Shown piece after piece: positions 1 to 64,000 of a DNA stretch of 64,000 nt. The stretch lies in contig NZ_KB291655.1 of NCBI RefSeq assembly GCF_000320405.1, forward strand, positions 1-64,000, read 5' to 3'. Numbering within the stretch: position 1 is the stretch's first letter; the number at the start of each line of letters is the position of its first letter. Source of the stretch: Clostridium celatum DSM 1785 (lineage in GTDB: Bacteria; Bacillota; Clostridia; Clostridiales; Clostridiaceae). The notes beneath the pieces are model-generated. The model was not told where the DNA came from, made no database searches, and worked only from the letters and a program-made list of their open reading frames with translations. A program made the translations under genes and the position numbers.

Positions 1-1
1 C

Positions 2-145
2 TACGGATCAGTTTCTAGAGGATTCTATATTAGTAATGTTGATAAAAACTTAATTAAAGCTAAATTTGATAATGGAGTTTTAAATATTGAGTTACCTAAA
101 AAAGAAATCTCTTCAAACAATAATAATAGGATTTTGATAGAATAA
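2..145 (+). CDS. Hsp20 small heat-shock protein, C-terminal fragment
   Basis: Open frame entering from the left edge and ending in TAA; only the last 47 residues are present. It shows the end of the alpha-crystallin domain (FDNGVLNIELPKK, the usual NGVL-IxLPK strand) and the C-terminal IxI-type tail RILIE used in oligomer assembly. It is closely similar to the end of the complete Hsp20 at 17304-17744 (FENGVLNIKLPKK, RILIE), so the window carries two paralogues in the same orientation. By family, an ATP-independent holdase in the cytoplasm. The start and regulation lie outside the window. Confidence 0.85.
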   Translation, partial: YGSVSRGFYISNVDKNLIKAKFDNGVLNIELPKKEISSNNNNRILIE

Positions 146-194
146 CCCAATTAATTAATTCTTGTAGAAAGAAGGTGGTACCAAAGTTTCATCA

Positions 195-233
195 AAAAAG
201 CAGTTGCATATTTACTTTGCAACTGCTTTTTTT
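195..233. terminator. Bidirectional intrinsic terminator
   Basis: A 9-bp perfect stem (GCAGTTGCA at 200-208, TGCAACTGC at 218-226) is preceded by A6 and followed by T7, so it can stop the Hsp20 transcript on the plus strand and the CWC gene transcript on the minus strand. Confidence 0.85.
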
Positions 234-249
234 CTCCCAATAATAAGCT

Positions 250-459
250 CTATTTATTTTCGTTATATTTTATTACACACTCTTTACAAATACATGCTTT
301 CCCTTTTAAGTTTTCTGGTATTTGTTCTCTTAATTCTTTAGGAACTTTAATATTTTCACACCAACATCCTCCATGAGATAATCCTTTTTCATATGCACAA
401 TTATTAGGCTTTCCACAAAGAGGACAAATATTTTTATTAACTTCCATTATTACCACCAT
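250..459 (-). CDS. Cysteine-rich CWC family small protein
   Basis: A 69-residue protein with a CPLCG knuckle, a central CWC and a later CICKEC, the pattern of the small cysteine-rich CWC family, presumably a metal- (zinc-) binding cytoplasmic protein of unknown role. Two starts are possible: the first ATG (459) has AGGA only 4 nt upstream, while an in-frame ATG four codons later has GGTGG about 4 nt upstream. It lies 51 nt downstream of the YibE/F gene with no terminator between, so it may be the last gene of that transcript. Confidence 0.7.
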   Translation of the reverse strand: MVVIMEVNKNICPLCGKPNNCAYEKGLSHGGCWCENIKVPKELREQIPENLKGKACICKECVIKYNENK

Positions 460-510
460 TCTTTCCTTTTTAAAACATTCTTGAGTTTTTTATATTATAT
501 CCTAATTTTT

Positions 511-1683
511 TTATTTATTAAACTGAAAAACTTTTCTTGAATTTACTACTGCCATTTTTGAAGAAGCAAATGCAGCTATTGGTATAGATAAAACAAGTGC
601 AATTCCTCCCGCTAGCCCTTGAATAATCTCAATTACTATAACATCAATATTAATTAATTGCATATATGGTAGATTATACATAAAATAAATAACAACTATA
701 TTAATACTACTTCCTGTAAATGCTAATATTAATGTATTTGTCATTGTTCCCATTACATCTCTTCCAATGTTCATTCCTGATTTAAATAACTGTGAGCTAG
801 TTAACTTATTATTTATTTCATTCATTTCAAATATAGAAGATGTTATAGACATAGTAGTATCCATTATTGCTCCTAATGAGGCAATAATTATTCCTGCAAA
901 TAAAAGTTCCTTTACTCTTAAAGAAGTATTTTGTGCAACAAATAATAAATCTTGAGCCTCATTTGTATTAAAACTTGAAATATTAGTTATAACCCCAAAT
1001 AAATAAGCTAATACTCCTGCAATAGCAGTACATAAAATACAACTTAAACATGCAACTACTGTTTTCTTACTAAATCCATTAAGGGATAACATAGTAACTC
1101 CAGTTGATAATATTACTATAACTATTGATGCTATTATTGGATTAATACCCCTTATTATTAAAGGAATAAATAAAAATATTACACATACCATAGTAACTGC
1201 TAAAGAAAATATTGATTTTATTCCTTTTAATCCTCCTATAAATATTACAATAAGCATAAATATAAATACTAAAGTATAAATTGCAGTTTCTCTACTATAA
1301 TTCACAATAACAGTTGTAATAAAATTATCATAACTTGAAATTATATATTTTGTTCCAACCTTTGCTGGTTTATTATCAACTCTACCTATAAAGTTATTTA
1401 CAGAAACTATTTCATCTTTTCTTTCTCCACTTATAATCTTAAGCTCTAAGTTTTGTTTACCTATATTGATATACGGAAAATCTGGGTCTGGCTCTAGCTC
1501 TTCAGAAATTATGTTTATAACCTCTGCTTTTGCATATTCAATTCCTACAGGTCTATCTTCTGGTTTGTTATAACTTAAGGTTTTATTAAATATAATCAAA
1601 AATATAAAAAGCGATGCTATTGATATTATCCAAATTATGTTCTTCTTATTTATTTTAAAATTTTCTTTTTTTAATTTAACCAT
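511..1683 (-). CDS. YibE/F family membrane protein
   Basis: A 390-residue integral membrane protein: one N-terminal segment (about residues 16-34), an extracytoplasmic beta-rich domain (about 40-130), then about seven more hydrophobic segments, matching the YibE/F-like family. The conserved region GAIMDTTMSITSSIFEM (about residues 270-290) sits between membrane segments and is the strongest family mark. Function is not established; transport has been proposed. The start is an ATG with AGAGGA upstream. It begins 71 nt after the cohesin-like gene, on the same strand and without a hairpin between, so co-transcription is likely. Confidence 0.8.
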   Translation of the reverse strand: MVKLKKENFKINKKNIIWIISIASLFIFLIIFNKTLSYNKPEDRPVGIEYAKAEVINIISEELEPDPDFPYINIGKQNLELKIISGERKDEIVSVNNFIGRVDNKPAKVGTKYIISSYDNFITTVIVNYSRETAIYTLVFIFMLIVIFIGGLKGIKSIFSLAVTMVCVIFLFIPLIIRGINPIIASIVIVILSTGVTMLSLNGFSKKTVVACLSCILCTAIAGVLAYLFGVITNISSFNTNEAQDLLFVAQNTSLRVKELLFAGIIIASLGAIMDTTMSITSSIFEMNEINNKLTSSQLFKSGMNIGRDVMGTMTNTLILAFTGSSINIVVIYFMYNLPYMQLINIDVIVIEIIQGLAGGIALVLSIPIAAFASSKMAVVNSRKVFQFNK

Positions 1684-1754
1684 AAGTAAATTCCTCTTTA
1701 CTATTAAATTTATTTAATTTCTCTTCTTTTTATATAATTATAGTTAATTTAAAT

Positions 1755-2384
1755 TTAGCTAGTTATTTTAATAACTCCGTCCTTAACATTTAATTTCCCA
1801 TAGTTGTCCTTTGTAGATAAAGTAGTTTTATCACTATCACCATTTACAGTTGCAAAAACGGCCTCTTCAATTTCAATAATAAGTTTATCACTTGGAATAA
1901 CAGAATCTTTAAGCTTAAATACTAATTGAAATGGTATATCTTTTTTATCAACTTCAAATCCACTCTTAACATACGCATTTTTTCCTGCAGTAGTATCTAA
2001 ATACATAGCTTTTATTACTCCATCTTTATTTGCCACATCTTTATTAAAGGTCCATTGTGGAATTTTATAAGAAGGTACACCATCTCTCTCTGGATCATAG
2101 TCATTATATGTTTCCATTGTACCTATATTAATTCCAACAAACTCTAGCTTATTATTATTAAACTTTATTGATACACTTGCAGCAGGATATTCATTGTCAG
2201 GTAAACTACTTAATACTGCTGGTATAATAATTTCATCTTTATTAGTTACAGAAATTTTTTCATTAGGAACTTTTAATGTTAATGTAGGTGCTTTTGTATT
2301 ATTAAAAATCACTATACATATTCCTAAAATTAATAATAAAATTCCTCCACCTATCCATAGTTTTTTACTTTCTTTTATCCTCAT
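1755..2384 (-). CDS. Membrane-anchored cohesin-like protein
   Basis: About 209 residues: a short basic start, one hydrophobic segment (about residues 8-27, IGGGILLLILGICIVIF) and an extracellular beta-rich domain. Its pattern (ASVSIKFNNNKLEFVGI, then WTF, then a late PFQLVFKLK strand) resembles the carrier/cohesin fold of bacterial dockerin-binding modules. The ATG at 2384 is preferred: a GTG four codons upstream (2396) directly abuts the GAGGGA ribosome site. It follows the dockerin-bearing phosphatase gene on the same strand, but a terminator and probably its own promoter lie between. By inference it is a surface receptor for a dockerin; binding is unproven and the fold call is by eye. Confidence 0.6.
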   Translation of the reverse strand: MRIKESKKLWIGGGILLLILGICIVIFNNTKAPTLTLKVPNEKISVTNKDEIIIPAVLSSLPDNEYPAASVSIKFNNNKLEFVGINIGTMETYNDYDPERDGVPSYKIPQWTFNKDVANKDGVIKAMYLDTTAGKNAYVKSGFEVDKKDIPFQLVFKLKDSVIPSDKLIIEIEEAVFATVNGDSDKTTLSTKDNYGKLNVKDGVIKITS

Positions 2385-2461
2385 AAATTTATCCACTCCC
2401 TCTATTTATTTTCTCATCTATATGCATATAATACATTATTTGACTAACTGCTTCATTGAGG

Positions 2462-2498
2462 TTAATGTTAAATATAGGTAATAAAAATTTAACATTAA
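2462..2498. repeat. Perfect 12-bp inverted repeat upstream of the cohesin-like gene
   Basis: TTAATGTTAAAT (2462-2473) and ATTTAACATTAA (2487-2498) are exact inverted copies, 13 nt apart, about 80-115 nt upstream of the cohesin-like start. Read on the minus strand the region also contains TTAAAT, TTACCT and TTAACA at 10-11 nt spacing, so it may be a regulator site rather than a terminator; there is no U-tract. Confidence 0.4.
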
Positions 2499-2502
2499 TA
2501 AC

Positions 2503-2554
2503 TAAAAAAGTATTACAAAATAGATACTTAAATCCTTTTGTAATACTTTCTTTT
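2503..2554 (-). terminator. Intrinsic terminator of the phosphatase gene
   Basis: Stem AAAGTATTACAAAA / TTTTGTAATACTTT with a 15-nt loop; read on the minus strand it ends in a T-run. It lies just downstream of the dockerin phosphatase stop. Confidence 0.75.
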
Positions 2555-2580
2555 ACATTGTTAAATTATTTACTTAAATA

Positions 2581-4932
2581 TTATTTTGATAAAACTTTGA
2601 ATTCTTTACCTGATACATAATTATCAACTATATCTATAGCATCTCTTGTATTAATTCTTCCATCAGCGCTTACATTTATAGTTATCATATTTTTATTATC
2701 TAAATTTGATTTTCTTAACCAAGTGCTTACTGCTAATAAAGCATCTTGTGCATCTATTCCATCATTATTAATATCACCAAATATTACTGATTCAGCTTGT
2801 TCTTTACCTTCTGTTAATGTATAGCCATTTATATTAGATAAACTTTCCAAAGTAGTCTCTTCTGATACTAATGCAACATAAGTTACCTTTCCTGTTTTGT
2901 CTGTAAATTCTGGACTATAGTAGAAAATATCTTCACCAAACTTAATATTTGTTGTATTTTCTACTAATGTAAATTCTGCTGCAACAGCCTTCATATTTTC
3001 AGGAATTACATCAACTCCTTCTGATACATAAAGCTCTCTTGCACTTACTTGTGCTAATTCTTTTTCTACAAAAGTAATAGTACTCTTAGCATTTTTAGTA
3101 TTGTATTCTATATCAATATCATCTTCGCATCTTAATACTAAGTCAGACATCGTAATATAAGTTTTATCATCTTTAGATTTATCTTCTTTTAAAGCAACTG
3201 TTAATGTAACTGCATTTTTATCTCCTGCTGTATTATTAACAAAAATAGGTTCATCATCTAAGTTTGCAAGAGCAACACGTAATTTTCCATCAACAACATT
3301 ATAATCCCAGTTATTTGCCTTAATAACCTTGTTATTTAACTGAACTTCTTTAACTTCTAAGTCTTCTGGAATATTGAATTCCATTTCTGCAGCTCGTATT
3401 ACAGAGTCTGTTGGTAATTCATTAACTATAACTGGAACCTTAAATTCAACACCTGATTTACCTTCAACATTTTCAACATCTGACATACTAACTGTATAAG
3501 GACTTTCTTCTAAATCTCTAACAACAGTTAAAGTATCATATAAATATTTATCTGTTGTTATAGTATCTGTTGTAGTATCATACTTAAACATATATGTGTT
3601 TAGTGTAAATTCATTTTCAGAAACTTCTACTTCAACAATTACTTGTTCCTTCTTAACATCACTGCCTGTATCAGTTGAATTTACATCTAAAAATGAATAT
3701 CCTGGTGCAAGTAAATCTCCATCCCCTACTGTATAATTCTTTTTAGAGTACCACTTTAATCCACCAGCATGTCCTCCAACCATATATAATGGTACATTAT
3801 CTGGATCTTCTACTGATCCATCCTCATTTGTTATTACTTCTGCCTTATATCCATTTTCATCAACAAATCCTCTTGAGTAAACATGGTCATGTCCTTGCAT
3901 AACTACATCAACATCTAATTCTGTAAATATTGGAGCCCAATATTTTCTTGCTTCTATTATATCTGAATCAGTAATGTGAGATGCACCTGTATATATTGAT
4001 TTATGGAAACCAACAAATGTCCATTGCCCTCTTTCCTTTGCATCTTTAACTACTGATTCTAAATATTCTTTTTGTTCTAATCTTGCATCAGCATCATATC
4101 TTGCAGCTTCTAAATTTAACATTATAAATGTTGCTGGACCGTAATCATAAGAATATACTATATTACCTGCTTCTGCTGGTGCATTAATATGTCTAGTTAA
4201 TGAATTGTTATCATGATTACCTTGTACTACAGAAACTAAATTATTTGCAAACATATCTTGTCCACCTGTAGGGAAAGCTCCATCATTATTAAATAACAAC
4301 TCCCATTGAGTTTCACTTGTTGCCTTATCTGTTGTATCTCCTGCTAAGTATACAAAATCTAAATCTTCAATTTTATTTACTTCTGCCAATGTAGCTCCTA
4401 AAGCTTTTGCATTAGTTTCATTTGATACTTGAGTATCTGCAATATATGCAAATTTAATAGTTTCTTTACTTCCTATTGCAGGTGCAGTCTTAAATTTACC
4501 ACTAAAAGTGCTTTCTCCTGTACCTACTGTATATTCATATTGTGTATTAGGTTCTAAATTATTTACTGATATTTTATGAAAATATTTATCCGCATTTCCT
4601 ATTGAGTTTTCACCAAGTACAGTTATTTTTTCACTGTCACCAACTTTATTTAATACAACCTTAGTTTCTAAATCTGAATTTATTGTTGTATAAGTAAAAT
4701 TAACTTCTGTTGATGGATTTTCGCCCATATGAACATTTACTTGCTTTGGCATTGAATTTTCTTTTTCATTAATTACTTCTTCAAAAACTTCATCTTCTTC
4801 CTGAGAAACTTCAATAATTGCTTCATTGTTTAAGTCTACATTTAATGCATATGCATTACTAATGCCACCTAACATTGTTACAGACATGGCCATAGCTATG
4901 GATAATGTTATAGTTTTATTTCTTTTAATCAT
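2581..4932 (-). CDS. Secreted purple-acid-phosphatase-like enzyme with cohesin-like and dockerin modules
   Basis: A 783-residue exported protein. Order: signal peptide (1-30), fibronectin-III-like N-domain typical of purple acid phosphatases (about 60-155), metallophosphoesterase domain (about 158-440), a beta-rich cohesin-like module (about 485-625) and a C-terminal type I dockerin (about 715-783). Metal-binding motifs are intact: GDTTD, GNHD, FHKS and GHDH. The dockerin has two calcium loops, GDINNDGIDAQDAL and SADGRINTRDAI; the second starts with N instead of D. By family it hydrolyses phosphate esters outside the cell. The start has GGGGG 9 nt upstream. A Pho-box-like repeat array precedes it. 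The internal cohesin-like module and the neighbouring anchored cohesin-like protein suggest self- or surface-assembly, which is an inference. Confidence 0.85.
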   Translation of the reverse strand: MIKRNKTITLSIAMAMSVTMLGGISNAYALNVDLNNEAIIEVSQEEDEVFEEVINEKENSMPKQVNVHMGENPSTEVNFTYTTINSDLETKVVLNKVGDSEKITVLGENSIGNADKYFHKISVNNLEPNTQYEYTVGTGESTFSGKFKTAPAIGSKETIKFAYIADTQVSNETNAKALGATLAEVNKIEDLDFVYLAGDTTDKATSETQWELLFNNDGAFPTGGQDMFANNLVSVVQGNHDNNSLTRHINAPAEAGNIVYSYDYGPATFIMLNLEAARYDADARLEQKEYLESVVKDAKERGQWTFVGFHKSIYTGASHITDSDIIEARKYWAPIFTELDVDVVMQGHDHVYSRGFVDENGYKAEVITNEDGSVEDPDNVPLYMVGGHAGGLKWYSKKNYTVGDGDLLAPGYSFLDVNSTDTGSDVKKEQVIVEVEVSENEFTLNTYMFKYDTTTDTITTDKYLYDTLTVVRDLEESPYTVSMSDVENVEGKSGVEFKVPVIVNELPTDSVIRAAEMEFNIPEDLEVKEVQLNNKVIKANNWDYNVVDGKLRVALANLDDEPIFVNNTAGDKNAVTLTVALKEDKSKDDKTYITMSDLVLRCEDDIDIEYNTKNAKSTITFVEKELAQVSARELYVSEGVDVIPENMKAVAAEFTLVENTTNIKFGEDIFYYSPEFTDKTGKVTYVALVSEETTLESLSNINGYTLTEGKEQAESVIFGDINNDGIDAQDALLAVSTWLRKSNLDNKNMITINVSADGRINTRDAIDIVDNYVSGKEFKVLSK

Positions 4933-4986
4933 AAATATTTTCCCCCTATAATCTATATGGTATATTTTGTTTACACAATAGATATT

Positions 4987-5034
4987 ATTCTATCCACGTT
5001 AGAAATTTATTAAATAACTGTTAGTATTTGTTAA
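4987..5034 (-). promoter_or_regulatory. Putative PhoP-box array and -10 of the dockerin phosphatase gene
   Basis: Minus-strand hexamers TTAACA (5034-5029), CTAACA (5024-5019), TTAATA (5013-5008) and CTAACG (5002-4997) repeat every 10-11 nt, then TAGAAT (4992-4987) can serve as -10, 55 nt before the start codon. Direct TT(A/T)ACA-type repeats at about 11 nt spacing beside a -10 are how PhoP sites look in Bacillus and relatives. Two of the four hexamers start with C instead of T. Confidence 0.45.
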
Positions 5035-5058
5035 ATATAGGTTTATTTTTTCTTTACA

Positions 5059-5096
5059 TAAAAAATACCTCTTAGCTTTTTATCACTAAGAGGTAT
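5059..5096 (-). terminator. Intrinsic terminator of the parA-like gene
   Basis: Perfect 11-bp stem ATACCTCTTAG / CTAAGAGGTAT (5065-5075, 5086-5096), followed on the minus strand by T6. Confidence 0.85.
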
Positions 5097-5106
5097 CTTT
5101 ATATTA

Positions 5107-5928
5107 TTAAATCTTTACTGCTTCTCTACTAACAATGCCTTTACTTTTTATATCATTTATATCAAATATATTATTACTTAAAATTTCATTTGTAACATCT
5201 CTATATTCCTTTGTACTTTTGCACTTTGGATCATATAAAGATATTGGTAGCCCATTTGTTTGACTTTTTACTATTATGCTACTTTGATGTATTTCTGTAT
5301 CAAAAATCTTATATTGATAAGATGCCTTTATATCTTCTCTAAAGCTTTCACTTAACTTCGTTCTTGAATCTACTCTTGTTAATAAAATTCCTTCAACTTT
5401 TAATTTCTTATTAAATGTCTTTTGAATTATTTTTATTGTTTTTGATAAATTTATAAGTCCTTGCATATTAAATAAAGATGGTTCCATTGGTATTATTAAA
5501 CTATCACTTGCAACTAATGCATTAATAGTAGTGATAGATTGACTCGGAGGACAATCTATTAATATAAAATCATAATCATCTTTTAAATTTTCTTCTTCTA
5601 TTAATTTTCTTAATATTCTTTTACAATTTCTTATCTTTACTAAAGATAAATCAGCATTACTAACTGCTGAATTACTAGGAATTATATCTAATCCATCTAA
5701 TGTTACACATTTTTTTATTGTTTTTCTTAAAGACTTTTTCCCCCTAAGGCAATTAAGTAATGAGTCATTATCTGGTTTAAATCCTATACTTGTTGTTAAA
5801 TTTGCTTGATAATCATTGTCTATTACCAATACTTTATAACCTGAATTAACTAATTCTGCTGCTATGTTTACTACTGTTGTAGTTTTAGCACATCCTCCCT
5901 TTTGATTCCAAACACTAATAACTTTCAT
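5107..5928 (-). CDS. ParA/Soj-family ATPase (orphan)
   Basis: A 273-residue protein with a deviant Walker A, KGGCAKTT (residues 10-17), an IDNDYQANLT switch region and a Walker B/switch II DFILIDCPPS (about 120), all typical of ParA/Soj/MinD ATPases that dimerise on ATP and bind DNA non-specifically. The usual partner gene (parB, spo0J) and parS sites are not seen beside it, so it is probably not the main chromosome-partition locus and may be a remnant or position a different cargo. GGGGAG lies 6 nt before the ATG. It has its own promoter (6033-6061) and terminator. Confidence 0.85.
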   Translation of the reverse strand: MKVISVWNQKGGCAKTTTVVNIAAELVNSGYKVLVIDNDYQANLTTSIGFKPDNDSLLNCLRGKKSLRKTIKKCVTLDGLDIIPSNSAVSNADLSLVKIRNCKRILRKLIEEENLKDDYDFILIDCPPSQSITTINALVASDSLIIPMEPSLFNMQGLINLSKTIKIIQKTFNKKLKVEGILLTRVDSRTKLSESFREDIKASYQYKIFDTEIHQSSIIVKSQTNGLPISLYDPKCKSTKEYRDVTNEILSNNIFDINDIKSKGIVSREAVKI

Positions 5929-6032
5929 CTCTTTCTCCCCTAACCCTCATACCATTTTGTTTATTTTTTATTTTTTCTTACTATAGTTCCGTAATATACA
6001 ATATTTTGGTGACTTAACTATATAGCACTTAT

Positions 6033-6061
6033 ATTATACCATATTTTAGGATTAATTGTAA
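6033..6061 (-). promoter_or_regulatory. Sigma-A-type promoter of the parA-like gene
   Basis: Minus strand TTACAA (6061-6056), 17-nt spacer, TATAAT (6038-6033), about 105 nt upstream of the start codon. Confidence 0.6.
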
Positions 6062-6181
6062 TATTTTTACATAGAATTTTAAAAATTTCGTTTTGATGTT
6101 ATGTTTAATAAGTCTTAAAATTTTATTAAGTATAAATAATAACAATATAAGCTCCAGTAACATAAAAATAAATATGCTATA
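6062..6181. other. AT-rich spacer, no gene seen
   Basis: Remainder of the 345-nt gap between the parA-like gene and the next gene. I find no open frame with a ribosome site; the gap's content is the promoter at 6033-6061 and the terminator at 6182-6215. Confidence 0.6.
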
Positions 6182-6215
6182 AAAGACCACCATACTAAAA
6201 AGTATGGTGGTCTTT
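6182..6215 (-). terminator. Strong hairpin terminator
   Basis: Perfect 15-bp stem AAAGACCACCATACT / AGTATGGTGGTCTTT with an AAAA loop, downstream of the 310-residue unknown gene; read on the minus strand it ends in a short T-run. Confidence 0.8.
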
Positions 6216-6273
6216 ATTCATTCTTTTAAATGTTTCACTAATATAAAATTTAATTAATTATACTAATATCTAC

Positions 6274-7206
6274 TTAATCTTCTTTAAACATAGAAACTTT
6301 ATTCTCTTCAATAATCTTAGATGTATCACTTTCCATAACATAAAAAGTTCCTTCAAAGTTAACTAATTGTTGTATATCATTTTTAAATGTCATCTTATCA
6401 TAAATTCTATTTCCTGATAAAATACTACAATTAAATGTTGGTTCAGTTAAAATTCCATCTACAGATATATCCTTAGCTTTAACTATAATTTCTTTATCTA
6501 TCTTATTTTCAATACATAAATTTAAATTTATTTCATCTTCTTCATTACGACTCATTCTAATAAAATAAATTCTTGCTTTATCTGTATCTATTATTATATC
6601 TCCATCAACTTCATCTTCATTATTAATACTTTCATTTTCAACTAAAGTACTATCTTTTTCTGCAACCTCTTCTTCTGAAGTTTCTTTTATTTCTTCTACA
6701 ACTTCTTCTTCCTCTTGTTTATCATTATTTATTGGTGTAATTCCAGTAAACTCTTGTAATGTCTTATCATCACTTAAAACTTCTTTAAGTTTACTTAATT
6801 CCTTATTACATTTACTATAACAAGTATTTAATTCATCCCTTACCCCTTCATTTTCTAAATATAAATCAAGGGAATTATTATAAATTTCTATTAATGCATC
6901 TAAAGAATATGGGAAATCCTTATTTTCTTCTACTGTATTTTTAACAATTGTATATTCACCTTTATAATAATCATCTAAATTTTTCCCAAGGTTTAATAAT
7001 GTTGTTTCTAATTCACTTCTTGCATTATTAAGAAATTCTACATCTAATCTTTCTTTACTATATGTGCTTAATAAATGTTCATCAATAGTATATCTTGAAG
7101 CTAAATTAAACATCTCATCTAATAATTCACTAGTTACTCCAAAACATTCTTCAACTTTAAATTCTTTTTTAACTGATTTATTTTTATTTCTACTAAATAA
7201 TCCCAT
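6274..7206 (-). CDS. Unknown protein with acidic linker
   Basis: A 310-residue protein that I do not recognise. A basic start (MGLFSRNKNK) is followed by a helical domain (about 20-160), a very acidic low-complexity linker rich in E (about 165-205, EEEEVVEEIKETSEEE) and a C-terminal beta-rich domain (about 205-305). There is no signal peptide or membrane segment, so a soluble cytoplasmic protein is likely. GGAG sits 8 nt before the ATG. It appears monocistronic, with a strong terminator after it; the upstream serine-hydrolase gene ends 64 nt before its start. Confidence 0.75.
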   Translation of the reverse strand: MGLFSRNKNKSVKKEFKVEECFGVTSELLDEMFNLASRYTIDEHLLSTYSKERLDVEFLNNARSELETTLLNLGKNLDDYYKGEYTIVKNTVEENKDFPYSLDALIEIYNNSLDLYLENEGVRDELNTCYSKCNKELSKLKEVLSDDKTLQEFTGITPINNDKQEEEEVVEEIKETSEEEVAEKDSTLVENESINNEDEVDGDIIIDTDKARIYFIRMSRNEEDEINLNLCIENKIDKEIIVKAKDISVDGILTEPTFNCSILSGNRIYDKMTFKNDIQQLVNFEGTFYVMESDTSKIIEENKVSMFKED

Positions 7207-7269
7207 AGTAAATACTCCTTTGTTTTTATAATATCTACTTTAAACTATACTACATTAATTATTGTTTTG

Positions 7270-8523
7270 TCAGTTATTTATCATTTCACGTATTATGCTT
7301 GTATCATATTTTGCATCTAGTATATCTGTTGTTTCATCTGAATTTTCCATTACTATTATGGTAATATCATTTTTAGGATTATATTCTGTATTTGAGTTAA
7401 ATCCATCTATTACTCCACTATGCCTTATAATGCCATCATTAATAAAAAGACCATAACCATAACCATCAACAGGAGTAATCATTTGTTCATATGATTCCTT
7501 TGATAAAATATTACCTTTATGTAACATTCTATTCCACCTAAACATATCATACACATTTGCATAAATATTACCTGCTGCATAAGTAAAGTCAGGATTAGCT
7601 TCTATTTCTCCTGATACATCACTTCCATGTCCTTTAGCATCTGATTCAACTGTCTTCATACTACTAGTTATCATTTTACATGGTTTAAATATATTTTGTT
7701 CTACATACTCTTCAAATGATAATCCACTAGCTTGTTCGATAATTAATCCAAGTAGATAATAATTGGTATTACAATAATCATAACATTCTCCTGGTTCAAA
7801 ACATAAGTCAGTTAAATATAAACTTTTTAATATTGTATCTTCTGACCATCTTTCATCCTCAACATACTTATCAAAATAAGCATCATTTTCATAATCCTTT
7901 AGAATACTTAAACATTCTTCTGATTTCATAAATAAATCTATCTCATTAAGATAATCTGGAATACCTGATCTCATTTGTAATAACTGTTTTACTGTAATCT
8001 TGTTTGCATACTGATATTTTGGAAAATATTTATCTATTGTATCATCAAGATTTATTTTCTTTTCCTCTACTAATTGCATTATTGCTGCTGCTGTAAATTG
8101 TTTTGTATTTGAGGCAATAGCAAATCGTGTTGTTAGTTTATTTTCTCTATTTTCATCATAATCTGCATATCCATATGCTTTAGCAAATTTAATTTCATCC
8201 CCTTGTGCAACAAGTGCTACTCCTTGAAATCTTTTGTTAGCATATTCTTCATCTAAAAATGCTTCTACATCTTCATATCCTGATTTCACAATTTTTTCTA
8301 CATCATCATATCCTTCATCTTCAGAAGTTTCTTCAACTTCATCTACATTATCATTTATATCACTAGTATTTACTTCTACCTTTTCACCCTTCTCTTCTTC
8401 ATTAGATTTTTCCTGTATGCTTGATACTGCTGGATTTTCTGTAGCCTTTGTATCACAACCTGATAAAGTTACTACACAACTAATAGTAAGTGCAGTCATC
8501 AACAATATATATTTTTTCTTCAT
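7270..8523 (-). CDS. Serine hydrolase lipoprotein, class C beta-lactamase/DD-peptidase family
   Basis: About 417 residues. A lipoprotein signal ends in LSGC (lipobox), then an acidic Ser/Glu-rich linker (about 25-80), then a beta-lactamase-type transpeptidase-like domain. Catalytic motifs are SNTK (SxxK) in IASNTKQFTAAAIM, YCN (YxN) in CYDYCNTNYYLLG, and HSGVIDGF near the end replacing the KTG box. The family includes esterases, D-aminopeptidases and PBP-like proteins acting outside the membrane; substrate cannot be told. The ATG at 8523 (MKKKYILL) is chosen because GGTGGGG lies about 6 nt upstream; an ATG five codons earlier has no ribosome site. Confidence 0.85.
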   Translation of the reverse strand: MKKKYILLMTALTISCVVTLSGCDTKATENPAVSSIQEKSNEEEKGEKVEVNTSDINDNVDEVEETSEDEGYDDVEKIVKSGYEDVEAFLDEEYANKRFQGVALVAQGDEIKFAKAYGYADYDENRENKLTTRFAIASNTKQFTAAAIMQLVEEKKINLDDTIDKYFPKYQYANKITVKQLLQMRSGIPDYLNEIDLFMKSEECLSILKDYENDAYFDKYVEDERWSEDTILKSLYLTDLCFEPGECYDYCNTNYYLLGLIIEQASGLSFEEYVEQNIFKPCKMITSSMKTVESDAKGHGSDVSGEIEANPDFTYAAGNIYANVYDMFRWNRMLHKGNILSKESYEQMITPVDGYGYGLFINDGIIRHSGVIDGFNSNTEYNPKNDITIIVMENSDETTDILDAKYDTSIIREMINN

Positions 8524-8739
8524 AAATTTCCCCACCATTTTTATATTTTACTACTGATTATTGATAATAAAATTTTCATTAATTTATTCCTAATAAATTA
8601 TATCTAGTAGTTACTATCTTATTATACTACTATTATACATAATTTTTTTATAAATTTAATTGGTATTTTTTTATTATGTTATAAATTTAGTAATTTATAA
8701 TCTCCATACTGTAGCTTTAAAATAAACATCTCTTTTTAA

Positions 8740-8786
8740 GCAATTTAATTAATATTTATGAATAAATATTATATATAGTTAATTGC
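8740..8786. promoter_or_regulatory. Palindrome in the feoB leader, possible operator
   Basis: AATATTTAT (8751-8759) and ATAAATATT (8762-8770) form a 9-bp inverted repeat with a 2-nt centre, nested in a looser palindrome bounded by GCAATT and AATTGC (8740-8786). It ends just before the feoB ribosome site. A metal-dependent repressor such as Fur is the usual controller of feo, but this sequence is not a convincing Fur consensus. Confidence 0.35.
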
Positions 8787-8803
8787 GTAAGGAGATGATA
8801 TAA

Positions 8804-11167
8804 ATGACATTAGACGAATTAGTTGTAGGAAAAAGTGCCACAATTGTAAACGTAGGTGGATATGGTTCATTAAGAAATCACCTTCTTGATATGGGTCTTA
8901 CCCCGGGAACACAGGTTTCACTTATAAAAACAGCTCCTATGGGTGATCCTATTGAATTGCGTTTACGTGGATATGAACTTACATTAAGACTTGAAGAAGC
9001 TTCTAAAATAGAAATTACTGATATTCATGATACAAATCATATCAAAAGCTTTAAAGAAAGAATTGAAGATATCCCCCATCCGCAAGTTGGTGAAATGGGA
9101 ATTTATCATGTAAATAAAAAAGGCGATGAATTATCTGCTGGTGATCCTTTAAGCTTTGGCTTAATTGGAAATCAAAATTGTGGAAAAACTACACTTTTTA
9201 ATCAATTAACTGGAAGTAATCAACATGTAGGTAATTTTCCTGGTGTAACAGTTGATAGAAAAGATGGTATTATTAGAAACCATCCTGAAGCTACAGTTAC
9301 AGATCTTCCTGGAATCTACTCTCTTTCTCCCTATACCGATGAAGAAATAGTTACTAGAGATTTTATCATTAATAATAAACCTAGAGGTATTATAAATATT
9401 ATTGATGCAACTAATATTGAACGTAATCTTTATTTAACTATGCAATTAATTGAAATGGATCTTCCTCTCGTTATTGCACTTAATATGATGGATGAAGTTC
9501 AAGAAAATGGTGGAACAATTAACATTAATTTATTAGAACAAACTCTTGGTGTTCCTGTTGTCCCAATATCTGCATCTAAAAACATGGGAATTAATGAATT
9601 AATTGAACACGCTATACATGTTGCCCGTTACGATGAATGTCCAGGTAGATTAGATTTTTGTGATGAAACTGCCTCCTTAGAGCAAGCTGCCATTCATAGA
9701 TGTATTCACGCAATATTACATTTAATTGAGGATCATGCTAATAATGCAAAAATTCCTGCAAGATTTGCTGCTACAAAACTTGTTGAAGGTGATCCTATCA
9801 TTTTAAAAGCACTTAATCTAGATGATAATGAAAAGCAATTGCTTGAACATATTATTATTGAGATGGAAAATGAAACTGGAAAAGACAGACAAGCTTCTCT
9901 TGCTGATATGCGCTTTACTTTTATTACTAATGTATGTGATAACACAGTTATAAAGCCATTAGAAAGTAAATCTCATATGCGTAGTGTTAAAATTGATAAT
10001 ATACTTACTGGAAAATATACAGCTATTCCATCTTTTATAGCTATTATGTCTCTAGTTTTTTATCTTACATTTAATGTAATTGGCGCTACATTATCTGATT
10101 TATTAACACTTGGAATTCAGTGGTTCACTGATGTTTGTAACAATGCATTAACCTCTTACGGGCTTAATGAAGTAGTACGCTCTCTTGTAATTGACGGTAT
10201 TTTTGGTGGAGTTGGAAGTGTACTTAGTTTTTTACCTATTATAGTTGTCTTATTTTTCTTTTTATCTATATTAGAAGATAGCGGATATATGGCAAGAATT
10301 GCTTTTGTTATGGATAAACTCCTTAGAAAAATTGGACTTTCTGGTAGAAGTTTTGTACCTCTTCTTATTGGATTTGGCTGCTCTGTTCCTGCAATTATGG
10401 CTACTAGGACACTTTCATCTGAGCGTGACCGTAAAATGACAATGTTATTAATTCCATTTATGAGCTGCTCTGCAAAACTTCCAATTTATGCACTATTTAC
10501 TTATGCATTTTTTCCTAAACATCGTGCTTTAGTTATGGTAATTTTATATTTTTCTGGAATCATTGTTGGAATTTTATTTTCTTTACTTCTTAAAAATAGT
10601 GCCTTTAAAGGAGAGCCAATACCTTTTGTAATGGAATTACCAAACTATAGATTTCCTAGTCCTAAAAGTGTAGGTCAATTAATATGGAGTAAAGCAAAAG
10701 ACTTTATAACAAAAGCATTTACTATTATTTTTATAGCAACTATTATTATTTGGTTTTTACAAACCTTTGATTCAAAATTAAATGTAGTAAGTGATTCTAA
10801 GTTTAGTTTATTAGCATCAATTGGTGGATTTATATCACCTTTATTTACTCCTCTAGGCTTTGGAGACTGGAGAATATCAACTGCATTAATTACTGGCTTC
10901 ACTGCAAAAGAAAGTGTAGTTAGTACATTAACAGTATTATTAGGTGGTGATACATCTACTTTATCTACTTTATTTACACCATTTACAGCATTTGTATTTT
11001 TAATATTTACATTATTATATACTCCTTGTGTTGCTGCAATAGCTTGTATAAAAAGAGAGTTAGGTTCTAAAAAAGCTGCTATCGGTATAGTTATAATGCA
11101 ATGCTGTATAGCTTGGCTTGTATCATTCTTAGTACGTATAGTAGGAATACTTTTGGGTTTTGCATAA
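8804..11167 (+). CDS. feoB: Ferrous iron transporter FeoB with fused FeoA domain
   Basis: A 787-residue inner-membrane Fe(II) transporter. Residues 1-75 are a complete FeoA (SH3-like) domain (LLDMGLTPGT, IELRLRGYELTLR); after a short linker comes the G-protein domain with G1 GNQNCGKT (about 122), G2 NFPGVTVD, G3 DLPGIYSLSP, G4 NMMDE and G5 SASKN, a GDI-like helical region (about 290-380) and a polytopic membrane domain from about 400 onward. The paired gates look complete (FVPLLIGFGCSVPAIM; later FTPLGFGDWR and YTPCVAAIAC). GGAG lies 9 nt before the ATG. Monocistronic with its own terminator. FeoA is usually a separate gene; no separate feoA or feoC is seen here. Confidence 0.97.
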   Translation: MTLDELVVGKSATIVNVGGYGSLRNHLLDMGLTPGTQVSLIKTAPMGDPIELRLRGYELTLRLEEASKIEITDIHDTNHIKSFKERIEDIPHPQVGEMGIYHVNKKGDELSAGDPLSFGLIGNQNCGKTTLFNQLTGSNQHVGNFPGVTVDRKDGIIRNHPEATVTDLPGIYSLSPYTDEEIVTRDFIINNKPRGIINIIDATNIERNLYLTMQLIEMDLPLVIALNMMDEVQENGGTININLLEQTLGVPVVPISASKNMGINELIEHAIHVARYDECPGRLDFCDETASLEQAAIHRCIHAILHLIEDHANNAKIPARFAATKLVEGDPIILKALNLDDNEKQLLEHIIIEMENETGKDRQASLADMRFTFITNVCDNTVIKPLESKSHMRSVKIDNILTGKYTAIPSFIAIMSLVFYLTFNVIGATLSDLLTLGIQWFTDVCNNALTSYGLNEVVRSLVIDGIFGGVGSVLSFLPIIVVLFFFLSILEDSGYMARIAFVMDKLLRKIGLSGRSFVPLLIGFGCSVPAIMATRTLSSERDRKMTMLLIPFMSCSAKLPIYALFTYAFFPKHRALVMVILYFSGIIVGILFSLLLKNSAFKGEPIPFVMELPNYRFPSPKSVGQLIWSKAKDFITKAFTIIFIATIIIWFLQTFDSKLNVVSDSKFSLLASIGGFISPLFTPLGFGDWRISTALITGFTAKESVVSTLTVLLGGDTSTLSTLFTPFTAFVFLIFTLLYTPCVAAIACIKRELGSKKAAIGIVIMQCCIAWLVSFLVRIVGILLGFA

Positions 11168-11172
11168 AAAAT

Positions 11173-11208
11173 AAAGCAGTTACTAAATTTAATGTTGTAA
11201 CTGCTTTT
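11173..11208. terminator. Terminator after feoB, probably bidirectional
   Basis: Perfect 11-bp stem AAAGCAGTTAC / GTAACTGCTTT (11173-11183, 11197-11207) with T-rich right side and A-rich left side, lying between convergent feoB and the small minus-strand gene. Confidence 0.8.
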
Positions 11209-11216
11209 CATTACTT

Positions 11217-11360
11217 TTAACTTAATCCTTTGTTACTACCTGGAATATTTATATCTTCACCTTCAAGCTTTTCATGAGCAATTTCCTCTATATCTATTAA
11301 TCTTTGCTCTTGCTGTATTTCCTTATAAAACTCATCCTTATTTTTATTTTTTTTACTCAC
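11217..11360 (-). CDS. Small unknown protein, 47 residues, GTG start
   Basis: Minus-strand frame starting at GTG (11360-11358) with GAGGTG 6 nt upstream and ending in TAA at 11219-11217. The product begins VSKKNKNKDEFYKEI and is charged and helical, with a polar tail (INIPGSNKGLS). I do not recognise it. Support is the well-placed ribosome site, coding-like composition and a terminator immediately downstream. Confidence 0.6.
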   Translation of the reverse strand: MSKKNKNKDEFYKEIQQEQRLIDIEEIAHEKLEGEDINIPGSNKGLS

Positions 11361-11546
11361 AAATAACACCTCTAATATAACTTTCTCTTTTATTTACTTT
11401 AATATAATTTTTATTATTTGCTATTTGGGAAATATTATTTATAGTACTAAAACTTCTTCATTGTTAATAAAATATTTATCATTATTAGAATACCTTTTTA
11501 TTTTTAAGTATACTACAATTTTATATACTAATTATCTTTCATATAT

Positions 11547-11568
11547 TGTATCGATACATTGGTATAAT
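11547..11568 (+). promoter_or_regulatory. Palindromic operator beside an extended -10, ECF gene promoter
   Basis: A perfect 12-bp palindrome TGTATCGATACA (11547-11558) lies 4 nt upstream of TATAAT (11563-11568), which is preceded by TTGG (extended -10, TGnTATAAT). The palindrome occupies the -35/-10 spacer, the position of a classical repressor operator. Confidence 0.5.
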
Positions 11569-11617
11569 TATTTTATTTATTGTATTTTATTACTATAAAT
11601 TTTTTTTGGGGGTTATC

Positions 11618-12133
11618 ATGTCAAACAAAAATACTAATACTAGAGATATTACTAAAATTGCAATAATGGCTGCTCTTGTTTTTGTAGCAACGTATTTAAT
11701 TAAAATTCCTTCTTTAAATGGCTATGTTCATTTAGGAGATTCAATGATTTTTATAGCTGTATTACTTTTAGGAAGTAAAAAAGGTGCTTTAGCTGGCGGT
11801 TTAGGGGCTGCTTTATGTGACTTATTAAGTGGTTATATGCAATATATTATTCCTACATTTTTTATTAAATTAATTATGGCTTTAATTATGGGAGTTATTG
11901 CAGAAAAACTAATTACTAAAACAAAATTTAGCTGGATTATTGGTGCCATCATCGGTGGTGCATTCCAAGTATTTGGATATGCCTTGGTAGAAACAATACT
12001 GTATGGCTTTGCTGGTGCAATTGCTTCTGTTCCAGGAAACATTATTCAATCTGTATCTGGCGTTATTATAGCTACAGTTTTAGTTATTATACTTGAAAAA
12101 TCTCATGTGTTAAAAAAATTAAAAAATGTATAA
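11618..12133 (+). CDS. ECF transporter S component, substrate unknown
   Basis: A 171-residue protein with about five to six membrane segments and the start typical of ECF-ribofla_trS-type S components (TRDITKIAIMAALVFVATY), then GYVHLGDSMIFIAVLLLG and LGAALCDLLSGY. These proteins bind a vitamin or similar small molecule and dock on a shared EcfA-EcfA'-EcfT module, which is not encoded in this window. The ATG at 11618 is used because GGGGG lies about 5 nt before it; an earlier in-frame ATG (11546) lies inside the promoter and has no ribosome site. Substrate cannot be assigned. Confidence 0.85.
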   Translation: MSNKNTNTRDITKIAIMAALVFVATYLIKIPSLNGYVHLGDSMIFIAVLLLGSKKGALAGGLGAALCDLLSGYMQYIIPTFFIKLIMALIMGVIAEKLITKTKFSWIIGAIIGGAFQVFGYALVETILYGFAGAIASVPGNIIQSVSGVIIATVLVIILEKSHVLKKLKNV

Positions 12134-12145
12134 CTTATATATAAA

Positions 12146-12187
12146 AATGCTGTGCAAACATCTTATGCTTGTACAGCATTTATTTTT
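12146..12187 (+). terminator. Terminator after the ECF S-component gene
   Basis: Stem AATGCTGTGCAA / TTGTACAGCATT (one G-U pair) followed by a T-rich run. Confidence 0.75.
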
Positions 12188-12327
12188 TATATGAAGTGAT
12201 TATCAAAATAACATTTTCTAACACTTTACATATTTAAACTACTTCTATCATATCCACTTGAAATGTATATAATTTAATGATAAAGTTTATTTACAGATGT
12301 ATATACACAATCGAAAGGGGTAAAAAA

Positions 12328-13395
12328 ATGAAAAGATTAAAAGAATACTTAAATCATATTTTTATTGATGGATTAAGCGGTATGGCATTAGGGTTATTTT
12401 CAACCTTAATAATAGGAACAATAATACAACAAATAGGTAATCTTATTCCTGGAAATATAGGAGATATTATTTATCTTTTAGGCAAGATTGCTGCATCTAC
12501 TACTTGTGCTGGTATAGGTGTAGGTATTGCTTATAAATTTAAAGAAAGCCCACTTGTAGTTATATCTGGAGCTGTAGCTGGTATGATTGGTGGGTTTGCA
12601 ACTAAAATTCTTGCAGGAAGTATAATGACCGATACTGGTGCAATATTACTTGCAGGTCCTGGTGAACCCCTGGGAGCTTTTATTGCTGCTATAGTTGCTA
12701 TAGAAATTGGACATGTTGTTTCTGGCAAGACAAAGGTCGATATAATTATTACTCCACTAGTTAGTATTGCTTCAGGTGCTTTAGTTGGATTACTTCTTAG
12801 TCCTCCAATATCAAACTTTATGACTTGGCTTGGAAATATTATAATGTTAGCAACAGAGCAACAACCTTTTATTATGGGAATGCTTGTTTCTGTAATAATG
12901 GGAATATTACTTACTCTTCCAATAAGTTCAGCTGCTATTGGTGTTATTTTAGGACTTAATGGAATAACTGCAGGTGCTGCTGTTGTTGGATGTTGTTGTC
13001 AAATGGTTGGGTTTTCAGTTGCAAGTTATAGAGAAAATAAAATTGGTGGATTACTAGCTCATGGTATTGGAACATCAATGCTTCAAATACCTAACATAAT
13101 AAAAAAACCTGTTATCTGGTTACCAGCTATTATTTCTAGCGCTATTTTAGGACCAATTTCTACAACAGTTTTTGGTATGACTAATAATGCAACTGGATCT
13201 GGTATGGGATCAGCAGGATTTGTTGGTCAAATAATGGCATATCAAACTATGATAGAAACTACTGCACCAAGTATAGTTATATTACAAATTCTTTTAATGC
13301 ATTTCATACTTCCAGCCATATTAACTCTGGCAGTATCTGAATTTATGCGTAAAAGAGAGTTCATAAAATTTGGTGATATGGCATTAGACTTATAA
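12328..13395 (+). CDS. PTS sugar transporter subunit IIC (EIIC_2 type), orphan
   Basis: A 355-residue, very hydrophobic Gly/Ala/Ile-rich protein with eight to ten membrane segments, fitting the PTS_EIIC_2 family (LKEYLNHIFIDGLSGMALGL start, then repeated glycine-rich re-entrant regions such as GLNGITAGAAVVGCCCQMVG). EIIC proteins move a sugar while a IIB partner phosphorylates it; no IIA or IIB domain is fused or adjacent, so it may use a distant partner or be a non-PTS transporter. AAAGGGG lies 7 nt before the ATG at 12328; the in-frame ATG at 12277 has none. Strong hairpin after the stop. Confidence 0.8.
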   Translation: MKRLKEYLNHIFIDGLSGMALGLFSTLIIGTIIQQIGNLIPGNIGDIIYLLGKIAASTTCAGIGVGIAYKFKESPLVVISGAVAGMIGGFATKILAGSIMTDTGAILLAGPGEPLGAFIAAIVAIEIGHVVSGKTKVDIIITPLVSIASGALVGLLLSPPISNFMTWLGNIIMLATEQQPFIMGMLVSVIMGILLTLPISSAAIGVILGLNGITAGAAVVGCCCQMVGFSVASYRENKIGGLLAHGIGTSMLQIPNIIKKPVIWLPAIISSAILGPISTTVFGMTNNATGSGMGSAGFVGQIMAYQTMIETTAPSIVILQILLMHFILPAILTLAVSEFMRKREFIKFGDMALDL

Positions 13396-13396
13396 A

Positions 13397-13445
13397 GAAG
13401 AGAAGTGTGGTATATTTACTCAAGTAATATAACACACTTCTCTTC
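13397..13445. terminator. Long hairpin between convergent genes
   Basis: Perfect 13-bp outer stem GAAGAGAAGTGTG / CACACTTCTCTTC plus an inner TTACT / AGTAA helix, between the EIIC gene and the BFD gene. No strong T-run on either side, so the terminator role rests on position and stability. Confidence 0.6.
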
Positions 13446-13462
13446 ATCATGGTTATTAGTGA

Positions 13463-13783
13463 TTATTTCTTTAATTCTATTACGTTTTGGATTAATGCTT
13501 TACATCTACCGCAAGCTGTTCCTGCTCCAGTTATTTCTCCAACTTCTTCAACTGTTTCAGCTCCATTTTTAACAGCATTAACAACATCTTCTAAAGAAGT
13601 ATTTTTACATCCACATACAGATGCTAATATTTTTTCAATTTCACCTGCACATCTACCACATCCAGTAGCTGCACCTGTCATTTCCTTTATTTCATCTAAT
13701 GTACGTGCCCCTTGAATCATTGCTTTTCTTATAGTTATGTAATCAACATTTTTACAGTGACAAATTATTTTATTTCCAGCCAT
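13463..13783 (-). CDS. Double BFD-type [2Fe-2S] protein
   Basis: A 106-residue protein built of two BFD-like [2Fe-2S] domains in tandem. Cysteines are C8, C10, C42, C45 in the first (CHC and CGRC) and C57, C59, C91, C94 in the second (CGC and CGRC), the same CxC-x31-CxxC spacing twice. Each has the helix phrase LDEIKEMTGAATGCGRC or VEEVGEITGAGTACGRC, so it is an internal duplication. BFD domains carry electrons to iron-storage proteins or act as a subunit of larger oxidoreductases; two in one short chain is unusual. GGAGG precedes the ATG. Confidence 0.9.
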   Translation of the reverse strand: MAGNKIICHCKNVDYITIRKAMIQGARTLDEIKEMTGAATGCGRCAGEIEKILASVCGCKNTSLEDVVNAVKNGAETVEEVGEITGAGTACGRCKALIQNVIELKK

Positions 13784-14045
13784 ATTATTTCCTCCTATTT
13801 ATATACTATGTGTATAATTTTATATCTTTTCTCATATATTCTATAATCATACATTATATTATTCAATATTTATTTTTAAATAATACTATTTAACCGTATA
13901 TTATTATTTAATATTATCTATCTATATTTCCTTATATTCCAGCTAAAGAGTGTTATTATTTAATATTAAATATACTTTATCTGTAACATCTTTACCACAT
14001 CCAATTAAAATATTACCAATAAAATTAGTAATTATATAAACAAAT
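13784..14045. other. Intergenic, no gene seen
   Basis: Left part of the 314-nt gap between the BFD gene and the AbgT transporter gene. It is extremely AT-rich and should hold the BFD promoter, but I cannot single out a convincing -35/-10 pair. The right part is the AbgT terminator. Confidence 0.6.
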
Positions 14046-14083
14046 TCAAAAAAATCCGTAATAGCTTTTACAACTATTACGGA
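14046..14083 (-). terminator. Terminator of the AbgT transporter gene
   Basis: Perfect 10-bp stem TCCGTAATAG / CTATTACGGA (14055-14064, 14074-14083), followed on the minus strand by a T7 run. Confidence 0.85.
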
Positions 14084-14097
14084 ATATATATTTATTA

Positions 14098-15663
14098 CTA
14101 GAACCCAAATGGAATTCCAAATGCGAAGAATCCTAATAAAAGAATTGTCCATCCGATTAAGAAGCTTACTGAATAAGGCATCATTAATCTTATCATATCT
14201 CCAATTGTGTATTCTGGCTTGTACTTTCTCATAAATACTAAGATAATACCTGCATAAGACATTAATGGAGTTATTATATTAGTTGATGAGTTTGCAACTC
14301 TATAAGCAGCAGCAACAACTTCTGGTGTCATATTTGAATTTACTTGATATAACATTGGTAAGAATATTGGTCCAAGTAACATCCATTTTGAAGTTAATCC
14401 ACCAACAAAAAGATTAATTACAGCTGTTATTAATATAAATCCGATTATTAAAAGTATTGGGAATTCTGATAAGTTCATTGACTTTAATAAGTTTCCACCT
14501 AAGTATGTAATATACGTTCCAAGTCCACTCTTAGATAATAATGCTAAGAAGTTGTATGAGAAGAATGTTAAAACAAGTACTGATCCCATTGTTCCCATTT
14601 GCTTTGACATACCTTTAACTACATCATTAGCAGTCTTGAACTTTCCAACTTTCATACCATAGAATACACCTGGCATAAAGAATAAGAATGTTATTATTAA
14701 TATAATATTATCCATAAATGGTGTTACTTTTGAACCATCTTCAGCTATATATGTTGCTAAAGGTCCGAAGTATAATCCTACTACACATAATGCTGCAATT
14801 AAGAATCCTAAACCTGCAAATTTAAGAGCTTTATTTTCAACTGGTTTAACTGTAAAGTCATCTAAATTCATATCTTCTGGAATTACATAACTTTCTTTTT
14901 CAAGTCTTGGCTTAATTATCTTTATAGTTACAAAAGCACCTATAGCTGCTAATAAGAAAGTAGAAGCAACTACAAAGTAATAATGCATTGTTGCTGGATT
15001 TAAAGCTTGTCCTGCTGCATTAGCAAAAGGAATACCTTGTCCTTCAGCAAATATCTTTGCATTGTTACCAATAATAATATCTATTGGTGTAGCTGGTATT
15101 AAGTTTGCACTAAATCCTGCTGATACCCCAGCAAAAGCAGCTGCCATACCAATAAGTGGGTTTTTCTTTAACCCTGCATATAATAAACCTGCTAAAGGTA
15201 TTAAAATTACATAACCTGCATCAGTAGCTATACTACTCATTATTCCTAAAAATACTAATACTATTGGAAGCATTTTATCAGAAACTTTTAATCCAACCTT
15301 TTTAATTAATGTAGATAAAAGACCTGATTCTTCTGCAAGACCAACTCCTAGCATAACAACAAGAATTGTACCTAATACTCCTCCACCATATGCTAACCAG
15401 TTGTTAAGTAATGCATTTGAAAATATCCATTGAATATTTTCTGAATCAAACATATTTAAAATAGTGTGTGTTGTATAACTACCATCACCATTCATAACAT
15501 CAAATGTTTTTCCTCCTAAGAAGAAAGTTGCAGCTAATACAACAACATAAAATATTGCAAATATAATAACTGGATCTGGTATTTTCTTCCCTATTTTCTC
15601 AATTAGAGAAACTTTTTTCTTCTCTTGTAAATCAATGATTTTTTCTTCTTTTCTCTGTTCCAT
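14098..15663 (-). CDS. AbgT-family transporter
   Basis: A 521-residue polytopic membrane protein with about eleven to thirteen segments. The start (IGKKIPDPVIIFAIFYVVV) and the conserved blocks GVLGTILVVMLGVGLAEESGL, TDAGYVILIPLAG, GVSAGFSANLIPATPIDI and NSSTNIITPLMSYAGIIL are those of the AbgT family, known for p-aminobenzoyl-glutamate uptake in E. coli and for drug export in other bacteria. No peptidase partner (abgA/abgB) is adjacent, so the substrate is uncertain. GGGG precedes the ATG. Single-gene unit with terminator. Confidence 0.92.
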   Translation of the reverse strand: MEQRKEEKIIDLQEKKKVSLIEKIGKKIPDPVIIFAIFYVVVLAATFFLGGKTFDVMNGDGSYTTHTILNMFDSENIQWIFSNALLNNWLAYGGGVLGTILVVMLGVGLAEESGLLSTLIKKVGLKVSDKMLPIVLVFLGIMSSIATDAGYVILIPLAGLLYAGLKKNPLIGMAAAFAGVSAGFSANLIPATPIDIIIGNNAKIFAEGQGIPFANAAGQALNPATMHYYFVVASTFLLAAIGAFVTIKIIKPRLEKESYVIPEDMNLDDFTVKPVENKALKFAGLGFLIAALCVVGLYFGPLATYIAEDGSKVTPFMDNIILIITFLFFMPGVFYGMKVGKFKTANDVVKGMSKQMGTMGSVLVLTFFSYNFLALLSKSGLGTYITYLGGNLLKSMNLSEFPILLIIGFILITAVINLFVGGLTSKWMLLGPIFLPMLYQVNSNMTPEVVAAAYRVANSSTNIITPLMSYAGIILVFMRKYKPEYTIGDMIRLMMPYSVSFLIGWTILLLGFFAFGIPFGF

Positions 15664-16170
15664 TTTATCCCCCTAAGTAAAATATTATTTTAAAATTTTT
15701 TGTATTTTTTAAACAAAAATCGACATACCTTTTTAGAGTAACTTCTGTTTTTTTAATTTTATAGTTAATTTACTATTATTTTACTATACAATTATTAATT
15801 TATCAACCTTTTTCATGTTTTTTTTGCAAACTTATTTATAAATTCTTTTATATATTTAAATTTTAATAATCCATTCCCATATTTTTAACATCTATATTAC
15901 TATTTATTCCATATTTTACTGTTATTATTTATATTTTATTACATTTTATTGAATTTTATGGAATATTATAGGGTGAAATCTGTTTTTCCACAAAAAACTC
16001 ATGTCCATAAACAATTAATTCACAGAATAATTTTGTTATTAAATTTCATTATTAATATAAAGAAATTTATCAATATTTAAATTTATAAATATCAAAATTT
16101 ATTTATCAAAGCACTTAATTTTTTAAATAAATTTTTAAAGAAATTACTTTTAGATAAAATATCTGTATTA
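15664..16170. other. Long AT-rich intergenic region, no gene seen
   Basis: About 500 nt of nearly pure A/T between the AbgT gene start and the nitroreductase terminator. No frame with a ribosome site is visible on either strand. It must contain the AbgT promoter. TTTTCCACA near 15980 resembles a single DnaA box, but it is isolated and I draw nothing from it. Confidence 0.55.
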
Positions 16171-16173
16171 AAC

Positions 16174-16216
16174 AAACAGGATACCACGAAGATTAAATCC
16201 TCTTGGTATCCTGTTT
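16174..16216 (-). terminator. Terminator of the nitroreductase gene
   Basis: Perfect 13-bp stem AAACAGGATACCA / TGGTATCCTGTTT with a 17-nt loop; T-rich on the minus-strand exit. Confidence 0.75.
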
Positions 16217-16253
16217 ATTCTTTATAAAAAAATTATAATTTTTTAATCATTAC

Positions 16254-16892
16254 TTAATCTATAAATGTAACTACTTCCTCTAATGGTTTACGTGGTGGTG
16301 AATTTGGTGTATCATCTTCTGAAACTCCAAGAGATATCATTGCCATTAAGTTATAGCCTTCCTTATTAAAGCTAATAAGTTCCTCAATTTCGCTCTTTGA
16401 ATGAGTTGGCCCTGTCATATAGCAAGTGCCATAACCAAGTTCTGTTGCTGCTAATAAAAAGTTTTCTATAGCTGCTCCAATTCCTTGAGCTGCTGAATTA
16501 GGAAATCTTAATTCATTAATAACATCTTCACTAGCATTATTATCTCTAAGAATTGTTTCTTCTACCATATAATATTCCTTTGAATATACAACAATTACTA
16601 CAGGCGCATTTTTAAAACATGTATAATACGGCAATACACTCATCATTTGTTTTCTTTGTTTTTCTTCTTTAGCTATGTCTGCTAAATGAATATGATTCTT
16701 TGTAACTATATTTCCTATTTCATTTATTAAATCTTTATTTTGTATTACAACAAAATGCCATGTTTGCTGATTTTTTGGCGATGGTGCATGTGTTGCTGCA
16801 TCTAACATTTTAATAATATCTTCTTTAGGAACATTTATCTCTTTAAATTTTCTAACACTCTTTCTTTGGTATATAAAATCTAAACTCTTCAT
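16254..16892 (-). CDS. Nitroreductase-family flavoprotein
   Basis: A 212-residue protein of the nitroreductase fold: YQRKSVRKFKE at the start (the RRSxRxF FMN-binding block), PSPKNQQTWHFVVIQNK, an AAQGIGAAIENFLLAATELGYG helix and the C-terminal ISLGVSEDDTPNSPPRKPLEEV (the usual GxPxxxPxRKPxxE end). It binds FMN and reduces nitro compounds, quinones or flavins using NAD(P)H; the physiological substrate is unknown. GGGAGAGG precedes the ATG. It is alone, with a terminator downstream. Confidence 0.93.
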   Translation of the reverse strand: MKSLDFIYQRKSVRKFKEINVPKEDIIKMLDAATHAPSPKNQQTWHFVVIQNKDLINEIGNIVTKNHIHLADIAKEEKQRKQMMSVLPYYTCFKNAPVVIVVYSKEYYMVEETILRDNNASEDVINELRFPNSAAQGIGAAIENFLLAATELGYGTCYMTGPTHSKSEIEELISFNKEGYNLMAMISLGVSEDDTPNSPPRKPLEEVVTFID

Positions 16893-17126
16893 TTGCTTTC
16901 CTCTCCCTAACTTATATAGTTTTTAATCTATTGAATTATATTATATATTAAAAACTATATAATTAACTAATACAATTTATAATATAAAAATTTATAAATA
17001 TTTCTTAATAATTCCCAAATAAGATTATTTTGCTTAAAATATTTTTAAAATTTTTTAAATTTGGCTATTACATACCAATAAGGTTAATATTCTCACTATG
17101 AATTTTGTATTATCACTGTTACATTT
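16893..17126. other. Divergent intergenic region, no gene seen
   Basis: Left part of the 411-nt gap between the nitroreductase gene (minus) and the hsp20 gene (plus). AT-rich; expected to hold the nitroreductase promoter, which I cannot pin down. The right part is the hsp20 promoter and leader. Confidence 0.55.
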
Positions 17127-17155
17127 TTGACCTTCTTTTACTTTAATCATATAAT
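17127..17155 (+). promoter_or_regulatory. Sigma-A promoter of hsp20
   Basis: TTGACC (17127-17132), 17-nt spacer, TATAAT (17150-17155). Predicted leader is about 140 nt. A short inverted pair TTGTAC / GTACAA (about 17160-17186) lies at the predicted transcript start and could be an operator. Confidence 0.7.
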
Positions 17156-17227
17156 ATAGTTGTACAAAGAGATAAGGAAAGTACAAAAAATAAACCAAAT
17201 GAAAATTTATAGATTAATTCAAATAAA

Positions 17228-17251
17228 ACATCTTTTTGTAATAAAAGATGT
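17228..17251 (+). repeat. Hairpin in the hsp20 leader
   Basis: ACATCTTTT (17228-17236) and AAAAGATGT (17243-17251) form a 9-bp stem in the 5' leader, about 50 nt before the start codon. It does not cover the AAGGAGG ribosome site, so a simple thermometer is not supported. Confidence 0.4.
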
Positions 17252-17303
17252 AAGTTCGATTAACTAAATTAAAATTTGGAATTTCATTTAAGGAGGTCTT
17301 TGT

Positions 17304-17744
17304 ATGTTTGGTTTAGTACCTTTTAAATTTAGCAATGGAGAAAATTACAAAGGAGTATCATTAAATGACATGATTCAAGACTTCTTTAATGATGATATTA
17401 CATCACCATTTAATAGTAGTTCAAGTTTCAAGACAGATATTAAAGAGACACCTGAAGAGTATATTATTCATGCTGAATTACCAGGAGTTGAGAAAAAAGA
17501 TATAAATATTGATTATAGCAATAATTATTTAACTATATCTGCTGTAAGAAACAATGAAAATGAAGAAAAAGCAAATAACTTTATAAGGAAGGAAAGACAT
17601 TATGGTAAAATTTCAAGGGAATTTTATATTGATAATGTAGATAAAAATAAAATTCAAGCAAAATTTGAAAATGGTGTTTTAAATATTAAACTTCCAAAGA
17701 AGGAGCACATTGCAAATAGTGATAGCAGAATTTTAATTGAATAA
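17304..17744 (+). CDS. Hsp20 family small heat-shock protein
   Basis: A 146-residue cytoplasmic holdase chaperone. The alpha-crystallin domain runs about 40-135: FKTDIKETPEEYIIHAELPGVEKKDI at its start, YLTISAVR, FIRKERHYGKISREFYI (the FxRxY-type region) and FENGVLNIKLPKK near its end; the tail RILIE supplies the IxI anchor. Excellent ribosome site AAGGAGG 6 nt before the ATG. Length and order are normal for clostridial Hsp18-type proteins. It is a paralogue of the fragment at the left edge of the window. A small unknown gene follows 93 nt later, possibly on the same transcript. Confidence 0.95.
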   Translation: MFGLVPFKFSNGENYKGVSLNDMIQDFFNDDITSPFNSSSSFKTDIKETPEEYIIHAELPGVEKKDINIDYSNNYLTISAVRNNENEEKANNFIRKERHYGKISREFYIDNVDKNKIQAKFENGVLNIKLPKKEHIANSDSRILIE

Positions 17745-17837
17745 TTTATAATTTAAATCCTGTAGTTTACTAAATTTTATTAACTGTTGTTTTTAAATTT
17801 AAAAATTAAATTAAAATAAATGAAAGAGAGTGATTTT

Positions 17838-18065
17838 ATGACATTATTTACAAACAACAAACATCAAAACTATAGATTTGAGTATAAAAAGGACCATATT
17901 TTAATTGATAAATTCTATAACACAACTAATAAATATGCACCTTATACTTCTATACTTTCAAGAACTGACTTGACTGAAGATGAATTTAATAAAATTTGTG
18001 AAGATTGGTATGCTAGAAAAATGAGAGAAGAAGCTGCAAGGGCTGCACATAAACACGTTAGCTAA
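17838..18065 (+). CDS. Small unknown protein downstream of hsp20
   Basis: A 75-residue protein I do not recognise. Polar and charged, with a helical C-terminus (DEFNKICEDWYARKMREEAARAAHKHVS). The ATG at 17838 is preferred because AGAGAG precedes it; an in-frame ATG at 17820 has no ribosome site. No terminator separates it from hsp20, so it may belong to the heat-shock transcript, and a hairpin terminator follows it. Confidence 0.65.
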   Translation: MTLFTNNKHQNYRFEYKKDHILIDKFYNTTNKYAPYTSILSRTDLTEDEFNKICEDWYARKMREEAARAAHKHVS

Positions 18066-18100
18066 TAATTAGTATTCTTATATTTGAATAATAAATAAAT

Positions 18101-18140
18101 AAAAACTGCCGTAAAACCCTTTAGTTTTATGGCAGTTTTT
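18101..18140. terminator. Bidirectional terminator, left of the GH84 locus
   Basis: A 17-bp stem AAAAACTGCCGTAAAAC / GTTTTATGGCAGTTTTT (one G-U pair) with a CCTTTA loop between convergent genes. Nearly the same hairpin occurs at 22278-22317 on the other side of the GH84 gene. Confidence 0.9.
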
Positions 18141-18161
18141 ATTATCTAGTTTTCTTTTAAA

Positions 18162-20219
18162 CTAATCTTTTTTTCTTTTAAAAATTGCAACTCCGGCTGC
18201 AGTTAATAATCCTCCTATTGCAGCTATAACACCTGTTCCTACAACTGCACCAGTTTGTGGTAAATTCTCTGTTGGTTTATTTGGCTTTTCAGAAGTTTCT
18301 GGTTTTGATGTCTCTGGCCTTACTGGCGTCTCTGGTATTTCTGGAACTTCAGGGGTTTCTGGAACTTCAGGACTTTCTGGAACTTCTGGTATTTCTGGAA
18401 TTTCTGGGACTTCTGGCGTTTCCACTGAATCTATAAATGCCTTTGTCTTTTCTATTAAATCCTCATATGCTAATACTTTTTCATCTTCAGTAGCCATATC
18501 TGAAGCTAGTTTTTCCTTTATGTTTGCTAAACTTTCTTCTAAAGCAATTCTTTCCTCAGTTACTTTTTCACTTTTTAATGCTTCTTCAGCTGTAGCTATG
18601 GCACTATTAATTTTTTCCATTATTGAATCTAAAGATACAAACGTAGGCTTAATTTCAAATATTTCTGGTCTTCCAGCATCACTTTCCCATACTAACTTAA
18701 CAGCTACTATATTTCTTGGATTTTCTAAATGTAACTCTTTTAATGCTTCATCTAAAATTCCAAGTTCTATTGTTTCACCATTAATTGTTTCTGCAATAAC
18801 TTTTGCTCCTGATATATTATCTGCACCTTGAACCACTGTAACCTTTGAAGTTAATTTACCATCAAATATTCTATAAGTTAAAGTGTCTCCTGCTACTATA
18901 TCTCTAGTAGGTATATAAGCTGTATTTAAGTCATTATCTCTTATATTTTCAGTTCTATCTACATAAGTTCCGCTTGCTGTTGCACTTGTCTTATATTCTT
19001 TTTCTGTTGTATTTACAGCAATCATTCTAACTCTTGTCCATGGAAACTCTTCATTTCTATCTGAAATAACTCTCACATATCTTACATTTATGTCTAAGTC
19101 TTTAATTAAAGTTTCTGGTCCTGTGATTACTCCTACCTTAGTCCAGTTTTCTCCATCTACTGAATACTCTACATCTCCTGAAAGTATATCAGCTCCTGGT
19201 CCTTGAACTATTCTAATATCTCTTACATGCTTAACCTTTCCATAATCTAATTGAACAAATTCTCCTTCAAATATATCGTCTGAACACACAAATTGAGATG
19301 ATATATCATTGTCAGCTGCATATCTTGGATGTATAAGATCATTTGTACTTATACGTCTATTAGTTGTAACTTCTGCAATATCAAATCCTTCAGTATATAC
19401 CTTAATATTTTCTATGTTAACCTTTGTATCATTAATAGCTTTTATTCTAAAGTACTTTCCTACTACTGGATCATCAACTCTAAATGATGTTCCTTCGGCT
19501 ACCTTTTCCCATTGAGCATTATCAATTGAGCTTTCTATAACAAAATCAGATTCATTCATATTTCCATTAGCAGTTACAGCAACTATATGTTTAACATCAT
19601 TTAAAGCTAAACCTATAGTATCACCAGCTTTTAATGATACCTCTCCTATATTTTCTACTAATGTTACTTCCTCTGTACCTTCTACACTTTTCTTAGCTAT
19701 AGCTGTTTCTGATTTTATATTTCCTATAACATTTTCTAATGTTTTTCCTGTATTAACTTTAAAATCTCTTATATATAATTTCTTATCTGAATCTTCAGTA
19801 ATTCTGTATCTTACATATCTAGCTTCTATATCGCATTCTGCTAATAAATCATATTGTCCATCATTAACTTTAAGTTCTGTCCAATTTTCTCCATCTACTG
19901 AATATTCAAGAACACCCGTTGTTACTATATCCTCATCATAGCAAGTTCTACCCATTGCTAAAAATACGTCTTTTATAGTTTCTACTTGTCCTAAGTCAAA
20001 GCCCATATATTCACCTGCTTTAACTGTTTCTCCAGATACAAACCCTGAATCATTTCTATCGTCAACAATATATTCTGGTAAATATATATCTTTTAAAAAC
20101 CATTTATCTGTTGTTGGTCCTTCAATATTCATTATTGGGGTATAATTATATTTCTTCGTAAATATTTCATCCTCTAATATAGTAGTTTTATCATTGAAAT
20201 ACTTACTTCCAATATCATG
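18162..20219 (-). pseudogene. GH84 glycosidase, C-terminal part (carbohydrate-binding modules and LPQTG anchor) after a frameshift
   Basis: This frame continues the GH84 gene after a +1 shift at about 20217-20226: it is open from HDIGSKYFNDKTT on, although the first ATG is only at 20132 and has no ribosome site. It encodes two or three beta-sandwich discoidin/CBM32-like domains (each with an LEYSVDGENWT or VEYSVDGENWTKV core and a YVRYRI / YVRV edge strand), a helical FIVAR-like stretch, a Pro-Glu-Val/Ile-Pro repeat wall spacer (about 50 residues) and a sortase signal LPQTG with hydrophobic helix and KRKKD tail. It has no signal peptide of its own. Unless the shift is a sequencing error or is recoded, these modules are not made as part of the enzyme. 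Confidence 0.8.
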
Positions 20220-22098
20220 AGATTCTTATAAATGGATCTACCACTTTTTCTGCAATTATACCTTCTAAAGAATCTAATTCTGCTAAAGCTTTCATACCTT
20301 CATATTTTTTATTCCAGAATCCAACCATATCATCATTTTGTATAGATTCAAGCATAGAAACTATACCTAATCCAACTTCTCCATACTTTTCAAACTTAAC
20401 AAGTTGCTTTTCCATTTGAGATAATAATTCTTCATTATCTAACTTTTCTCTTAATGAATCAGGAGTACTGATCATTTTTTCAAATTCACTCTTTAAAGTA
20501 GCTAATTCAGAAGAAACATCTTCTCCATTATCCCATTTTTCCCACATTGTTTCTATAAAGCTATCTAATTCTGGCGAGTCTGGTCTACCTGTATCTAATC
20601 TAGTTGAATGATCTGCAACATATTTTAATTCTTCCTTTGCCTCTCCCCCAACTACTTTTAATGCATTATCCCATGATCTTTCATAATCATATGCTTTAGT
20701 ATTCCACGCATAATCTGCACCTGTTAAAGTTGATATTTTTGATGCTTCTGCAAATCTCATTGGATTAATAATAAATCCTGACATTTTTTCATCTAAATTA
20801 TTATCAAAACCATACATAGGTCCTAAGCCTAATTTATCTTCTTTATAATCATTAACAGGATAGTTCCACCATAACATCATTTTCTTGCCATATATATTTG
20901 TTACCACATCTACATCTTCCATAGTAACACCATGGGATGGTATAACATGATGACCTGTCCACATTACTTCTATATCTTCATCTAAAGTTTCAGCAAAATC
21001 TTTAGTATACTTCTGAATAGTTACTCCATCTAAATCAAACATTGATGTTTCCCAATATTCCTTTGGAACTGTAATTAATGATTTTACTCCATCTTTTACT
21101 TTTACAAACTCTTCATTAAATCTATTTAATATTTCTGCATGCTTATCACCTTGGCTATGTTCAATATCATCCCAAAGAATAGCAAATCTTCTAACACCCA
21201 TCTCATATAATGTTTCACACTTATTTAATAGCGCTTGAAAATCTGCTTCCCCTTCTTCACCATCAAATTTAATATCTATTCCTGGTGATATAGCAAATAT
21301 AAAATCAACTTTATTTTCATTAGCTGTATAAATAAGCTCTTGCATTCTATCTAATTCTGATTCTGGATATGGTTCTCTCCATAAATCTCTATGATATGGA
21401 TCTGATTTTGGTGCATATATATATGCATTCATTTTATTTTCACCATACATTTTTAATTGATCTAATCTTTCTTCTTGAGTCCAAGGTGTTCCATAAAACC
21501 CTTCAACTACAGCTCTTAATTCTATATTGGGTTCATCTTTTATGACAACTTCTTCAATATTTTTATCATTATCATTTTCTATAATTTGCTTTAATGTTTG
21601 AACCCCATAAAATGTTCCTGATTCATCATTACCTCTAATTATTATCTTATCTCCAGCTTCATCATCTTTAGCTGCTAAAATATAACCTTCTGATTTAGTA
21701 ACAGTTGAAGTATCAACTGCTAACTCAGTAATAGCATCTTCCATTTCAACTATATTATCATTTACTTCTCCAATATATATAGTAGTAGCTCCTTCAACTG
21801 GTATTTCATTAACAGTTATATCCATATTAGTTAAAATACTTTTTAATAACTCTACTGCATATAAATCTGCTTGATCTGCACCTATTATATTAATAGTTTC
21901 TGTTAATTCAACTTGTCCATTTAATATTTCCATACTCTGAGGAAGTGGATTAATTGTTAATTTCTTTTCAGATAATGTATTCACTACCTCATTTGTTATT
22001 TCTGTAGTAGCTTGTACACTTATCGATGCCATAGAGTTTATTGCTAACATTATAGCTAAACTTACTCCAACTTTTTTTGCAAATTTTTCTCTTGCCAT
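20215..22098 (-). CDS. Secreted GH84 beta-N-acetylglucosaminidase (NagJ/NagH-like), catalytic part
   Basis: A 627-residue frame: signal peptide (1-30, ending SVQA), N-terminal GH20b-like alpha/beta domain (about 45-180), GH84 catalytic barrel (about 185-480) and post-catalytic helices (about 490-620). The family mark EGFYGTPWT (about 200) and the catalytic Asp pair in FAILWDDIEHS (about 310) are intact, as are YIYAPKSDPYHR, WTGHHV and WWNYPVND. GH84 enzymes release beta-linked GlcNAc from glycans or O-GlcNAc proteins by substrate-assisted catalysis. The frame stops at DPFIRIS-TGA, and the rest of the protein continues in another frame, so the enzyme as read would be secreted without its wall anchor. 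GGGAGAG precedes the ATG. Confidence 0.9.
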   Translation of the reverse strand: MAREKFAKKVGVSLAIMLAINSMASISVQATTEITNEVVNTLSEKKLTINPLPQSMEILNGQVELTETINIIGADQADLYAVELLKSILTNMDITVNEIPVEGATTIYIGEVNDNIVEMEDAITELAVDTSTVTKSEGYILAAKDDEAGDKIIIRGNDESGTFYGVQTLKQIIENDNDKNIEEVVIKDEPNIELRAVVEGFYGTPWTQEERLDQLKMYGENKMNAYIYAPKSDPYHRDLWREPYPESELDRMQELIYTANENKVDFIFAISPGIDIKFDGEEGEADFQALLNKCETLYEMGVRRFAILWDDIEHSQGDKHAEILNRFNEEFVKVKDGVKSLITVPKEYWETSMFDLDGVTIQKYTKDFAETLDEDIEVMWTGHHVIPSHGVTMEDVDVVTNIYGKKMMLWWNYPVNDYKEDKLGLGPMYGFDNNLDEKMSGFIINPMRFAEASKISTLTGADYAWNTKAYDYERSWDNALKVVGGEAKEELKYVADHSTRLDTGRPDSPELDSFIETMWEKWDNGEDVSSELATLKSEFEKMISTPDSLREKLDNEELLSQMEKQLVKFEKYGEVGLGIVSMLESIQNDDMVGFWNKKYEGMKALAELDSLEGIIAEKVVDPFIRIS

Positions 22099-22136
22099 AA
22101 ATATTCTCTCCCTTACTTCTACTAGTGTTGTGTTTA

Positions 22137-22165
22137 TAATTAAACGATAATTAAATATAAGTCAA
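22137..22165 (-). promoter_or_regulatory. Possible promoter of the GH84 gene
   Basis: Minus strand TTGACT (22165-22160), 17-nt spacer, TAATTA (22142-22137). The -35 is good, the -10 poor. Confidence 0.35.
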
Positions 22166-22277
22166 AAAAATACATCCATTTTTGCATTTTTTAGTATTTT
22201 ATGTCATATATTCTCTCAAAATATAATTTAGCATATTTTTTACCTTCTGTAAACATTTTCTTAGATTTTAATTAATA

Positions 22278-22317
22278 AAAAACTGCTGTAAAACATTTTA
22301 GTTTTACAGCAGTTTTT
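22278..22317 (-). terminator. Terminator of the small membrane protein gene
   Basis: Perfect 17-bp stem AAAAACTGCTGTAAAAC / GTTTTACAGCAGTTTTT with ATTTTA loop and a T-rich minus-strand exit. It differs from the 18101-18140 hairpin at five of 40 positions. Confidence 0.9.
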
Positions 22318-22323
22318 ACAAAT

Positions 22324-22623
22324 CTATTCGTCTACTTCAGTTTTTGCCGCTTCAATCATAACAAATATGGCAGTTAAAATATGCATAATCATTCCGACAA
22401 ATGGTATCCATCCAATTGCATTACCTACAATACCTAAAATGCTTCCTGTAATAGGTAAATTTTCTTTTTTAGATAATACTAAATTTACAATGTGAAAAGT
22501 TAACATTGCTATTAATGGGGTCCATGCCAAAGATAATATTATACTTGCACCTAGTACAGGAATTCCAAGTAAAGCTTCTATTCCACCTGCAACCCACTTA
22601 GTTACTTTAATAGTACTTTTCAT
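22324..22623 (-). CDS. Small membrane protein, unknown
   Basis: A 99-residue protein with three hydrophobic segments (about 20-45, 58-75 and 76-92) and a charged end (AAKTEVDE). I do not recognise a family. The ATG has AGGAG upstream. It stands alone between the GH84 gene and the FliB-like gene and has a strong terminator. Confidence 0.7.
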   Translation of the reverse strand: MKSTIKVTKWVAGGIEALLGIPVLGASIILSLAWTPLIAMLTFHIVNLVLSKKENLPITGSILGIVGNAIGWIPFVGMIMHILTAIFVMIEAAKTEVDE

Positions 22624-22738
22624 ATAATCTCCTATTTATATATTTATTAGTTCATTATTATATATTCATAAGTCTACTATTTAATTCTAAGTTTACAAGC
22701 TACACTTATACATATTTTATCCTTCTATAAAATATTAA

Positions 22739-23896
22739 TTAATTCATTAATACAGCTATTATTTCATTTATTGTAAATACATTATTAGTTTCAAAAATCT
22801 CTGCTAATGACTCTATATTTTCTTCTAAGTGTTCGATATCTTTAGAGTAAGTATGAGATATATCTACCATATCTTCATTAGTAAAATCACCTTCTTCAGT
22901 AAATCTTACTACAGATAATTCTTTAATCATTAAATAACTTACTATAGCAGTTTTTACTTTTGCAGATACATCATAATCAAAAACAGCCTTCATGAAATAT
23001 CTAAATATGAAATATACTAAAATATGCTCAAATTCATACATATTTTCTTCATAATATTTATTAAAAGCCTTATGTTTATATAAATAAATTTCCTTATCAT
23101 CTTCACTTTGCCAGAATATTCTTAAAGCATTTTCTAATCCAAGAGGATCATTAGGCGTTATATGTTTTAAGCTTTTAAATACATTAAAATATTCATATAC
23201 ATTCTTATATTTAGTAGTTTCATCATTTTTATATTCTTCTAAACTATCTATGATTTCCCTTATATAATCTTCTTTTAAATATTTTTCTCTAATAGCTTTT
23301 ATGCTTATTATTTCATTTTCATCTATTTTATCTTGAATTTCCTTAGTAAAATTAAGAACTATGGAAGCTCTTGTATTTAAATCTATACTTCTATTTTGAA
23401 GAATATCAATAACTATTTTTCTGCATTGCATAAGCTCAATATAAAGCATAGCATTAATATCATTATATCTATTAACTTCTTCATCATTTTCACTTAATTC
23501 AAAAGTTACCTTTTTAGAATCTCTTAAAATTATTCTACAAGCTTCAGGACATGATAATGATATTCCTATTTCTCTTAAAGAGCCAAACTCCTCCATATAT
23601 CTTGGATATTGTTTGCAAGTATACGATAACCCCTCTTCTCCAAGCTCCTTATATATATCACATAATTTATTTTCTGCTAAAAAAGGACAGTTATTTCCCT
23701 TTAAAACAAATATATTTTCTCCAGCCTCATTTACTATCTCATTTTTTAATCTTTCTCCAAAGCACCCTTCTACCTTTTGATACTTTTTATATGTTTCATC
23801 ATCAATTACAATTCCCCATCCAGCACAACATGTATCTTCACATTCTGATGCTATACATTTAAAATCTTTAAAATATTCTGGTACTCGTATTTTCAT
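22739..23896 (-). CDS. fliB: FliB-like lysine N-methylase family protein
   Basis: A 385-residue protein whose first 130 residues carry the FliB cysteine pattern: CIASECEDTCCAGWGI (residues 14-29), NNCPFL, LCDIY, LSYTCKQYPR and LSCPEACR. This is the family of the flagellin lysine N-methylase FliB, a probable metal- or Fe-S-binding protein; the remainder is helical and variable. No flagellar gene is present in this window, so either motility genes are elsewhere or the protein modifies other surface proteins. AGGTAG precedes the ATG. Appears to be a single-gene unit. Confidence 0.8.
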   Translation of the reverse strand: MKIRVPEYFKDFKCIASECEDTCCAGWGIVIDDETYKKYQKVEGCFGERLKNEIVNEAGENIFVLKGNNCPFLAENKLCDIYKELGEEGLSYTCKQYPRYMEEFGSLREIGISLSCPEACRIILRDSKKVTFELSENDEEVNRYNDINAMLYIELMQCRKIVIDILQNRSIDLNTRASIVLNFTKEIQDKIDENEIISIKAIREKYLKEDYIREIIDSLEEYKNDETTKYKNVYEYFNVFKSLKHITPNDPLGLENALRIFWQSEDDKEIYLYKHKAFNKYYEENMYEFEHILVYFIFRYFMKAVFDYDVSAKVKTAIVSYLMIKELSVVRFTEEGDFTNEDMVDISHTYSKDIEHLEENIESLAEIFETNNVFTINEIIAVLMN

Positions 23897-24021
23897 TTTC
23901 TACCTCACATCTTATGTTTATTACATCTAAATATCTTTCAGCCTTTATTTTAATATTTATTAATTATAGAGGCAAGTTTATTATTTCTCTTTAAATCTTA
24001 TATCTATTTTACATTTTCTAA

Positions 24022-24642
24022 TTACCTTTTAGGTGGACAATTAAATTCAACATAAATATTAGCAAGAGTTCTATTAATAAAATCATTTGTAATGTAAGCA
24101 TTATCAGAAAATAACAATCCATAATCACTATAAAATCTACTTAGCATAAGAATAATATAAAAATTAGTTATACTTATATCTATAACTCCAGTATAAAACG
24201 GAATAACTGCACTAGAATTTGAAATTAAATAAGTCAATGAAGGAATGAATGAACTGCTGAATTCATAATTATTTTCCATAATTTCTTTTATAAATTTATC
24301 TGCATTTTTATCATCATGAATTTTTATATTACTGTTATATTGAATATTTCCTTTCTCTACCTCATTAATATATAAGCCTATAATAAAACAATATAAATCT
24401 ATTTGTAAGTTTCCATTAACCTTATTATTAAATGTTAGTGGATTTAAATAATTATATTCTTCTGTTGCAAGTCTTGAGTAATTATAACTCAAAAATAAAT
24501 ATAATCTATTGATATTTCTATAAACTACTTTACCATCCTTGACTAATGGATTAACACTACCCAAAAACTTTGCACATGGAGGAACACTATAATCATCAAA
24601 TCTATTACAATAATTTTTACATTTTTTCTTCTTCTTAGCCAA
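24022..24642 (-). CDS. Unknown protein with N-terminal cysteines, TTG start
   Basis: About 206 residues, not recognised. A lysine-rich start (AKKKKKCKNYCNRFDD) with CxxxC and a later PPCAKF may bind metal; the rest is tyrosine- and asparagine-rich, probably helical, ending in ECNCPP-like cysteine (EFNCPPKR). TTG at 24642 is preferred because GGAGGG lies 7 nt upstream; a TTG five codons earlier overlaps that site. There is no signal peptide. Function unknown. Confidence 0.65.
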   Translation of the reverse strand: MAKKKKKCKNYCNRFDDYSVPPCAKFLGSVNPLVKDGKVVYRNINRLYLFLSYNYSRLATEEYNYLNPLTFNNKVNGNLQIDLYCFIIGLYINEVEKGNIQYNSNIKIHDDKNADKFIKEIMENNYEFSSSFIPSLTYLISNSSAVIPFYTGVIDISITNFYIILMLSRFYSDYGLLFSDNAYITNDFINRTLANIYVEFNCPPKR

Positions 24643-24705
24643 AATATAGCCCTCCAAAATTAATATACACTATCTTATGATTTTAACAGAACAAAAGACA
24701 CCTAC

Positions 24706-24748
24706 AAAAATATTAGCCCATGTAGAAGTTTTACTACATGGGCTAATA
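24706..24748 (-). terminator. Terminator of the ABC exporter operon
   Basis: Perfect 15-bp stem TATTAGCCCATGTAG / CTACATGGGCTAATA with an 8-nt loop and a T5 exit on the minus strand. Confidence 0.9.
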
Positions 24749-24756
24749 TTATATAT

Positions 24757-26532
24757 CTAAATATCCTCTGCAAACTGGCTATTATATAGAGATTCATAGA
24801 ATCCACCTTTTGCCATTAACTCTTTATGATTTCCTTGTTCTATTATATTTCCATCTTTTATTACTAATATTAAATCTGCACTTTTTATAGTAGATAATCT
24901 ATGAGCTATAACGAAGCTTGTTCTTCCTTTCATTATATTTTGCATAGCTTTTTGTAGCATAAGTTCTATTCTTGTATCTACTGAACTTGTTGCTTCATCT
25001 AATATTAATATTGCAGGATCAGAAATTATAGCTCTTGCTATAGTTAAAAGTTGCTTTTCACCTTGAGATATATTAGATGCCTCTTCATTTAAAAACATAT
25101 TATATCCATCAGGAAGAGTTTTAATAAAATGATGTACATTAGCTATTTTAGCAGCTTCCACTACTTCTTCCTTTGTAGCTTCAAACCTACCGTACTTTAT
25201 GTTATTTTCTATAGTTCCATTAAATAGCCATGTATCTTGAAGTACCATACCAAACATACTACGTAAATCCTCACGTGTCATATCTCTTATATCTACTCCA
25301 TCTATTTTAATTGCTCCACCTTTAAGCTCATAAAATCTCATTAATAAATTTATTAATGTAGTTTTACCTGCTCCTGTAGGCCCAACTATAGCTACCATTT
25401 GACCAGCCTTAACTTCTGCATTTAAATCATGAATTAAGATTTTATCATCACTATATCCAAATCGTACATGTTCAAATGAAACATTTCCTTTTGGATTTTC
25501 TAATTTAACAGAATCACTCTTATCTGCGCTTTGTTCTTCCTCTTCTAAGAATTCAAATACTCTATCTACTGCTGCAAAAGCTGATTGTATAGCTGAAGAT
25601 AATTGTGTTACTTGAGATAAAGGCTGATTTATTTGCCATATATATCTTATAAATGCTTGAAGATTACCAACAGTAATTCCTCCTCCAATTGATATTATAG
25701 CCCCCATTATACCTACTGCTGCTATTCCTAGATAACAAACTAATGATACTAAAGGCCCCATTGTACTTGATATAAATTGTGCTTTAAATCCAGCTTTTTG
25801 AAGCTTATTATTAATGTCAATAAATTCTTCAACTGCATCATCTTCTTTTCCATATAGCTTTATTTCATTAAATCCAGTAAACATTTCTTGAACAGTTCCA
25901 TTTAATTTACCTAAAGCATCTTGTTGTGCTTTAAAATATCCTTGTGATTTGCTTACTACTATTTTTGATACTATAAAGCTAAGTGGAATTATAAGCATTG
26001 CTACTAATGCCATTTTAAAATTTATGATAAACATCATTGTAAGTGCTAAAACAACTGATAATATAGAATTTACAACTTGGCTTAAACTTTGTTGAAGTGC
26101 ATTTGAAATAGTATCTATATCATTAGTAATTCTACTTAATACATCACCATAACTATTACTATCAAAATAACTAACTGGAAGTTTTCTAATTTTATTTTGC
26201 ACTGAATTTCTTAAATCTCTCATACTATTTTGAATAGCATTAGTTAATAAAAAGCTTGAACCATAAGTTGCAAGTGTATTTCCTAAATATACACAAAATA
26301 ATACTACTAATACTTTTATTATATATTTAAAATTAACTGTAGCTCCTTCAATTCCTTTTATTAAGTCAAAAGAATCATTAGTAAGCTGAGTTATTATAAG
26401 TCCTTCTACTGATGGTGCAAGTGCTGTAAACACTGCAGCTATAATAATTAATAATATAGCTGTAATAAATCCTATTTTATAAGGCTTAACAAAAGGAGTA
26501 ATTTTTTTCATTGAATTTAAAATCTTTTTCAT
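24757..26532 (-). CDS. ABC exporter half-transporter, canonical ATPase site
   Basis: A 591-residue fusion of six membrane segments (about 15-310) and an ATPase domain (about 345-585). Motifs: Walker A GPTGAGKTT, Q-loop VLQDTWLFNGTIENN, signature NISQGEKQ, Walker B ILILDEATSSVD with catalytic Glu, and H-loop IAHRLSTI. It forms a heterodimer with the product of the overlapping upstream gene (TAATG, 1-nt overlap). Such pairs export lipids, peptides or drugs; the substrate cannot be told. GAGGAA lies before the ATG, inside the upstream gene. Last gene of a two-gene operon with a strong terminator. Confidence 0.95.
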   Translation of the reverse strand: MKKILNSMKKITPFVKPYKIGFITAILLIIIAAVFTALAPSVEGLIITQLTNDSFDLIKGIEGATVNFKYIIKVLVVLFCVYLGNTLATYGSSFLLTNAIQNSMRDLRNSVQNKIRKLPVSYFDSNSYGDVLSRITNDIDTISNALQQSLSQVVNSILSVVLALTMMFIINFKMALVAMLIIPLSFIVSKIVVSKSQGYFKAQQDALGKLNGTVQEMFTGFNEIKLYGKEDDAVEEFIDINNKLQKAGFKAQFISSTMGPLVSLVCYLGIAAVGIMGAIISIGGGITVGNLQAFIRYIWQINQPLSQVTQLSSAIQSAFAAVDRVFEFLEEEEQSADKSDSVKLENPKGNVSFEHVRFGYSDDKILIHDLNAEVKAGQMVAIVGPTGAGKTTLINLLMRFYELKGGAIKIDGVDIRDMTREDLRSMFGMVLQDTWLFNGTIENNIKYGRFEATKEEVVEAAKIANVHHFIKTLPDGYNMFLNEEASNISQGEKQLLTIARAIISDPAILILDEATSSVDTRIELMLQKAMQNIMKGRTSFVIAHRLSTIKSADLILVIKDGNIIEQGNHKELMAKGGFYESLYNSQFAEDI

Positions 26533-28259
26533 TATGCCAATTCCTCCTCTGTAAGTTGTGATAATGCTATTTCTTTATATATTGGACATGTTTTTAATAA
26601 TTCTTTATGTTTGCCAGCTCCAACAACTTCACCTTCATTCAGAACTATAATTTTATCTGCATCCATAATAGAACCTATTCTTTGTGCCACAATTAATACA
26701 ATTGAACTAGTTGTTTCCTTTTTTAATGTTGCTCTTAAAATAGCATCTGTTTTAAAATCAAGAGCTGAAAAGCTATCATCAAATATATATATTTCTGGCT
26801 TTCTAACTAAAGCTCTTGCTATTGATAATCTTTGCTTTTGTCCACCAGAAACATTTGATCCACCTTCACCTATTGGCTCATCAAACTTCTTTTCTTTCTT
26901 TGTAATAAAATCATAAGCTTGCGCAACTTTTGAACTTTCAACTACTTCGTTATGAGTTGCATGTGGTTTTCCAAACTTAATATTACTTTTTATACTTCCT
27001 TTAAATAAAAGTGTTTTTTGTCTTATAAATCCTATTTTTTTACGAAGCGCTTTAATATCAAAATCTCTTACATCTACTCCATCTATCTTTATGTTACCTT
27101 CTGTAACATCATAAAATCTTGGAATAAGATTTATTAGAGTTGATTTACCACTACCTGTACTTCCTATAAATGCTATAGTTTCTCCTTTTTTAGCTTTAAA
27201 AGAAACATTTTTTATTACAGGCTCTTCTCCATCTGGATAAGTAAATGTAACATTATTAAACTCTAAAGTACCTTCATTATTAGTTTCAGTAACTCCATTT
27301 GCTGGATTTTTTATTAATATTTCAGAATCTAAAACTTCTTGTATTCTTTCTGCAGAAACCTGTGCTCTTGGATACATAACAAAGACATTTGAAAATAACA
27401 TTAAAGAAAACATAGCATGGAATAAATATTCAATAAATGCTACTAATTGTCCAACTTGCAATGTACCTATATTAATCATTTTACTTGCAATCCAAAATAA
27501 AACTATTATAGCTAAATTTAGAAATAAGAAAAAACTTGGCTGAGCAATTGACATTAACTTAAATAGCTTTTTTGAGATAACTGCATATTCATTATTTGCC
27601 TTATTAAATCTTTCAGCTTCATAATTATCATTACCAAAGGCTCTTATAACTCTTATTCCAGTTAAGTTTTCCCTTGAAATTCTATTTAGTTTATCTAAAT
27701 TCTTTTGTTGAGTTTGAGACCATGGATGAGAAGTTTTTGCTATTGCAAATACTCCTAAAACTATTAATGGTAATGTAACTACTAGTATTAACGATAACTT
27801 TACATTTGTCTTTAATATCATAAATAGACTTAAAACAAACATTACTGGACATATCATTGCCATCCTTAAAATAGTATTAGTAAATTGCATAACTTGAAAT
27901 GCATCGTTTGTAGTTCTTGTAATCATTGAAGATATCCCAAACTTATCATACTCACTATGAGAAAATGCTTGTGCTTTTTTAAAAATATCATTTCTTATAT
28001 CTCTTACAACACTTGTCGATATTTTTGCAGAAGTATATCCTAAAAGTATACTTCCCATAACACCTAAGATTGATATAGCTACAATTATTATTCCCATTTT
28101 CTTTATATAGCTTATATCATTATAAGCTATACCCTTGTCTATTACATTTGCCATTATAGTTGGTATTCCAAGCTCAACTAAGGCAAATCCAAGTACACCT
28201 AAAAGATTTAATAATATAAATCCCTTATATCTTTTTAAATACGTTAAAATCAAATTCAA
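26532..28259 (-). CDS. ABC exporter half-transporter, degenerate ATPase site
   Basis: A 575-residue half-transporter: six membrane segments (about 10-300) and an ATPase domain (about 330-565). Walker A GSTGSGKST and signature NVSGGQKQR are canonical, but Walker B reads YIFDDSFSALD (Asp for catalytic Glu) and the H-loop reads VAQRIGSI (Gln for His). One degenerate site is typical of heterodimeric exporters such as LmrCD and TM287/288, which fits the partner encoded downstream. Start is TTG (28259) with GGAGG 9 nt upstream. The upstream 227-nt gap holds an unusual GC-rich hairpin cluster. Confidence 0.93.
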   Translation of the reverse strand: MNLILTYLKRYKGFILLNLLGVLGFALVELGIPTIMANVIDKGIAYNDISYIKKMGIIIVAISILGVMGSILLGYTSAKISTSVVRDIRNDIFKKAQAFSHSEYDKFGISSMITRTTNDAFQVMQFTNTILRMAMICPVMFVLSLFMILKTNVKLSLILVVTLPLIVLGVFAIAKTSHPWSQTQQKNLDKLNRISRENLTGIRVIRAFGNDNYEAERFNKANNEYAVISKKLFKLMSIAQPSFFLFLNLAIIVLFWIASKMINIGTLQVGQLVAFIEYLFHAMFSLMLFSNVFVMYPRAQVSAERIQEVLDSEILIKNPANGVTETNNEGTLEFNNVTFTYPDGEEPVIKNVSFKAKKGETIAFIGSTGSGKSTLINLIPRFYDVTEGNIKIDGVDVRDFDIKALRKKIGFIRQKTLLFKGSIKSNIKFGKPHATHNEVVESSKVAQAYDFITKKEKKFDEPIGEGGSNVSGGQKQRLSIARALVRKPEIYIFDDSFSALDFKTDAILRATLKKETTSSIVLIVAQRIGSIMDADKIIVLNEGEVVGAGKHKELLKTCPIYKEIALSQLTEEELA

Positions 28260-28373
28260 TCTTATCTTCCTCCCTTTTTCAAATTTAGTATCATTTCAAA
28301 TTTCCTTATTTTACTACAATAAAGATTTTAATTTTACCATTAATCTTATTTTGCATCAATAATTTTTTTTTAA

Positions 28374-28413
28374 CCGCAGCGCGCCTGCGGGGCAACCCGA
28401 ATTTTGCAAATGC
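28374..28413. repeat. GC-rich hairpin cluster in an AT-rich gap
   Basis: CCGCAG-CGCGC-CTGCGG (28374-28390) forms a 6-bp GC stem, followed by GGG-CAA-CCC and by TTTTGC-AAAT-GCAAAA (28402-28417), which overlaps the next hairpin. The composition is unlike anything around it. It lies between the VWA operon and the ABC exporter operon. Confidence 0.6.
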
Positions 28414-28447
28414 AAAAGAATCAGTAACCTTAGTTACCGATTCTTTT
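28414..28447 (-). terminator. Terminator after the MoxR-VWA operon
   Basis: Stem AAAAGAATC-A-GTAAC / GTTAC-C-GATTCTTTT with one mismatch and a CTTA loop, 40 nt downstream of the last gene of the operon. The minus-strand exit has only T4. Confidence 0.6.
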
Positions 28448-28486
28448 ATTTAAATTTCAATTTTAAGACTTATACTCTTCTAATAT

Positions 28487-31288
28487 CTATATACCATTTC
28501 TATCATTTTTCTTTTTAAGTAAAGCATTAGTATCAATACCTTGAACCTTTGGCTTTTCTTGTTTCTTTTCTTTTTTTGATCTAGTGTTTTTCTCTTTCTT
28601 GCTTTCATTAGCTACTTCTTTTAAATCAGCTACTTTTTCATATTTGTTTTCTACTTTAACTTCCTTTTCCATAGCTAACTCTTCACTAATACTATCTTTT
28701 TTCTTAAGTTTCTTTTTCTTATTTTTATTATCTTTATTTTTAATAAACTTAGAAAAATCTAAGTTTAGTCTTCTATAAGCTATATCAAATAAAAATAGTA
28801 TTAATGCTAATATAATAAGTGGAATAGTTAAATTTATTTTTCTATACTCCTTATCTAAAGTACTAGTAAATACTTCTTCAACTTTATTTATAAAGGCTCC
28901 ATTTGTTTCTTTCACTAATGTATCTAATTTAATACTATTGGTATTAAACTTGTATTCATCTGAATATTTAAGTGCAAATGCACCTTTATAAGTACTCTTT
29001 ATATTATTTCCTTCTTGTTCTCTTACACTAAAGTTATAAAATCCTAATGAACTTAATGGTATATTAGCTTCAAATTTTCCTGGCTCACTTTGAGTTAACG
29101 TAAACTCTCCTTCTGTACCATCTTCACCATTATAAACTCCAGTTACAGTTGTATTAGAAGTTATATTATCATTATAAAATTCCACTTTAGCTTCATTACC
29201 ATCTTGAGTAATTGATAAATGTCCCTCTTCCCCATAAGAAGGTATTGCATAATAAACTATATTCTTTATTAATTGTGGCCCATATTCCCAATTTAAATAG
29301 TTTTTACTCCAGCTTCCATCTACATCACTTGTAAAGCTTACAGTTTTTCCTATTCCATATTGTCTTACTGCAAGTATTGGCTCATCTCTATTAGAACTTA
29401 AAATTTCAATAGCATCATCCTTTAATGATGTTCCTATATATCCAAGTAAACTTGGAATTCCTTCTGAGGTTTTAACTCCTGCAAGAACTTCATGACTACT
29501 TACTATACTTGGTGTAAATTCTTCATTTATTATATAAGTTCCTGCCGATAATAATACTTCTTGAGCAAATATTCTTGGTATATCAGTGAAGATATCAGTG
29601 TAATAGCTTCTTCCATGTCCAGCTGCAGCTAAATCACTTAATAAACTTTGATTTGAATCTCCACCTACTGCTACTGTTGATAAAGTTATATTATCTGCAT
29701 TAAACTTATTTAAAAGAACTTCATAAGTTGAATAAGGTACAGAATCTTGTCCATCCGTTAAAAGAATAGTATGCTTTATTTTTGCATCACTTTCTCTTTG
29801 AAGATTATATCCATTTTCTAGCGCTGGATATATTGATGTACCTCCTCTTATTTGTATTCCTGAAATAAGCCCTTTTATATAATCTTTATCTGTAACCTTT
29901 TGAGTAGGTACTACTACATCATAAGTATCATCAAAGGCTATTACTGATATATCATCTATTTCTCTTAAGTTATCTACAGCCTTCATTGCTGCTTCTTTTG
30001 CAAGTGTAAGCTTACTTACTCCTCCACCTTCAGCACTCATACTTCCTGACTTATCAATAATTAAGTTAATACTTATAGATGGAACTTCGTTTTTCCCTTT
30101 CTTATCCATGTTTACAGGAAGTATAGTTTCTAAGGAAGTATCTTTATACCCTCCAAGAGCGTAAGCATCTTCTCCACCAAAAGTTACAACTCCACCACCA
30201 TATTCCTTAACATAGCTTTCTATATTATTCATAAACCCAGTAGTTAAATCATCTTTATGAACATTGTTTAATACTATAGTTTTATATTCTAAAAGTTCAT
30301 TTAAAGTACTTGGAGAAGAAGCTGGATAAATAGTTTTTATATTTGCTCCACCATTTTTTAATATTTCTTCAAGTGCAGTAGCATCACCTTTTACTCCATT
30401 TATTATTAAAATATTAGGTTTATCTACTACATTAGTATACGCACTATATTCATTGTTTACCTTATTTGTATCACCATTTGCTTCTACTGTAACTCTATAA
30501 CTTTTAAATCCCCCACTATTTTGAACATCCCTAAAAACAAAGGAATTACTTCCTTTTTTCACTTGAACTTCTTGCTCTCCAACCTTTTCTCTTCCACTAA
30601 AAAGTGTAAGCTTAGCTGAAGTTTCATAATTTGATTCTAAGTCTATTTGTACCGCAAACTCTTCTCCTACAGATATATTGTCTGGCACAGTAACATTGTC
30701 TACATAAACTTCATTACCTGTTTGGCCTGTTACCTTATATACCTTTAAATCTATATTTTCTGCATTAATTAGCGGAATAGACTTTAAAATATCACCTTTA
30801 TTTTCTTCTCCATCAGTTATAAGAACTATTCTTTTTGACGTACCATCTTCAAATAATGTTATAGCACTTTCAACTACTGACTGTATATTAGTTGCCGTAT
30901 TTATAGGACTTTCATTTAATCCCTTATACTGCTTATTATCTATAATTTTATCTATTTTTGAATTATCTCCAAATAATATTACTCCTGCTTTATTTCCCCT
31001 TGGCATTATTTCTAAAGCACTTTTTATAAAGCTTTCTCCACTACTTTTAAAAGAACTTATACTTTCCGATACATCTAATAAAAATACTGTAGAAATATTT
31101 TTCCCCTTAATACTTACTGTTATATTGGCAAAAGATAAGGTTAAAAGAGTAAATATTATTATTCTACTTATAAGTATTAAAAAGTCATTTTTACTGCTAT
31201 TTTTAAATTTTCTTATACTGTAGTACATAAAGGAGATAATTATTGGAATTAAAATTAAAAAATATAAGTTTTCTATATAAAATTTCAC
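28487..31288 (-). CDS. Membrane protein with two VWA domains and a GATase-like domain
   Basis: A 933-residue protein: two membrane segments at the start (about 8-24 and 36-54), a VWA domain with MIDAS DVSES (about 70-190), a beta-rich region, a class I GATase-like domain without visible catalytic Cys (about 290-390), a second VWA domain with a full DKSGS MIDAS (about 400-590), more beta-sandwich, a late membrane segment (about 820-837) and a lysine-rich cytoplasmic tail. This architecture is known from MoxR-linked VWA operons. Start is GTG with GGAGGAG upstream. It is the last gene of the eight-gene operon, 13 nt after the BatA-like gene. Confidence 0.85.
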   Translation of the reverse strand: MKFYIENLYFLILIPIIISFMYYSIRKFKNSSKNDFLILISRIIIFTLLTLSFANITVSIKGKNISTVFLLDVSESISSFKSSGESFIKSALEIMPRGNKAGVILFGDNSKIDKIIDNKQYKGLNESPINTATNIQSVVESAITLFEDGTSKRIVLITDGEENKGDILKSIPLINAENIDLKVYKVTGQTGNEVYVDNVTVPDNISVGEEFAVQIDLESNYETSAKLTLFSGREKVGEQEVQVKKGSNSFVFRDVQNSGGFKSYRVTVEANGDTNKVNNEYSAYTNVVDKPNILIINGVKGDATALEEILKNGGANIKTIYPASSPSTLNELLEYKTIVLNNVHKDDLTTGFMNNIESYVKEYGGGVVTFGGEDAYALGGYKDTSLETILPVNMDKKGKNEVPSISINLIIDKSGSMSAEGGGVSKLTLAKEAAMKAVDNLREIDDISVIAFDDTYDVVVPTQKVTDKDYIKGLISGIQIRGGTSIYPALENGYNLQRESDAKIKHTILLTDGQDSVPYSTYEVLLNKFNADNITLSTVAVGGDSNQSLLSDLAAAGHGRSYYTDIFTDIPRIFAQEVLLSAGTYIINEEFTPSIVSSHEVLAGVKTSEGIPSLLGYIGTSLKDDAIEILSSNRDEPILAVRQYGIGKTVSFTSDVDGSWSKNYLNWEYGPQLIKNIVYYAIPSYGEEGHLSITQDGNEAKVEFYNDNITSNTTVTGVYNGEDGTEGEFTLTQSEPGKFEANIPLSSLGFYNFSVREQEGNNIKSTYKGAFALKYSDEYKFNTNSIKLDTLVKETNGAFINKVEEVFTSTLDKEYRKINLTIPLIILALILFLFDIAYRRLNLDFSKFIKNKDNKNKKKKLKKKDSISEELAMEKEVKVENKYEKVADLKEVANESKKEKNTRSKKEKKQEKPKVQGIDTNALLKKKNDRNGI

Positions 31289-31301
31289 TTTTTATCTCCT
31301 C

Positions 31302-33089
31302 CTAATTACCTTTCTTATATAATATCCATTCAATTGCCACTACTATCATTGCAAGTAATATAAATAATGGCCCTAAATTAATTCCGCTTTTTAGCTGACC
31401 TTTTGAAGTTATTATATTTTCATTTTCTCCAATAGTTTGAACTGAAGTATTACTTTCACTTTTGCTTGGAAAATTAACAGCAAAGCTTTCTTTAGTTTCA
31501 TTTTGATTTAACTTATATACACCTAAGTATTTACTACTATTTACTTCTTCACCAGCTTTTAAGTTTTCTATATCTCCATTTGGATAAACTACTTTTATTT
31601 CATTTTCATAATCTGATGATTTTAATACTATTTTTTCCCCTGATTTAAAATTACTACTATACACCATACCTGTAGAAATTAAATCTTCCCCAAGCTCATA
31701 CATAAGTATTGGAAACTCTTTTTTAAGCGCAAAATCACTATTATGTAAATCAAATGATAAAGCTGCTATTTTTCTATCATTTAATTCACCCTTAAATCCA
31801 ATAGAATCATTATCTATAGTTAAAATATTTTTACCATAATAAGGAGTTTCAATGATATTATAATTTGATAAAGTAAATTGAGTACCTTCTAAATATGTTG
31901 AAACTTCACCTTTAACTGCTGTAGCTTCACCTAATTCTCCACCTTTTAAAACATTAAAAAGCTCATTAGAACTAGGATTTATAAATAATAAACTTCCTTT
32001 TGTAGGGATGCTCTCTGGCATTAAATTATCAAATACATAAAGATCATAATCATCTGTACTAGTTATATTGGATGGATCATTTGTTTTATAAACTTCTGTA
32101 TTTTCAATTGCTCCAAAGGCTTTTTCTAAAAATACATTTTCTTTTGTTATTAATAATACTTTATTTATCTTATTTTCACTTATAACATGATAATAGGTGT
32201 TATCTTCTACTAGTATATCTTTTCTTGATAACTCACCTTTTAAATATTCACTATTTATATTATCAAGTTCAAAAGATAAAGTTATGCTTTCACCTACTTG
32301 TAAGTTTACTGCTTCTACTTTTGATAATTCATCTCCTTCATATAATGAAAAATCCCCTTCATATACACTATCTCCATTATTAGTTACAGTAGCTATAACC
32401 TTAACCTTGTCTTCTATAAACTTATGAGAAATGTTATCTATAGAACCATTTAATCCACTATTAGCTAAGTAAATTATCTTTCCATTTATATCTTGAAGTG
32501 ATATTTCTTTATCTGTAAAAATTAAAGCTTCATATTCTTCTCCAATACCTTCTCCTATTGCTTTAACAAAAGATGTTACCTCACTAATATCACCACTTGC
32601 ATAACTTGGCATTATATTATCAATAATACTTCTTGCCTTATCTTTATTAAAATCTCCATTTAAAAGTAAGTTTGAAGTATTGTCATAAGAAATTATATAG
32701 GTATTAGTACCATCCTTAATACCATTTAAGTATTCCTTGGCCAATTCCTTACCTTGCTCTAACCTACTTTTATCATCATATAAAGTATTCATACTAGCAC
32801 TATTATCTATTACCATAATAATATTTTTGTATGACTTTCCACCAAAGTTCAAGAAAGGTTTCATAAGAGCTAAAATTATAAATAATATTATTATAATTTG
32901 TAATAATAGCATTATATTCTTTTTAAACTTTTCCCATGGCGTATTTGCTCTAGTATTTTTATAAACGTCCTTCCATAATAAAGATGAAGATATTACCTCT
33001 TCTTTATACTTTCTCTTTAATATATAAAGCATTATTACTGGAGGAATAGTTAATAACAAAAATAACGGCCATAAATTAGTAAACCCCAT
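31302..33089 (-). CDS. BatA-like VWA membrane protein
   Basis: A 595-residue protein with the BatA N-terminal domain (FTNLWPLFLLLTIPPVIMLYILKRK, then LLWKD), a second membrane segment (about 56-78), a VWA domain with MIDAS DNSAS (about 92-215), long extracellular beta-sandwich regions (about 220-560) and a final membrane helix (about 575-590). BatA-type proteins sit beside MoxR ATPases and DUF58 proteins and have been linked to envelope stress and assembly; here the partners are the two genes upstream. GGGGGAGG precedes the ATG. 12-nt gap from the DUF58 gene. Confidence 0.85.
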   Translation of the reverse strand: MGFTNLWPLFLLLTIPPVIMLYILKRKYKEEVISSSLLWKDVYKNTRANTPWEKFKKNIMLLLQIIIILFIILALMKPFLNFGGKSYKNIIMVIDNSASMNTLYDDKSRLEQGKELAKEYLNGIKDGTNTYIISYDNTSNLLLNGDFNKDKARSIIDNIMPSYASGDISEVTSFVKAIGEGIGEEYEALIFTDKEISLQDINGKIIYLANSGLNGSIDNISHKFIEDKVKVIATVTNNGDSVYEGDFSLYEGDELSKVEAVNLQVGESITLSFELDNINSEYLKGELSRKDILVEDNTYYHVISENKINKVLLITKENVFLEKAFGAIENTEVYKTNDPSNITSTDDYDLYVFDNLMPESIPTKGSLLFINPSSNELFNVLKGGELGEATAVKGEVSTYLEGTQFTLSNYNIIETPYYGKNILTIDNDSIGFKGELNDRKIAALSFDLHNSDFALKKEFPILMYELGEDLISTGMVYSSNFKSGEKIVLKSSDYENEIKVVYPNGDIENLKAGEEVNSSKYLGVYKLNQNETKESFAVNFPSKSESNTSVQTIGENENIITSKGQLKSGINLGPLFILLAMIVVAIEWILYKKGN

Positions 33090-33101
33090 AATATCCTCCC
33101 C

Positions 33102-33986
33102 CTAATAAAGTACTTTTCGCTTGCTAAATTCACTTAATATTATTTCTTCTATATTCATAGATGAATTAACACTTATAAGCTTTCCACCATACTTTTTAGC
33201 TAAAGCTTCTACTTTCTCATTATAAATTTTTAGTGTTTCTTTATATTCGTTAATAAGTGCTGGTGTTACACTAAGCTTTATATTTTCTCCTGTTTCACTA
33301 TCTATAAGTGTAATTTCATTATTAAAATCCGGATTAATTTCTTCATCACACAAAACCTGCACTAAAATTATTTCTTGCTTCTTATATGCTAAATATTTTA
33401 GTCCATCTTCTAAACTTTCTAACCCTTCATTATTTAAAAAATCCGATACTACTATGGATATCCCTCTCATACTTAAAGGTCTTTTCTTAATACTAGAGCT
33501 TAAATCTGTTGTTCCATCAAACTTTATCTTTTCTAAATCCATTAATATTTTTTGAAAGCCTCTATTTCCTGTGCTTGTTTTTATATTTTCTAAACTACCA
33601 TCATTCATAGTGCTTATATTAACTCTATCTAAATTATTTAAAGCAATATAACTTAAAGCTGCTACTATTTTTAAAGCTGTATTTTTTTTATTGTCTTTTC
33701 CATAATCCATCGATTTACTTTTATCAATAAAAAAGTTAAATACACCTTCCCTTTCTTCCATAAAGACTTTTATAAAAAATTTATCAAACCTGCTATAAGC
33801 ATTCCAATCTATTCTTCTAAAATCATCTCCTGGTGCATATTCTCTATAATCTGAAAACTCTACAGATACACCTTTTGCTTTAGATTTTCTTCCACCTTGA
33901 GTACCACCACTAAGTTTGAAATTTATATACATATTAATTTTATTAAGCTTTTTAAAGAAGTCTTCATTAAACATCTTTTCACTCAT
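33102..33986 (-). CDS. DUF58 domain protein
   Basis: A 294-residue cytoplasmic protein of the DUF58 (VWA-related) family: GGRKSKAKGVSVEFSDYREY and the signature YAPGDDFRRIDWNAYSR (about residues 50-68), then FIDKSKSM (MIDAS-like DKSKS, about 87-94) and ISIVVSDFLN. DUF58 proteins are encoded beside MoxR AAA+ ATPases and are thought to be their substrates or adaptors. It begins 3 nt after the MoxR stop codon, suggesting translational coupling; AAAGGTAG lies before the ATG. Confidence 0.93.
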   Translation of the reverse strand: MSEKMFNEDFFKKLNKINMYINFKLSGGTQGGRKSKAKGVSVEFSDYREYAPGDDFRRIDWNAYSRFDKFFIKVFMEEREGVFNFFIDKSKSMDYGKDNKKNTALKIVAALSYIALNNLDRVNISTMNDGSLENIKTSTGNRGFQKILMDLEKIKFDGTTDLSSSIKKRPLSMRGISIVVSDFLNNEGLESLEDGLKYLAYKKQEIILVQVLCDEEINPDFNNEITLIDSETGENIKLSVTPALINEYKETLKIYNEKVEALAKKYGGKLISVNSSMNIEEIILSEFSKRKVLY

Positions 33987-33989
33987 TTT

Positions 33990-34973
33990 TTACACTACCT
34001 TTAACTCTTCTAATATTTTAGAAATAATAGTTTCTTCATTTAATCCTTCTGTTATTGCATCAAAGTTTAAAACCAATCTATGTCTAAGTACTGGATAAGC
34101 AAGTTCTTTTATATCATCAAAAGATACATTAAATCTTCCTTCCATAACAGCTCTAACTTTTGCACCTGCAATAATTCCTTGTGCTGCTCTTGGACTAGCT
34201 CCTGCTTCTAAATACTCCTTAGCTATTTGTGCTCCAGCTTCTATTTCTGGATGTGTTGCAAGTATTAGCTTTAATGCATATTCCTTAACTGGCTCTGCAA
34301 TTTTAACTTCTTTAATAATATCTCTAAGCTCTAATATTTCATTTCCTTCTAATACATTTTCTAAATTAACTTTATTATTAGTTAAAGTTAAATCCATAAT
34401 TTCCTTTAGTTCATCTAAACTAGGAAATTCTACATTAAGCTTAAATAAAAATCTATCAATTTGTGCTTCTGGAAGAGGGTATGTTCCTTCCTGCTCTATT
34501 GGATTTTGAGTTGCAAGCACCATAAATGGCTTTGGCATTTCATAAGTCTTTTTACCTACAGTTACTGTTTTTTCCCCCATTGCTTCTAAAAGTGCTGATT
34601 GAGTTTTAGGTGTTGCTCTATTAATTTCATCTGCTAGTAAAAGATTTGTAAATACAGGCCCTTTTTCAAATCTAAATACTGTATTATCATTTTCCTTTAC
34701 TACAATATTAGTTCCAACTACATCTGCTGGCATTAAATCTGGTGTAAACTGTATTCTTGAAAAATCTAAATTTAAGACTTTTCCTATTGTTTTAACTAAT
34801 TGAGTTTTACCCATTCCTGGCATACCTTCTAATAGCACATTTCCTTCTGCAAATATTGCTATTAAAACATTTCTTATAATATCCTTTTGACCTATTATAC
34901 CCTTGCTTATTTCCTCTTCACATCTCTTTATTTTTTCTGCAACTTTTATTATTGATTGTTCATTTATTTCCAT
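33990..34973 (-). CDS. MoxR-family AAA+ ATPase
   Basis: About 327 residues. Walker A GMPGMGKTQ (about 55-63; the usual GxPGxGKT), Walker B LLADEINRATPKTQSALLEAMGE, sensor I ATQNPIEQEGTYPLPEAQIDRF and sensor II region ASPRAAQGI are textbook MoxR. MoxR proteins are chaperone-like ATPases acting with VWA proteins, as encoded next door. The ATG at 34973 is preferred: GAGGTG lies 6 nt upstream, while the GTG three codons earlier overlaps that site. Fifth gene of the operon. Confidence 0.96.
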   Translation of the reverse strand: MEINEQSIIKVAEKIKRCEEEISKGIIGQKDIIRNVLIAIFAEGNVLLEGMPGMGKTQLVKTIGKVLNLDFSRIQFTPDLMPADVVGTNIVVKENDNTVFRFEKGPVFTNLLLADEINRATPKTQSALLEAMGEKTVTVGKKTYEMPKPFMVLATQNPIEQEGTYPLPEAQIDRFLFKLNVEFPSLDELKEIMDLTLTNNKVNLENVLEGNEILELRDIIKEVKIAEPVKEYALKLILATHPEIEAGAQIAKEYLEAGASPRAAQGIIAGAKVRAVMEGRFNVSFDDIKELAYPVLRHRLVLNFDAITEGLNEETIISKILEELKVV

Positions 34974-35007
34974 AATGTTCACCTCTTATATACTCCAACA
35001 TATCATT

Positions 35008-36591
35008 TTAATTTAATCCTTCAAAATAATTCTTAATTAAATCTTTTAAACTTTGTGGTAAATTACTATTATTAGCGCCTTCTAAAGCACTATTGCTATA
35101 ATCACCAATTACCTTATCATAATCTACCTTTTCACCGCTTATATTAAGGCCATTTTCAGTTTCTATTTGCTGCGAATTTCCATCTTCATTTTTATTTCCA
35201 GTAAGGTTATTATCACTACCTTCATTTCTTCCTGGAATATATATTTGTTCTCCTGGATTGTTTTCTAAATCATTTTCATGCCCAGTTGTACTACCAGTAT
35301 TCCAACCTGCTCCTCCTTGGCCACCGCCACTTCCTGATCCACTTCCCGATCCTTGCCCTTGACCAGCTCCAGAACCTTGGCCAGATCCACTTCCTTGTCC
35401 TTGTCCTGAACCACTTCCTTGGTTATTTCCTTGACTTTGATTATTATTTGATTGTTGATTACTTGAATTATTACTTGTTCCATTACTATTATTCACTGAA
35501 TTTGTAATAGCCTGTGATAAGCTTTCTGCATCAATATTTTTATCTAAAACTGCACTTGAAGCATTTTTTAATGCCTCTTGTAAATCCTCATCACTTATAT
35601 CTAAAGCCGCATTTTTTAAAGCTTCTGAAAGAGCACTTAATTCTGAACTACTCATTGTTGATAATTTATTTTCTAGCTCTTTTAATTCTTTATTTACTGC
35701 CTCTTCATCTCCCTTTAATATAGCTTCACCTAAATCCTTACTTTCTTCTTTTTTCATTAATTCATTTACTAATTTATTAACATCTTTTTTTGCATTAGTC
35801 TCTTTTTCTTTGTTGAAATCATCTAATAAGTCTTTTTTAGTTTTTTCTAAAGTTTCCTTTGCTTTATCTGAAGATAATTTTTCCTTTTTATCTTCCAGCT
35901 TCTTTTCTAATCTCTCTAAGGTTTTATTTATTTCAGACTGCTTTTCACTTTCTTTTAATTCTTTTTCTGCCTCTTCTAGAATCTTTTTAATCTCTTCTTT
36001 TTCTATATCTGATAAATCCTCTGATTTTTCTATTTCATTCTTTTCTTTTTCAACTTTTTCTATTATTGCATTTTGCATTTTATTAAATTCTCTTATATTT
36101 TTTGCATTTTTTCTTGATGCTGTTGGCACAAACATAACTAAAATACACATTAATATAAGCCCTAAAGATAATAATACTTGTTTTTTATCTATACTAATTC
36201 TTAAATTCTTTTTAATATTAAAGTTTTTAATTTTATCTACTGTATCCTTCTTTTGAGCTATTGCTATATTATCCTCACAGTTTATAAGCTCTAATGATGT
36301 AATAAGCCTTTCATTTAATCCCTTTGAATCTACAATTAAAGAAACTTTCTCTTTGTTTGGAGCCTTTATAACTCCATATATTAAAGCAATTATTAATCCC
36401 ACCACTAATATCCCTAAAGAAATTTCTTCTACATATGGAATTGTTATAAATAGTGATATTAATAGTAAGCTAAATATTAAGCATAGTAGCATCTTTAATG
36501 CCACTATGCTCAAATTTATTAAGAAGTTTGCTTTAATTCTTTTAGATGCTTTATTTATAAAATCTAAAATAGCTTTATCTAAAGAATTCAT
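35008..36591 (-). CDS. Membrane-anchored coiled-coil protein with Gly-Ser-Gln repeat linker
   Basis: A 527-residue protein with no family I can name. Two membrane segments (about 22-48 and 57-72), a third near 142-160, a long charged coiled coil (about 165-330), a polar helical part, then an Asn/Ser/Gln stretch and a GQGSGSG-type repeat (about 385-430), and a conserved-looking end (GEQIYIPGRNEGSD, later NLPQSLKDLIKNYFEGLN). The linker DNA is much more GC-rich than its surroundings. It lies between the ABC permease and MoxR genes (4 nt and 34 nt gaps), so it is part of the machine; a tether or stalk role is a guess. Confidence 0.75.
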   Translation of the reverse strand: MNSLDKAILDFINKASKRIKANFLINLSIVALKMLLCLIFSLLLISLFITIPYVEEISLGILVVGLIIALIYGVIKAPNKEKVSLIVDSKGLNERLITSLELINCEDNIAIAQKKDTVDKIKNFNIKKNLRISIDKKQVLLSLGLILMCILVMFVPTASRKNAKNIREFNKMQNAIIEKVEKEKNEIEKSEDLSDIEKEEIKKILEEAEKELKESEKQSEINKTLERLEKKLEDKKEKLSSDKAKETLEKTKKDLLDDFNKEKETNAKKDVNKLVNELMKKEESKDLGEAILKGDEEAVNKELKELENKLSTMSSSELSALSEALKNAALDISDEDLQEALKNASSAVLDKNIDAESLSQAITNSVNNSNGTSNNSSNQQSNNNQSQGNNQGSGSGQGQGSGSGQGSGAGQGQGSGSGSGSGGGQGGAGWNTGSTTGHENDLENNPGEQIYIPGRNEGSDNNLTGNKNEDGNSQQIETENGLNISGEKVDYDKVIGDYSNSALEGANNSNLPQSLKDLIKNYFEGLN

Positions 36592-36595
36592 ATTA

Positions 36596-37480
36596 CTACT
36601 CCTTTACTTTTTTAGATTTTTTTCTAAAATTCTTATTAAGTGGATTAAGCTTAATAGCTGCTAAATATATAAATATTGCTGAAAGAACTAATTGTACTAC
36701 TATAGAAATATATTCAGTATTTTGATTCATTCCAAGTTCAATTAACATATAATTAAATTCTGCCCCTAATCCCACTTGATTTATAAGCAAGCTTGCAAAG
36801 CCAGCTACTGGACTTAAATAAACTATTGGTGAAACCTTAGGCATATCGCTTATCATTGTTCCACTAGAACTTAATTTCATCATTGAAATAATAAATATTG
36901 CCCAGGCAATAACTATTATTCCTACATAAATAAATAATACTAATCCATAACTTAATGCGGTTGCTACCTTTGATGTTTTTACATATGTTGATACAAAAAC
37001 CCCTATAGAGCCTACAAATATTGTATTTACTATAAAGAATATTATAAGTTCTATAATATTGCTTAATTTCACGCCTCCTATTAATGAACATATTGCATAT
37101 AAAGGCATTGTACATATTATAAGTACTATGACTCTTAATGATGAAGCAAAAACTTTTCCAACTATAATTTGAAGTGGCGTTAATTTTGATGATAGTAATA
37201 TATCTAAAGTTTGTTTTTCACGTTCTGAACATATTGCTGTTGATGTTAATGATGGTACTATAAACATTAATAGTACAGCTTGACCAATAGCCATTACTAC
37301 ATAAAACATAACTGATGATTGTAGGTTTAATCCGTTAACAAAAACCTCTGAATTCAATGAGTTATAGTAAATTACTGCTGCAACTGATAATATTGCTATA
37401 TATGCAAATATCATTAATGTAAATTTTATACTTCTTACTGCAAGCTTGCTTTCATTTCTTAAAACTGGATTTAATCTCAC
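36596..37480 (-). CDS. ABC-2 type transporter permease
   Basis: A 294-residue membrane protein with about six segments and the ABC-2 layout (NPVLRNESKLAVRSIKFTL start, CSEREKQTLDILLSSKLTPLQIIVGKVF, the conserved coupling-helix block). It pairs with the ATPase encoded 12 nt upstream. Start is GTG with GGGGGGAG upstream. ABC-2 systems move polymers, lipids or proteins; the operon context suggests an envelope substrate rather than a nutrient. Confidence 0.9.
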   Translation of the reverse strand: MRLNPVLRNESKLAVRSIKFTLMIFAYIAILSVAAVIYYNSLNSEVFVNGLNLQSSVMFYVVMAIGQAVLLMFIVPSLTSTAICSEREKQTLDILLSSKLTPLQIIVGKVFASSLRVIVLIICTMPLYAICSLIGGVKLSNIIELIIFFIVNTIFVGSIGVFVSTYVKTSKVATALSYGLVLFIYVGIIVIAWAIFIISMMKLSSSGTMISDMPKVSPIVYLSPVAGFASLLINQVGLGAEFNYMLIELGMNQNTEYISIVVQLVLSAIFIYLAAIKLNPLNKNFRKKSKKVKE

Positions 37481-37492
37481 TATTTCTCCCCC

Positions 37493-38422
37493 CTACTCTT
37501 CATCACTATCTGCTGTTATTTGAATAAATACATCTTCTAAATTTCCAACTGATCTACTGTAATTTAAAACTGGTATATCTTTTAATACTAATGCTTTTAA
37601 AACATTACATACTTCAATATCATCTCCACTTACACTTGCAGTTATCTTATTACCATCAACTTTAATATCAGAAATATTAGGTAATTCTTTTAATATTTTA
37701 ATAGCCTCTTCTTCTTTATCCATAACAGTAAATACTATAGGGGATGCTCCTGCTGCCCTTGTCATAATTTCATCTACAGTTCCTTGACATACTATAGTTC
37801 CACCTTTAACTATTCCTATATTTGTACATACTTCTCCAAGTTCAGGTAATATATGAGATGAAACTATAATTGTTTTTCCCATATCCTTTAAATTTCTTAA
37901 AATCCCCTTCATTTCATATCTAGCCCTTGGATCCATCCCTGATGCTGGTTCATCTAAGATTAAAAGTTCTGGATTATGAACTAAACATCTTGCTAAACAT
38001 AATCTTTGCTTCATACCTCTAGATAATCCATCAACATATGCATCAGCCTTATCCTTTAAATTAACAAGCTCTAATAAATCCATAGAAAGTTTTCTTGCAT
38101 CTTCTCCTATAATTCCATAAATAGATGCATAAAACTCAAGATATTCAATTGCCTTTAAATTATCATAAACTCCAAAAAAGTCTGGCATATATCCAATTTT
38201 ATCTTTTAATGCTCTATTGTTTTTTATAGCATCAATTCCATCAACATAAACCTCTCCACTGTCTGGTGATAAAAGTCCTGAAATAATTTTCATAGTAGTA
38301 CTTTTTCCTGCCCCATTAGGTCCTATAAATCCAAATATTTCACCCTTTTTTATTTCTAAATTCAATCCATTTAAAGCTTTAAAATTGCCATAAGATTTTT
38401 CAAGATTTTTTATAACTAGCAT
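37493..38422 (-). CDS. ABC transporter ATP-binding protein
   Basis: A 309-residue ATPase: Walker A GPNGAGKST (about 36-44), Q-loop GYMPDFFGVYDNL, signature LSRGMKQR, Walker B LLILDEPASGMD and H-loop IIVSSHIL. The C-terminal extra domain (about 225-305) is common in ABC-2 exporters of the CcmA/GldA type. Its start overlaps the stop of the upstream 804-residue-frame gene by one nucleotide (TAATG), so the two are translationally coupled. Confidence 0.95.
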   Translation of the reverse strand: MLVIKNLEKSYGNFKALNGLNLEIKKGEIFGFIGPNGAGKSTTMKIISGLLSPDSGEVYVDGIDAIKNNRALKDKIGYMPDFFGVYDNLKAIEYLEFYASIYGIIGEDARKLSMDLLELVNLKDKADAYVDGLSRGMKQRLCLARCLVHNPELLILDEPASGMDPRARYEMKGILRNLKDMGKTIIVSSHILPELGEVCTNIGIVKGGTIVCQGTVDEIMTRAAGASPIVFTVMDKEEEAIKILKELPNISDIKVDGNKITASVSGDDIEVCNVLKALVLKDIPVLNYSRSVGNLEDVFIQITADSDEE

Positions 38423-40818
38423 TATTTCTCCACCCCTTTTACAACTATTTTAGGAGCCATACTATCTTCCTTATCTCTATTAACTTCAAGCTTTACTTTA
38501 ATTACATTATTTAAAGTATAATTTGAAATTTCATCTACTTTATAGCTTCCTGATGATAATAAGAATTTTTCATATTCATTACTTTTGTAATTATAGATGT
38601 AATACTCACCATTTCTTCCATATTCATATCCCCATCTATCAGTTCCAACTTTAAAAGTAACCTCTTTAATATCTATATTTTCATCAATTTTATAATCAAA
38701 GATTACTTCTCCTTGTCCATAAACAAATCCATTATAACTATCAACATAAGCATTATTATCTAAAGAATTTAATTCTGGATTAAAATATCCTTCTGGGAAA
38801 TTAATATTCCCTTCATCATCTTTAAAGTTTATACCTATATCTTGAATTATTGCTGTTGTATTAAATTTAGATACTGATTTTTTTCCTAAATTTAATCCAT
38901 ATTCTACAGGCATATCTGTTATTGCAATAATTTTTGAAATACTATTAAAATATTCATTACTACTTAATACATTTAATAAATTAGAATATCTTAAAACATA
39001 TTTATACTTAGGATCATTTTCATCCTTGCTTTTATCCCATCTTGATTGATAGTATTCATCAGTCATAATTGATGAATAACTTTCTAAACCACTAGTACTT
39101 GAAGATTTTAAATTTTCTATTTTTATTTCTTCACCACTTTTTACTTGGCCTAAATCCCAAATATTATTACCTGTTACTACTAATAATCTATTAACGTCTG
39201 TGTCTAAATTGTTTTTTATACTACCATTTAAAGTGCCATCTTTTAAGTTAAAATCTCCTTCAAATTTAGGTATAAAAACTTCTTCTCCCTTTACTTTAAA
39301 TGTTTTTATATCTGAAGCATCAGTATCTGAAAAAGTAAAGTAAGAATTATTATTACTATAAGTTGTCTTCACTCTTAATTTTGTTATTGATTCATTTCCA
39401 GCTTCTCCATAATAGTAATTATCACTATTTATATATTTCATTTCTAAATTTTCATCTTTTTCTATTACAAGATTATCTTTATACTTACTACCAATTCCTA
39501 AATAACCATTTACTTCACCTTTTCCATCTTCATTTACAGAAATAATATTTAAAGAGTTTAAAATTACATCATTTACTCTCATTTTCCCACCAATTAAGTA
39601 AATAAATATTGTAAAAGCAATTGCTAATACTGGTAGTATAACCCAAGTTAAATCTCTTCTTTTTACCATTTTTAAAACTAGATAAAGCACTATTCCTACT
39701 GTAATTGCATATATAGCTAGTATTATTACAACAGTAGTTGTGCTTAATATATTTTCTACTGGTATATAATTTAATATAGAATTAATTCCATAACTGTAAT
39801 TCCAATAATTATTTTGAGTTATATTCTCATAAACTTTATCAAATATTGGAGTTAATATATTTTGCATTAGGCTACTTGCATCTTTAGAAGATATAAAAGG
39901 TTCTGTGCCTATATCAAAAGTAGTTATTAAAATTTCACCACTTCCCTTTTTCTTAGAATATACTAACTCTTGACCATTTTCTCCATATACTACATTTGCA
40001 TCATCTATATTCAATGATGATAATATTAAATTTAAACTTTCATTTATTAACTTTACATTCTTCTCATTAGTTCCATTTGAAGAAATATTTAAAAAGCTTT
40101 TGTCTATATTATTTATAGTCTTACTCTCATTAGCTCCTGCTGATATTAATAATGTTCCTCCATTATTTACCCAAGTATTTAAAGCATCATATTGTTCTTT
40201 TTTTAAATTTGCCATATTATAATTATTTACTATTATTAAATCTAAACCATCAATATTTAAATAATTATTTCCTATAATATCTGAATTTAAATTAACAGTA
40301 TTAATTTTTCCAGCTGTTGAATAAGAGGTATTAAAGGATATTTCTCCTAAATAACCTAATGCTGTTGCATCATCAGTTAATAGCCCTGTAAAAACATTTG
40401 CATCATTAATTCGCCCTGAAAAAAGTAATAATTCTTTTTCATAAACTACTTTATTATTATTAATTAAACATATAGTTCCTTTAGTTGAATTTTCAATAAA
40501 CTTTACTGGAATTGATACATTTATATTTTCGCCTGCTTTAGCATTTACTTCTTTAGCATATGCATCATATCCACCTTGTGAATCACTAGCTACTCTTACC
40601 TCAATTTCTCCATTAAAATCTTCTGATAAATTCTCTACATTAATACCTATAGGCATATACTTTTGAGCTCTATATTTACCATCAATTCCATAATCTATAG
40701 TTACTTTATAATTACTATTCTTTTCATTTGCACTAACCTGTATATTAGGCATTATTAAGTTAAAAATAAAAATTAGTAATATATAGCTAAATATTTTTTT
40801 ACTTTTTCCTTTTTTCAT
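38422..40818 (-). CDS. Exported/membrane protein with GATase-like ectodomain, first gene of the MoxR-VWA-ABC operon
   Basis: About 798 residues. Signal peptide or anchor (FSYILLIFIFNLIMPNIQVSA), beta-sandwich, a GATase-like region (about 160-310: YLNIDGLDLIIVNNYNM, WVNNGGTLLISAGA), two membrane segments (about 350-375 and 385-405) and a large C-terminal extracellular beta-rich part. I know no firm name for it. The ATG at 40818 is used: GGGGGAG lies 4 nt before it, while a GTG six codons earlier lacks a site. The weak upstream region shows TATAAT (minus strand, 40867-40862) without a good -35. Confidence 0.75.
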   Translation of the reverse strand: MKKGKSKKIFSYILLIFIFNLIMPNIQVSANEKNSNYKVTIDYGIDGKYRAQKYMPIGINVENLSEDFNGEIEVRVASDSQGGYDAYAKEVNAKAGENINVSIPVKFIENSTKGTICLINNNKVVYEKELLLFSGRINDANVFTGLLTDDATALGYLGEISFNTSYSTAGKINTVNLNSDIIGNNYLNIDGLDLIIVNNYNMANLKKEQYDALNTWVNNGGTLLISAGANESKTINNIDKSFLNISSNGTNEKNVKLINESLNLILSSLNIDDANVVYGENGQELVYSKKKGSGEILITTFDIGTEPFISSKDASSLMQNILTPIFDKVYENITQNNYWNYSYGINSILNYIPVENILSTTTVVIILAIYAITVGIVLYLVLKMVKRRDLTWVILPVLAIAFTIFIYLIGGKMRVNDVILNSLNIISVNEDGKGEVNGYLGIGSKYKDNLVIEKDENLEMKYINSDNYYYGEAGNESITKLRVKTTYSNNNSYFTFSDTDASDIKTFKVKGEEVFIPKFEGDFNLKDGTLNGSIKNNLDTDVNRLLVVTGNNIWDLGQVKSGEEIKIENLKSSSTSGLESYSSIMTDEYYQSRWDKSKDENDPKYKYVLRYSNLLNVLSSNEYFNSISKIIAITDMPVEYGLNLGKKSVSKFNTTAIIQDIGINFKDDEGNINFPEGYFNPELNSLDNNAYVDSYNGFVYGQGEVIFDYKIDENIDIKEVTFKVGTDRWGYEYGRNGEYYIYNYKSNEYEKFLLSSGSYKVDEISNYTLNNVIKVKLEVNRDKEDSMAPKIVVKGVEK

Positions 40819-40934
40819 TAAGCTCCCCCATTTCACACTATTTGTTATTTATATACTTCATATTATATTTTACCCCATTTTTCCTTTATCTTCTTATTTT
40901 TTCCTTTAAGATTTTCTTAAAATTTTCTTACAAT

Positions 40935-40992
40935 AAAAAAAAACAAAAAGTGATTATATAACATTTAATTAAGTTACATAATCACTTTTTGT
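40935..40992 (-). terminator. Terminator of the TRIC-family gene
   Basis: Stem ACAAAAAGTGATTAT / ATAATCACTTTTTGT with a further ATAAC / GTTAC-like inner helix, and T9 at the minus-strand exit. Confidence 0.88.
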
Positions 40993-41070
40993 CCAACTTT
41001 AACAAATAAATTTATTTTATTATTTATATAATTGCTTTTATCCTATTTTAATATTAGTCTTTTTTTAAAT

Positions 41071-41670
41071 TTATGCACTTATAACCGGTAGGTTAATTTC
41101 CTTATGATAGCTTATTACCCTAATAGCTATTATAATTATTAAAGATATGAATTGAGCTGTTTCCAATCCTACCACTGGATAAATAAACCATAATATAGTT
41201 ACACCTATAACTCCTGCAACACAATAAATATCATTTTTAAATATTTGTGGTTTTCTATTAGTTATAATATCTCTAAGTACTCCACCACCAACTCCAGTTA
41301 TTCCAGCTACAAATGAAAAAACCATAAAATTATAATTACTTTCTATTGCCTTACTTGCTGCTGATACAAAAAATGCAGCTAATCCTAATGCATCAATAAA
41401 CATAAATAAATTTTTATACTTAACTTTTCCTTTTAATATTATAGCAAGTAATGCTCCTGCTATAATAAATGGTATAGTTTTATAGCTAGTAAAAAATACC
41501 GGTATACCAACATTAGTAACTATATCTCTTAATACTCCTCCACCCATTGCTGTAATTATAGCTATTATATATATTCCAAAAATATCGAACTCTTCTTCTA
41601 TAGCAACAATAGCTCCTGATACTGCAAAAGCAAAAACACCAATATACTCTAAAATAGCAATGTAGTCCAA
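41071..41670 (-). CDS. TRIC/UPF0126 family membrane protein, glycine-riboswitch controlled
   Basis: A 199-residue protein with six to seven membrane helices formed by two related halves: AMGGGVLRDIVTN (about 42-54) and GVGGGVLRDIITN (about 125-137) are the repeated GGGxxRD signature of the UPF0126/TRIC family (YadS, YicG). It is often called a cation channel by homology to animal TRIC, but a tandem glycine riboswitch directly upstream argues for handling glycine, and YicG of E. coli has been reported as a glycine transporter. The start is TTG (41670), with AGGGGGA about 6 nt upstream. Monocistronic. Confidence 0.92.
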   Translation of the reverse strand: MDYIAILEYIGVFAFAVSGAIVAIEEEFDIFGIYIIAIITAMGGGVLRDIVTNVGIPVFFTSYKTIPFIIAGALLAIILKGKVKYKNLFMFIDALGLAAFFVSAASKAIESNYNFMVFSFVAGITGVGGGVLRDIITNRKPQIFKNDIYCVAGVIGVTILWFIYPVVGLETAQFISLIIIIAIRVISYHKEINLPVISA

Positions 41671-41718
41671 CTAAAATCCCCCTTAAAAATATAGATTAAG
41701 ACTAATTATTAAAATAAT

Positions 41719-41878
41719 TGCGCCTCTGTCTTTTTACCTGAAAGATTCTCTTACTACATTTAAGATTGCTTCGTCGGTGTCTTATATGAGCTTTCCAGAG
41801 TTTTCTCAAAATTTGGTCCTTTTGCCTGAGAGTTTGCCGCACTTTCCCCTTCGGCTCTGAATTAAAACAGTATCTCCC
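41719..41878 (-). promoter_or_regulatory. Tandem glycine riboswitch
   Basis: Read on the minus strand: GGAGA at 41878, AGAGCCGAAGGGGAAAGTGC, CTCTCAGGCAAAAGGAC (end of aptamer 1), CTCTGGAAAG, GACACCGACGAAGCAA, then TTTCAGGTAAAAAGACAGAGGC (aptamer 2), split here as TTTCAGGTAAAAAG and ACAGAGGC. This is the two-aptamer glycine (gcvT) class. After it, a short AATTATT/AATAATT hairpin precedes the AGGGGGA ribosome site; with no U-run, translational control is possible. It controls the TRIC-family gene. Confidence 0.95.
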
Positions 41879-41903
41879 AAATTTATCAACGAAATACCTT
41901 TAA

Positions 41904-41932
41904 ATTATAATAAAATCTTTTTATCAATTCAA
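41904..41932 (-). promoter_or_regulatory. Promoter of the riboswitch-TRIC transcript
   Basis: Minus strand TTGAAT (41932-41927), 17-nt spacer, TATAAT (41909-41904), placing the transcript start about 20 nt before the riboswitch. Confidence 0.7.
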
Positions 41933-41956
41933 TATTTTTATATAAAATTTACTTAA

Positions 41957-42121
41957 CTATTCATCACTACATACACATATAGAAGTTTGTAACTCTATAT
42001 ATTCTTCAACACTAAGCTCACTTAAATATTTATCATAATGTTCTTCTGAGCAAAATACTCCTATTTTATTATCTACATAATCCTTATTTAACTCTTTTTT
42101 GCAATACATACACTTTTTCAT
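41957..42121 (-). CDS. Small cysteine-containing protein, 54 residues
   Basis: A short gene beginning MKKCMYCKKELNKDY and ending SICVCSDE. The CxxC knuckle, a following FCSEEHY and the terminal CVC suggest a treble-clef or zinc-ribbon-like metal site, as in small YHS/TRASH-type proteins (FCSEEH). The ribosome site AAGGAG is 8 nt before the ATG, which is strong support for such a short frame. Function unknown. It lies just upstream of the riboswitch promoter, on the same strand. Confidence 0.7.
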   Translation of the reverse strand: MKKCMYCKKELNKDYVDNKIGVFCSEEHYDKYLSELSVEEYIELQTSICVCSDE

Positions 42122-42265
42122 TTTTTATCTCTCCTTATCTTTAATTAAAATACTTTATCAGTTTGTAAATTAATTTGACTAATGTATTCAACTACTTTTA
42201 AACTTTATTATCTGCTGAAATCAATAATAAAAACCTATAAAGCAATAATTTTATTTCAAATAAAT

Positions 42266-42318
42266 ATGGCAAATGAAGATTTATATTTTCTAAGAAAATT
42301 TAATCTTTCATTTGCCAT
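42266..42318 (-). terminator. Hairpin after the 123-residue unknown gene
   Basis: ATGGCAAATGAAGATT / AATCTTTCATTTGCCAT with one bulged T, and an inner ATTTTC / GAAAAT helix. The exit is T-rich but not a clean run. Confidence 0.55.
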
Positions 42319-42373
42319 TACTAACATTACTTAAACAGCATTATTAAATTATTTACATTTCAAAACTTATGAT

Positions 42374-42745
42374 TTATGCACAACTAATTTTCTGCTTATC
42401 GAGGGTTGCATATGAATCTAATAAGTTAATAATAAAATTTCTTGTATCCGTATCTAAATTTCTTGTACTTGATATGGATTTTACTGCAAACTTCTTAATT
42501 AAAAAGCTATATGCTAGCTCTCCTATAAATAATGCTGTGTTTGTCATTCTTGAATCATTTAATAATTCTTTAAACTCTATAGTTGTTCCTTTTATATATT
42601 CCTTTGCAATATTATAAACTTCATCAATACTAATTAATTTTAATACTACATCAATATCCTTATTTATTTTACTAACAAATTTATTAATTAAACTTATATA
42701 ATTTTTCTCATGCTTTTCATTTACAAATTTTAAATTTTTCCCCAT
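42374..42745 (-). CDS. Unknown helical protein
   Basis: A 123-residue protein, mostly helical, without signal peptide or membrane segment. The only notable patches are a lysine-rich start (MGKNLKFVNEKHEKNY) and a conserved-looking helix TNTALFIGELAYSFLIKKF. I do not recognise it. AGGTGAT lies before the ATG. Single-gene unit. Confidence 0.65.
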   Translation of the reverse strand: MGKNLKFVNEKHEKNYISLINKFVSKINKDIDVVLKLISIDEVYNIAKEYIKGTTIEFKELLNDSRMTNTALFIGELAYSFLIKKFAVKSISSTRNLDTDTRNFIINLLDSYATLDKQKISCA

Positions 42746-42866
42746 AATTAATCACCTCTATGTATACATTATAGAACATAAATTTGTCAATTATGTTACA
42801 AAGTGATTAAATTTATCTTAATATTTACTTGCTTTTAATAGCCTATATTTAAGTTAGTTTACTTCT

Positions 42867-43718
42867 TTATAGATATTCCTCTATAATACTTTGAGTACCT
42901 TTATCTTCAAAATTTTTCTTAGCTAATTCTTCATACATTTCTAATACTTTATTAAGTACAGGAAGGCTTTCACCTTTTTCATCCATTACCTCTTTAGCTA
43001 TTTTCATATCTTTTATAAAATGCTTATTAAAAAATCCTGGTTCATAATCTTTTTCTATCATTTTATAACCATTATTTTGTAGTTGCCAGCTACCAGCTGC
43101 ACCTTTTGATATAGCATCTAAAACTGTTTTAGGATCAAGTCCTGACTTTTTAGCATAAATTATAGATTCTGCTACTGCAGCTATAGTTCCTGCTATGGCT
43201 ACTTGATTAGAAGCTTTACAGTTTTGTCCACTACCTGCTTCTCCAAGATAAATTATATTTTTTCCCATGCATTCAAATACATTATACATATATTCAAAAT
43301 CCTCTTTGTTTCCACCCACCATAATAGATAAAGTAGCATTCTTTGCTCCAATATCTCCGCCTGAAACTGGCGCATCTAAAATATGAAATTTATTTCCCTT
43401 TTCATATAATTTCTTTGCTAAAAGTGGTGATGATGTTGTCATATCTACTAAATATGCACCTTCTCTTGCATATTCAAATATTCCTTCTTTCCCTAAATAA
43501 ACCTCTTCTACATCCTTTGGATAGCCAACAATAGTAAATACTGCATCTGCATCCTTAACACATTCTTTAATACTGTCTTTAACTTCAATACCGTATTCCC
43601 TTAAAGGTTCACACTTTGAAAGTGTTCTACTATATACAGATACATTATGTCCACTCTTCTTTAAATTTATTGCCATAGAACTTCCCATAACCCCAGTTCC
43701 AATCCAAGCTATATTCAT
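42867..43718 (-). CDS. NAD(P)-dependent beta-hydroxyacid dehydrogenase
   Basis: A 283-residue enzyme of the 3-hydroxyisobutyrate/tartronate-semialdehyde reductase family. Nucleotide-binding GTGVMGSSMA (residues 7-16), substrate-binding DAPVSGGDIGA (about 117-127), catalytic Lys in GQNCKASNQ (about 170) and the KDMKIA region near 235. YSRT after beta-2 suggests NADP preference. It reversibly oxidises a 3-hydroxy acid; the exact substrate is unknown. GGAGG precedes the ATG. It is divergent from the MATE gene, sharing a 134-nt promoter region. Confidence 0.92.
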   Translation of the reverse strand: MNIAWIGTGVMGSSMAINLKKSGHNVSVYSRTLSKCEPLREYGIEVKDSIKECVKDADAVFTIVGYPKDVEEVYLGKEGIFEYAREGAYLVDMTTSSPLLAKKLYEKGNKFHILDAPVSGGDIGAKNATLSIMVGGNKEDFEYMYNVFECMGKNIIYLGEAGSGQNCKASNQVAIAGTIAAVAESIIYAKKSGLDPKTVLDAISKGAAGSWQLQNNGYKMIEKDYEPGFFNKHFIKDMKIAKEVMDEKGESLPVLNKVLEMYEELAKKNFEDKGTQSIIEEYL

Positions 43719-43852
43719 ATCTATACCTCCATATTTTTTTCTAATTATAATATACTTATGATATTTTTTCCACTATCCGCCACTCATTTTATACACTTTA
43801 TTTCATTAATGTTATATAATAGAAATATTGTATACTAAAGGGGGCTTATTTT

Positions 43853-45241
43853 ATGGATTTACAAAGAAGAAAAAATCTTATTTTAAAGGGAAACATTTAT
43901 AAAGTATTAGTTACACTTGCTATTCCAATTATGGCTAATAATATAATTCAATGTCTTTATAATATGGCAGATGGATTTTGGGTTAGTATGATTGGTTCTG
44001 TTGAATTTGCAGCTACATCTTTTGTATGGCCTGTTGATTTTCTATTTATTTCAATAGGTTCAGGAATTTCTATTGCTGGAACTGCTCTTTTATCTAGATT
44101 AATTGGTGCTAATAAAGCAAAAGAAGGTAAAAAATATTCTGCTCAATTATTTGCAATTTCTCTATTAACTTCTGTAATATTTACTATAATAGGTTTTATT
44201 TTAACACCATTATTTGTTAGAGCAATGGGTGCAAGTGGTGACTTAGCTCATTTCAGTAATATATATCTTAGAATTACTTTTTTGTCTTTGCCATTTTTAT
44301 TTTTTTACTTTGTTTTTAACTCAATAATGATTGCTCAAGGTAATACTACCCTTCCAACATTACTTAGTGGAATTAGCGCTATTATAAATATAGTTTTAGA
44401 TCCTATTTTTATATTTCCTTTAAAAATGGGTATTGCAGGTGCTGCTTATGCAACTCTTTTATCTAAATTTATCTTATGTGTAATGGCATTTTTTATTTTA
44501 AAGAAAAGTACATCACCATTAAAGCCATCATTTAAAAATTTTAAATTGGATTTTGTGCTTATAAAAGAAATACTTTCTATAGCTGTACCATCATCAATTG
44601 GTCAATCCGGTTCTGCTCTAGGTTTTATAGTTTTAAATAGCTTTATAGCTTCCTATGGCACCAGTACTATGGCAGCATTTGGTATGGTAAATAAAATCAC
44701 ATCATTAATTTCACAACCAGCAATGGGATTTGGTTCTGCCCTTGTTACTATAACTGGGCAAAATTTAGGTAATGGAAATATTAAACGAATAAAAGATGCA
44801 TTTAATAAAGCTTCTATAATAGTAATTATAATTACTGTTATTGGCTCCATAATAATGTACATAAATAATGATGCTATTATAAACTTTTTTATGCAATCAA
44901 AAGATGATTTAAAGGTAATTGAAGAAGGACTTACTTATTTAACTTATATACTTTTTTCAATGCCTCTTATGGGAATGTTTAGCGTTTTTCAAGGAATCTT
45001 TCAAGGATCTGGATATACAAAATATTCTATGGGAATGGAAATCGGAAGATTGTGGTTTGTTAGAATACCAATGATTTTACTGTTTAAATATTTTACTAAC
45101 GTAGGTTCTATTGGAATTTGGTTTTCTATGAGCTTTAGTAATCTTATTATTTGTATTTATGGCTTTACTAGATATAAACAAGGCCTATGGCAAAATACAC
45201 CTAAAAATATAAAAACAGCCGAAAAAGAGTGCTTTAGTTAA
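43853..45241 (+). CDS. MATE family efflux transporter
   Basis: A 462-residue protein with twelve membrane segments in two related halves and typical MATE blocks (LAIPIMANNIIQCLYNMADGFWVS; AIPSSIGQSGSALGF-like VPSSIGQSG in the second half; GMFSVFQGIFQGSG near the end). It exports cationic drugs or metabolites using Na+ or H+. AAGGGGG precedes the ATG. Monocistronic, with a perfect 17-bp terminator stem downstream. Confidence 0.94.
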   Translation: MDLQRRKNLILKGNIYKVLVTLAIPIMANNIIQCLYNMADGFWVSMIGSVEFAATSFVWPVDFLFISIGSGISIAGTALLSRLIGANKAKEGKKYSAQLFAISLLTSVIFTIIGFILTPLFVRAMGASGDLAHFSNIYLRITFLSLPFLFFYFVFNSIMIAQGNTTLPTLLSGISAIINIVLDPIFIFPLKMGIAGAAYATLLSKFILCVMAFFILKKSTSPLKPSFKNFKLDFVLIKEILSIAVPSSIGQSGSALGFIVLNSFIASYGTSTMAAFGMVNKITSLISQPAMGFGSALVTITGQNLGNGNIKRIKDAFNKASIIVIIITVIGSIIMYINNDAIINFFMQSKDDLKVIEEGLTYLTYILFSMPLMGMFSVFQGIFQGSGYTKYSMGMEIGRLWFVRIPMILLFKYFTNVGSIGIWFSMSFSNLIICIYGFTRYKQGLWQNTPKNIKTAEKECFS

Positions 45242-45324
45242 TTATAAATTAAAGCTTGAATTATAATAATATATTATAACCCATACTAAAAACCAATATA
45301 TACCGTTATCTAAATATAAAAGTA

Positions 45325-45384
45325 AAATGGCAAATTAATTATTAAAAATTCTTTTTCCTGAATTTATTAATTAATTTGCCATTT
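45325..45384. terminator. Bidirectional terminator between MATE and J-domain-like genes
   Basis: Perfect 17-bp stem AAATGGCAAATTAATTA / TAATTAATTTGCCATTT with a 26-nt loop containing CTTTTTCC. Shares the ATGGCAAAT...ATTTGCCAT core with the hairpin at 42266-42318. Confidence 0.8.
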
Positions 45385-45433
45385 ATGATTTTAATTTAAC
45401 TACTTAAAGTTTAAAACCATACTTTCACTTTAT

Positions 45434-46435
45434 TTAAAATGCAAAATTCTTTAAGCTAGTATTTATTTTTCCTAACATATTAGGAACTACTCTAACTATA
45501 GTAGGTAAGAAAAATGCTACTATTGTTGCTAATGCACAAAGAGCGAATATTTCCCATTGCATAGGGTGACCAATATAAATTTGATATCCATGTATTGCTG
45601 CTATTCCTATTGCTCCAACTATTATTACCTTAGATACTAAAAAACATGTTAAATTAATTATCTTAAATAAAAATATAATTATTGATAAGATTAATATTAC
45701 CGGTATTACTAATATCTTAAATGGAACCTTTATTAAATTTAAAATTTTGTTATTATCACTACTTTTTTTGACAACAACCTTTTGTCCTTTGACTTTGCTT
45801 TGTTTTTCATCTACATTTTTATTTTCTGAAAACTCATTATTTTTCATTCTATTTATATAATTATTTTCATCACTATCATTACTATTTTTCTCTGTATAAT
45901 TTTTGTTTTCTTTCTTCTCTTTGGTATTATTTGTATTATTCTTTTTCTTAGCCTTACTCTTTATTGGTTTATTTTTATTATTTCTTTTTCTAATTTCTAC
46001 AATTTCTTCGTCTTCACTGTCATCTAAAGATAAAAACTCCTCTTTAGATATTGCTATATGTCTTTCTGTTAATGTATTTTCTTTAGATTTCCTTATTATT
46101 TCTTGAATTTCTTCTGCACTCATTTTAACAGTACAATCTAAATCATAATTTTCTTCAACCTTTTTTTCAGCTTCTTTAATTTCTTCATTTTCATTCAAAC
46201 CTTTATTGTTTGTATACTCTTCTTCTATATTCTTAATTATTTTCTCTTCTAATTCTTTCTCTTCAAACTCTTTCATTAATTCATCATAAGCTGCTTTAAA
46301 TAAACTTAAAAACTTATCTAATTTTTTCTTATCACGTACTTCATTATTAAATTTATTAACTTGCTTTTCATAGGCTTGTCTTATTTCCTCTTTCGACGCA
46401 CCTTCCTTTATTCCTAAAATATTAAAACAATCCAT
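45434..46435 (-). CDS. J-domain-like membrane protein lacking HPD
   Basis: A 333-residue protein. Residues 1-55 look like a J domain (MDCFNILGIKEGASKEEIRQAY), but the HPD tripeptide that activates Hsp70 is absent (NKFNNEV in its place), so it is a degenerate J-like domain. Then a charged Lys/Glu/Asn-rich region (about 55-225) with many low-complexity runs, and two to three hydrophobic segments at the end (about 232-255, 258-280, 287-310). Not a functional DnaJ by motif; probably a membrane scaffold. GGAG precedes the ATG. Confidence 0.75.
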   Translation of the reverse strand: MDCFNILGIKEGASKEEIRQAYEKQVNKFNNEVRDKKKLDKFLSLFKAAYDELMKEFEEKELEEKIIKNIEEEYTNNKGLNENEEIKEAEKKVEENYDLDCTVKMSAEEIQEIIRKSKENTLTERHIAISKEEFLSLDDSEDEEIVEIRKRNNKNKPIKSKAKKKNNTNNTKEKKENKNYTEKNSNDSDENNYINRMKNNEFSENKNVDEKQSKVKGQKVVVKKSSDNNKILNLIKVPFKILVIPVILILSIIIFLFKIINLTCFLVSKVIIVGAIGIAAIHGYQIYIGHPMQWEIFALCALATIVAFFLPTIVRVVPNMLGKINTSLKNFAF

Positions 46436-46590
46436 ATTATCTTCTCCATATTTTAATTAATTATAACTTTAACTAAATTACAAATTTAAAGTTTCACTTA
46501 TTAGTATATCAATATTAATTTAAATATTAAATAGTAGTTATAACCATTAACTCCACATTAGCAATACAATATACTCTATAAAATAATAAG

Positions 46591-46637
46591 AACACCCTTA
46601 GAAATAAAGTAATTTAATTTCTTTATTCTAAAGGTGT
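46591..46637 (-). terminator. Terminator of the double-GH84 gene
   Basis: Imperfect stem AACACCCTTAGAAATAAAG / CTTTATTCTAAAGGTGT, starting right after the stop codon; T-rich exit on the minus strand. Confidence 0.6.
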
Positions 46638-46645
46638 ATTATTAT

Positions 46646-49600
46646 TTATCTTTTCTTTTTAAATAAGTTTACTCCTATTGCAGATATCATAGTACCAAAA
46701 ATTCCAATAACTCCTGCTGCTCTTCCCCCTGTATTAGGTAACTTTCCTTGTTCTTTATTAGTGCTATTACCATTACTACTAGTACTGCTACTTACATTAT
46801 TACTGTTTCCTGTATTAGTATTTCCAGTATTACTGCTAATATTGTCTTCAGTAGCATTACTACTTGAGTTATTATTTTCAGTATTTGAGCTATTACCCTC
46901 ATTCTTATCTACACTATTTTCTACTAATCTACCTAAAGCTGCTTCTAAAGTACTCTTCGCCTTATATACTTCATCTTCAGTAGCATCTTCATTGCTAAGA
47001 ACCAACTTAGCCATTTCTAATGCTTTAGCTACATTACTATAGCTTACTTCTGTATATTTACTTGCATCTAAGCTTTCTATCTTATTAATTAACTCTTGTA
47101 ACTTATCTTTATTTGGTTTTAATCTTAATTCAAGGTATGCTCTAATTAAATTATTATACCCTTCTTTAACTTCATTTTCTAAAGCATTTTCATCATTAAC
47201 AATAGTATTTGCCTCATCCAATGCAGTTTCTAAATTACTCCAAGTTGAAGTTATAAATTCTTCCTTATTTAATGCATTAATCTTTTCTATTAAAGCAGTT
47301 AAAGAAGCTTTATCCCCTTTATAGAAAGATAGCTTTTGCATTACAGATGATAATCTATCAAATGCAGCATCTACTTGTGATTGAGTTGATTTAGAATTAT
47401 TTAAAATTTCCTTTGCATTTTCAAGTGCAGCCTTAAATTCAGTAACAACTACAGGAACAACATTCTCTAAATCTTCATCTGTAATTTCCTCTGCAATCTC
47501 AATAGCAATTCCTAACGCTACTTTATTTACTTCCTTATCAATTGATTCATTATTTTCATTCACTATTATTTCATATATTTTTGGAAGTGGCTTACTAGCG
47601 TCAAATTCTATCTTAACTTCTACAATTTCATCATTAACAGCTAAGTCACTTAATTGTTTTCCTAATACACCTATAGTTTTCCAAACACCATTAGTATTTT
47701 TAACACTTACTGTAGCTTCACATATATTATCTTTATCTTGAAGGAATACTATATTTTCTACATTTGTTATTCTTGTCATCTTATAAATTAAATTTTCACC
47801 ATTTCTAACATTTTCAGCTTCAAAAGCAGTTGTTAAATCTTCATCATATAGATAATCCCATCTACCAGTATCAAAAGTACCTTCTACTAAGTCAACAGTA
47901 TCATCTCCAGCATCAGGAACTGTTTTATTAATTTCTACCTCAAATAATTGAACCCAATATCCTGAATTTTCTCCATTAGCAATTATTCTAATATATTTTG
48001 CCATTTTACCATTAGCATTTACAGAAGCTACCTTTTTATCTCCTTCTGATGTATATTGTAATTCACCTAATGAAGTCCAATTAATACCGTCTTCTGATAT
48101 TTGATATTCAGAATTTCTCATATAGTCCATATTTCCAAAGTAAGCAGTTACATCATAAAGAGGTATCTTATTACCTAAATCTATTTGTATATAATGTCCT
48201 GCCCCAGATGATTTATCTGACCAATACTTAGTAGACTTATCTCCATCTAAAGCTTTATCTATAGTATAGCTTTGATAAGTTCCTATATTTTGTGAAATAG
48301 TTGGTGTTATCTTATATACAGGTATTGCTTTAAAGCTATTAATATCTATATTCTTTGTATTATTACTCTTATTTACTAATCTAATATAAGTTGCAGCAAT
48401 ACTTTCATTAGTCTTCATTACACCATCTGAAATTGTTGTTTCAGCTTCACTCCACTCAATTCCATTTAATGAATATTCAAGTGATAATCCTTCATAATCA
48501 CTAGCATTAATATTAATCTCTGCTAACTTAATTGCTTTAGGAAGAGCAATTCCTATATAATCATTTTTAGCAAGCTCTAAAGCTGTAATATCGTTTATAG
48601 AATATACTCCACTTTCAAGACTTACTTCAATATTTAACTCTTTGTTTAAAGATGTTATAACCTCTGGATCTATTTCTTTAAACATTACTTTTGACATGAT
48701 ATTGCTTGAAGCAGTTATAACATCATTTATAAGTGGTTTAAGTCTTTTTTCTCCTACAGCAACAGCATATTGTACTGTTCCTGAGTCTTCCATTCTATCA
48801 ACAGTAAAATTATTCATTTCATTTAACTTTTCTGTTGCTAGATTATTGTTATCAAGCCATGTTTCTATTTTACCTTCTTCTGCAGCAATTAATGATTTCA
48901 TAGCTGCTACCCCTGATTCACCTAATGCTTTATATGCGCCTAAGAATGGTTCTATTTCTGAAAGTAAAGCTTCATTATTTATATTATTTGTAATAGCTTC
49001 ATAATCTGAAAGGATTATGCTAAATTCATTTAATAGTTCATTTGCAATATCCACTATTGATTTATTATTAGCTATTGCACTTTTTAATGCAGTTATTTTA
49101 TCTGATAAATACCAAGATTCATCATATTCAAAAGTTCCACTTGCACCACCATCATCCTTAAGGTATGACGTATTAGATGCAAATCGCATAAATTCCTCTT
49201 TTATTTCTGGTACAAGCTTTTCTATTGCAGTTTCCCAACTGCTCATATAATCAAAGCTATCTGTATTCCAAGTGTAATCAGCTATACTATATAAAGTAAC
49301 CTTTGAAGCTTCTGCTTGATTCATTGGATTTGAGAAGAATCCACTAACATTATCTAAGTCTGTATTTAAATTGTGTAAAGGAGCCATAAGAAGTCTTGAA
49401 TCACAATAGTCATTAACTGGATAATTCCACCAAACTGCTAAATCTTTATCTACTCCTGTTTGTGTCTTTGGCCACTCCATAACATCTTTAGATATATTAG
49501 ACATAGTTGCATGACCTGTCCACATTACTTGAATATCAGAATGTAAAGTTTGCATAAATGGTTTAAAGTAGTTGTTCATACTTGGTCCCCATGCAGAGTT

Positions 49601-52600
49601 ATATCTTGCAGAAATAACTATCATAGGTGCAACATCACCTTTTGCCTTTACAAACTCAGTATCAATTCTATTAATCCACTCTGCTTGCTTTTTACCATTA
49701 GTCCAATCATCTGTATCATCAAATAAAACACCAAATTGTCTTACACCTAAATCATATAATTGTTCGTATTTAGCTATAAGAGCATCGAAGTCTGCTTCAG
49801 TAAATTGTAATGTAGCTCCTGGATGAATTGTCCAGCAGAAATTAACATTATTTTCTGCTCCTGCTTGTGCAAGTTCAGCTATTTGTTTAGCTTCTTCTTC
49901 TGGATATAAATCCTTCCAATTACTCCTATGGTATGGATCATCCTTTGGAGCATAAATATAAGTATTCATCTTATATTCACTGCAATCTTTCATAAGACTC
50001 ATTCTTTCTTCATGACTCCATGGAGTTCCATAGAATCCTTCAATAAATCCTCTAAACTCTATTTCAGGATAATCTCCGATTACAACTTCTGCAAATTTAT
50101 TATTTTCGCTCTTTTCTAAAATTTGCCCTAATGTTAATACAGCATAATATGCTCCATCACTATCTGAAGCCACTATAGATATATTACCCTTTTCATTTTC
50201 ATCATTACTAGTTTTAATTACATATCCTTCTTTATTATCTAAAGCTTCATTTTCTAATAATTCACTTTCTATACAATTATCACAATGGTCCTTATCTGAA
50301 GTTATTATTATATTTGCCTTATCAGATACAACTTCGTCTGAAATATTATATTTTATATCATTTTCTTTTAATATCTCTTCTAACTTATCTACAGTTGCTT
50401 CTTCTTGTTCTCCATGAATTACAACATTAACATCTCCTACTAATTCCATTCCTTCTTCTGATAAATAAGTAGTTTCTTGAGGAACTGGATAAACTAAAGA
50501 ATCCTTCTCTTCATCTGGAACTACTGGTATTGTTGGTAATTCAATTTCACCTTCTAATCCCATTACTTCAACTTCATAAATTCTTGCAGCATTATCACTA
50601 CCTTGAGTAGGCTTATCTACTATTAACTTAACATATCTAGCTTGAGTTACAGGAATTCTATCCGTAGTTATTCCATCTATATTATTTGTAACCTTTACTA
50701 CCTCTTTATAATTTTCTCCATCTGAACTAACTTGTACTCTATATGCTTTAGTATTCATTGAAGCAGCTTCTCCACCTGCCTCTGAATGTTTTATAACTAT
50801 ATCTGTTATTGTATCGATTTTTCCTAAATCTATAGTTAAATTATGAGTACTTCCATTATTAGCACACCATTTAGTATTTGATTTTCCATCAACAGCTTTT
50901 TCTGGTGATTCAGCTGCTGCAACAAAGCCTGATGCAGTTACTGATTTTCCTAAAGCAAGATTAGTTTTTTCAGTACTTGCTGCATTTGAAACAGTAATTA
51001 TTCCCTTTTTAACAATCTCATCTTTTCCTAAAGCATTCTTAGCTTTTAATGTTACTGAATATACTCCTTCTTTTTCATAAGTTACAGTTGGATTTTCTTC
51101 AGTACTAGTTTCAATATTAGCGCCTGTAAATGTCCATTCAAATTCTGATGATGCCATTGAGCTTAAATTTGTAAATTTAACTTCTTGACCTGGTGCCACA
51201 AAAGTACTTGAGACATCAAAATCTGCTATTGCTTCAAAGCTACTATTTAAGGCTTCAGTTATAAACGCTAGTGCAGTTTTTTCTGAAAGCTTTTTACCAC
51301 TATTTAAACTAGACATATTTGAATTTAATAAACTCTTTAGTCTATCTGCCTCTGAAGTATTCTTATTTGACTTAGCTATTAAGTATTCTAAAGCTAATTT
51401 ATCATTTTCTCCTAAAAGCTTTAACTTATCTAAGTTTTCACTACAATGAGATAATATTTCACTAGGTAATTCTGCTTTTAATTTATCAGCAGCTTCAATC
51501 ATATCATTAAATTCTTTATTTAAAATTTCAATTTCAGCAGTAACATCTTGTCCTTTAACTATCTTTCTAAGTAAATCATCCATAGTACTTCTTATTTCTG
51601 GCGCATCTCCTCTTCCAGTAGAAGCCCAGCTTGCTTCCATTCTTGATGAATGATTTGCAAATGTTATCATATAAGGGGCTAAGTCGCCATACATTTTTTC
51701 TATAGCATTTTCCCAGGATTTTTGATAATCATATTCTGATGTATTCCAAGCATAATCCGCACCTGTTGCTAAAGTTATTTTTGAAAGTTCTGCATGTTCC
51801 ATTGGATTCATAGTAAAAAAGTCTATTTGACCTTCTAGAGCTTTATCTGCATTATATACTGGCCCTAAAGCTAATTTTTCTTTCATATAGTCTGTAACAG
51901 GATAGTTCCACCATATTCCCATTCTTTTCCCATAAACTGAATTTACGAAGTTAGCATTTTCTAAATCTATTCCTTCTGATACAACTACAGGACCTGTCCA
52001 CATAACCATTATGTCACTATCTAGCGTAGATGAAAAATCAGTTGTATATTTAGTTAACTCATCAATTGTTCCCATAGCATGAGTATCATATTCTGTAGGC
52101 ACAGTTATAAGAGGTTTAACATCACCTTTAGCTTTAACAAACTCTTTATTAAATCTATTTAGTAATTCAGCTTGCTTAACGCCATCTTTATTACTTATAT
52201 CATCAAATAATATGGCAAAACTTCTAACTCCCATGTCATATAATGATTGGCATTTATTTATTAAAGCTTGAAAATCTGCCTCTCCATTGTCTCCATCAAA
52301 ATTAATATCTATTCCTGGAGAAATTGCAAATACAAAGTCTACCTTATTTTCTTTAGACGTTTCAATAAGTTCATTCATTCTGCTCATTTCACTATCTGGA
52401 TAAGGTTCTCTCCAATTTTCTCTGTGATATGGATCATCCTTTGGAGCATAAATATAAGTATTCATTTTATTATCACCATAAAACTCTATTTGATCTAATC
52501 TATCTTCATTAGACCATGGTGTTCCATAAAATCCTTCTACTATTCCTCTTGTCTTCATAGTAGGTTCATCACTTATAACAACATCATTTGAATATTTAGA

Positions 52601-53125
52601 ACTACCGTCATTAACTATCAACTGCGTTAACGTTTTAACTCCATAAAAAGTACCATCTTCATCTTTACCTTCAATTAAAATTGTTCCACCTTTACCTTCA
52701 CTTGATTCAACAGCAAGTATATATCCTTCTTCTTTTAAGCCTTCTGTACCAGAAATACCTATTTTCTCCTTAGCTTCATCCATTTCTTTAATATCATCTT
52801 CTAATTCACCTATTATTAAAGTAGTTGATGATTCATCATAAGTTTCATTAATAGTAATATCATTTGCAATTAAAAACTCTTTTAAAATTCTAATTGCATC
52901 TTCATCTGCAACATCTTGCCCCTTTAAATTAATTGATGATGTAATTTTTAAAACACCTTCATTAGTCTCCACACTTTCAGGAACTTGGCTTAATTGTGGT
53001 ATGCTTATACTTACTTCTTCATTAACATCAGCAAAAGCATCAATTTTAGTTATAGTTAGACCATTAATAATAAACACACTAGCCATAGTTGTTGCTAATA
53101 TTCTTTTTAACATCTCTCTTTTCAC
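46646..53125 (-). CDS. Wall-anchored hyaluronidase-like protein with two GH84 modules
   Basis: About 2159 residues. Signal peptide (about 1-33), GH20b-like domain (40-180), GH84 module 1 (about 185-490: EGFYGTPWS near 198, Asp pair FAILFDDIS near 306), helices, PKD domain (about 650-720), CBM32 (about 725-850), a second GH20b-like domain (about 870-1025), GH84 module 2 (about 1030-1320: EGFYGTPWS, FGVLFDDTDD near 1133), helices, discoidin-like modules (about 1490-1850), three FIVAR repeats (about 1865-2070), an Asn/Ser-rich spacer and an LPNTG sortase signal. Clostridial NagH/NagI/NagJ normally have one GH84 module. GTG at 53125 is chosen: AGGGGG lies 7 nt upstream; the in-frame ATG at 53182 lacks a site. 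GH84 enzymes release beta-GlcNAc from host glycans. Confidence 0.93.
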   Translation of the reverse strand: MKREMLKRILATTMASVFIINGLTITKIDAFADVNEEVSISIPQLSQVPESVETNEGVLKITSSINLKGQDVADEDAIRILKEFLIANDITINETYDESSTTLIIGELEDDIKEMDEAKEKIGISGTEGLKEEGYILAVESSEGKGGTILIEGKDEDGTFYGVKTLTQLIVNDGSSKYSNDVVISDEPTMKTRGIVEGFYGTPWSNEDRLDQIEFYGDNKMNTYIYAPKDDPYHRENWREPYPDSEMSRMNELIETSKENKVDFVFAISPGIDINFDGDNGEADFQALINKCQSLYDMGVRSFAILFDDISNKDGVKQAELLNRFNKEFVKAKGDVKPLITVPTEYDTHAMGTIDELTKYTTDFSSTLDSDIMVMWTGPVVVSEGIDLENANFVNSVYGKRMGIWWNYPVTDYMKEKLALGPVYNADKALEGQIDFFTMNPMEHAELSKITLATGADYAWNTSEYDYQKSWENAIEKMYGDLAPYMITFANHSSRMEASWASTGRGDAPEIRSTMDDLLRKIVKGQDVTAEIEILNKEFNDMIEAADKLKAELPSEILSHCSENLDKLKLLGENDKLALEYLIAKSNKNTSEADRLKSLLNSNMSSLNSGKKLSEKTALAFITEALNSSFEAIADFDVSSTFVAPGQEVKFTNLSSMASSEFEWTFTGANIETSTEENPTVTYEKEGVYSVTLKAKNALGKDEIVKKGIITVSNAASTEKTNLALGKSVTASGFVAAAESPEKAVDGKSNTKWCANNGSTHNLTIDLGKIDTITDIVIKHSEAGGEAASMNTKAYRVQVSSDGENYKEVVKVTNNIDGITTDRIPVTQARYVKLIVDKPTQGSDNAARIYEVEVMGLEGEIELPTIPVVPDEEKDSLVYPVPQETTYLSEEGMELVGDVNVVIHGEQEEATVDKLEEILKENDIKYNISDEVVSDKANIIITSDKDHCDNCIESELLENEALDNKEGYVIKTSNDENEKGNISIVASDSDGAYYAVLTLGQILEKSENNKFAEVVIGDYPEIEFRGFIEGFYGTPWSHEERMSLMKDCSEYKMNTYIYAPKDDPYHRSNWKDLYPEEEAKQIAELAQAGAENNVNFCWTIHPGATLQFTEADFDALIAKYEQLYDLGVRQFGVLFDDTDDWTNGKKQAEWINRIDTEFVKAKGDVAPMIVISARYNSAWGPSMNNYFKPFMQTLHSDIQVMWTGHATMSNISKDVMEWPKTQTGVDKDLAVWWNYPVNDYCDSRLLMAPLHNLNTDLDNVSGFFSNPMNQAEASKVTLYSIADYTWNTDSFDYMSSWETAIEKLVPEIKEEFMRFASNTSYLKDDGGASGTFEYDESWYLSDKITALKSAIANNKSIVDIANELLNEFSIILSDYEAITNNINNEALLSEIEPFLGAYKALGESGVAAMKSLIAAEEGKIETWLDNNNLATEKLNEMNNFTVDRMEDSGTVQYAVAVGEKRLKPLINDVITASSNIMSKVMFKEIDPEVITSLNKELNIEVSLESGVYSINDITALELAKNDYIGIALPKAIKLAEININASDYEGLSLEYSLNGIEWSEAETTISDGVMKTNESIAATYIRLVNKSNNTKNIDINSFKAIPVYKITPTISQNIGTYQSYTIDKALDGDKSTKYWSDKSSGAGHYIQIDLGNKIPLYDVTAYFGNMDYMRNSEYQISEDGINWTSLGELQYTSEGDKKVASVNANGKMAKYIRIIANGENSGYWVQLFEVEINKTVPDAGDDTVDLVEGTFDTGRWDYLYDEDLTTAFEAENVRNGENLIYKMTRITNVENIVFLQDKDNICEATVSVKNTNGVWKTIGVLGKQLSDLAVNDEIVEVKIEFDASKPLPKIYEIIVNENNESIDKEVNKVALGIAIEIAEEITDEDLENVVPVVVTEFKAALENAKEILNNSKSTQSQVDAAFDRLSSVMQKLSFYKGDKASLTALIEKINALNKEEFITSTWSNLETALDEANTIVNDENALENEVKEGYNNLIRAYLELRLKPNKDKLQELINKIESLDASKYTEVSYSNVAKALEMAKLVLSNEDATEDEVYKAKSTLEAALGRLVENSVDKNEGNSSNTENNNSSSNATEDNISSNTGNTNTGNSNNVSSSTSSNGNSTNKEQGKLPNTGGRAAGVIGIFGTMISAIGVNLFKKKR

Positions 53126-53200
53126 ATCTTTTCCCCCTATTATATTTACGTAATAATTAAAAAGTAGACCATTAATTAACATTTATCTCTCTTACTTTTA

Positions 53201-53229
53201 ATAATAATCCTTTTTGTAATTATTTACAA
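53201..53229 (-). promoter_or_regulatory. Likely promoter of the double-GH84 gene
   Basis: Minus strand TTGTAA (53229-53224), 17-nt spacer, TATTAT (53206-53201), about 75 nt upstream of the GTG start. Confidence 0.45.
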
Positions 53230-53391
53230 CTATGTAATTTTATTCTCATTATTTTTTTCTTATATCTATTTAAGTTTTCCCTAATTTTTATTCCAGATTC
53301 ATGAAATTTTATCAAATGTAATGCCCATTCTACCATATATATTTTTACATAATAAAAGAGGCTGTATTATTGATATACTAGCCCCCAATCT

Positions 53392-53826
53392 TTACCTTAA
53401 ACTACTTATTAAATTGTCAATTGACCAAACTCTTTTATCTCCTAATAAACTTTTAGATATATTAAATAAGGCCTTATCCTCTGTAACTAATATTAACTCT
53501 GAATTTATATAACAAGTATATAAATTTAATAAATCTACTTGAGACAGTTTATTTTTTTCTTTTTTATCTTTAGTTTCATAATCAAAGATTAAATAAAATC
53601 CACTTATATCTTTTTTATCTATTTCTATAGATACTGGTAAAAGTTCGCAAAATCGTTGACTTAGTATATAATTGCCTTTATATTTTCTTTTTTCTTTTAT
53701 TGAAATTTCCTCTAAAACATCTTTTAATATTACTATTTTATTTTCTTTTATTAGTTCACTTAAGTTATCCTCATTTCTTTCCCATAATTTAATTATTATA
53801 TTACTATCTATCAAATATCTATTCAT
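53392..53826 (-). CDS. PIN-domain protein (VapC-like), no visible antitoxin
   Basis: A 144-residue protein with the PIN nuclease outline: YLIDSNIIIKLWE at the start (first acidic residue), a central EEIS helix, SQVDLLNLY (about 102) and LVTEDKALF (about 120) supplying later acidic residues. VapC-type PIN proteins cleave RNA and are normally paired with an antitoxin gene immediately upstream; the 155 nt upstream here hold no frame. The ATG at 53826 is favoured: AGGA is 9 nt upstream, whereas an ATG three codons earlier abuts it. It could instead be an rRNA- or tRNA-processing PIN. Confidence 0.65.
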   Translation of the reverse strand: MNRYLIDSNIIIKLWERNEDNLSELIKENKIVILKDVLEEISIKEKRKYKGNYILSQRFCELLPVSIEIDKKDISGFYLIFDYETKDKKEKNKLSQVDLLNLYTCYINSELILVTEDKALFNISKSLLGDKRVWSIDNLISSLR

Positions 53827-53953
53827 TGCTATCATTCCTAATCATTTATTTTCTATAATTATATTAAATTAAAAATAAGTAAGTATAATTTAAAGCTCAA
53901 TATTTATTTTTATCAATTATTTTTTACTTACTCAAATTTTTATAAATTAATAA

Positions 53954-53983
53954 AAAATAGGATGATTTAAGTCATCCTATTTT
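53954..53983 (-). terminator. Terminator overlapping the coiled-coil gene stop codon
   Basis: Perfect 12-bp stem AAAATAGGATGA / TCATCCTATTTT with a 6-nt loop and T6 exit on the minus strand; its upper arm overlaps the stop codon at 53982-53984 by two bases. Confidence 0.85.
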
Positions 53984-55034
53984 ATGAAACTTCTTCTTCT
54001 TTTTTTGGTAAATTCGCAATATCTATAGTTCTTAAATTTAAAATTTTAATAACTGTTTGTAATAAATAAAATTCATGACCACTATCGGAAACTAATCCCT
54101 CTACTAATCTCCATGTAGAATTTTCATTATCTCTAGCCCAAGCTGTAATATTATGCGTATCTACACCATATTCAATACTATTAATCTTATAAGTAAAATT
54201 AAAAGCTCTATAAGTTAATTTATTAATATCATCAATTAACTTCTCTTTAATTTCATCTACAAAACCTTCAAAAATATTTCTATTAATTTTTATATAATTT
54301 TGGCTACATTCAGTTATACTTTCATAAACTTTACATTTTCTTTCTTCTATAATTATATTAAGTAAAATCATCTCTCTACTATTACTTAAATAATATTTAT
54401 TGATTTCATCACTTTCATTTAATAATTTTTCTAATAAATTATTAAAATAACTTATATAAATCAAAAGTAACATATCATTAGTATCAAATTCTTTTTCTAA
54501 AATTTTTATCTTACTAATTATAGTATCTAATATAGTTTTAATTTTTTCTTCGTTGTTAAGTAGATAATATTCTTTTAATATTGTTAAAATATTTTCTTCA
54601 TAAAGATCACTTTGAATATTATTATCTTTTATTTTGTTATCATTATAAATAACTTCATCTTCATTTTTAATTTTACTATCTATATCTTTATCATTTAATG
54701 ATTTACTTTCTAACTCTTCTTTTTGTTCTAGCTTTTCAGAAGAACACTCTTCACTTAAAATAATATTCTCTTCTAAATCAATATTATTATTTCCTAAAAT
54801 TAATACTTCAATTTCCTCTTTATTTTCTTTTGTTGCATAATTATTTTCATCTTCTAAATACTTTTCTTTTATTATCCTTAATTCTTCTTCTAACACCTTA
54901 ATTTTTTCATTAGCTGAAGTTAAACTTTCTTTATATTCTTCTATTTGTATTTTATTCTCTTCAATTATTTTTAGTAATTCTTCAATTTTATTTTTTTCAT
55001 TTTCTTTTTTTAATTTTAAAAAATTAAATTTCAT
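53982..55034 (-). CDS. Coiled-coil protein, unknown
   Basis: A roughly 350-residue, very Lys/Glu/Asn-rich protein. A long coiled coil (about 5-75) is followed by an acidic disordered stretch (about 80-145) and a more ordered C-terminal half (about 150-345), with a less charged end (GVDTHNITAWARDNENSTWRL, split here as GVDTHNITAWARDN and ENSTWRL). No signal peptide or membrane segment. Start is uncertain: ATG at 55034, or GTG at 55046; neither has a strong ribosome site. Not recognised. Confidence 0.6.
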   Translation of the reverse strand: MKFNFLKLKKENEKNKIEELLKIIEENKIQIEEYKESLTSANEKIKVLEEELRIIKEKYLEDENNYATKENKEEIEVLILGNNNIDLEENIILSEECSSEKLEQKEELESKSLNDKDIDSKIKNEDEVIYNDNKIKDNNIQSDLYEENILTILKEYYLLNNEEKIKTILDTIISKIKILEKEFDTNDMLLLIYISYFNNLLEKLLNESDEINKYYLSNSREMILLNIIIEERKCKVYESITECSQNYIKINRNIFEGFVDEIKEKLIDDINKLTYRAFNFTYKINSIEYGVDTHNITAWARDNENSTWRLVEGLVSDSGHEFYLLQTVIKILNLRTIDIANLPKKEEEVS

Positions 55035-55176
55035 ACGCCATCCCACAATCTTCTATATTAGACTATATTTTTATTTTTTATTATAGTATTTTATATCCAC
55101 ATTGTCTAATGTAAATAATCCCATAACCATTTAAAAATAATTTTTCTATATTTACCATCACTATCCTCAAAGTTAA

Positions 55177-55215
55177 AGCAGTAAATATATTTATAACATT
55201 AAATTATTTACTGCT
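55177..55215 (-). terminator. Hairpin downstream of the NlpC/P60 gene
   Basis: Perfect 11-bp stem AGCAGTAAATA / TATTTACTGCT with a 17-nt loop; only a weak T-run at the exit. Confidence 0.5.
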
Positions 55216-55261
55216 CTTACTTATTATTATTCTTTTAATATTGTAGAATTCCTCTTTTTAT

Positions 55262-56767
55262 TTATAAAACTCTTCTTGCTCTTCCTATAGAACTCCATGG
55301 AACTTGTCTTATTCCTATTAATCCTCCAGTAGTTGATGAATCTATCCACATATTATCTCCTATATACATTCCTACATGTCCAATAGATGTGGTGAATAAT
55401 AAATCACCAGCTTTTACTTCACTTAAGCTAACTTCATATCCTGCTTCGATTTGATTATAAGTTGTTCTACCTATATGAATATTAGCTTTTGCAAAAGCCC
55501 ACTGCATAAGACCTGAACAATCAAAAGCACGGTAACCTTGATCTACAAATGCTTCTGCATGATTATATTCTCCAGCCGCCGCATCTACAGGAAATCTATT
55601 TTTAAGAATCTGTAAATTTGCTGTTGTAAGCTCTTCTCCAGACCCCCCCCATACATATGGACTTCCTATATGACTTTTAAGCTCATTTAATATAATCTCA
55701 TATGAATTAGATACTGATTCATTAGTTGAGCCATTGCTAGATATATTAAAACTTATATAATCAACACTTACATATCCTACTGATCCATTAAAGTTTATTT
55801 TATACCATGCTCCTTCTTGACCCACTACGTCTACAACTGTCCCATTTAATAAATAACCTAAAACAAAAGAACTTCCATCTGCACTTTGACGTACTCTTAG
55901 ATTTGAACCTTCTACATTAATAACTTGTCCTTTTTTTATTGTTACACTACCATCTGGTGTTGCTTCTGGAGTTGGATTATTAGGTGTTACTTCTGCATTT
56001 GCTTTATCCATAGTTATATATTCTTTACTAACATATGCTATAGAATTATTATAACTAATTTTATACCATGTACCTTCTTCACCAATTATATTTACAGTAT
56101 CTCCTTCATATAAAGATCCTATTATTGCTGAACTAGTTGAAGAACTTTGTCTAACTCTTAGGCTTAACCCATCTAAATTATAAGCATATCCTATTGCATT
56201 CATCTCTGTAGTATTTCCACTATTACTACTGTTATCGTTATTTGTTCCATCAATTAAAATATAATCACTATGCACATATCCATAACTATTATTATATTTT
56301 ATTTTGTACCATTCACCTTCAGTTCCTACTATAGATACAGTAGTATCATCTACTAAATATCCAATAATAGATGCATTTAATGACGCACTACTTCTTACTC
56401 TTAAATTAGGAGCTGCATCATACACTCTTCCTGTTGTTGTAATTTCATAAGATGGTAAATATAATTCTTTAACGTAATCCCCATGCACATATCCCGTAAT
56501 ACCATTATAACTAATTTTATACCATCCATTACTATTTGATATTATATCAAATGTAGTACCTTCAGTCATTGTAGTAAGTATGCTTGAACTTGTAGATGCT
56601 TCTGCTCTAACTCTTAAATAGCTACCATCTACATTTACAACTTGTCCCCTATTAATAGTTGCTACAGCCATATTTTCTGTGGCATATGCTGGCACAGATT
56701 TTAATGCTATTGTTGCACCTACTACCCCTGAAACAGCAAGTAACTGTTTTATTTTCTTTCTTTGCAT
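55262..56767 (-). CDS. Secreted NlpC/P60 peptidoglycan hydrolase with four SH3b domains
   Basis: A 501-residue exported protein: signal peptide (1-29, ending AYA), four bacterial SH3 domains in tandem (about 37-98, 110-172, 187-250 and 275-335; each with LRVR and WYKI-YNGxxGYV cores) and an NlpC/P60 domain (about 355-500). Catalytic Cys in [10 protein letters not shown] (about 420) and His in GHVGMYIG (about 460) are present. Such enzymes cut the gamma-D-Glu to diaminopimelate bond of stem peptides. The catalytic domain contains a G8 tract (55643-55650) in the VWGGSGE motif. AGGTGA precedes the ATG. Confidence 0.95.
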
Positions 56768-57080
56768 CTTTTAATCACCTTTTCATCATAAACTTTTATA
56801 AAACAATTATTTTTTCACATTAAACATTATAAACATTCTTCTATTATTTTACCATAATTTTCACATATTCTATCAATATTTTTATTAATTTCTTAAAAGC
56901 AGCTTTACTTTTTATTTAATTTACATTTTTAGGCAGCTATTTTATTTGTTTTACAATTTTTCTCTTGCAAAAATATTAAATTTCATATTAGTTATATCTT
57001 TTATAAAATTTAAAATATTACTTATAAATAAACATATATACCACATAATATATTATATCTATAATAAGGATGGTGATTTT
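56768..57080. other. Divergent promoter region, no gene seen
   Basis: 313 nt between the NlpC/P60 gene (minus) and ldh (plus). On the plus strand TTTACA, 17 nt, TATTAA (about 56950-56980) is a weak promoter candidate for ldh. An in-frame upstream ATG (56946) exists but lies in A/T-rich non-coding-like sequence without a ribosome site. Confidence 0.5.
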
Positions 57081-58019
57081 TTGAGTAAAATATCTATAAT
57101 CGGAGCCGGTTCTATTGGTTCAACAACAGCATTTGCATTATTACAGAAAGGTATAGCTAGAGAAATTGTTATAAATGATATTAACCAAGAAAAAGCATTA
57201 GGTGAAGTTTTAGATTTAATGCATGGAAGTTCTTTATGTCCACCATGTAATGTTACATTAGGTAGTGTAGACGACACTAAAGATTCTGATATTATTATAA
57301 TAACTGCAGGATCTCCTCAGAAACCTGGTGAAACTAGACTAGATTTAGTAGATAAAAACTATAAAATTTTCCAAAACTTTATTCCAAAACTTGCTAGCCT
57401 AAGTCCAAATTCAATATTACTTGTAGTTTCTAATCCAGTTGATATACTATCATATATGACTTATAAACTATCAGGTTTTCCAAAAGAAAGAGTCATTGGC
57501 TCTGGAACTGTTCTTGATACTGCAAGACTTAGAAGCCTTCTTTCAAAATACTTTAGAATTGATGGAAGAAATGTTGAAGGATTTGTTCTTGGAGAACATG
57601 GAGATAGTGAGTTTGTAACTTGGTCATCATTAAGAGTTGGTAGTATTCCTGTTAAAAGTTTTTCAGAGCAAAATTCAATTTCTTGGGATAAAGAAACAGA
57701 AAATGTTATTGCCGAGGATGTTAAAAATTGTGCTTATGAAGTAATAAAAAGAAAAGGCGCTACTGCCTTTGCTGTTGCTGTTGCTCTTGTTCGAATTGTT
57801 GAAGCTATATTAAGAGATGAAAAAACAATATTAACCCTTTCTACATTGCTAAATGATTATTTAGGAGTAAGTAATACCTATTTAAGTGTTCCTACTATAG
57901 TAGGTAGAAATGGAATTGAAAAAGTTCTCGATATTCAACTCTCTACCGAAGAACAAGAAAAATTTATATCATCAGCTAATCTAATGAAACAATACATCAC
58001 AAGAATTGACTCTCACTAG
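57081..58019 (+). CDS. ldh: L-lactate dehydrogenase
   Basis: A 312-residue enzyme, the usual LDH length. NAD-binding GAGSIGSTTA, substrate loop QKPGETRLDL (Gln before the catalytic Arg region, the lactate rather than malate type), VVSNPVD, and the catalytic His motif LGEHGDSE are all intact. It reduces pyruvate to L-lactate to regenerate NAD+ in fermentation. The start is TTG at 57081 with AAGGATGGTGA immediately upstream. Monocistronic, followed by a bidirectional terminator shared with the kinase gene. Confidence 0.96.
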   Translation: MSKISIIGAGSIGSTTAFALLQKGIAREIVINDINQEKALGEVLDLMHGSSLCPPCNVTLGSVDDTKDSDIIIITAGSPQKPGETRLDLVDKNYKIFQNFIPKLASLSPNSILLVVSNPVDILSYMTYKLSGFPKERVIGSGTVLDTARLRSLLSKYFRIDGRNVEGFVLGEHGDSEFVTWSSLRVGSIPVKSFSEQNSISWDKETENVIAEDVKNCAYEVIKRKGATAFAVAVALVRIVEAILRDEKTILTLSTLLNDYLGVSNTYLSVPTIVGRNGIEKVLDIQLSTEEQEKFISSANLMKQYITRIDSH

Positions 58020-58073
58020 ATTTCAGCTACACTAACTATTTTGGTATAGCTCAAAGTTGATTTAAAGTTATAC

Positions 58074-58136
58074 AAAAAAGTATGATATACTTAGAAGAAA
58101 TTATTCTGACTTCTATAATCTTATATCATACTTTTT
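58074..58136. terminator. Bidirectional terminator between ldh and the kinase gene
   Basis: Stem AAAAAGTATGATATA / TATATCATACTTTTT with an inner AGAAG / CTTCT helix; A-run on the left and T-run on the right. Confidence 0.85.
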
Positions 58137-58157
58137 CTATTAACTTTATATTGTAAT

Positions 58158-59606
58158 TTAACTATATATGTCTGAAAATTCAATACTAACTCTTTCTACA
58201 TTGTTTTCAAAGGCATTCTTAGATTCTAAAATCTTTTCTTCTTTTGCTTTTACTATTGGCAAGCTAACTGTAAATGTACTTCCTTTATTTAATTCGCTCT
58301 TAAGTTCTATATTTCCATTATGTAATTCTACTATTGATTTAACTAGTGCTAATCCAATTCCACTTCCTTCATTTTCTCTATAAGTAGCTCTATCAACTTG
58401 AGTAAATCTATCAAAAATTTTCTCTTGCATTTCTATTGGAATTCCTATCCCTGTATCTATTACTGAAATAAAAACATTTTCATCATCTGTTTTTATTTCA
58501 ACATTTATTTCTCCACCACTTTTAGTAAATTTTATTGCATTGGATAATAAATTAAGTATTATTCTCTCAATATTATCTGGATCACATGCAATTATCAACT
58601 CTTCAATATCTGTATCAAATATTAAAGAAATTCCTCTACTTTCAACATAACAAACTGCTGATAAAGTTATGTCTTCCACTAGATTGACTATGTCACAATT
58701 AGTCTTCATTAATTTAAAACTCGCAGAATCTATTTTGGTTATATCAATTAAATTGCTTATTAACCTATGAAGCCTATTTGTATTCTGCTTGCAAATCTTC
58801 ATGTACTTTGAAAATTTTTCATTTTTATAATTATCATTTATAGTTGTAACTTCAATCATTTGATTTGCAGTATATAAAATATTTAAAGGTGTTTTTAATT
58901 CATGAGATACATTTGCAAAAAAATCTGTTCTAATTTTCTCTGCTATTTCAAGCTTTTTATTAAACTTTATTAACTTACTATTATTTATGTAATCATTAGC
59001 ATGATATGTATATATCCTGTAAGAAATTATGCTTGAAAAAATTAATGTAAAAATAACATTTACTATACTATCCATAACCCCTTTAGTCCCACTTGGTAAA
59101 GAAAGTAGATATATTAAAATAACAATAGAAGCTACTAAATTATTGGTAATGCTAATTATAGGTGGAAAATATACTAAAGCACTAATACAAAATGAAATTA
59201 TTATATAAGCAGAAATTTGGCTAGTATTATAAAATAAATCTATGGACATAAATATACACCAATAAAATATAATACTACAAAAAATCCAATAAATTATTTT
59301 ATTAGATCTTAATGATATCCTTTTAAATAAGAATTTATAATAAAAAAACCATGCTATAGCTACAATTGTCATAATTATATGTGATAAATATAAGTAGTAA
59401 AGAGGTTTATTTCCACTAGCTAAACAATTATAATAAAAAATATCAATAAAAATAAGAATGATATTCAATGGTATTAATATTAGTATTGGATAATTACTCC
59501 TTTTAATATTAATATTTACTCTCGCTTTCTCAAACTCATTATATTGCTCAATTGATTCAAACTTTTTATCTACTCTTATAAAATTTTTAATGTAATTTTC
59601 AAACAT
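58158..59606 (-). CDS. Membrane sensor histidine kinase (orphan)
   Basis: About 482 residues: six membrane helices (about 35-215), a dimerisation/phosphoacceptor domain with the H-box FFANVSHELKTPLNIL (about 240) and an ATPase domain with N-box NLLSNAIKFTKSGG, G1 DTGIGIP, F FDRFTQVD and G2 GSGIGLALVKSIVELHNG. It senses an unknown signal through the membrane part; there is no periplasmic domain. No response regulator is adjacent, so it is an orphan. The ATG at 59606 (MFENYIKN) has GGAG 6 nt upstream and is preferred over the ATG at 59636. Confidence 0.92.
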   Translation of the reverse strand: MFENYIKNFIRVDKKFESIEQYNEFEKARVNINIKRSNYPILILIPLNIILIFIDIFYYNCLASGNKPLYYLYLSHIIMTIVAIAWFFYYKFLFKRISLRSNKIIYWIFCSIIFYWCIFMSIDLFYNTSQISAYIIISFCISALVYFPPIISITNNLVASIVILIYLLSLPSGTKGVMDSIVNVIFTLIFSSIISYRIYTYHANDYINNSKLIKFNKKLEIAEKIRTDFFANVSHELKTPLNILYTANQMIEVTTINDNYKNEKFSKYMKICKQNTNRLHRLISNLIDITKIDSASFKLMKTNCDIVNLVEDITLSAVCYVESRGISLIFDTDIEELIIACDPDNIERIILNLLSNAIKFTKSGGEINVEIKTDDENVFISVIDTGIGIPIEMQEKIFDRFTQVDRATYRENEGSGIGLALVKSIVELHNGNIELKSELNKGSTFTVSLPIVKAKEEKILESKNAFENNVERVSIEFSDIYS

Positions 59607-59700
59607 CACTTTCTCCTTTTGTTTAACCATTTGCATTACATATTATAACAATTTTATACATTATAATCAATTTATCATTAATCTAATTTTATTAAAAATA

Positions 59701-59747
59701 TAATATCTTAGTTAATGATATACATAAATATCTAAACTAAGATATTA
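59701..59747 (-). terminator. Terminator of the aminotransferase gene
   Basis: Perfect 13-bp stem TAATATCTTAGTT / AACTAAGATATTA with a 21-nt loop and T5 exit on the minus strand. Confidence 0.8.
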
Positions 59748-59761
59748 TATAAATTTATATA

Positions 59762-60607
59762 TTAATCCATTGTTTCATTAAGGATTTTATTCATATACTC
59801 ATATTGCAATAATTTGATAACAGCAGGAGCTCGTCCTCCAACTGGAACTCCATTAATTTCTTTAGCTGCTACAATAAATTTAGTTGTGCTAGATAACATA
59901 ACTTCATCCGCTTCCATCATATCTTTTATCGTAAATGGTATTTCTTCTATATTCATATTATTACTATTACAAATATTTAAAATATTTTTTCTTGTTATAC
60001 CAGCTAAAATTAATCTATTTGTTGGATGAGTCTTTAATACGCCGTTTTTAATTATATAAACATTACTATAAGATGCTTCTGTTACAATATTTCCTCTGTG
60101 AAAAATAGCTTCTTCACAACCACATTCACTTGCTTTTTGAGATGCCATTACATTAGGAAGTAAATTTAAAGTTTTTATATTACAATGAAACGCTCTTGTG
60201 TCGGGAACTGTTATAAGCTTAACTCTTTTCTTATAGTTTCCTATATCATTAAAAGGTGTTATTGTAATATATAAATTCCCCTTTATATCTTTGTTGTATT
60301 TATGACTTCTTTGAGCTGTTCCTCTTGTAACCTGAAAATATACCAATTGTTCATCAGCATCCACTTTTTTTACTAGATCATATAATATATCTTTTAGTTC
60401 CTCTTTTGTATATGGAATTATTATCTTTAGCATTTCTGCACTTTTATATAACCTTTCAATGTGATCATTTAATGCAAATATTTTATGATTTACTGTTATT
60501 ACAACCTCATAAATACCATCTCCAAAATAAACTCCCCTATCTAACATAGGAATATTTATATCTTCAATAGCTCCTATATTTCCATTATAATATCCTAAAT
60601 TCTCCAC
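59762..60607 (-). CDS. dat: D-amino-acid aminotransferase (class IV)
   Basis: A 281-residue PLP enzyme of aminotransferase class IV. DRGVYFGDGIYEV (about 23-35), VTRGTAQRSH (about 97-106, the Arg/His substrate clamp of D-alanine transaminases), catalytic Lys in IKTLNLLPNV (about 145), EASYSNVYII and AGITRKNIL are all intact. It makes D-glutamate or D-alanine for the cell wall by transamination. The start is GTG with AAGGGGGA about 9 nt upstream. Branched-chain aminotransferase is less likely given the RSH motif. Single-gene unit. Confidence 0.9.
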   Translation of the reverse strand: MENLGYYNGNIGAIEDINIPMLDRGVYFGDGIYEVVITVNHKIFALNDHIERLYKSAEMLKIIIPYTKEELKDILYDLVKKVDADEQLVYFQVTRGTAQRSHKYNKDIKGNLYITITPFNDIGNYKKRVKLITVPDTRAFHCNIKTLNLLPNVMASQKASECGCEEAIFHRGNIVTEASYSNVYIIKNGVLKTHPTNRLILAGITRKNILNICNSNNMNIEEIPFTIKDMMEADEVMLSSTTKFIVAAKEINGVPVGGRAPAVIKLLQYEYMNKILNETMD

Positions 60608-60777
60608 TTACCACTATCCCCCTTATAAATTTTAGGCAAGTAATACTCTTATATGCCTTACACTATACTATATGCTTAATTATTTTTACTTATATACAAC
60701 TATATTGCTTATCATTGATTTTATTTTATTTAATTATTGTTATATGAGAAATTGTACATTTTATTTTAAAATACTAA

Positions 60778-60820
60778 GATGTATTTAAATTAAATTACTT
60801 TTAACTTAAATACATCTTAA
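60778..60820 (-). terminator. Terminator of the pncB locus
   Basis: Perfect 13-bp stem AAGATGTATTTAA / TTAAATACATCTT just after the stop codon at 60823. Confidence 0.75.
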
Positions 60821-60822
60821 CT

Positions 60823-61266
60823 TTATTTTTCACTTCTAAATTTATTAATCATATCATTTTTTAAGTTCCATAACTTAGGAGATAAATCTACATAATAGTC
60901 TTGTGGATTAGTAAATCTTTTTACCTCATCCCATAAAAAACTTACCTGTTCTATACAATAGCTTCTTATTGTTTCTAGATTAGGGGATTTATATACACAT
61001 TCTCCATTTAAAATTACTGGAACCTGTAATTTTTTTGCATAAAAATTAGTTATAGTTTTTCTTTTCCATGTATAAATAGGATCAAAAATTTCATATTCTT
61101 TACTATCATCTATTATTTCATCTGCTAAAGTTAACACATCTGCAATTGCCATATTATTTTCTTTATTAAATAATCTCCATACAGTTTTATATCCTGGATT
61201 TGTTACTTTTTCTATATTTTCAGAAAGCTTAATTCTTGGAGCTATTTTTCCATCTTCTTCAACTGC
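60823..61266 (-). pseudogene. pncB: Nicotinate phosphoribosyltransferase, C-terminal part after a frameshift
   Basis: This frame is open from 61266 (AVEEDGKIAPRIKLSENIEKV, split here as AVEEDGKIAPRIKL and SENIEKV) through TNPGYKTVWRLF to the stop at 60823, and supplies the normal NAPRTase C-terminus (TWKRKTITNFYAKKLQVP; QDYYVDLSPKLWNLK). It lacks its own start; the first ATG is at 61152. One inserted base near 61267 joins it perfectly to the 61242-62285 frame (KLV then AVEEDG). Confidence 0.85.
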
Positions 61267-62285
61267 ACTAGTTTATAAACGCCTCCAAATACTGGTTCAG
61301 ATTTTGCAGTAATAAGTCTTTCTCCTACACCAAAGGTATCAATACAAGCTCCTTGATTCATAAGATCACTTATTATATATTCATCTAGGCTATTTGAAGC
61401 AATTATTTTGCACTCTTCTAATCCATTTATATTTAATATTTTTCTCACTTCTTTAGAAAGATATGCTAAATCACCACTATCTAATCTTACACCTTTAAGC
61501 TTTTTTCCTTGAGGCTCTAATATATTCTTCGAAACCTTAATAGCATTAATTATTCCTGATTTTAAAACACTATATGTATCTATTAATAAAATACAGTTAT
61601 CTGGATAAGTCTTTGCATATGTTTCAAAAGCCTTATACTCATCTCCAAATAATTGTATCCATGCATGTGCCATTGTACCAACAGCTTTAACATTAAATAT
61701 TCTATCTGCTATAGTTGTTGCAGTTCCATCAACACCACCTATATAAGCTGCTCTAGCACCATAAATTGCTGCATCATACCCTTGACTTCTTCTAGCTCCA
61801 AGTTCTAATACCTCTTTTCCTTCTGCTACTCTTCTTATTCTATTTGCTTTAGTGGCAATAAGACTTTGATGGTTTATAGTTAAAAGCAGCATAGTTTCTA
61901 TAAGTTGTGCATCAATAACCTTTGACTTTACTGTAATCAATGATTCATTAGGAAATACTGGAGTTCCTTCTTCAATTGCATATAGATCTCCTGTAAATTT
62001 AAAGTTTAATAAATACTCTAAAAATTCCTCACTAAATAATTTTCTACTTCTTAAATATTCTATATCACTTTCTGTAAACTTTAAGCTTTCTATATACTCA
62101 ATAACTTGTTCTAATCCTGCTACTATTGCAAATCCTGCCTTGTCAGGATTTTTTCTAAAAAACATATCAAAATAAACTATAGTATCTTTAAGATTATTTT
62201 CAAAATATCCATTTGACATAGTAAATTCATAAAAATCAACAAGCATACTTAAATTTCTTTCATTTTTAAAATCAATATTTGACAT
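61242..62285 (-). CDS. pncB: Nicotinate phosphoribosyltransferase, N-terminal and catalytic part (frameshifted gene)
   Basis: A 347-residue frame carrying most of NAPRTase: DFYEFTMSNGYF (about 17-28), YFDMFFRKNP, GLEQVIEYI, ELGARRSQGYDAAIYG, GTMAHAWIQ (about 205), LIDTYS, VRLDSGDLAYLS and DTFGVGERLITAKSEPVFGG (split here as DTFGVGERL and ITAKSEPVFGG). It converts nicotinate and PRPP to nicotinate mononucleotide in NAD salvage. After FGGVYKLV it runs off as QLKKMEK-stop because of a one-base loss; the true C-terminus follows in another frame. GAGGAG precedes the ATG. Confidence 0.93.
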   Translation of the reverse strand: MSNIDFKNERNLSMLVDFYEFTMSNGYFENNLKDTIVYFDMFFRKNPDKAGFAIVAGLEQVIEYIESLKFTESDIEYLRSRKLFSEEFLEYLLNFKFTGDLYAIEEGTPVFPNESLITVKSKVIDAQLIETMLLLTINHQSLIATKANRIRRVAEGKEVLELGARRSQGYDAAIYGARAAYIGGVDGTATTIADRIFNVKAVGTMAHAWIQLFGDEYKAFETYAKTYPDNCILLIDTYSVLKSGIINAIKVSKNILEPQGKKLKGVRLDSGDLAYLSKEVRKILNINGLEECKIIASNSLDEYIISDLMNQGACIDTFGVGERLITAKSEPVFGGVYKLVQLKKMEK

Positions 62286-62387
62286 AATTAATTCTCCTCA
62301 TAAGTAATAGTACTACTGTCTATTTATATTATTTTTTACTATGTTGTACATATTATGCCTCAAATTACACTCCATATTTTTGAAAAT

Positions 62388-62439
62388 AAATAAATCACTC
62401 CTAAGATTATTGTATCTACAATTTAATCTCTGGAGTGAT
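62388..62439 (-). terminator. Terminator of the M32 carboxypeptidase gene
   Basis: Stem ATCACTCC / GGAGTGAT plus inner AAGATTA / TAATCTC-like pairing; T-rich minus-strand exit. Confidence 0.7.
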
Positions 62440-62454
62440 CTCTTATATATTAAT

Positions 62455-63474
62455 TTATTTTACATTGTAAACTTCATAATACTTTTCTTTTAAATATTTA
62501 ATAAAATATTTAGCATTAAGTTCTTCACCTGTAATATTTTTAATTAGCTCATTAGGAGTATATAATTTCCCATTTTTGTGAACTTTTTCATTTAACCATA
62601 CCTTTACTGTATTAAAATCGCCCTTAGCGACTTCATTCATAACTTCTGGTTTTTCTTCTAAAAGTTTATAATACATTTGAGCACCATAAATATTTCCTAA
62701 AGCATAGCTTGGGAAGTATCCAAACATTCCACCTGACCAATGAACATCTTGAAGAATTCCTTCACTATAATTGCTAGCTTCAACACCTAAATACTCTCTA
62801 TACTTTTTGTTCCAAAGCTCTGGTAAATCATCTACACTTATATCTCCATTTATTAATTCTTTTTCAATTTCATATCTTATTATAATATGCAGACTATAAG
62901 TTAACTCATCTGCTTCTGTTCTTATTAAAGATGGTTCTACATAATTTATAGCTTCATAAAATTCCTCTAAATTAACACTATCAAAATCTTTAAAATACTT
63001 TTTAGCTAACGGTAATAAGTATGAACAAAACTCTTTACTTCTTCCTATGATATTTTCATAAAATCTTGATTGTGATTCATGAATAGCCATAGAAATAGCA
63101 GCTTGAAGACCTGTATCTTTTAAATCATCTCCAATGTTTTGCTCATAAATTCCGTGTCCACCTTCATGTATTGTGCTATATAAAGCTGATGTAAACTCAT
63201 CCTCATGATAATTAGTTGTAAGCCTTACATCATTCTTACTTATATTAATTGTAAAAGGATGTACACTTTCATCTAATACTCCTGCATTTAAATCAAAGCC
63301 TATACTTTTTAATATTTCTAAGGATAATTCTTTTTGTTTATTTGTATCAAAATGACCATTTAAAAATTCCCTATTAATCTTCTTATTGCTAGATTTTATA
63401 TTCTTAAGTATCTCTATAATTCCATCTCTTAACTCTGAAAAAACTTTATCTAACTTTTTTACCGTTAGACCACT
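62455..63474 (-). pseudogene. M32 metallocarboxypeptidase, C-terminal catalytic part after a frameshift
   Basis: This frame is open from 63474 (SGLTVKKLDKVFSELRDGI) to 62455 without a stop and holds the zinc site IHEGGHGIYEQN (HEGGH) and the third-ligand region AIHESQSRFYENIIGRS, followed by the conserved WSGGMFGYFPSYALGNIYGA region. The normal start is in the 63465-63959 frame; the codon just upstream of 63474 is a stop in this frame. Adding one A near 63474 restores DKYE-SGLTVKK. M32 enzymes are broad cytoplasmic carboxypeptidases. Confidence 0.88.
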
Positions 63475-63959
63475 TCATATTTATCTAACAAAGTATCATA
63501 TTTATTCTCTTCATAACCCCAATATTCAATAAATTCCTTTTGAAAATTAATAATTTCTTTTAAATTATCTTTAAATCCTTCATAATCATTATTTTCCTTA
63601 GCTTTTTCCCAAGCAATTTCAGCTTTATTGGTTGCAGATATATATGCAACGTATCTATCTTCAGGAATTTTTTTAGTTTCATTATAATCCTTTTCAAGTT
63701 CTTCTAACATTCTTAACTCTAAAGTATTCATTTTTTCTTTATTTACATTTAACGATTCTATAAATCCTAAAACTTTATCACTAGTTGTTTTCTTAAATAC
63801 CTCACCTGATAAATAACTAATAACATCAGATCTTGTTTCTCCAGCTTTACTTGGCATACTAGTTCTCATATCCCAATACACTAAAGATATTGCTTCATTT
63901 AACTTATTAACTTCAGATATATGTTCTTTTACTTCGTTAAATTTTTCTTTTAAATTCAT
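63465..63959 (-). CDS. M32 metallocarboxypeptidase, N-terminal part (frameshifted gene)
   Basis: A 164-residue frame giving the N-terminal third of an M32 (thermostable carboxypeptidase 1) protein: LVYWDMRTSMPSKAGETRSD (the conserved WDxxTxMP-AxxR block), LEELEKDYNETKKIPEDRY and a helical domain ending LLDKYE, then VV-stop. Truncation removes the HEGGH site, so this fragment alone would be inactive. GGGGG lies before the ATG at the right edge of the window. Confidence 0.88.
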   Translation of the reverse strand: MNLKEKFNEVKEHISEVNKLNEAISLVYWDMRTSMPSKAGETRSDVISYLSGEVFKKTTSDKVLGFIESLNVNKEKMNTLELRMLEELEKDYNETKKIPEDRYVAYISATNKAEIAWEKAKENNDYEGFKDNLKEIINFQKEFIEYWGYEENKYDTLLDKYEVV

Positions 63960-64000
63960 TTATTTTTCCCCCAATTTATTTAATGATAAATTCTTTATAT

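Follow-up and report, generated by a model that had tools for sequence, protein, structure and literature searches.

Why does a single clostridial surface-type protein carry two complete GH84 modules, and did these arise by copying within one gene or by the joining of two? The question is posed by a gene in a 64,000-nucleotide window (the whole stretch of DNA that was analysed) of Clostridium celatum DSM 1785. Our preferred reading, which we hold at a probability of roughly 0.7, is that the gene encodes a putative cell-wall-anchored double exo-beta-N-acetylglucosaminidase that would have been produced by fusion of two pre-existing single-GH84 genes.

The minus-strand open reading frame 46646-53182 is uninterrupted through 2178 codons. 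Besides an in-frame ATG further upstream, at 53182, it has a GTG at 53125 that is preceded, at six bases, by GGGGGA; this GTG fits the end coordinate given in the initial annotation and yields a product of 2159 amino acids. Its layout is as follows.

46646..53125, minus strand: whole gene, tandem-GH84 surface-type protein, GTG start at 53125
53027..53125, minus strand: N-terminal signal-peptide-like segment, KR-rich and hydrophobic, ending near AFA (sequence reading)
52565..53005, minus strand: first GH20b-like domain, ends approximate (PF02838, which gives two stretches in the Pfam search, only the second placed by profile match; NagJ alignment from residue 55)
51656..52549, minus strand: GH84 module 1 (NagJ-like), residues 212-509 (Pfam, alignment, tree)
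52199..52204, minus strand: module 1 catalytic Asp pair D327-D328 (NagJ alignment)
51260..51598, minus strand: NagJ_C post-catalytic helical domain (PF21774)
51020..51217, minus strand: PKD domain (PF00801)
50579..50941, minus strand: CBM32-type F5/8C domain 1 (PF00754)
50495..50554, minus strand: putative fusion joint, residues 877-896, weakly conserved (alignment to standalone relatives)
50069..50494, minus strand: second GH20b domain, residues 897-1038 (PF02838)
49178..50053, minus strand: GH84 module 2 (SARY subclade; Pfam, alignment, tree)
49715..49720, minus strand: module 2 catalytic Asp pair D1155-D1156 (alignment)
48719..49120, minus strand: module 2 GH84 post-catalytic helical domain (PF21809)
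48299..48685, minus strand: conserved domain with no assigned fold, about residues 1500-1628 (alignment)
47921..48301, minus strand: F5/8C (CBM32-type) domain 2 (second PF00754 stretch; hhalign; hit to the standalone protein L053)
47537..47920, minus strand: conserved domain with no assigned fold, about residues 1755-1882 (alignment)
46919..47515, minus strand: FIVAR-like repeats, C-terminal stalk, boundaries approximate (PF07554)
46649..46741, minus strand: LPNTG sorting signal, hydrophobic stretch and KKKR tail (sequence reading)

The Pfam search, with two NAGidase and two GH20b stretches, bears out the view of the initial annotation that each GH84 module has its own GH20b domain, and the motifs it named are present in the translation (EGFYGTPWS twice, YIYAPKDDPYHR twice, FAILFDDIS, FGVLFDDTDD and LPNTG). 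Its account of spacer modules holds in part: a helical domain, the PKD domain and one CBM32 do lie between the GH84 modules, whereas the discoidin-like domain, the LPNTG motif and the FIVAR-like repeats follow module 2, the last of these near the C-terminus and scoring 29.1 bits, just below the Pfam cut-off of 29.2. The second F5/8C domain was placed by hhalign to domain 1 (probability 90.6) and by the L053 hit (797-910). By hhalign, neither F5/8C domain matched residues 1500-1628 or 1755-1882 with confidence at the profile level.

Both modules belong to GH84. The NAGidase family matches two stretches (whole-protein E-value 4.8e-223), and in the genome search PF07555 aligns over profile positions 1-294 of 295 in each, with 380.9 bits for module 1 and 375.2 bits for module 2; chance matches are excluded, because each module scores >375 bits over nearly the full profile. 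By alignment to NagJ we fixed the positions of nine core residues (G187, K218, D297, D298, Y335, W394, N396, D401 and N429, in NagJ numbering). All nine are present in both modules, as they are in 80 of the 83 GH84 modules compared; a loss of essential residues from module 2, which had been raised as a possible objection, was not found, and the catalytic residues of both active sites are intact. Moreover, across 14 segments of the protein dN was lowest in GH84-1 (0.053-0.063) and GH84-2 (0.030-0.044; three comparisons each), module 2 being the most conserved of all, whereas values in the stalk were 0.34-0.36 (three comparisons). Conservation is highest in the two catalytic modules, and both are under strong constraint.

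With respect to module 1, the nearest solved relative is NagJ (CpGH84C) of Clostridium perfringens (PDB 2cbi and others), which carries one GH84 module. The match by phmmer, the only method by which NagJ itself was compared, as it is absent from our trees, reaches 703 bits over residues 55-646, and the aligned active-site residues are identical, W490 included. Together with the NagJ_C domain of Pfam (PF21774) downstream, these features mark module 1 as NagJ-like. The protein as a whole falls outside the NagJ type, since it has two GH84 modules instead of one and the Pfam search gave no cohesin match; NagJ is described as cohesin-containing in passages of PMC12997984. The nearest standalone relative of module 1, L064, has CBM32, cohesin and fn3 domains.

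Module 2 has its best solved match in BT_4395 (BtGH84) of Bacteroides thetaiotaomicron at 329 bits, with 6pv5 (326), NagJ (325), 6pwi (281) and 6pv4 (194) behind it. In the alignment BT_4395 agrees with module 2 at the Asp pair, in the HPG motif and at other residues of the site, but it has PTEY where module 2 has SARY and shows one matched stretch in a 737-residue chain; it is not known to have a sortase anchor. SARY occupies this site in 7 of the 83 modules, comprising all seven members of the module 2 clade and no other, and the equivalent of NagJ W490 is missing from module 2. At E 1e-120 no PDB entry matched the standalone L053, and no close solved structure turned up for the module 2 subclade. 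Given SARY and the missing W490, the substrate of module 2 could differ from plain exo-GlcNAc removal.

In terms of activity, substrate and division of labour between the modules, we infer from the sequence that each module would use the usual GH84 substrate-assisted retaining mechanism to remove terminal beta-linked GlcNAc. The CBM32-type domains would tether the enzyme to host glycans, most probably mucin O-glycans and others like them, and the released GlcNAc would feed the cell; the probable use is the removal of N-acetylglucosamine from sugars of the host, for example in mucus. According to passages of PMC10245121, GH84 enzymes of Bifidobacterium bifidum cleave the beta-1,6-GlcNAc in cores 2 and 4 of mucin, BbhIV in particular acting on mucin O-glycans, and GlcNAc is released from a core-2 glycan by four GH84 paralogues of C. 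perfringens; the same paper describes two C. perfringens clades of GH84. Hyaluronan is an unlikely target: according to passages of PMC11496695, the intrinsic hyaluronan-degrading enzymes of C. perfringens ATCC 13124 are not NagH, NagJ or NagK, and a project report cited there found no activity of this kind in recombinant NagH to NagL from strain 13.

The initial annotation had taken HPGA in one module against SPGI in the other as a sign of different linkages. The contrast is real, but it is a common one (HPG in 34 and SPG in 29 of 83 modules), and the argument drawn from it is weak because enzymes named O-GlcNAcase in the PDB carry either motif, SPG in NagJ (entry 2cbi, named O-GlcNAcase and also hyaluronidase) and HPG in BT_4395. 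Better hints come from the change of PTEY to SARY, the missing NagJ Trp and the GH84 phylogeny that had been proposed, in which modules 1 and 2 fall in different deep clades; on these grounds, different module specificities are possible.

The alternative that survives best, and to which we give a substantial minority weight, is that the same broad exo-GlcNAc activity is present twice and that the fusion merely raises catalytic density at the surface. The identity of the nine core residues between the modules is consistent with such redundancy, as is the promiscuous linkage use stated for the four C. perfringens paralogues in passages of PMC10245121, but the derivation of the modules from two deep clades, each under strong constraint, argues against it. 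We consider it improbable that module 2 is catalytically modified, keeping the fold and Asp pair while serving mainly in glycan binding or a narrowly specialised role beside an active module 1. The clade-specific SARY and the absent W490 equivalent would fit such a change; retention of all nine core residues in the most conserved of 14 segments would not.

Returning to the double exo-beta-N-acetylglucosaminidase, its two modules have separate lineages. Module 1 groups with L064 and L035 (support 99/94), module 2 joins three standalone proteins (100/100), and a tree that unites the 8 tandem modules in one clade is rejected (AU p 1.46e-73). Of the 83 rows in the GH84 set, 13 were dropped and the remaining 70 used for the more careful tree. 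Possible meeting of long branches was flagged in the first tree, and a single flag of this kind persisted in the second. Internal tandem duplication, with one module copied within the gene and the copies then diverging, is accordingly rejected by the tree test, barring a serious error in the alignment, and carries almost no weight with us: the modules do share a family, a similar GH20b-GH84-helical layout and 40% identity (145 of 361 aligned positions), but each has its nearest relatives, by a wide margin, in other proteins and not in its partner.

The standalone relatives of module 2 point to a gene fusion as the origin of the tandem protein. They span 1190-1340 codons and align with most or all of its second half (L053 over residues 897-2170 and L052 over 865-2170, both at about 60% identity; L050 over 897-1958 at 57%). 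Their N-termini are signal-peptide-like and end near the joint, where the match to the tandem protein begins, and their C-terminal tails carry LPKTG (L053, L052) or IPDTG (L050). We propose that a NagJ-type enzyme (signal peptide, GH20b, GH84, NagJ_C, PKD, CBM32) was joined upstream of a second GH84 protein, one already equipped with a C-terminal sorting signal and whose own signal peptide was lost. The joint shows 45-65% identity in three comparisons, and the signal-peptide-like segment of the tandem protein is kept in two relatives by sequence comparison. The fusion appears to have arisen once, which is well supported on module 1 (100/100) and less so on module 2 (84/98, 86% of 200 bootstrap trees).

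The same fusion occurs in three other named Clostridium records (78-79% identity). An assembly artefact joining two neighbouring genes, which a draft genome of 121 contigs might suggest, is rejected as the least credible reading of all, the identical joined frame being present in these other assemblies. Outside these records, no such fusion was found in the surveys, which scored the best 10 or best 5 candidates per genome, so that a few genomes were partly scored; some genomes seem to be entered twice (e.g. G201 and G963), and survey counts were not summed. The genome-contig scan, which may omit the window's own genome, searched with a pair of short peptide patterns taken from the module 1 half, and distant tandem proteins may escape it. 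A full-text literature search did not turn up the architecture. The possible objection that the arrangement is common and already described was not borne out by these searches: it is rare in the sets searched and so far appears in only a few close relatives.

As for genomic setting, carriage by a mobile element gained no support: tblastn of the protein gave matches in 5 phage and 301 plasmid records, but in no record did a single place span 80% of the query. Window proteins from 38-63.5 kb, the tandem protein excluded, gave one match against loci L041-L065, a histidine kinase in L047, a locus of the same genome. In whole-window comparison, the tandem gene of the three relatives lies within about 3 kb of the VWA gene of a VWA/BatA operon; the VWA counterpart in the window is on the opposite side of the tandem gene and about 15 kb away, ending at 31.3 kb. 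In that comparison the standalone module 2 loci and the window had a single weak match among neighbours in common, at 30% identity. The contigs that bear the tandem gene in G059 and G008 also contain relatives (44 and 47%) of the neighbouring gene with a DnaJ domain, roughly 23-25 kb away from the tandem gene. Promoter-like sites are not enriched (41 versus 42.7 in shuffles), and three terminator-like sites (1.4 expected) all lie on the plus strand, inside the minus-strand gene.

By sequence reading, the sortase-type features (signal peptide, LPXTG, hydrophobic stretch and basic tail) are all present. The Pfam LPXTG model (PF00746) is absent from the 11 families found at E 0.01 in the tandem protein, and does match L046, another GH84 protein of the same genome. 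From the motif, the hydrophobic stretch, the KKKR tail and two sortase-family matches in the genome, we infer that the protein would be attached to the wall.

Taken together, these features describe a natural two-in-one protein, each part of which can be compared with standalone relatives, offering a test of covalent beta-N-acetylglucosaminidase pairing on branched glycans and drawing attention to a GH84 subclade with SARY at the PTEY site. Among known systems, BbhIV and BbhV of B. bifidum are likewise GH84 enzymes and extracellular (passages of PMC10245121), but are two separate proteins. The C. perfringens NagJ-NagH cohesin-dockerin pair also holds two GH84 enzymes together (passages of PMC12997984), although that pairing is non-covalent; the tandem protein is one polypeptide, in which the Pfam search gave no dockerin match, and may represent a route for clostridia from cohesin-dockerin pairing to direct fusion. 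The closest functional parallel is StrH of Streptococcus pneumoniae, an LPXTG protein with two same-family beta-hexosaminidase modules, whose two GH20 domains differ in glycan binding according to passages of PMC5215778, PMC8894350 and PMC4449183. StrH differs in being GH20 rather than GH84, in having G5 domains and not CBM32/PKD/FIVAR, and in its N-glycan target; the GH20 catalytic domain (PF00728) is absent from the 11 Pfam families of the tandem protein, which would work like StrH and not be a member of the StrH-type tandem GH20 enzymes. More tentatively, it might be a GH84 counterpart of StrH in a fuller sense, with a covalent link replacing cohesin-dockerin pairing, and with its NagJ-type and SARY-type modules, kept in position by the intervening CBM32 and of complementary linkage preference, acting in sequence on one and the same branched mucin O-glycan.

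The tandem-GH84 open reading frame runs for 2178 codons without interruption. As its start we prefer a GTG at 53125, with GGGGGA six bases before it, which yields a protein of 2159 amino acids; residue numbers used here begin at the upstream ATG (53182). Two GH84 modules in one protein, as claimed in the initial annotation, are real, both Pfam stretches lying within this single open frame. The layout is as follows, with domains assigned by Pfam.

46646-53182, minus strand: tandem-GH84 open reading frame
Two stretches: NAGidase (GH84)
Two stretches, the stronger at residues 897-1038: GH20b
Residues 529-641: NagJ_C
Residues 656-721: PKD
Two stretches, the stronger, of CBM32 type, at residues 748-868: F5/8C
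Residues 1355-1488: GH84 helical domain
C-terminal stalk: FIVAR-like repeats, scoring marginally below the Pfam cut-off
C-terminal end: LPNTGG, then a hydrophobic stretch, then KKKR

The genome itself (3.55 Mb, 121 contigs) holds four open reading frames with five GH84 modules in total, together with two sortase-family matches.

Alignment of module 1, the NagJ-like first half, with NagJ (PDB 2cbi; 703 bits) places D327-D328 on NagJ D297-D298, and K248, Y365, W424, N426, D431, N459 and W519 on further active-site residues of NagJ. Module 2, in the second half, has the same residues with the exception of the equivalent of W490, an active-site Trp of NagJ. Among 83 non-redundant GH84 modules used for comparison, the Asp pair is present in every one and all nine core residues in 80. 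The earlier claim of intact catalytic residues in both modules is thus borne out, and both look catalytically intact. When 14 segments were compared with three orthologues, dN was lowest in the GH84 modules (0.053-0.063 for module 1, 0.030-0.044 for module 2) and highest in the stalk (0.34-0.36); the joint between the CBM32-type domain and the second GH20b (residues 877-896) is also weakly conserved (0.21-0.34). Because dN is lowest in the catalytic modules and active-site residues are retained, module 2 is not a decaying passenger.

The tandem protein unites modules from two deep GH84 clades in a fusion that has been conserved, a point slightly underrated in the initial annotation. Trees were built quickly from all 83 modules and carefully from 70, leaving out 13 long or divergent rows. 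Internal duplication was ruled out, since forcing the eight tandem modules into one clade of the careful tree cost 261.7 log units (AU p 1.46e-73). In both trees module 1 groups with modules of C. tarantellae (locus L064) and another family member (L035) at 99/94 support; for module 2 the partners are three standalone proteins of genomes G005, G023 and G027, at 100/100. The fusion likely arose once, because all four copies of module 1 cluster together (100/100), as do all four of module 2 (84/98); on the module-2 side this conclusion is less firm. The standalone relatives of module 2, whose open frames span 1324, 1340 and 1190 codons, show 57-61% identity to residues 897-2170, 865-2170 and 897-1958, respectively; their signal-peptide-like N-termini stop near the point equivalent to residue 897, and their C-termini also resemble sorting signals. 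Since these relatives match the second half from about residue 897 on, the tandem protein is a NagJ-type front (signal, GH20b, GH84, NagJ_C, PKD, CBM32) joined to a signal-less GH84 protein of the second type. Adjacent, unfused GH84 frames occur in Paraliobacillus salinarum (L088:7941-12947) and a Bacteroidales MAG (L100:3051-8026, where the frames, taken from stop to stop, share 19 bases), layouts that could give rise to a fusion.

Frames with two GH84 modules occur in at least three of 68 genus genomes, the window's own included (13 GH84-positive), and in the same three, again a lower bound of at least three, among 206 family genomes (19 GH84-positive). Among the matches listed, no further tandem appeared in the class set (391 genomes, 18 GH84-positive), the phylum set (398, 42) or five genomes examined singly (5), and none in the phylum of the Bacteroides fragilis genome G961 (395, 9) or the class of the Paraliobacillus genome G964 (299, 53); these sets overlap. 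A contig scan of 84,980 species with two peptide patterns only gave 44 loci, three with the full-length protein at 78-79% identity: C. cuniculi (module sequences identical to those of G008), Clostridium sp. D53t1_180928_C8 and Clostridium sp. K13 (identical to G059). Two-module frames make up 6 of 109 GH84-bearing frames in the window and loci, many of the 109 being fragments or duplicates, and represent four distinct proteins. C. cuniculi (L061) has been proposed in PMC6302431 to take part in epizootic rabbit enteropathy; we claim no link between the gene and disease. C. tarantellae (G963, apparently the same as G201; L055, L060, L064, L065) has an unusually large GH84 set, with 10 full matches on 10 contigs and one broken partial match. 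Single GH84 matches in genomes G1483, G1594 and G1656 lie in open frames of 2883, 3231 and 2763 codons, longer than all GH84 frames that the 68-genome survey of the genus listed.

Each of the three relatives has a VWA gene no more than about 3 kb from its tandem gene. The window's counterpart of that VWA gene, at 28.5-31.3 kb, is separated from the tandem gene by about 15 kb and lies on its opposite side; the neighbourhood is therefore shared and has undergone a local rearrangement. Two other genes of the window deserve mention.

18162-22098, minus strand: 627-residue frame (GH20b, GH84, NagJ_C), then 656-residue frame (F5/8C) in another frame
55262-56767, minus strand, near the tandem gene: four SH3_3 stretches and an NlpC/P60 domain

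The former, searched as two separate pieces, appears broken, its nearest relatives having a single open frame of about 1250-1300 codons; the latter perhaps encodes a secreted peptidoglycan hydrolase.

With respect to specificity, the HPGA/SPGI difference had been over-argued as a sign of different linkages: it is uninformative because both motifs are common (HPG in 34 and SPG in 29 of 83 modules) and both occur in enzymes named O-GlcNAcase in the PDB (BT_4395, HPG; NagJ, SPG). SARY in place of PTEY is found in seven of the 83, every one in module 2's clade, and this change and the missing Trp may be more telling, as leads only.

GH84 enzymes remove terminal beta-GlcNAc, assisted by the acetamido group of the substrate itself. 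According to PMC10245121 (Takada et al.), the B. bifidum GH84 enzyme BbhIV acts specifically on the beta-1,6-GlcNAc found in mucin cores, and in core 4 this branch must leave before BbhI efficiently cuts beta-1,3-GlcNAc; four C. perfringens GH84 paralogues, falling into two clades, liberate GlcNAc from a core-2 glycan and are promiscuous as to linkage. Each of these two clades may have its representative here in module 1 or module 2. Because of these results, the likeliest role of the tandem protein would be to harvest GlcNAc, at the cell surface, from glycans of the mucin type. Hyaluronan seems an unlikely target, since PMC11496695 holds a lyase, rather than NagH, NagJ or NagK, responsible for degrading it in C. 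perfringens ATCC 13124.

Full-text searches for tandem, double or two GH84 modules returned no such protein in the text portions available, 'two GH84' in the accessible parts of PMC10245121 and PMC12997984 denoting two separate proteins; a wider search, mostly of open texts available in part, likewise found no tandem-GH84 protein described. The nearest functional parallel is StrH of S. pneumoniae, described (PMC5215778, PMC8894350, PMC4449183) as an LPXTG protein whose two catalytic domains prefer different glycans. These belong to another family, GH20 rather than GH84, and StrH is therefore a likeness without shared membership. For C. perfringens, PMC12997984 reports binding of the NagJ cohesin to the NagH dockerin, and in L064, the closest standalone relative of module 1, GH84 is followed by CBM32, cohesin and fn3. 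Whereas NagJ and NagH are two proteins bound in this way, the tandem protein is one chain without a Pfam cohesin match, and the fusion can reasonably be read as a covalent equivalent of the cohesin-dockerin pairing, module 2 being at most a putative NagH counterpart.
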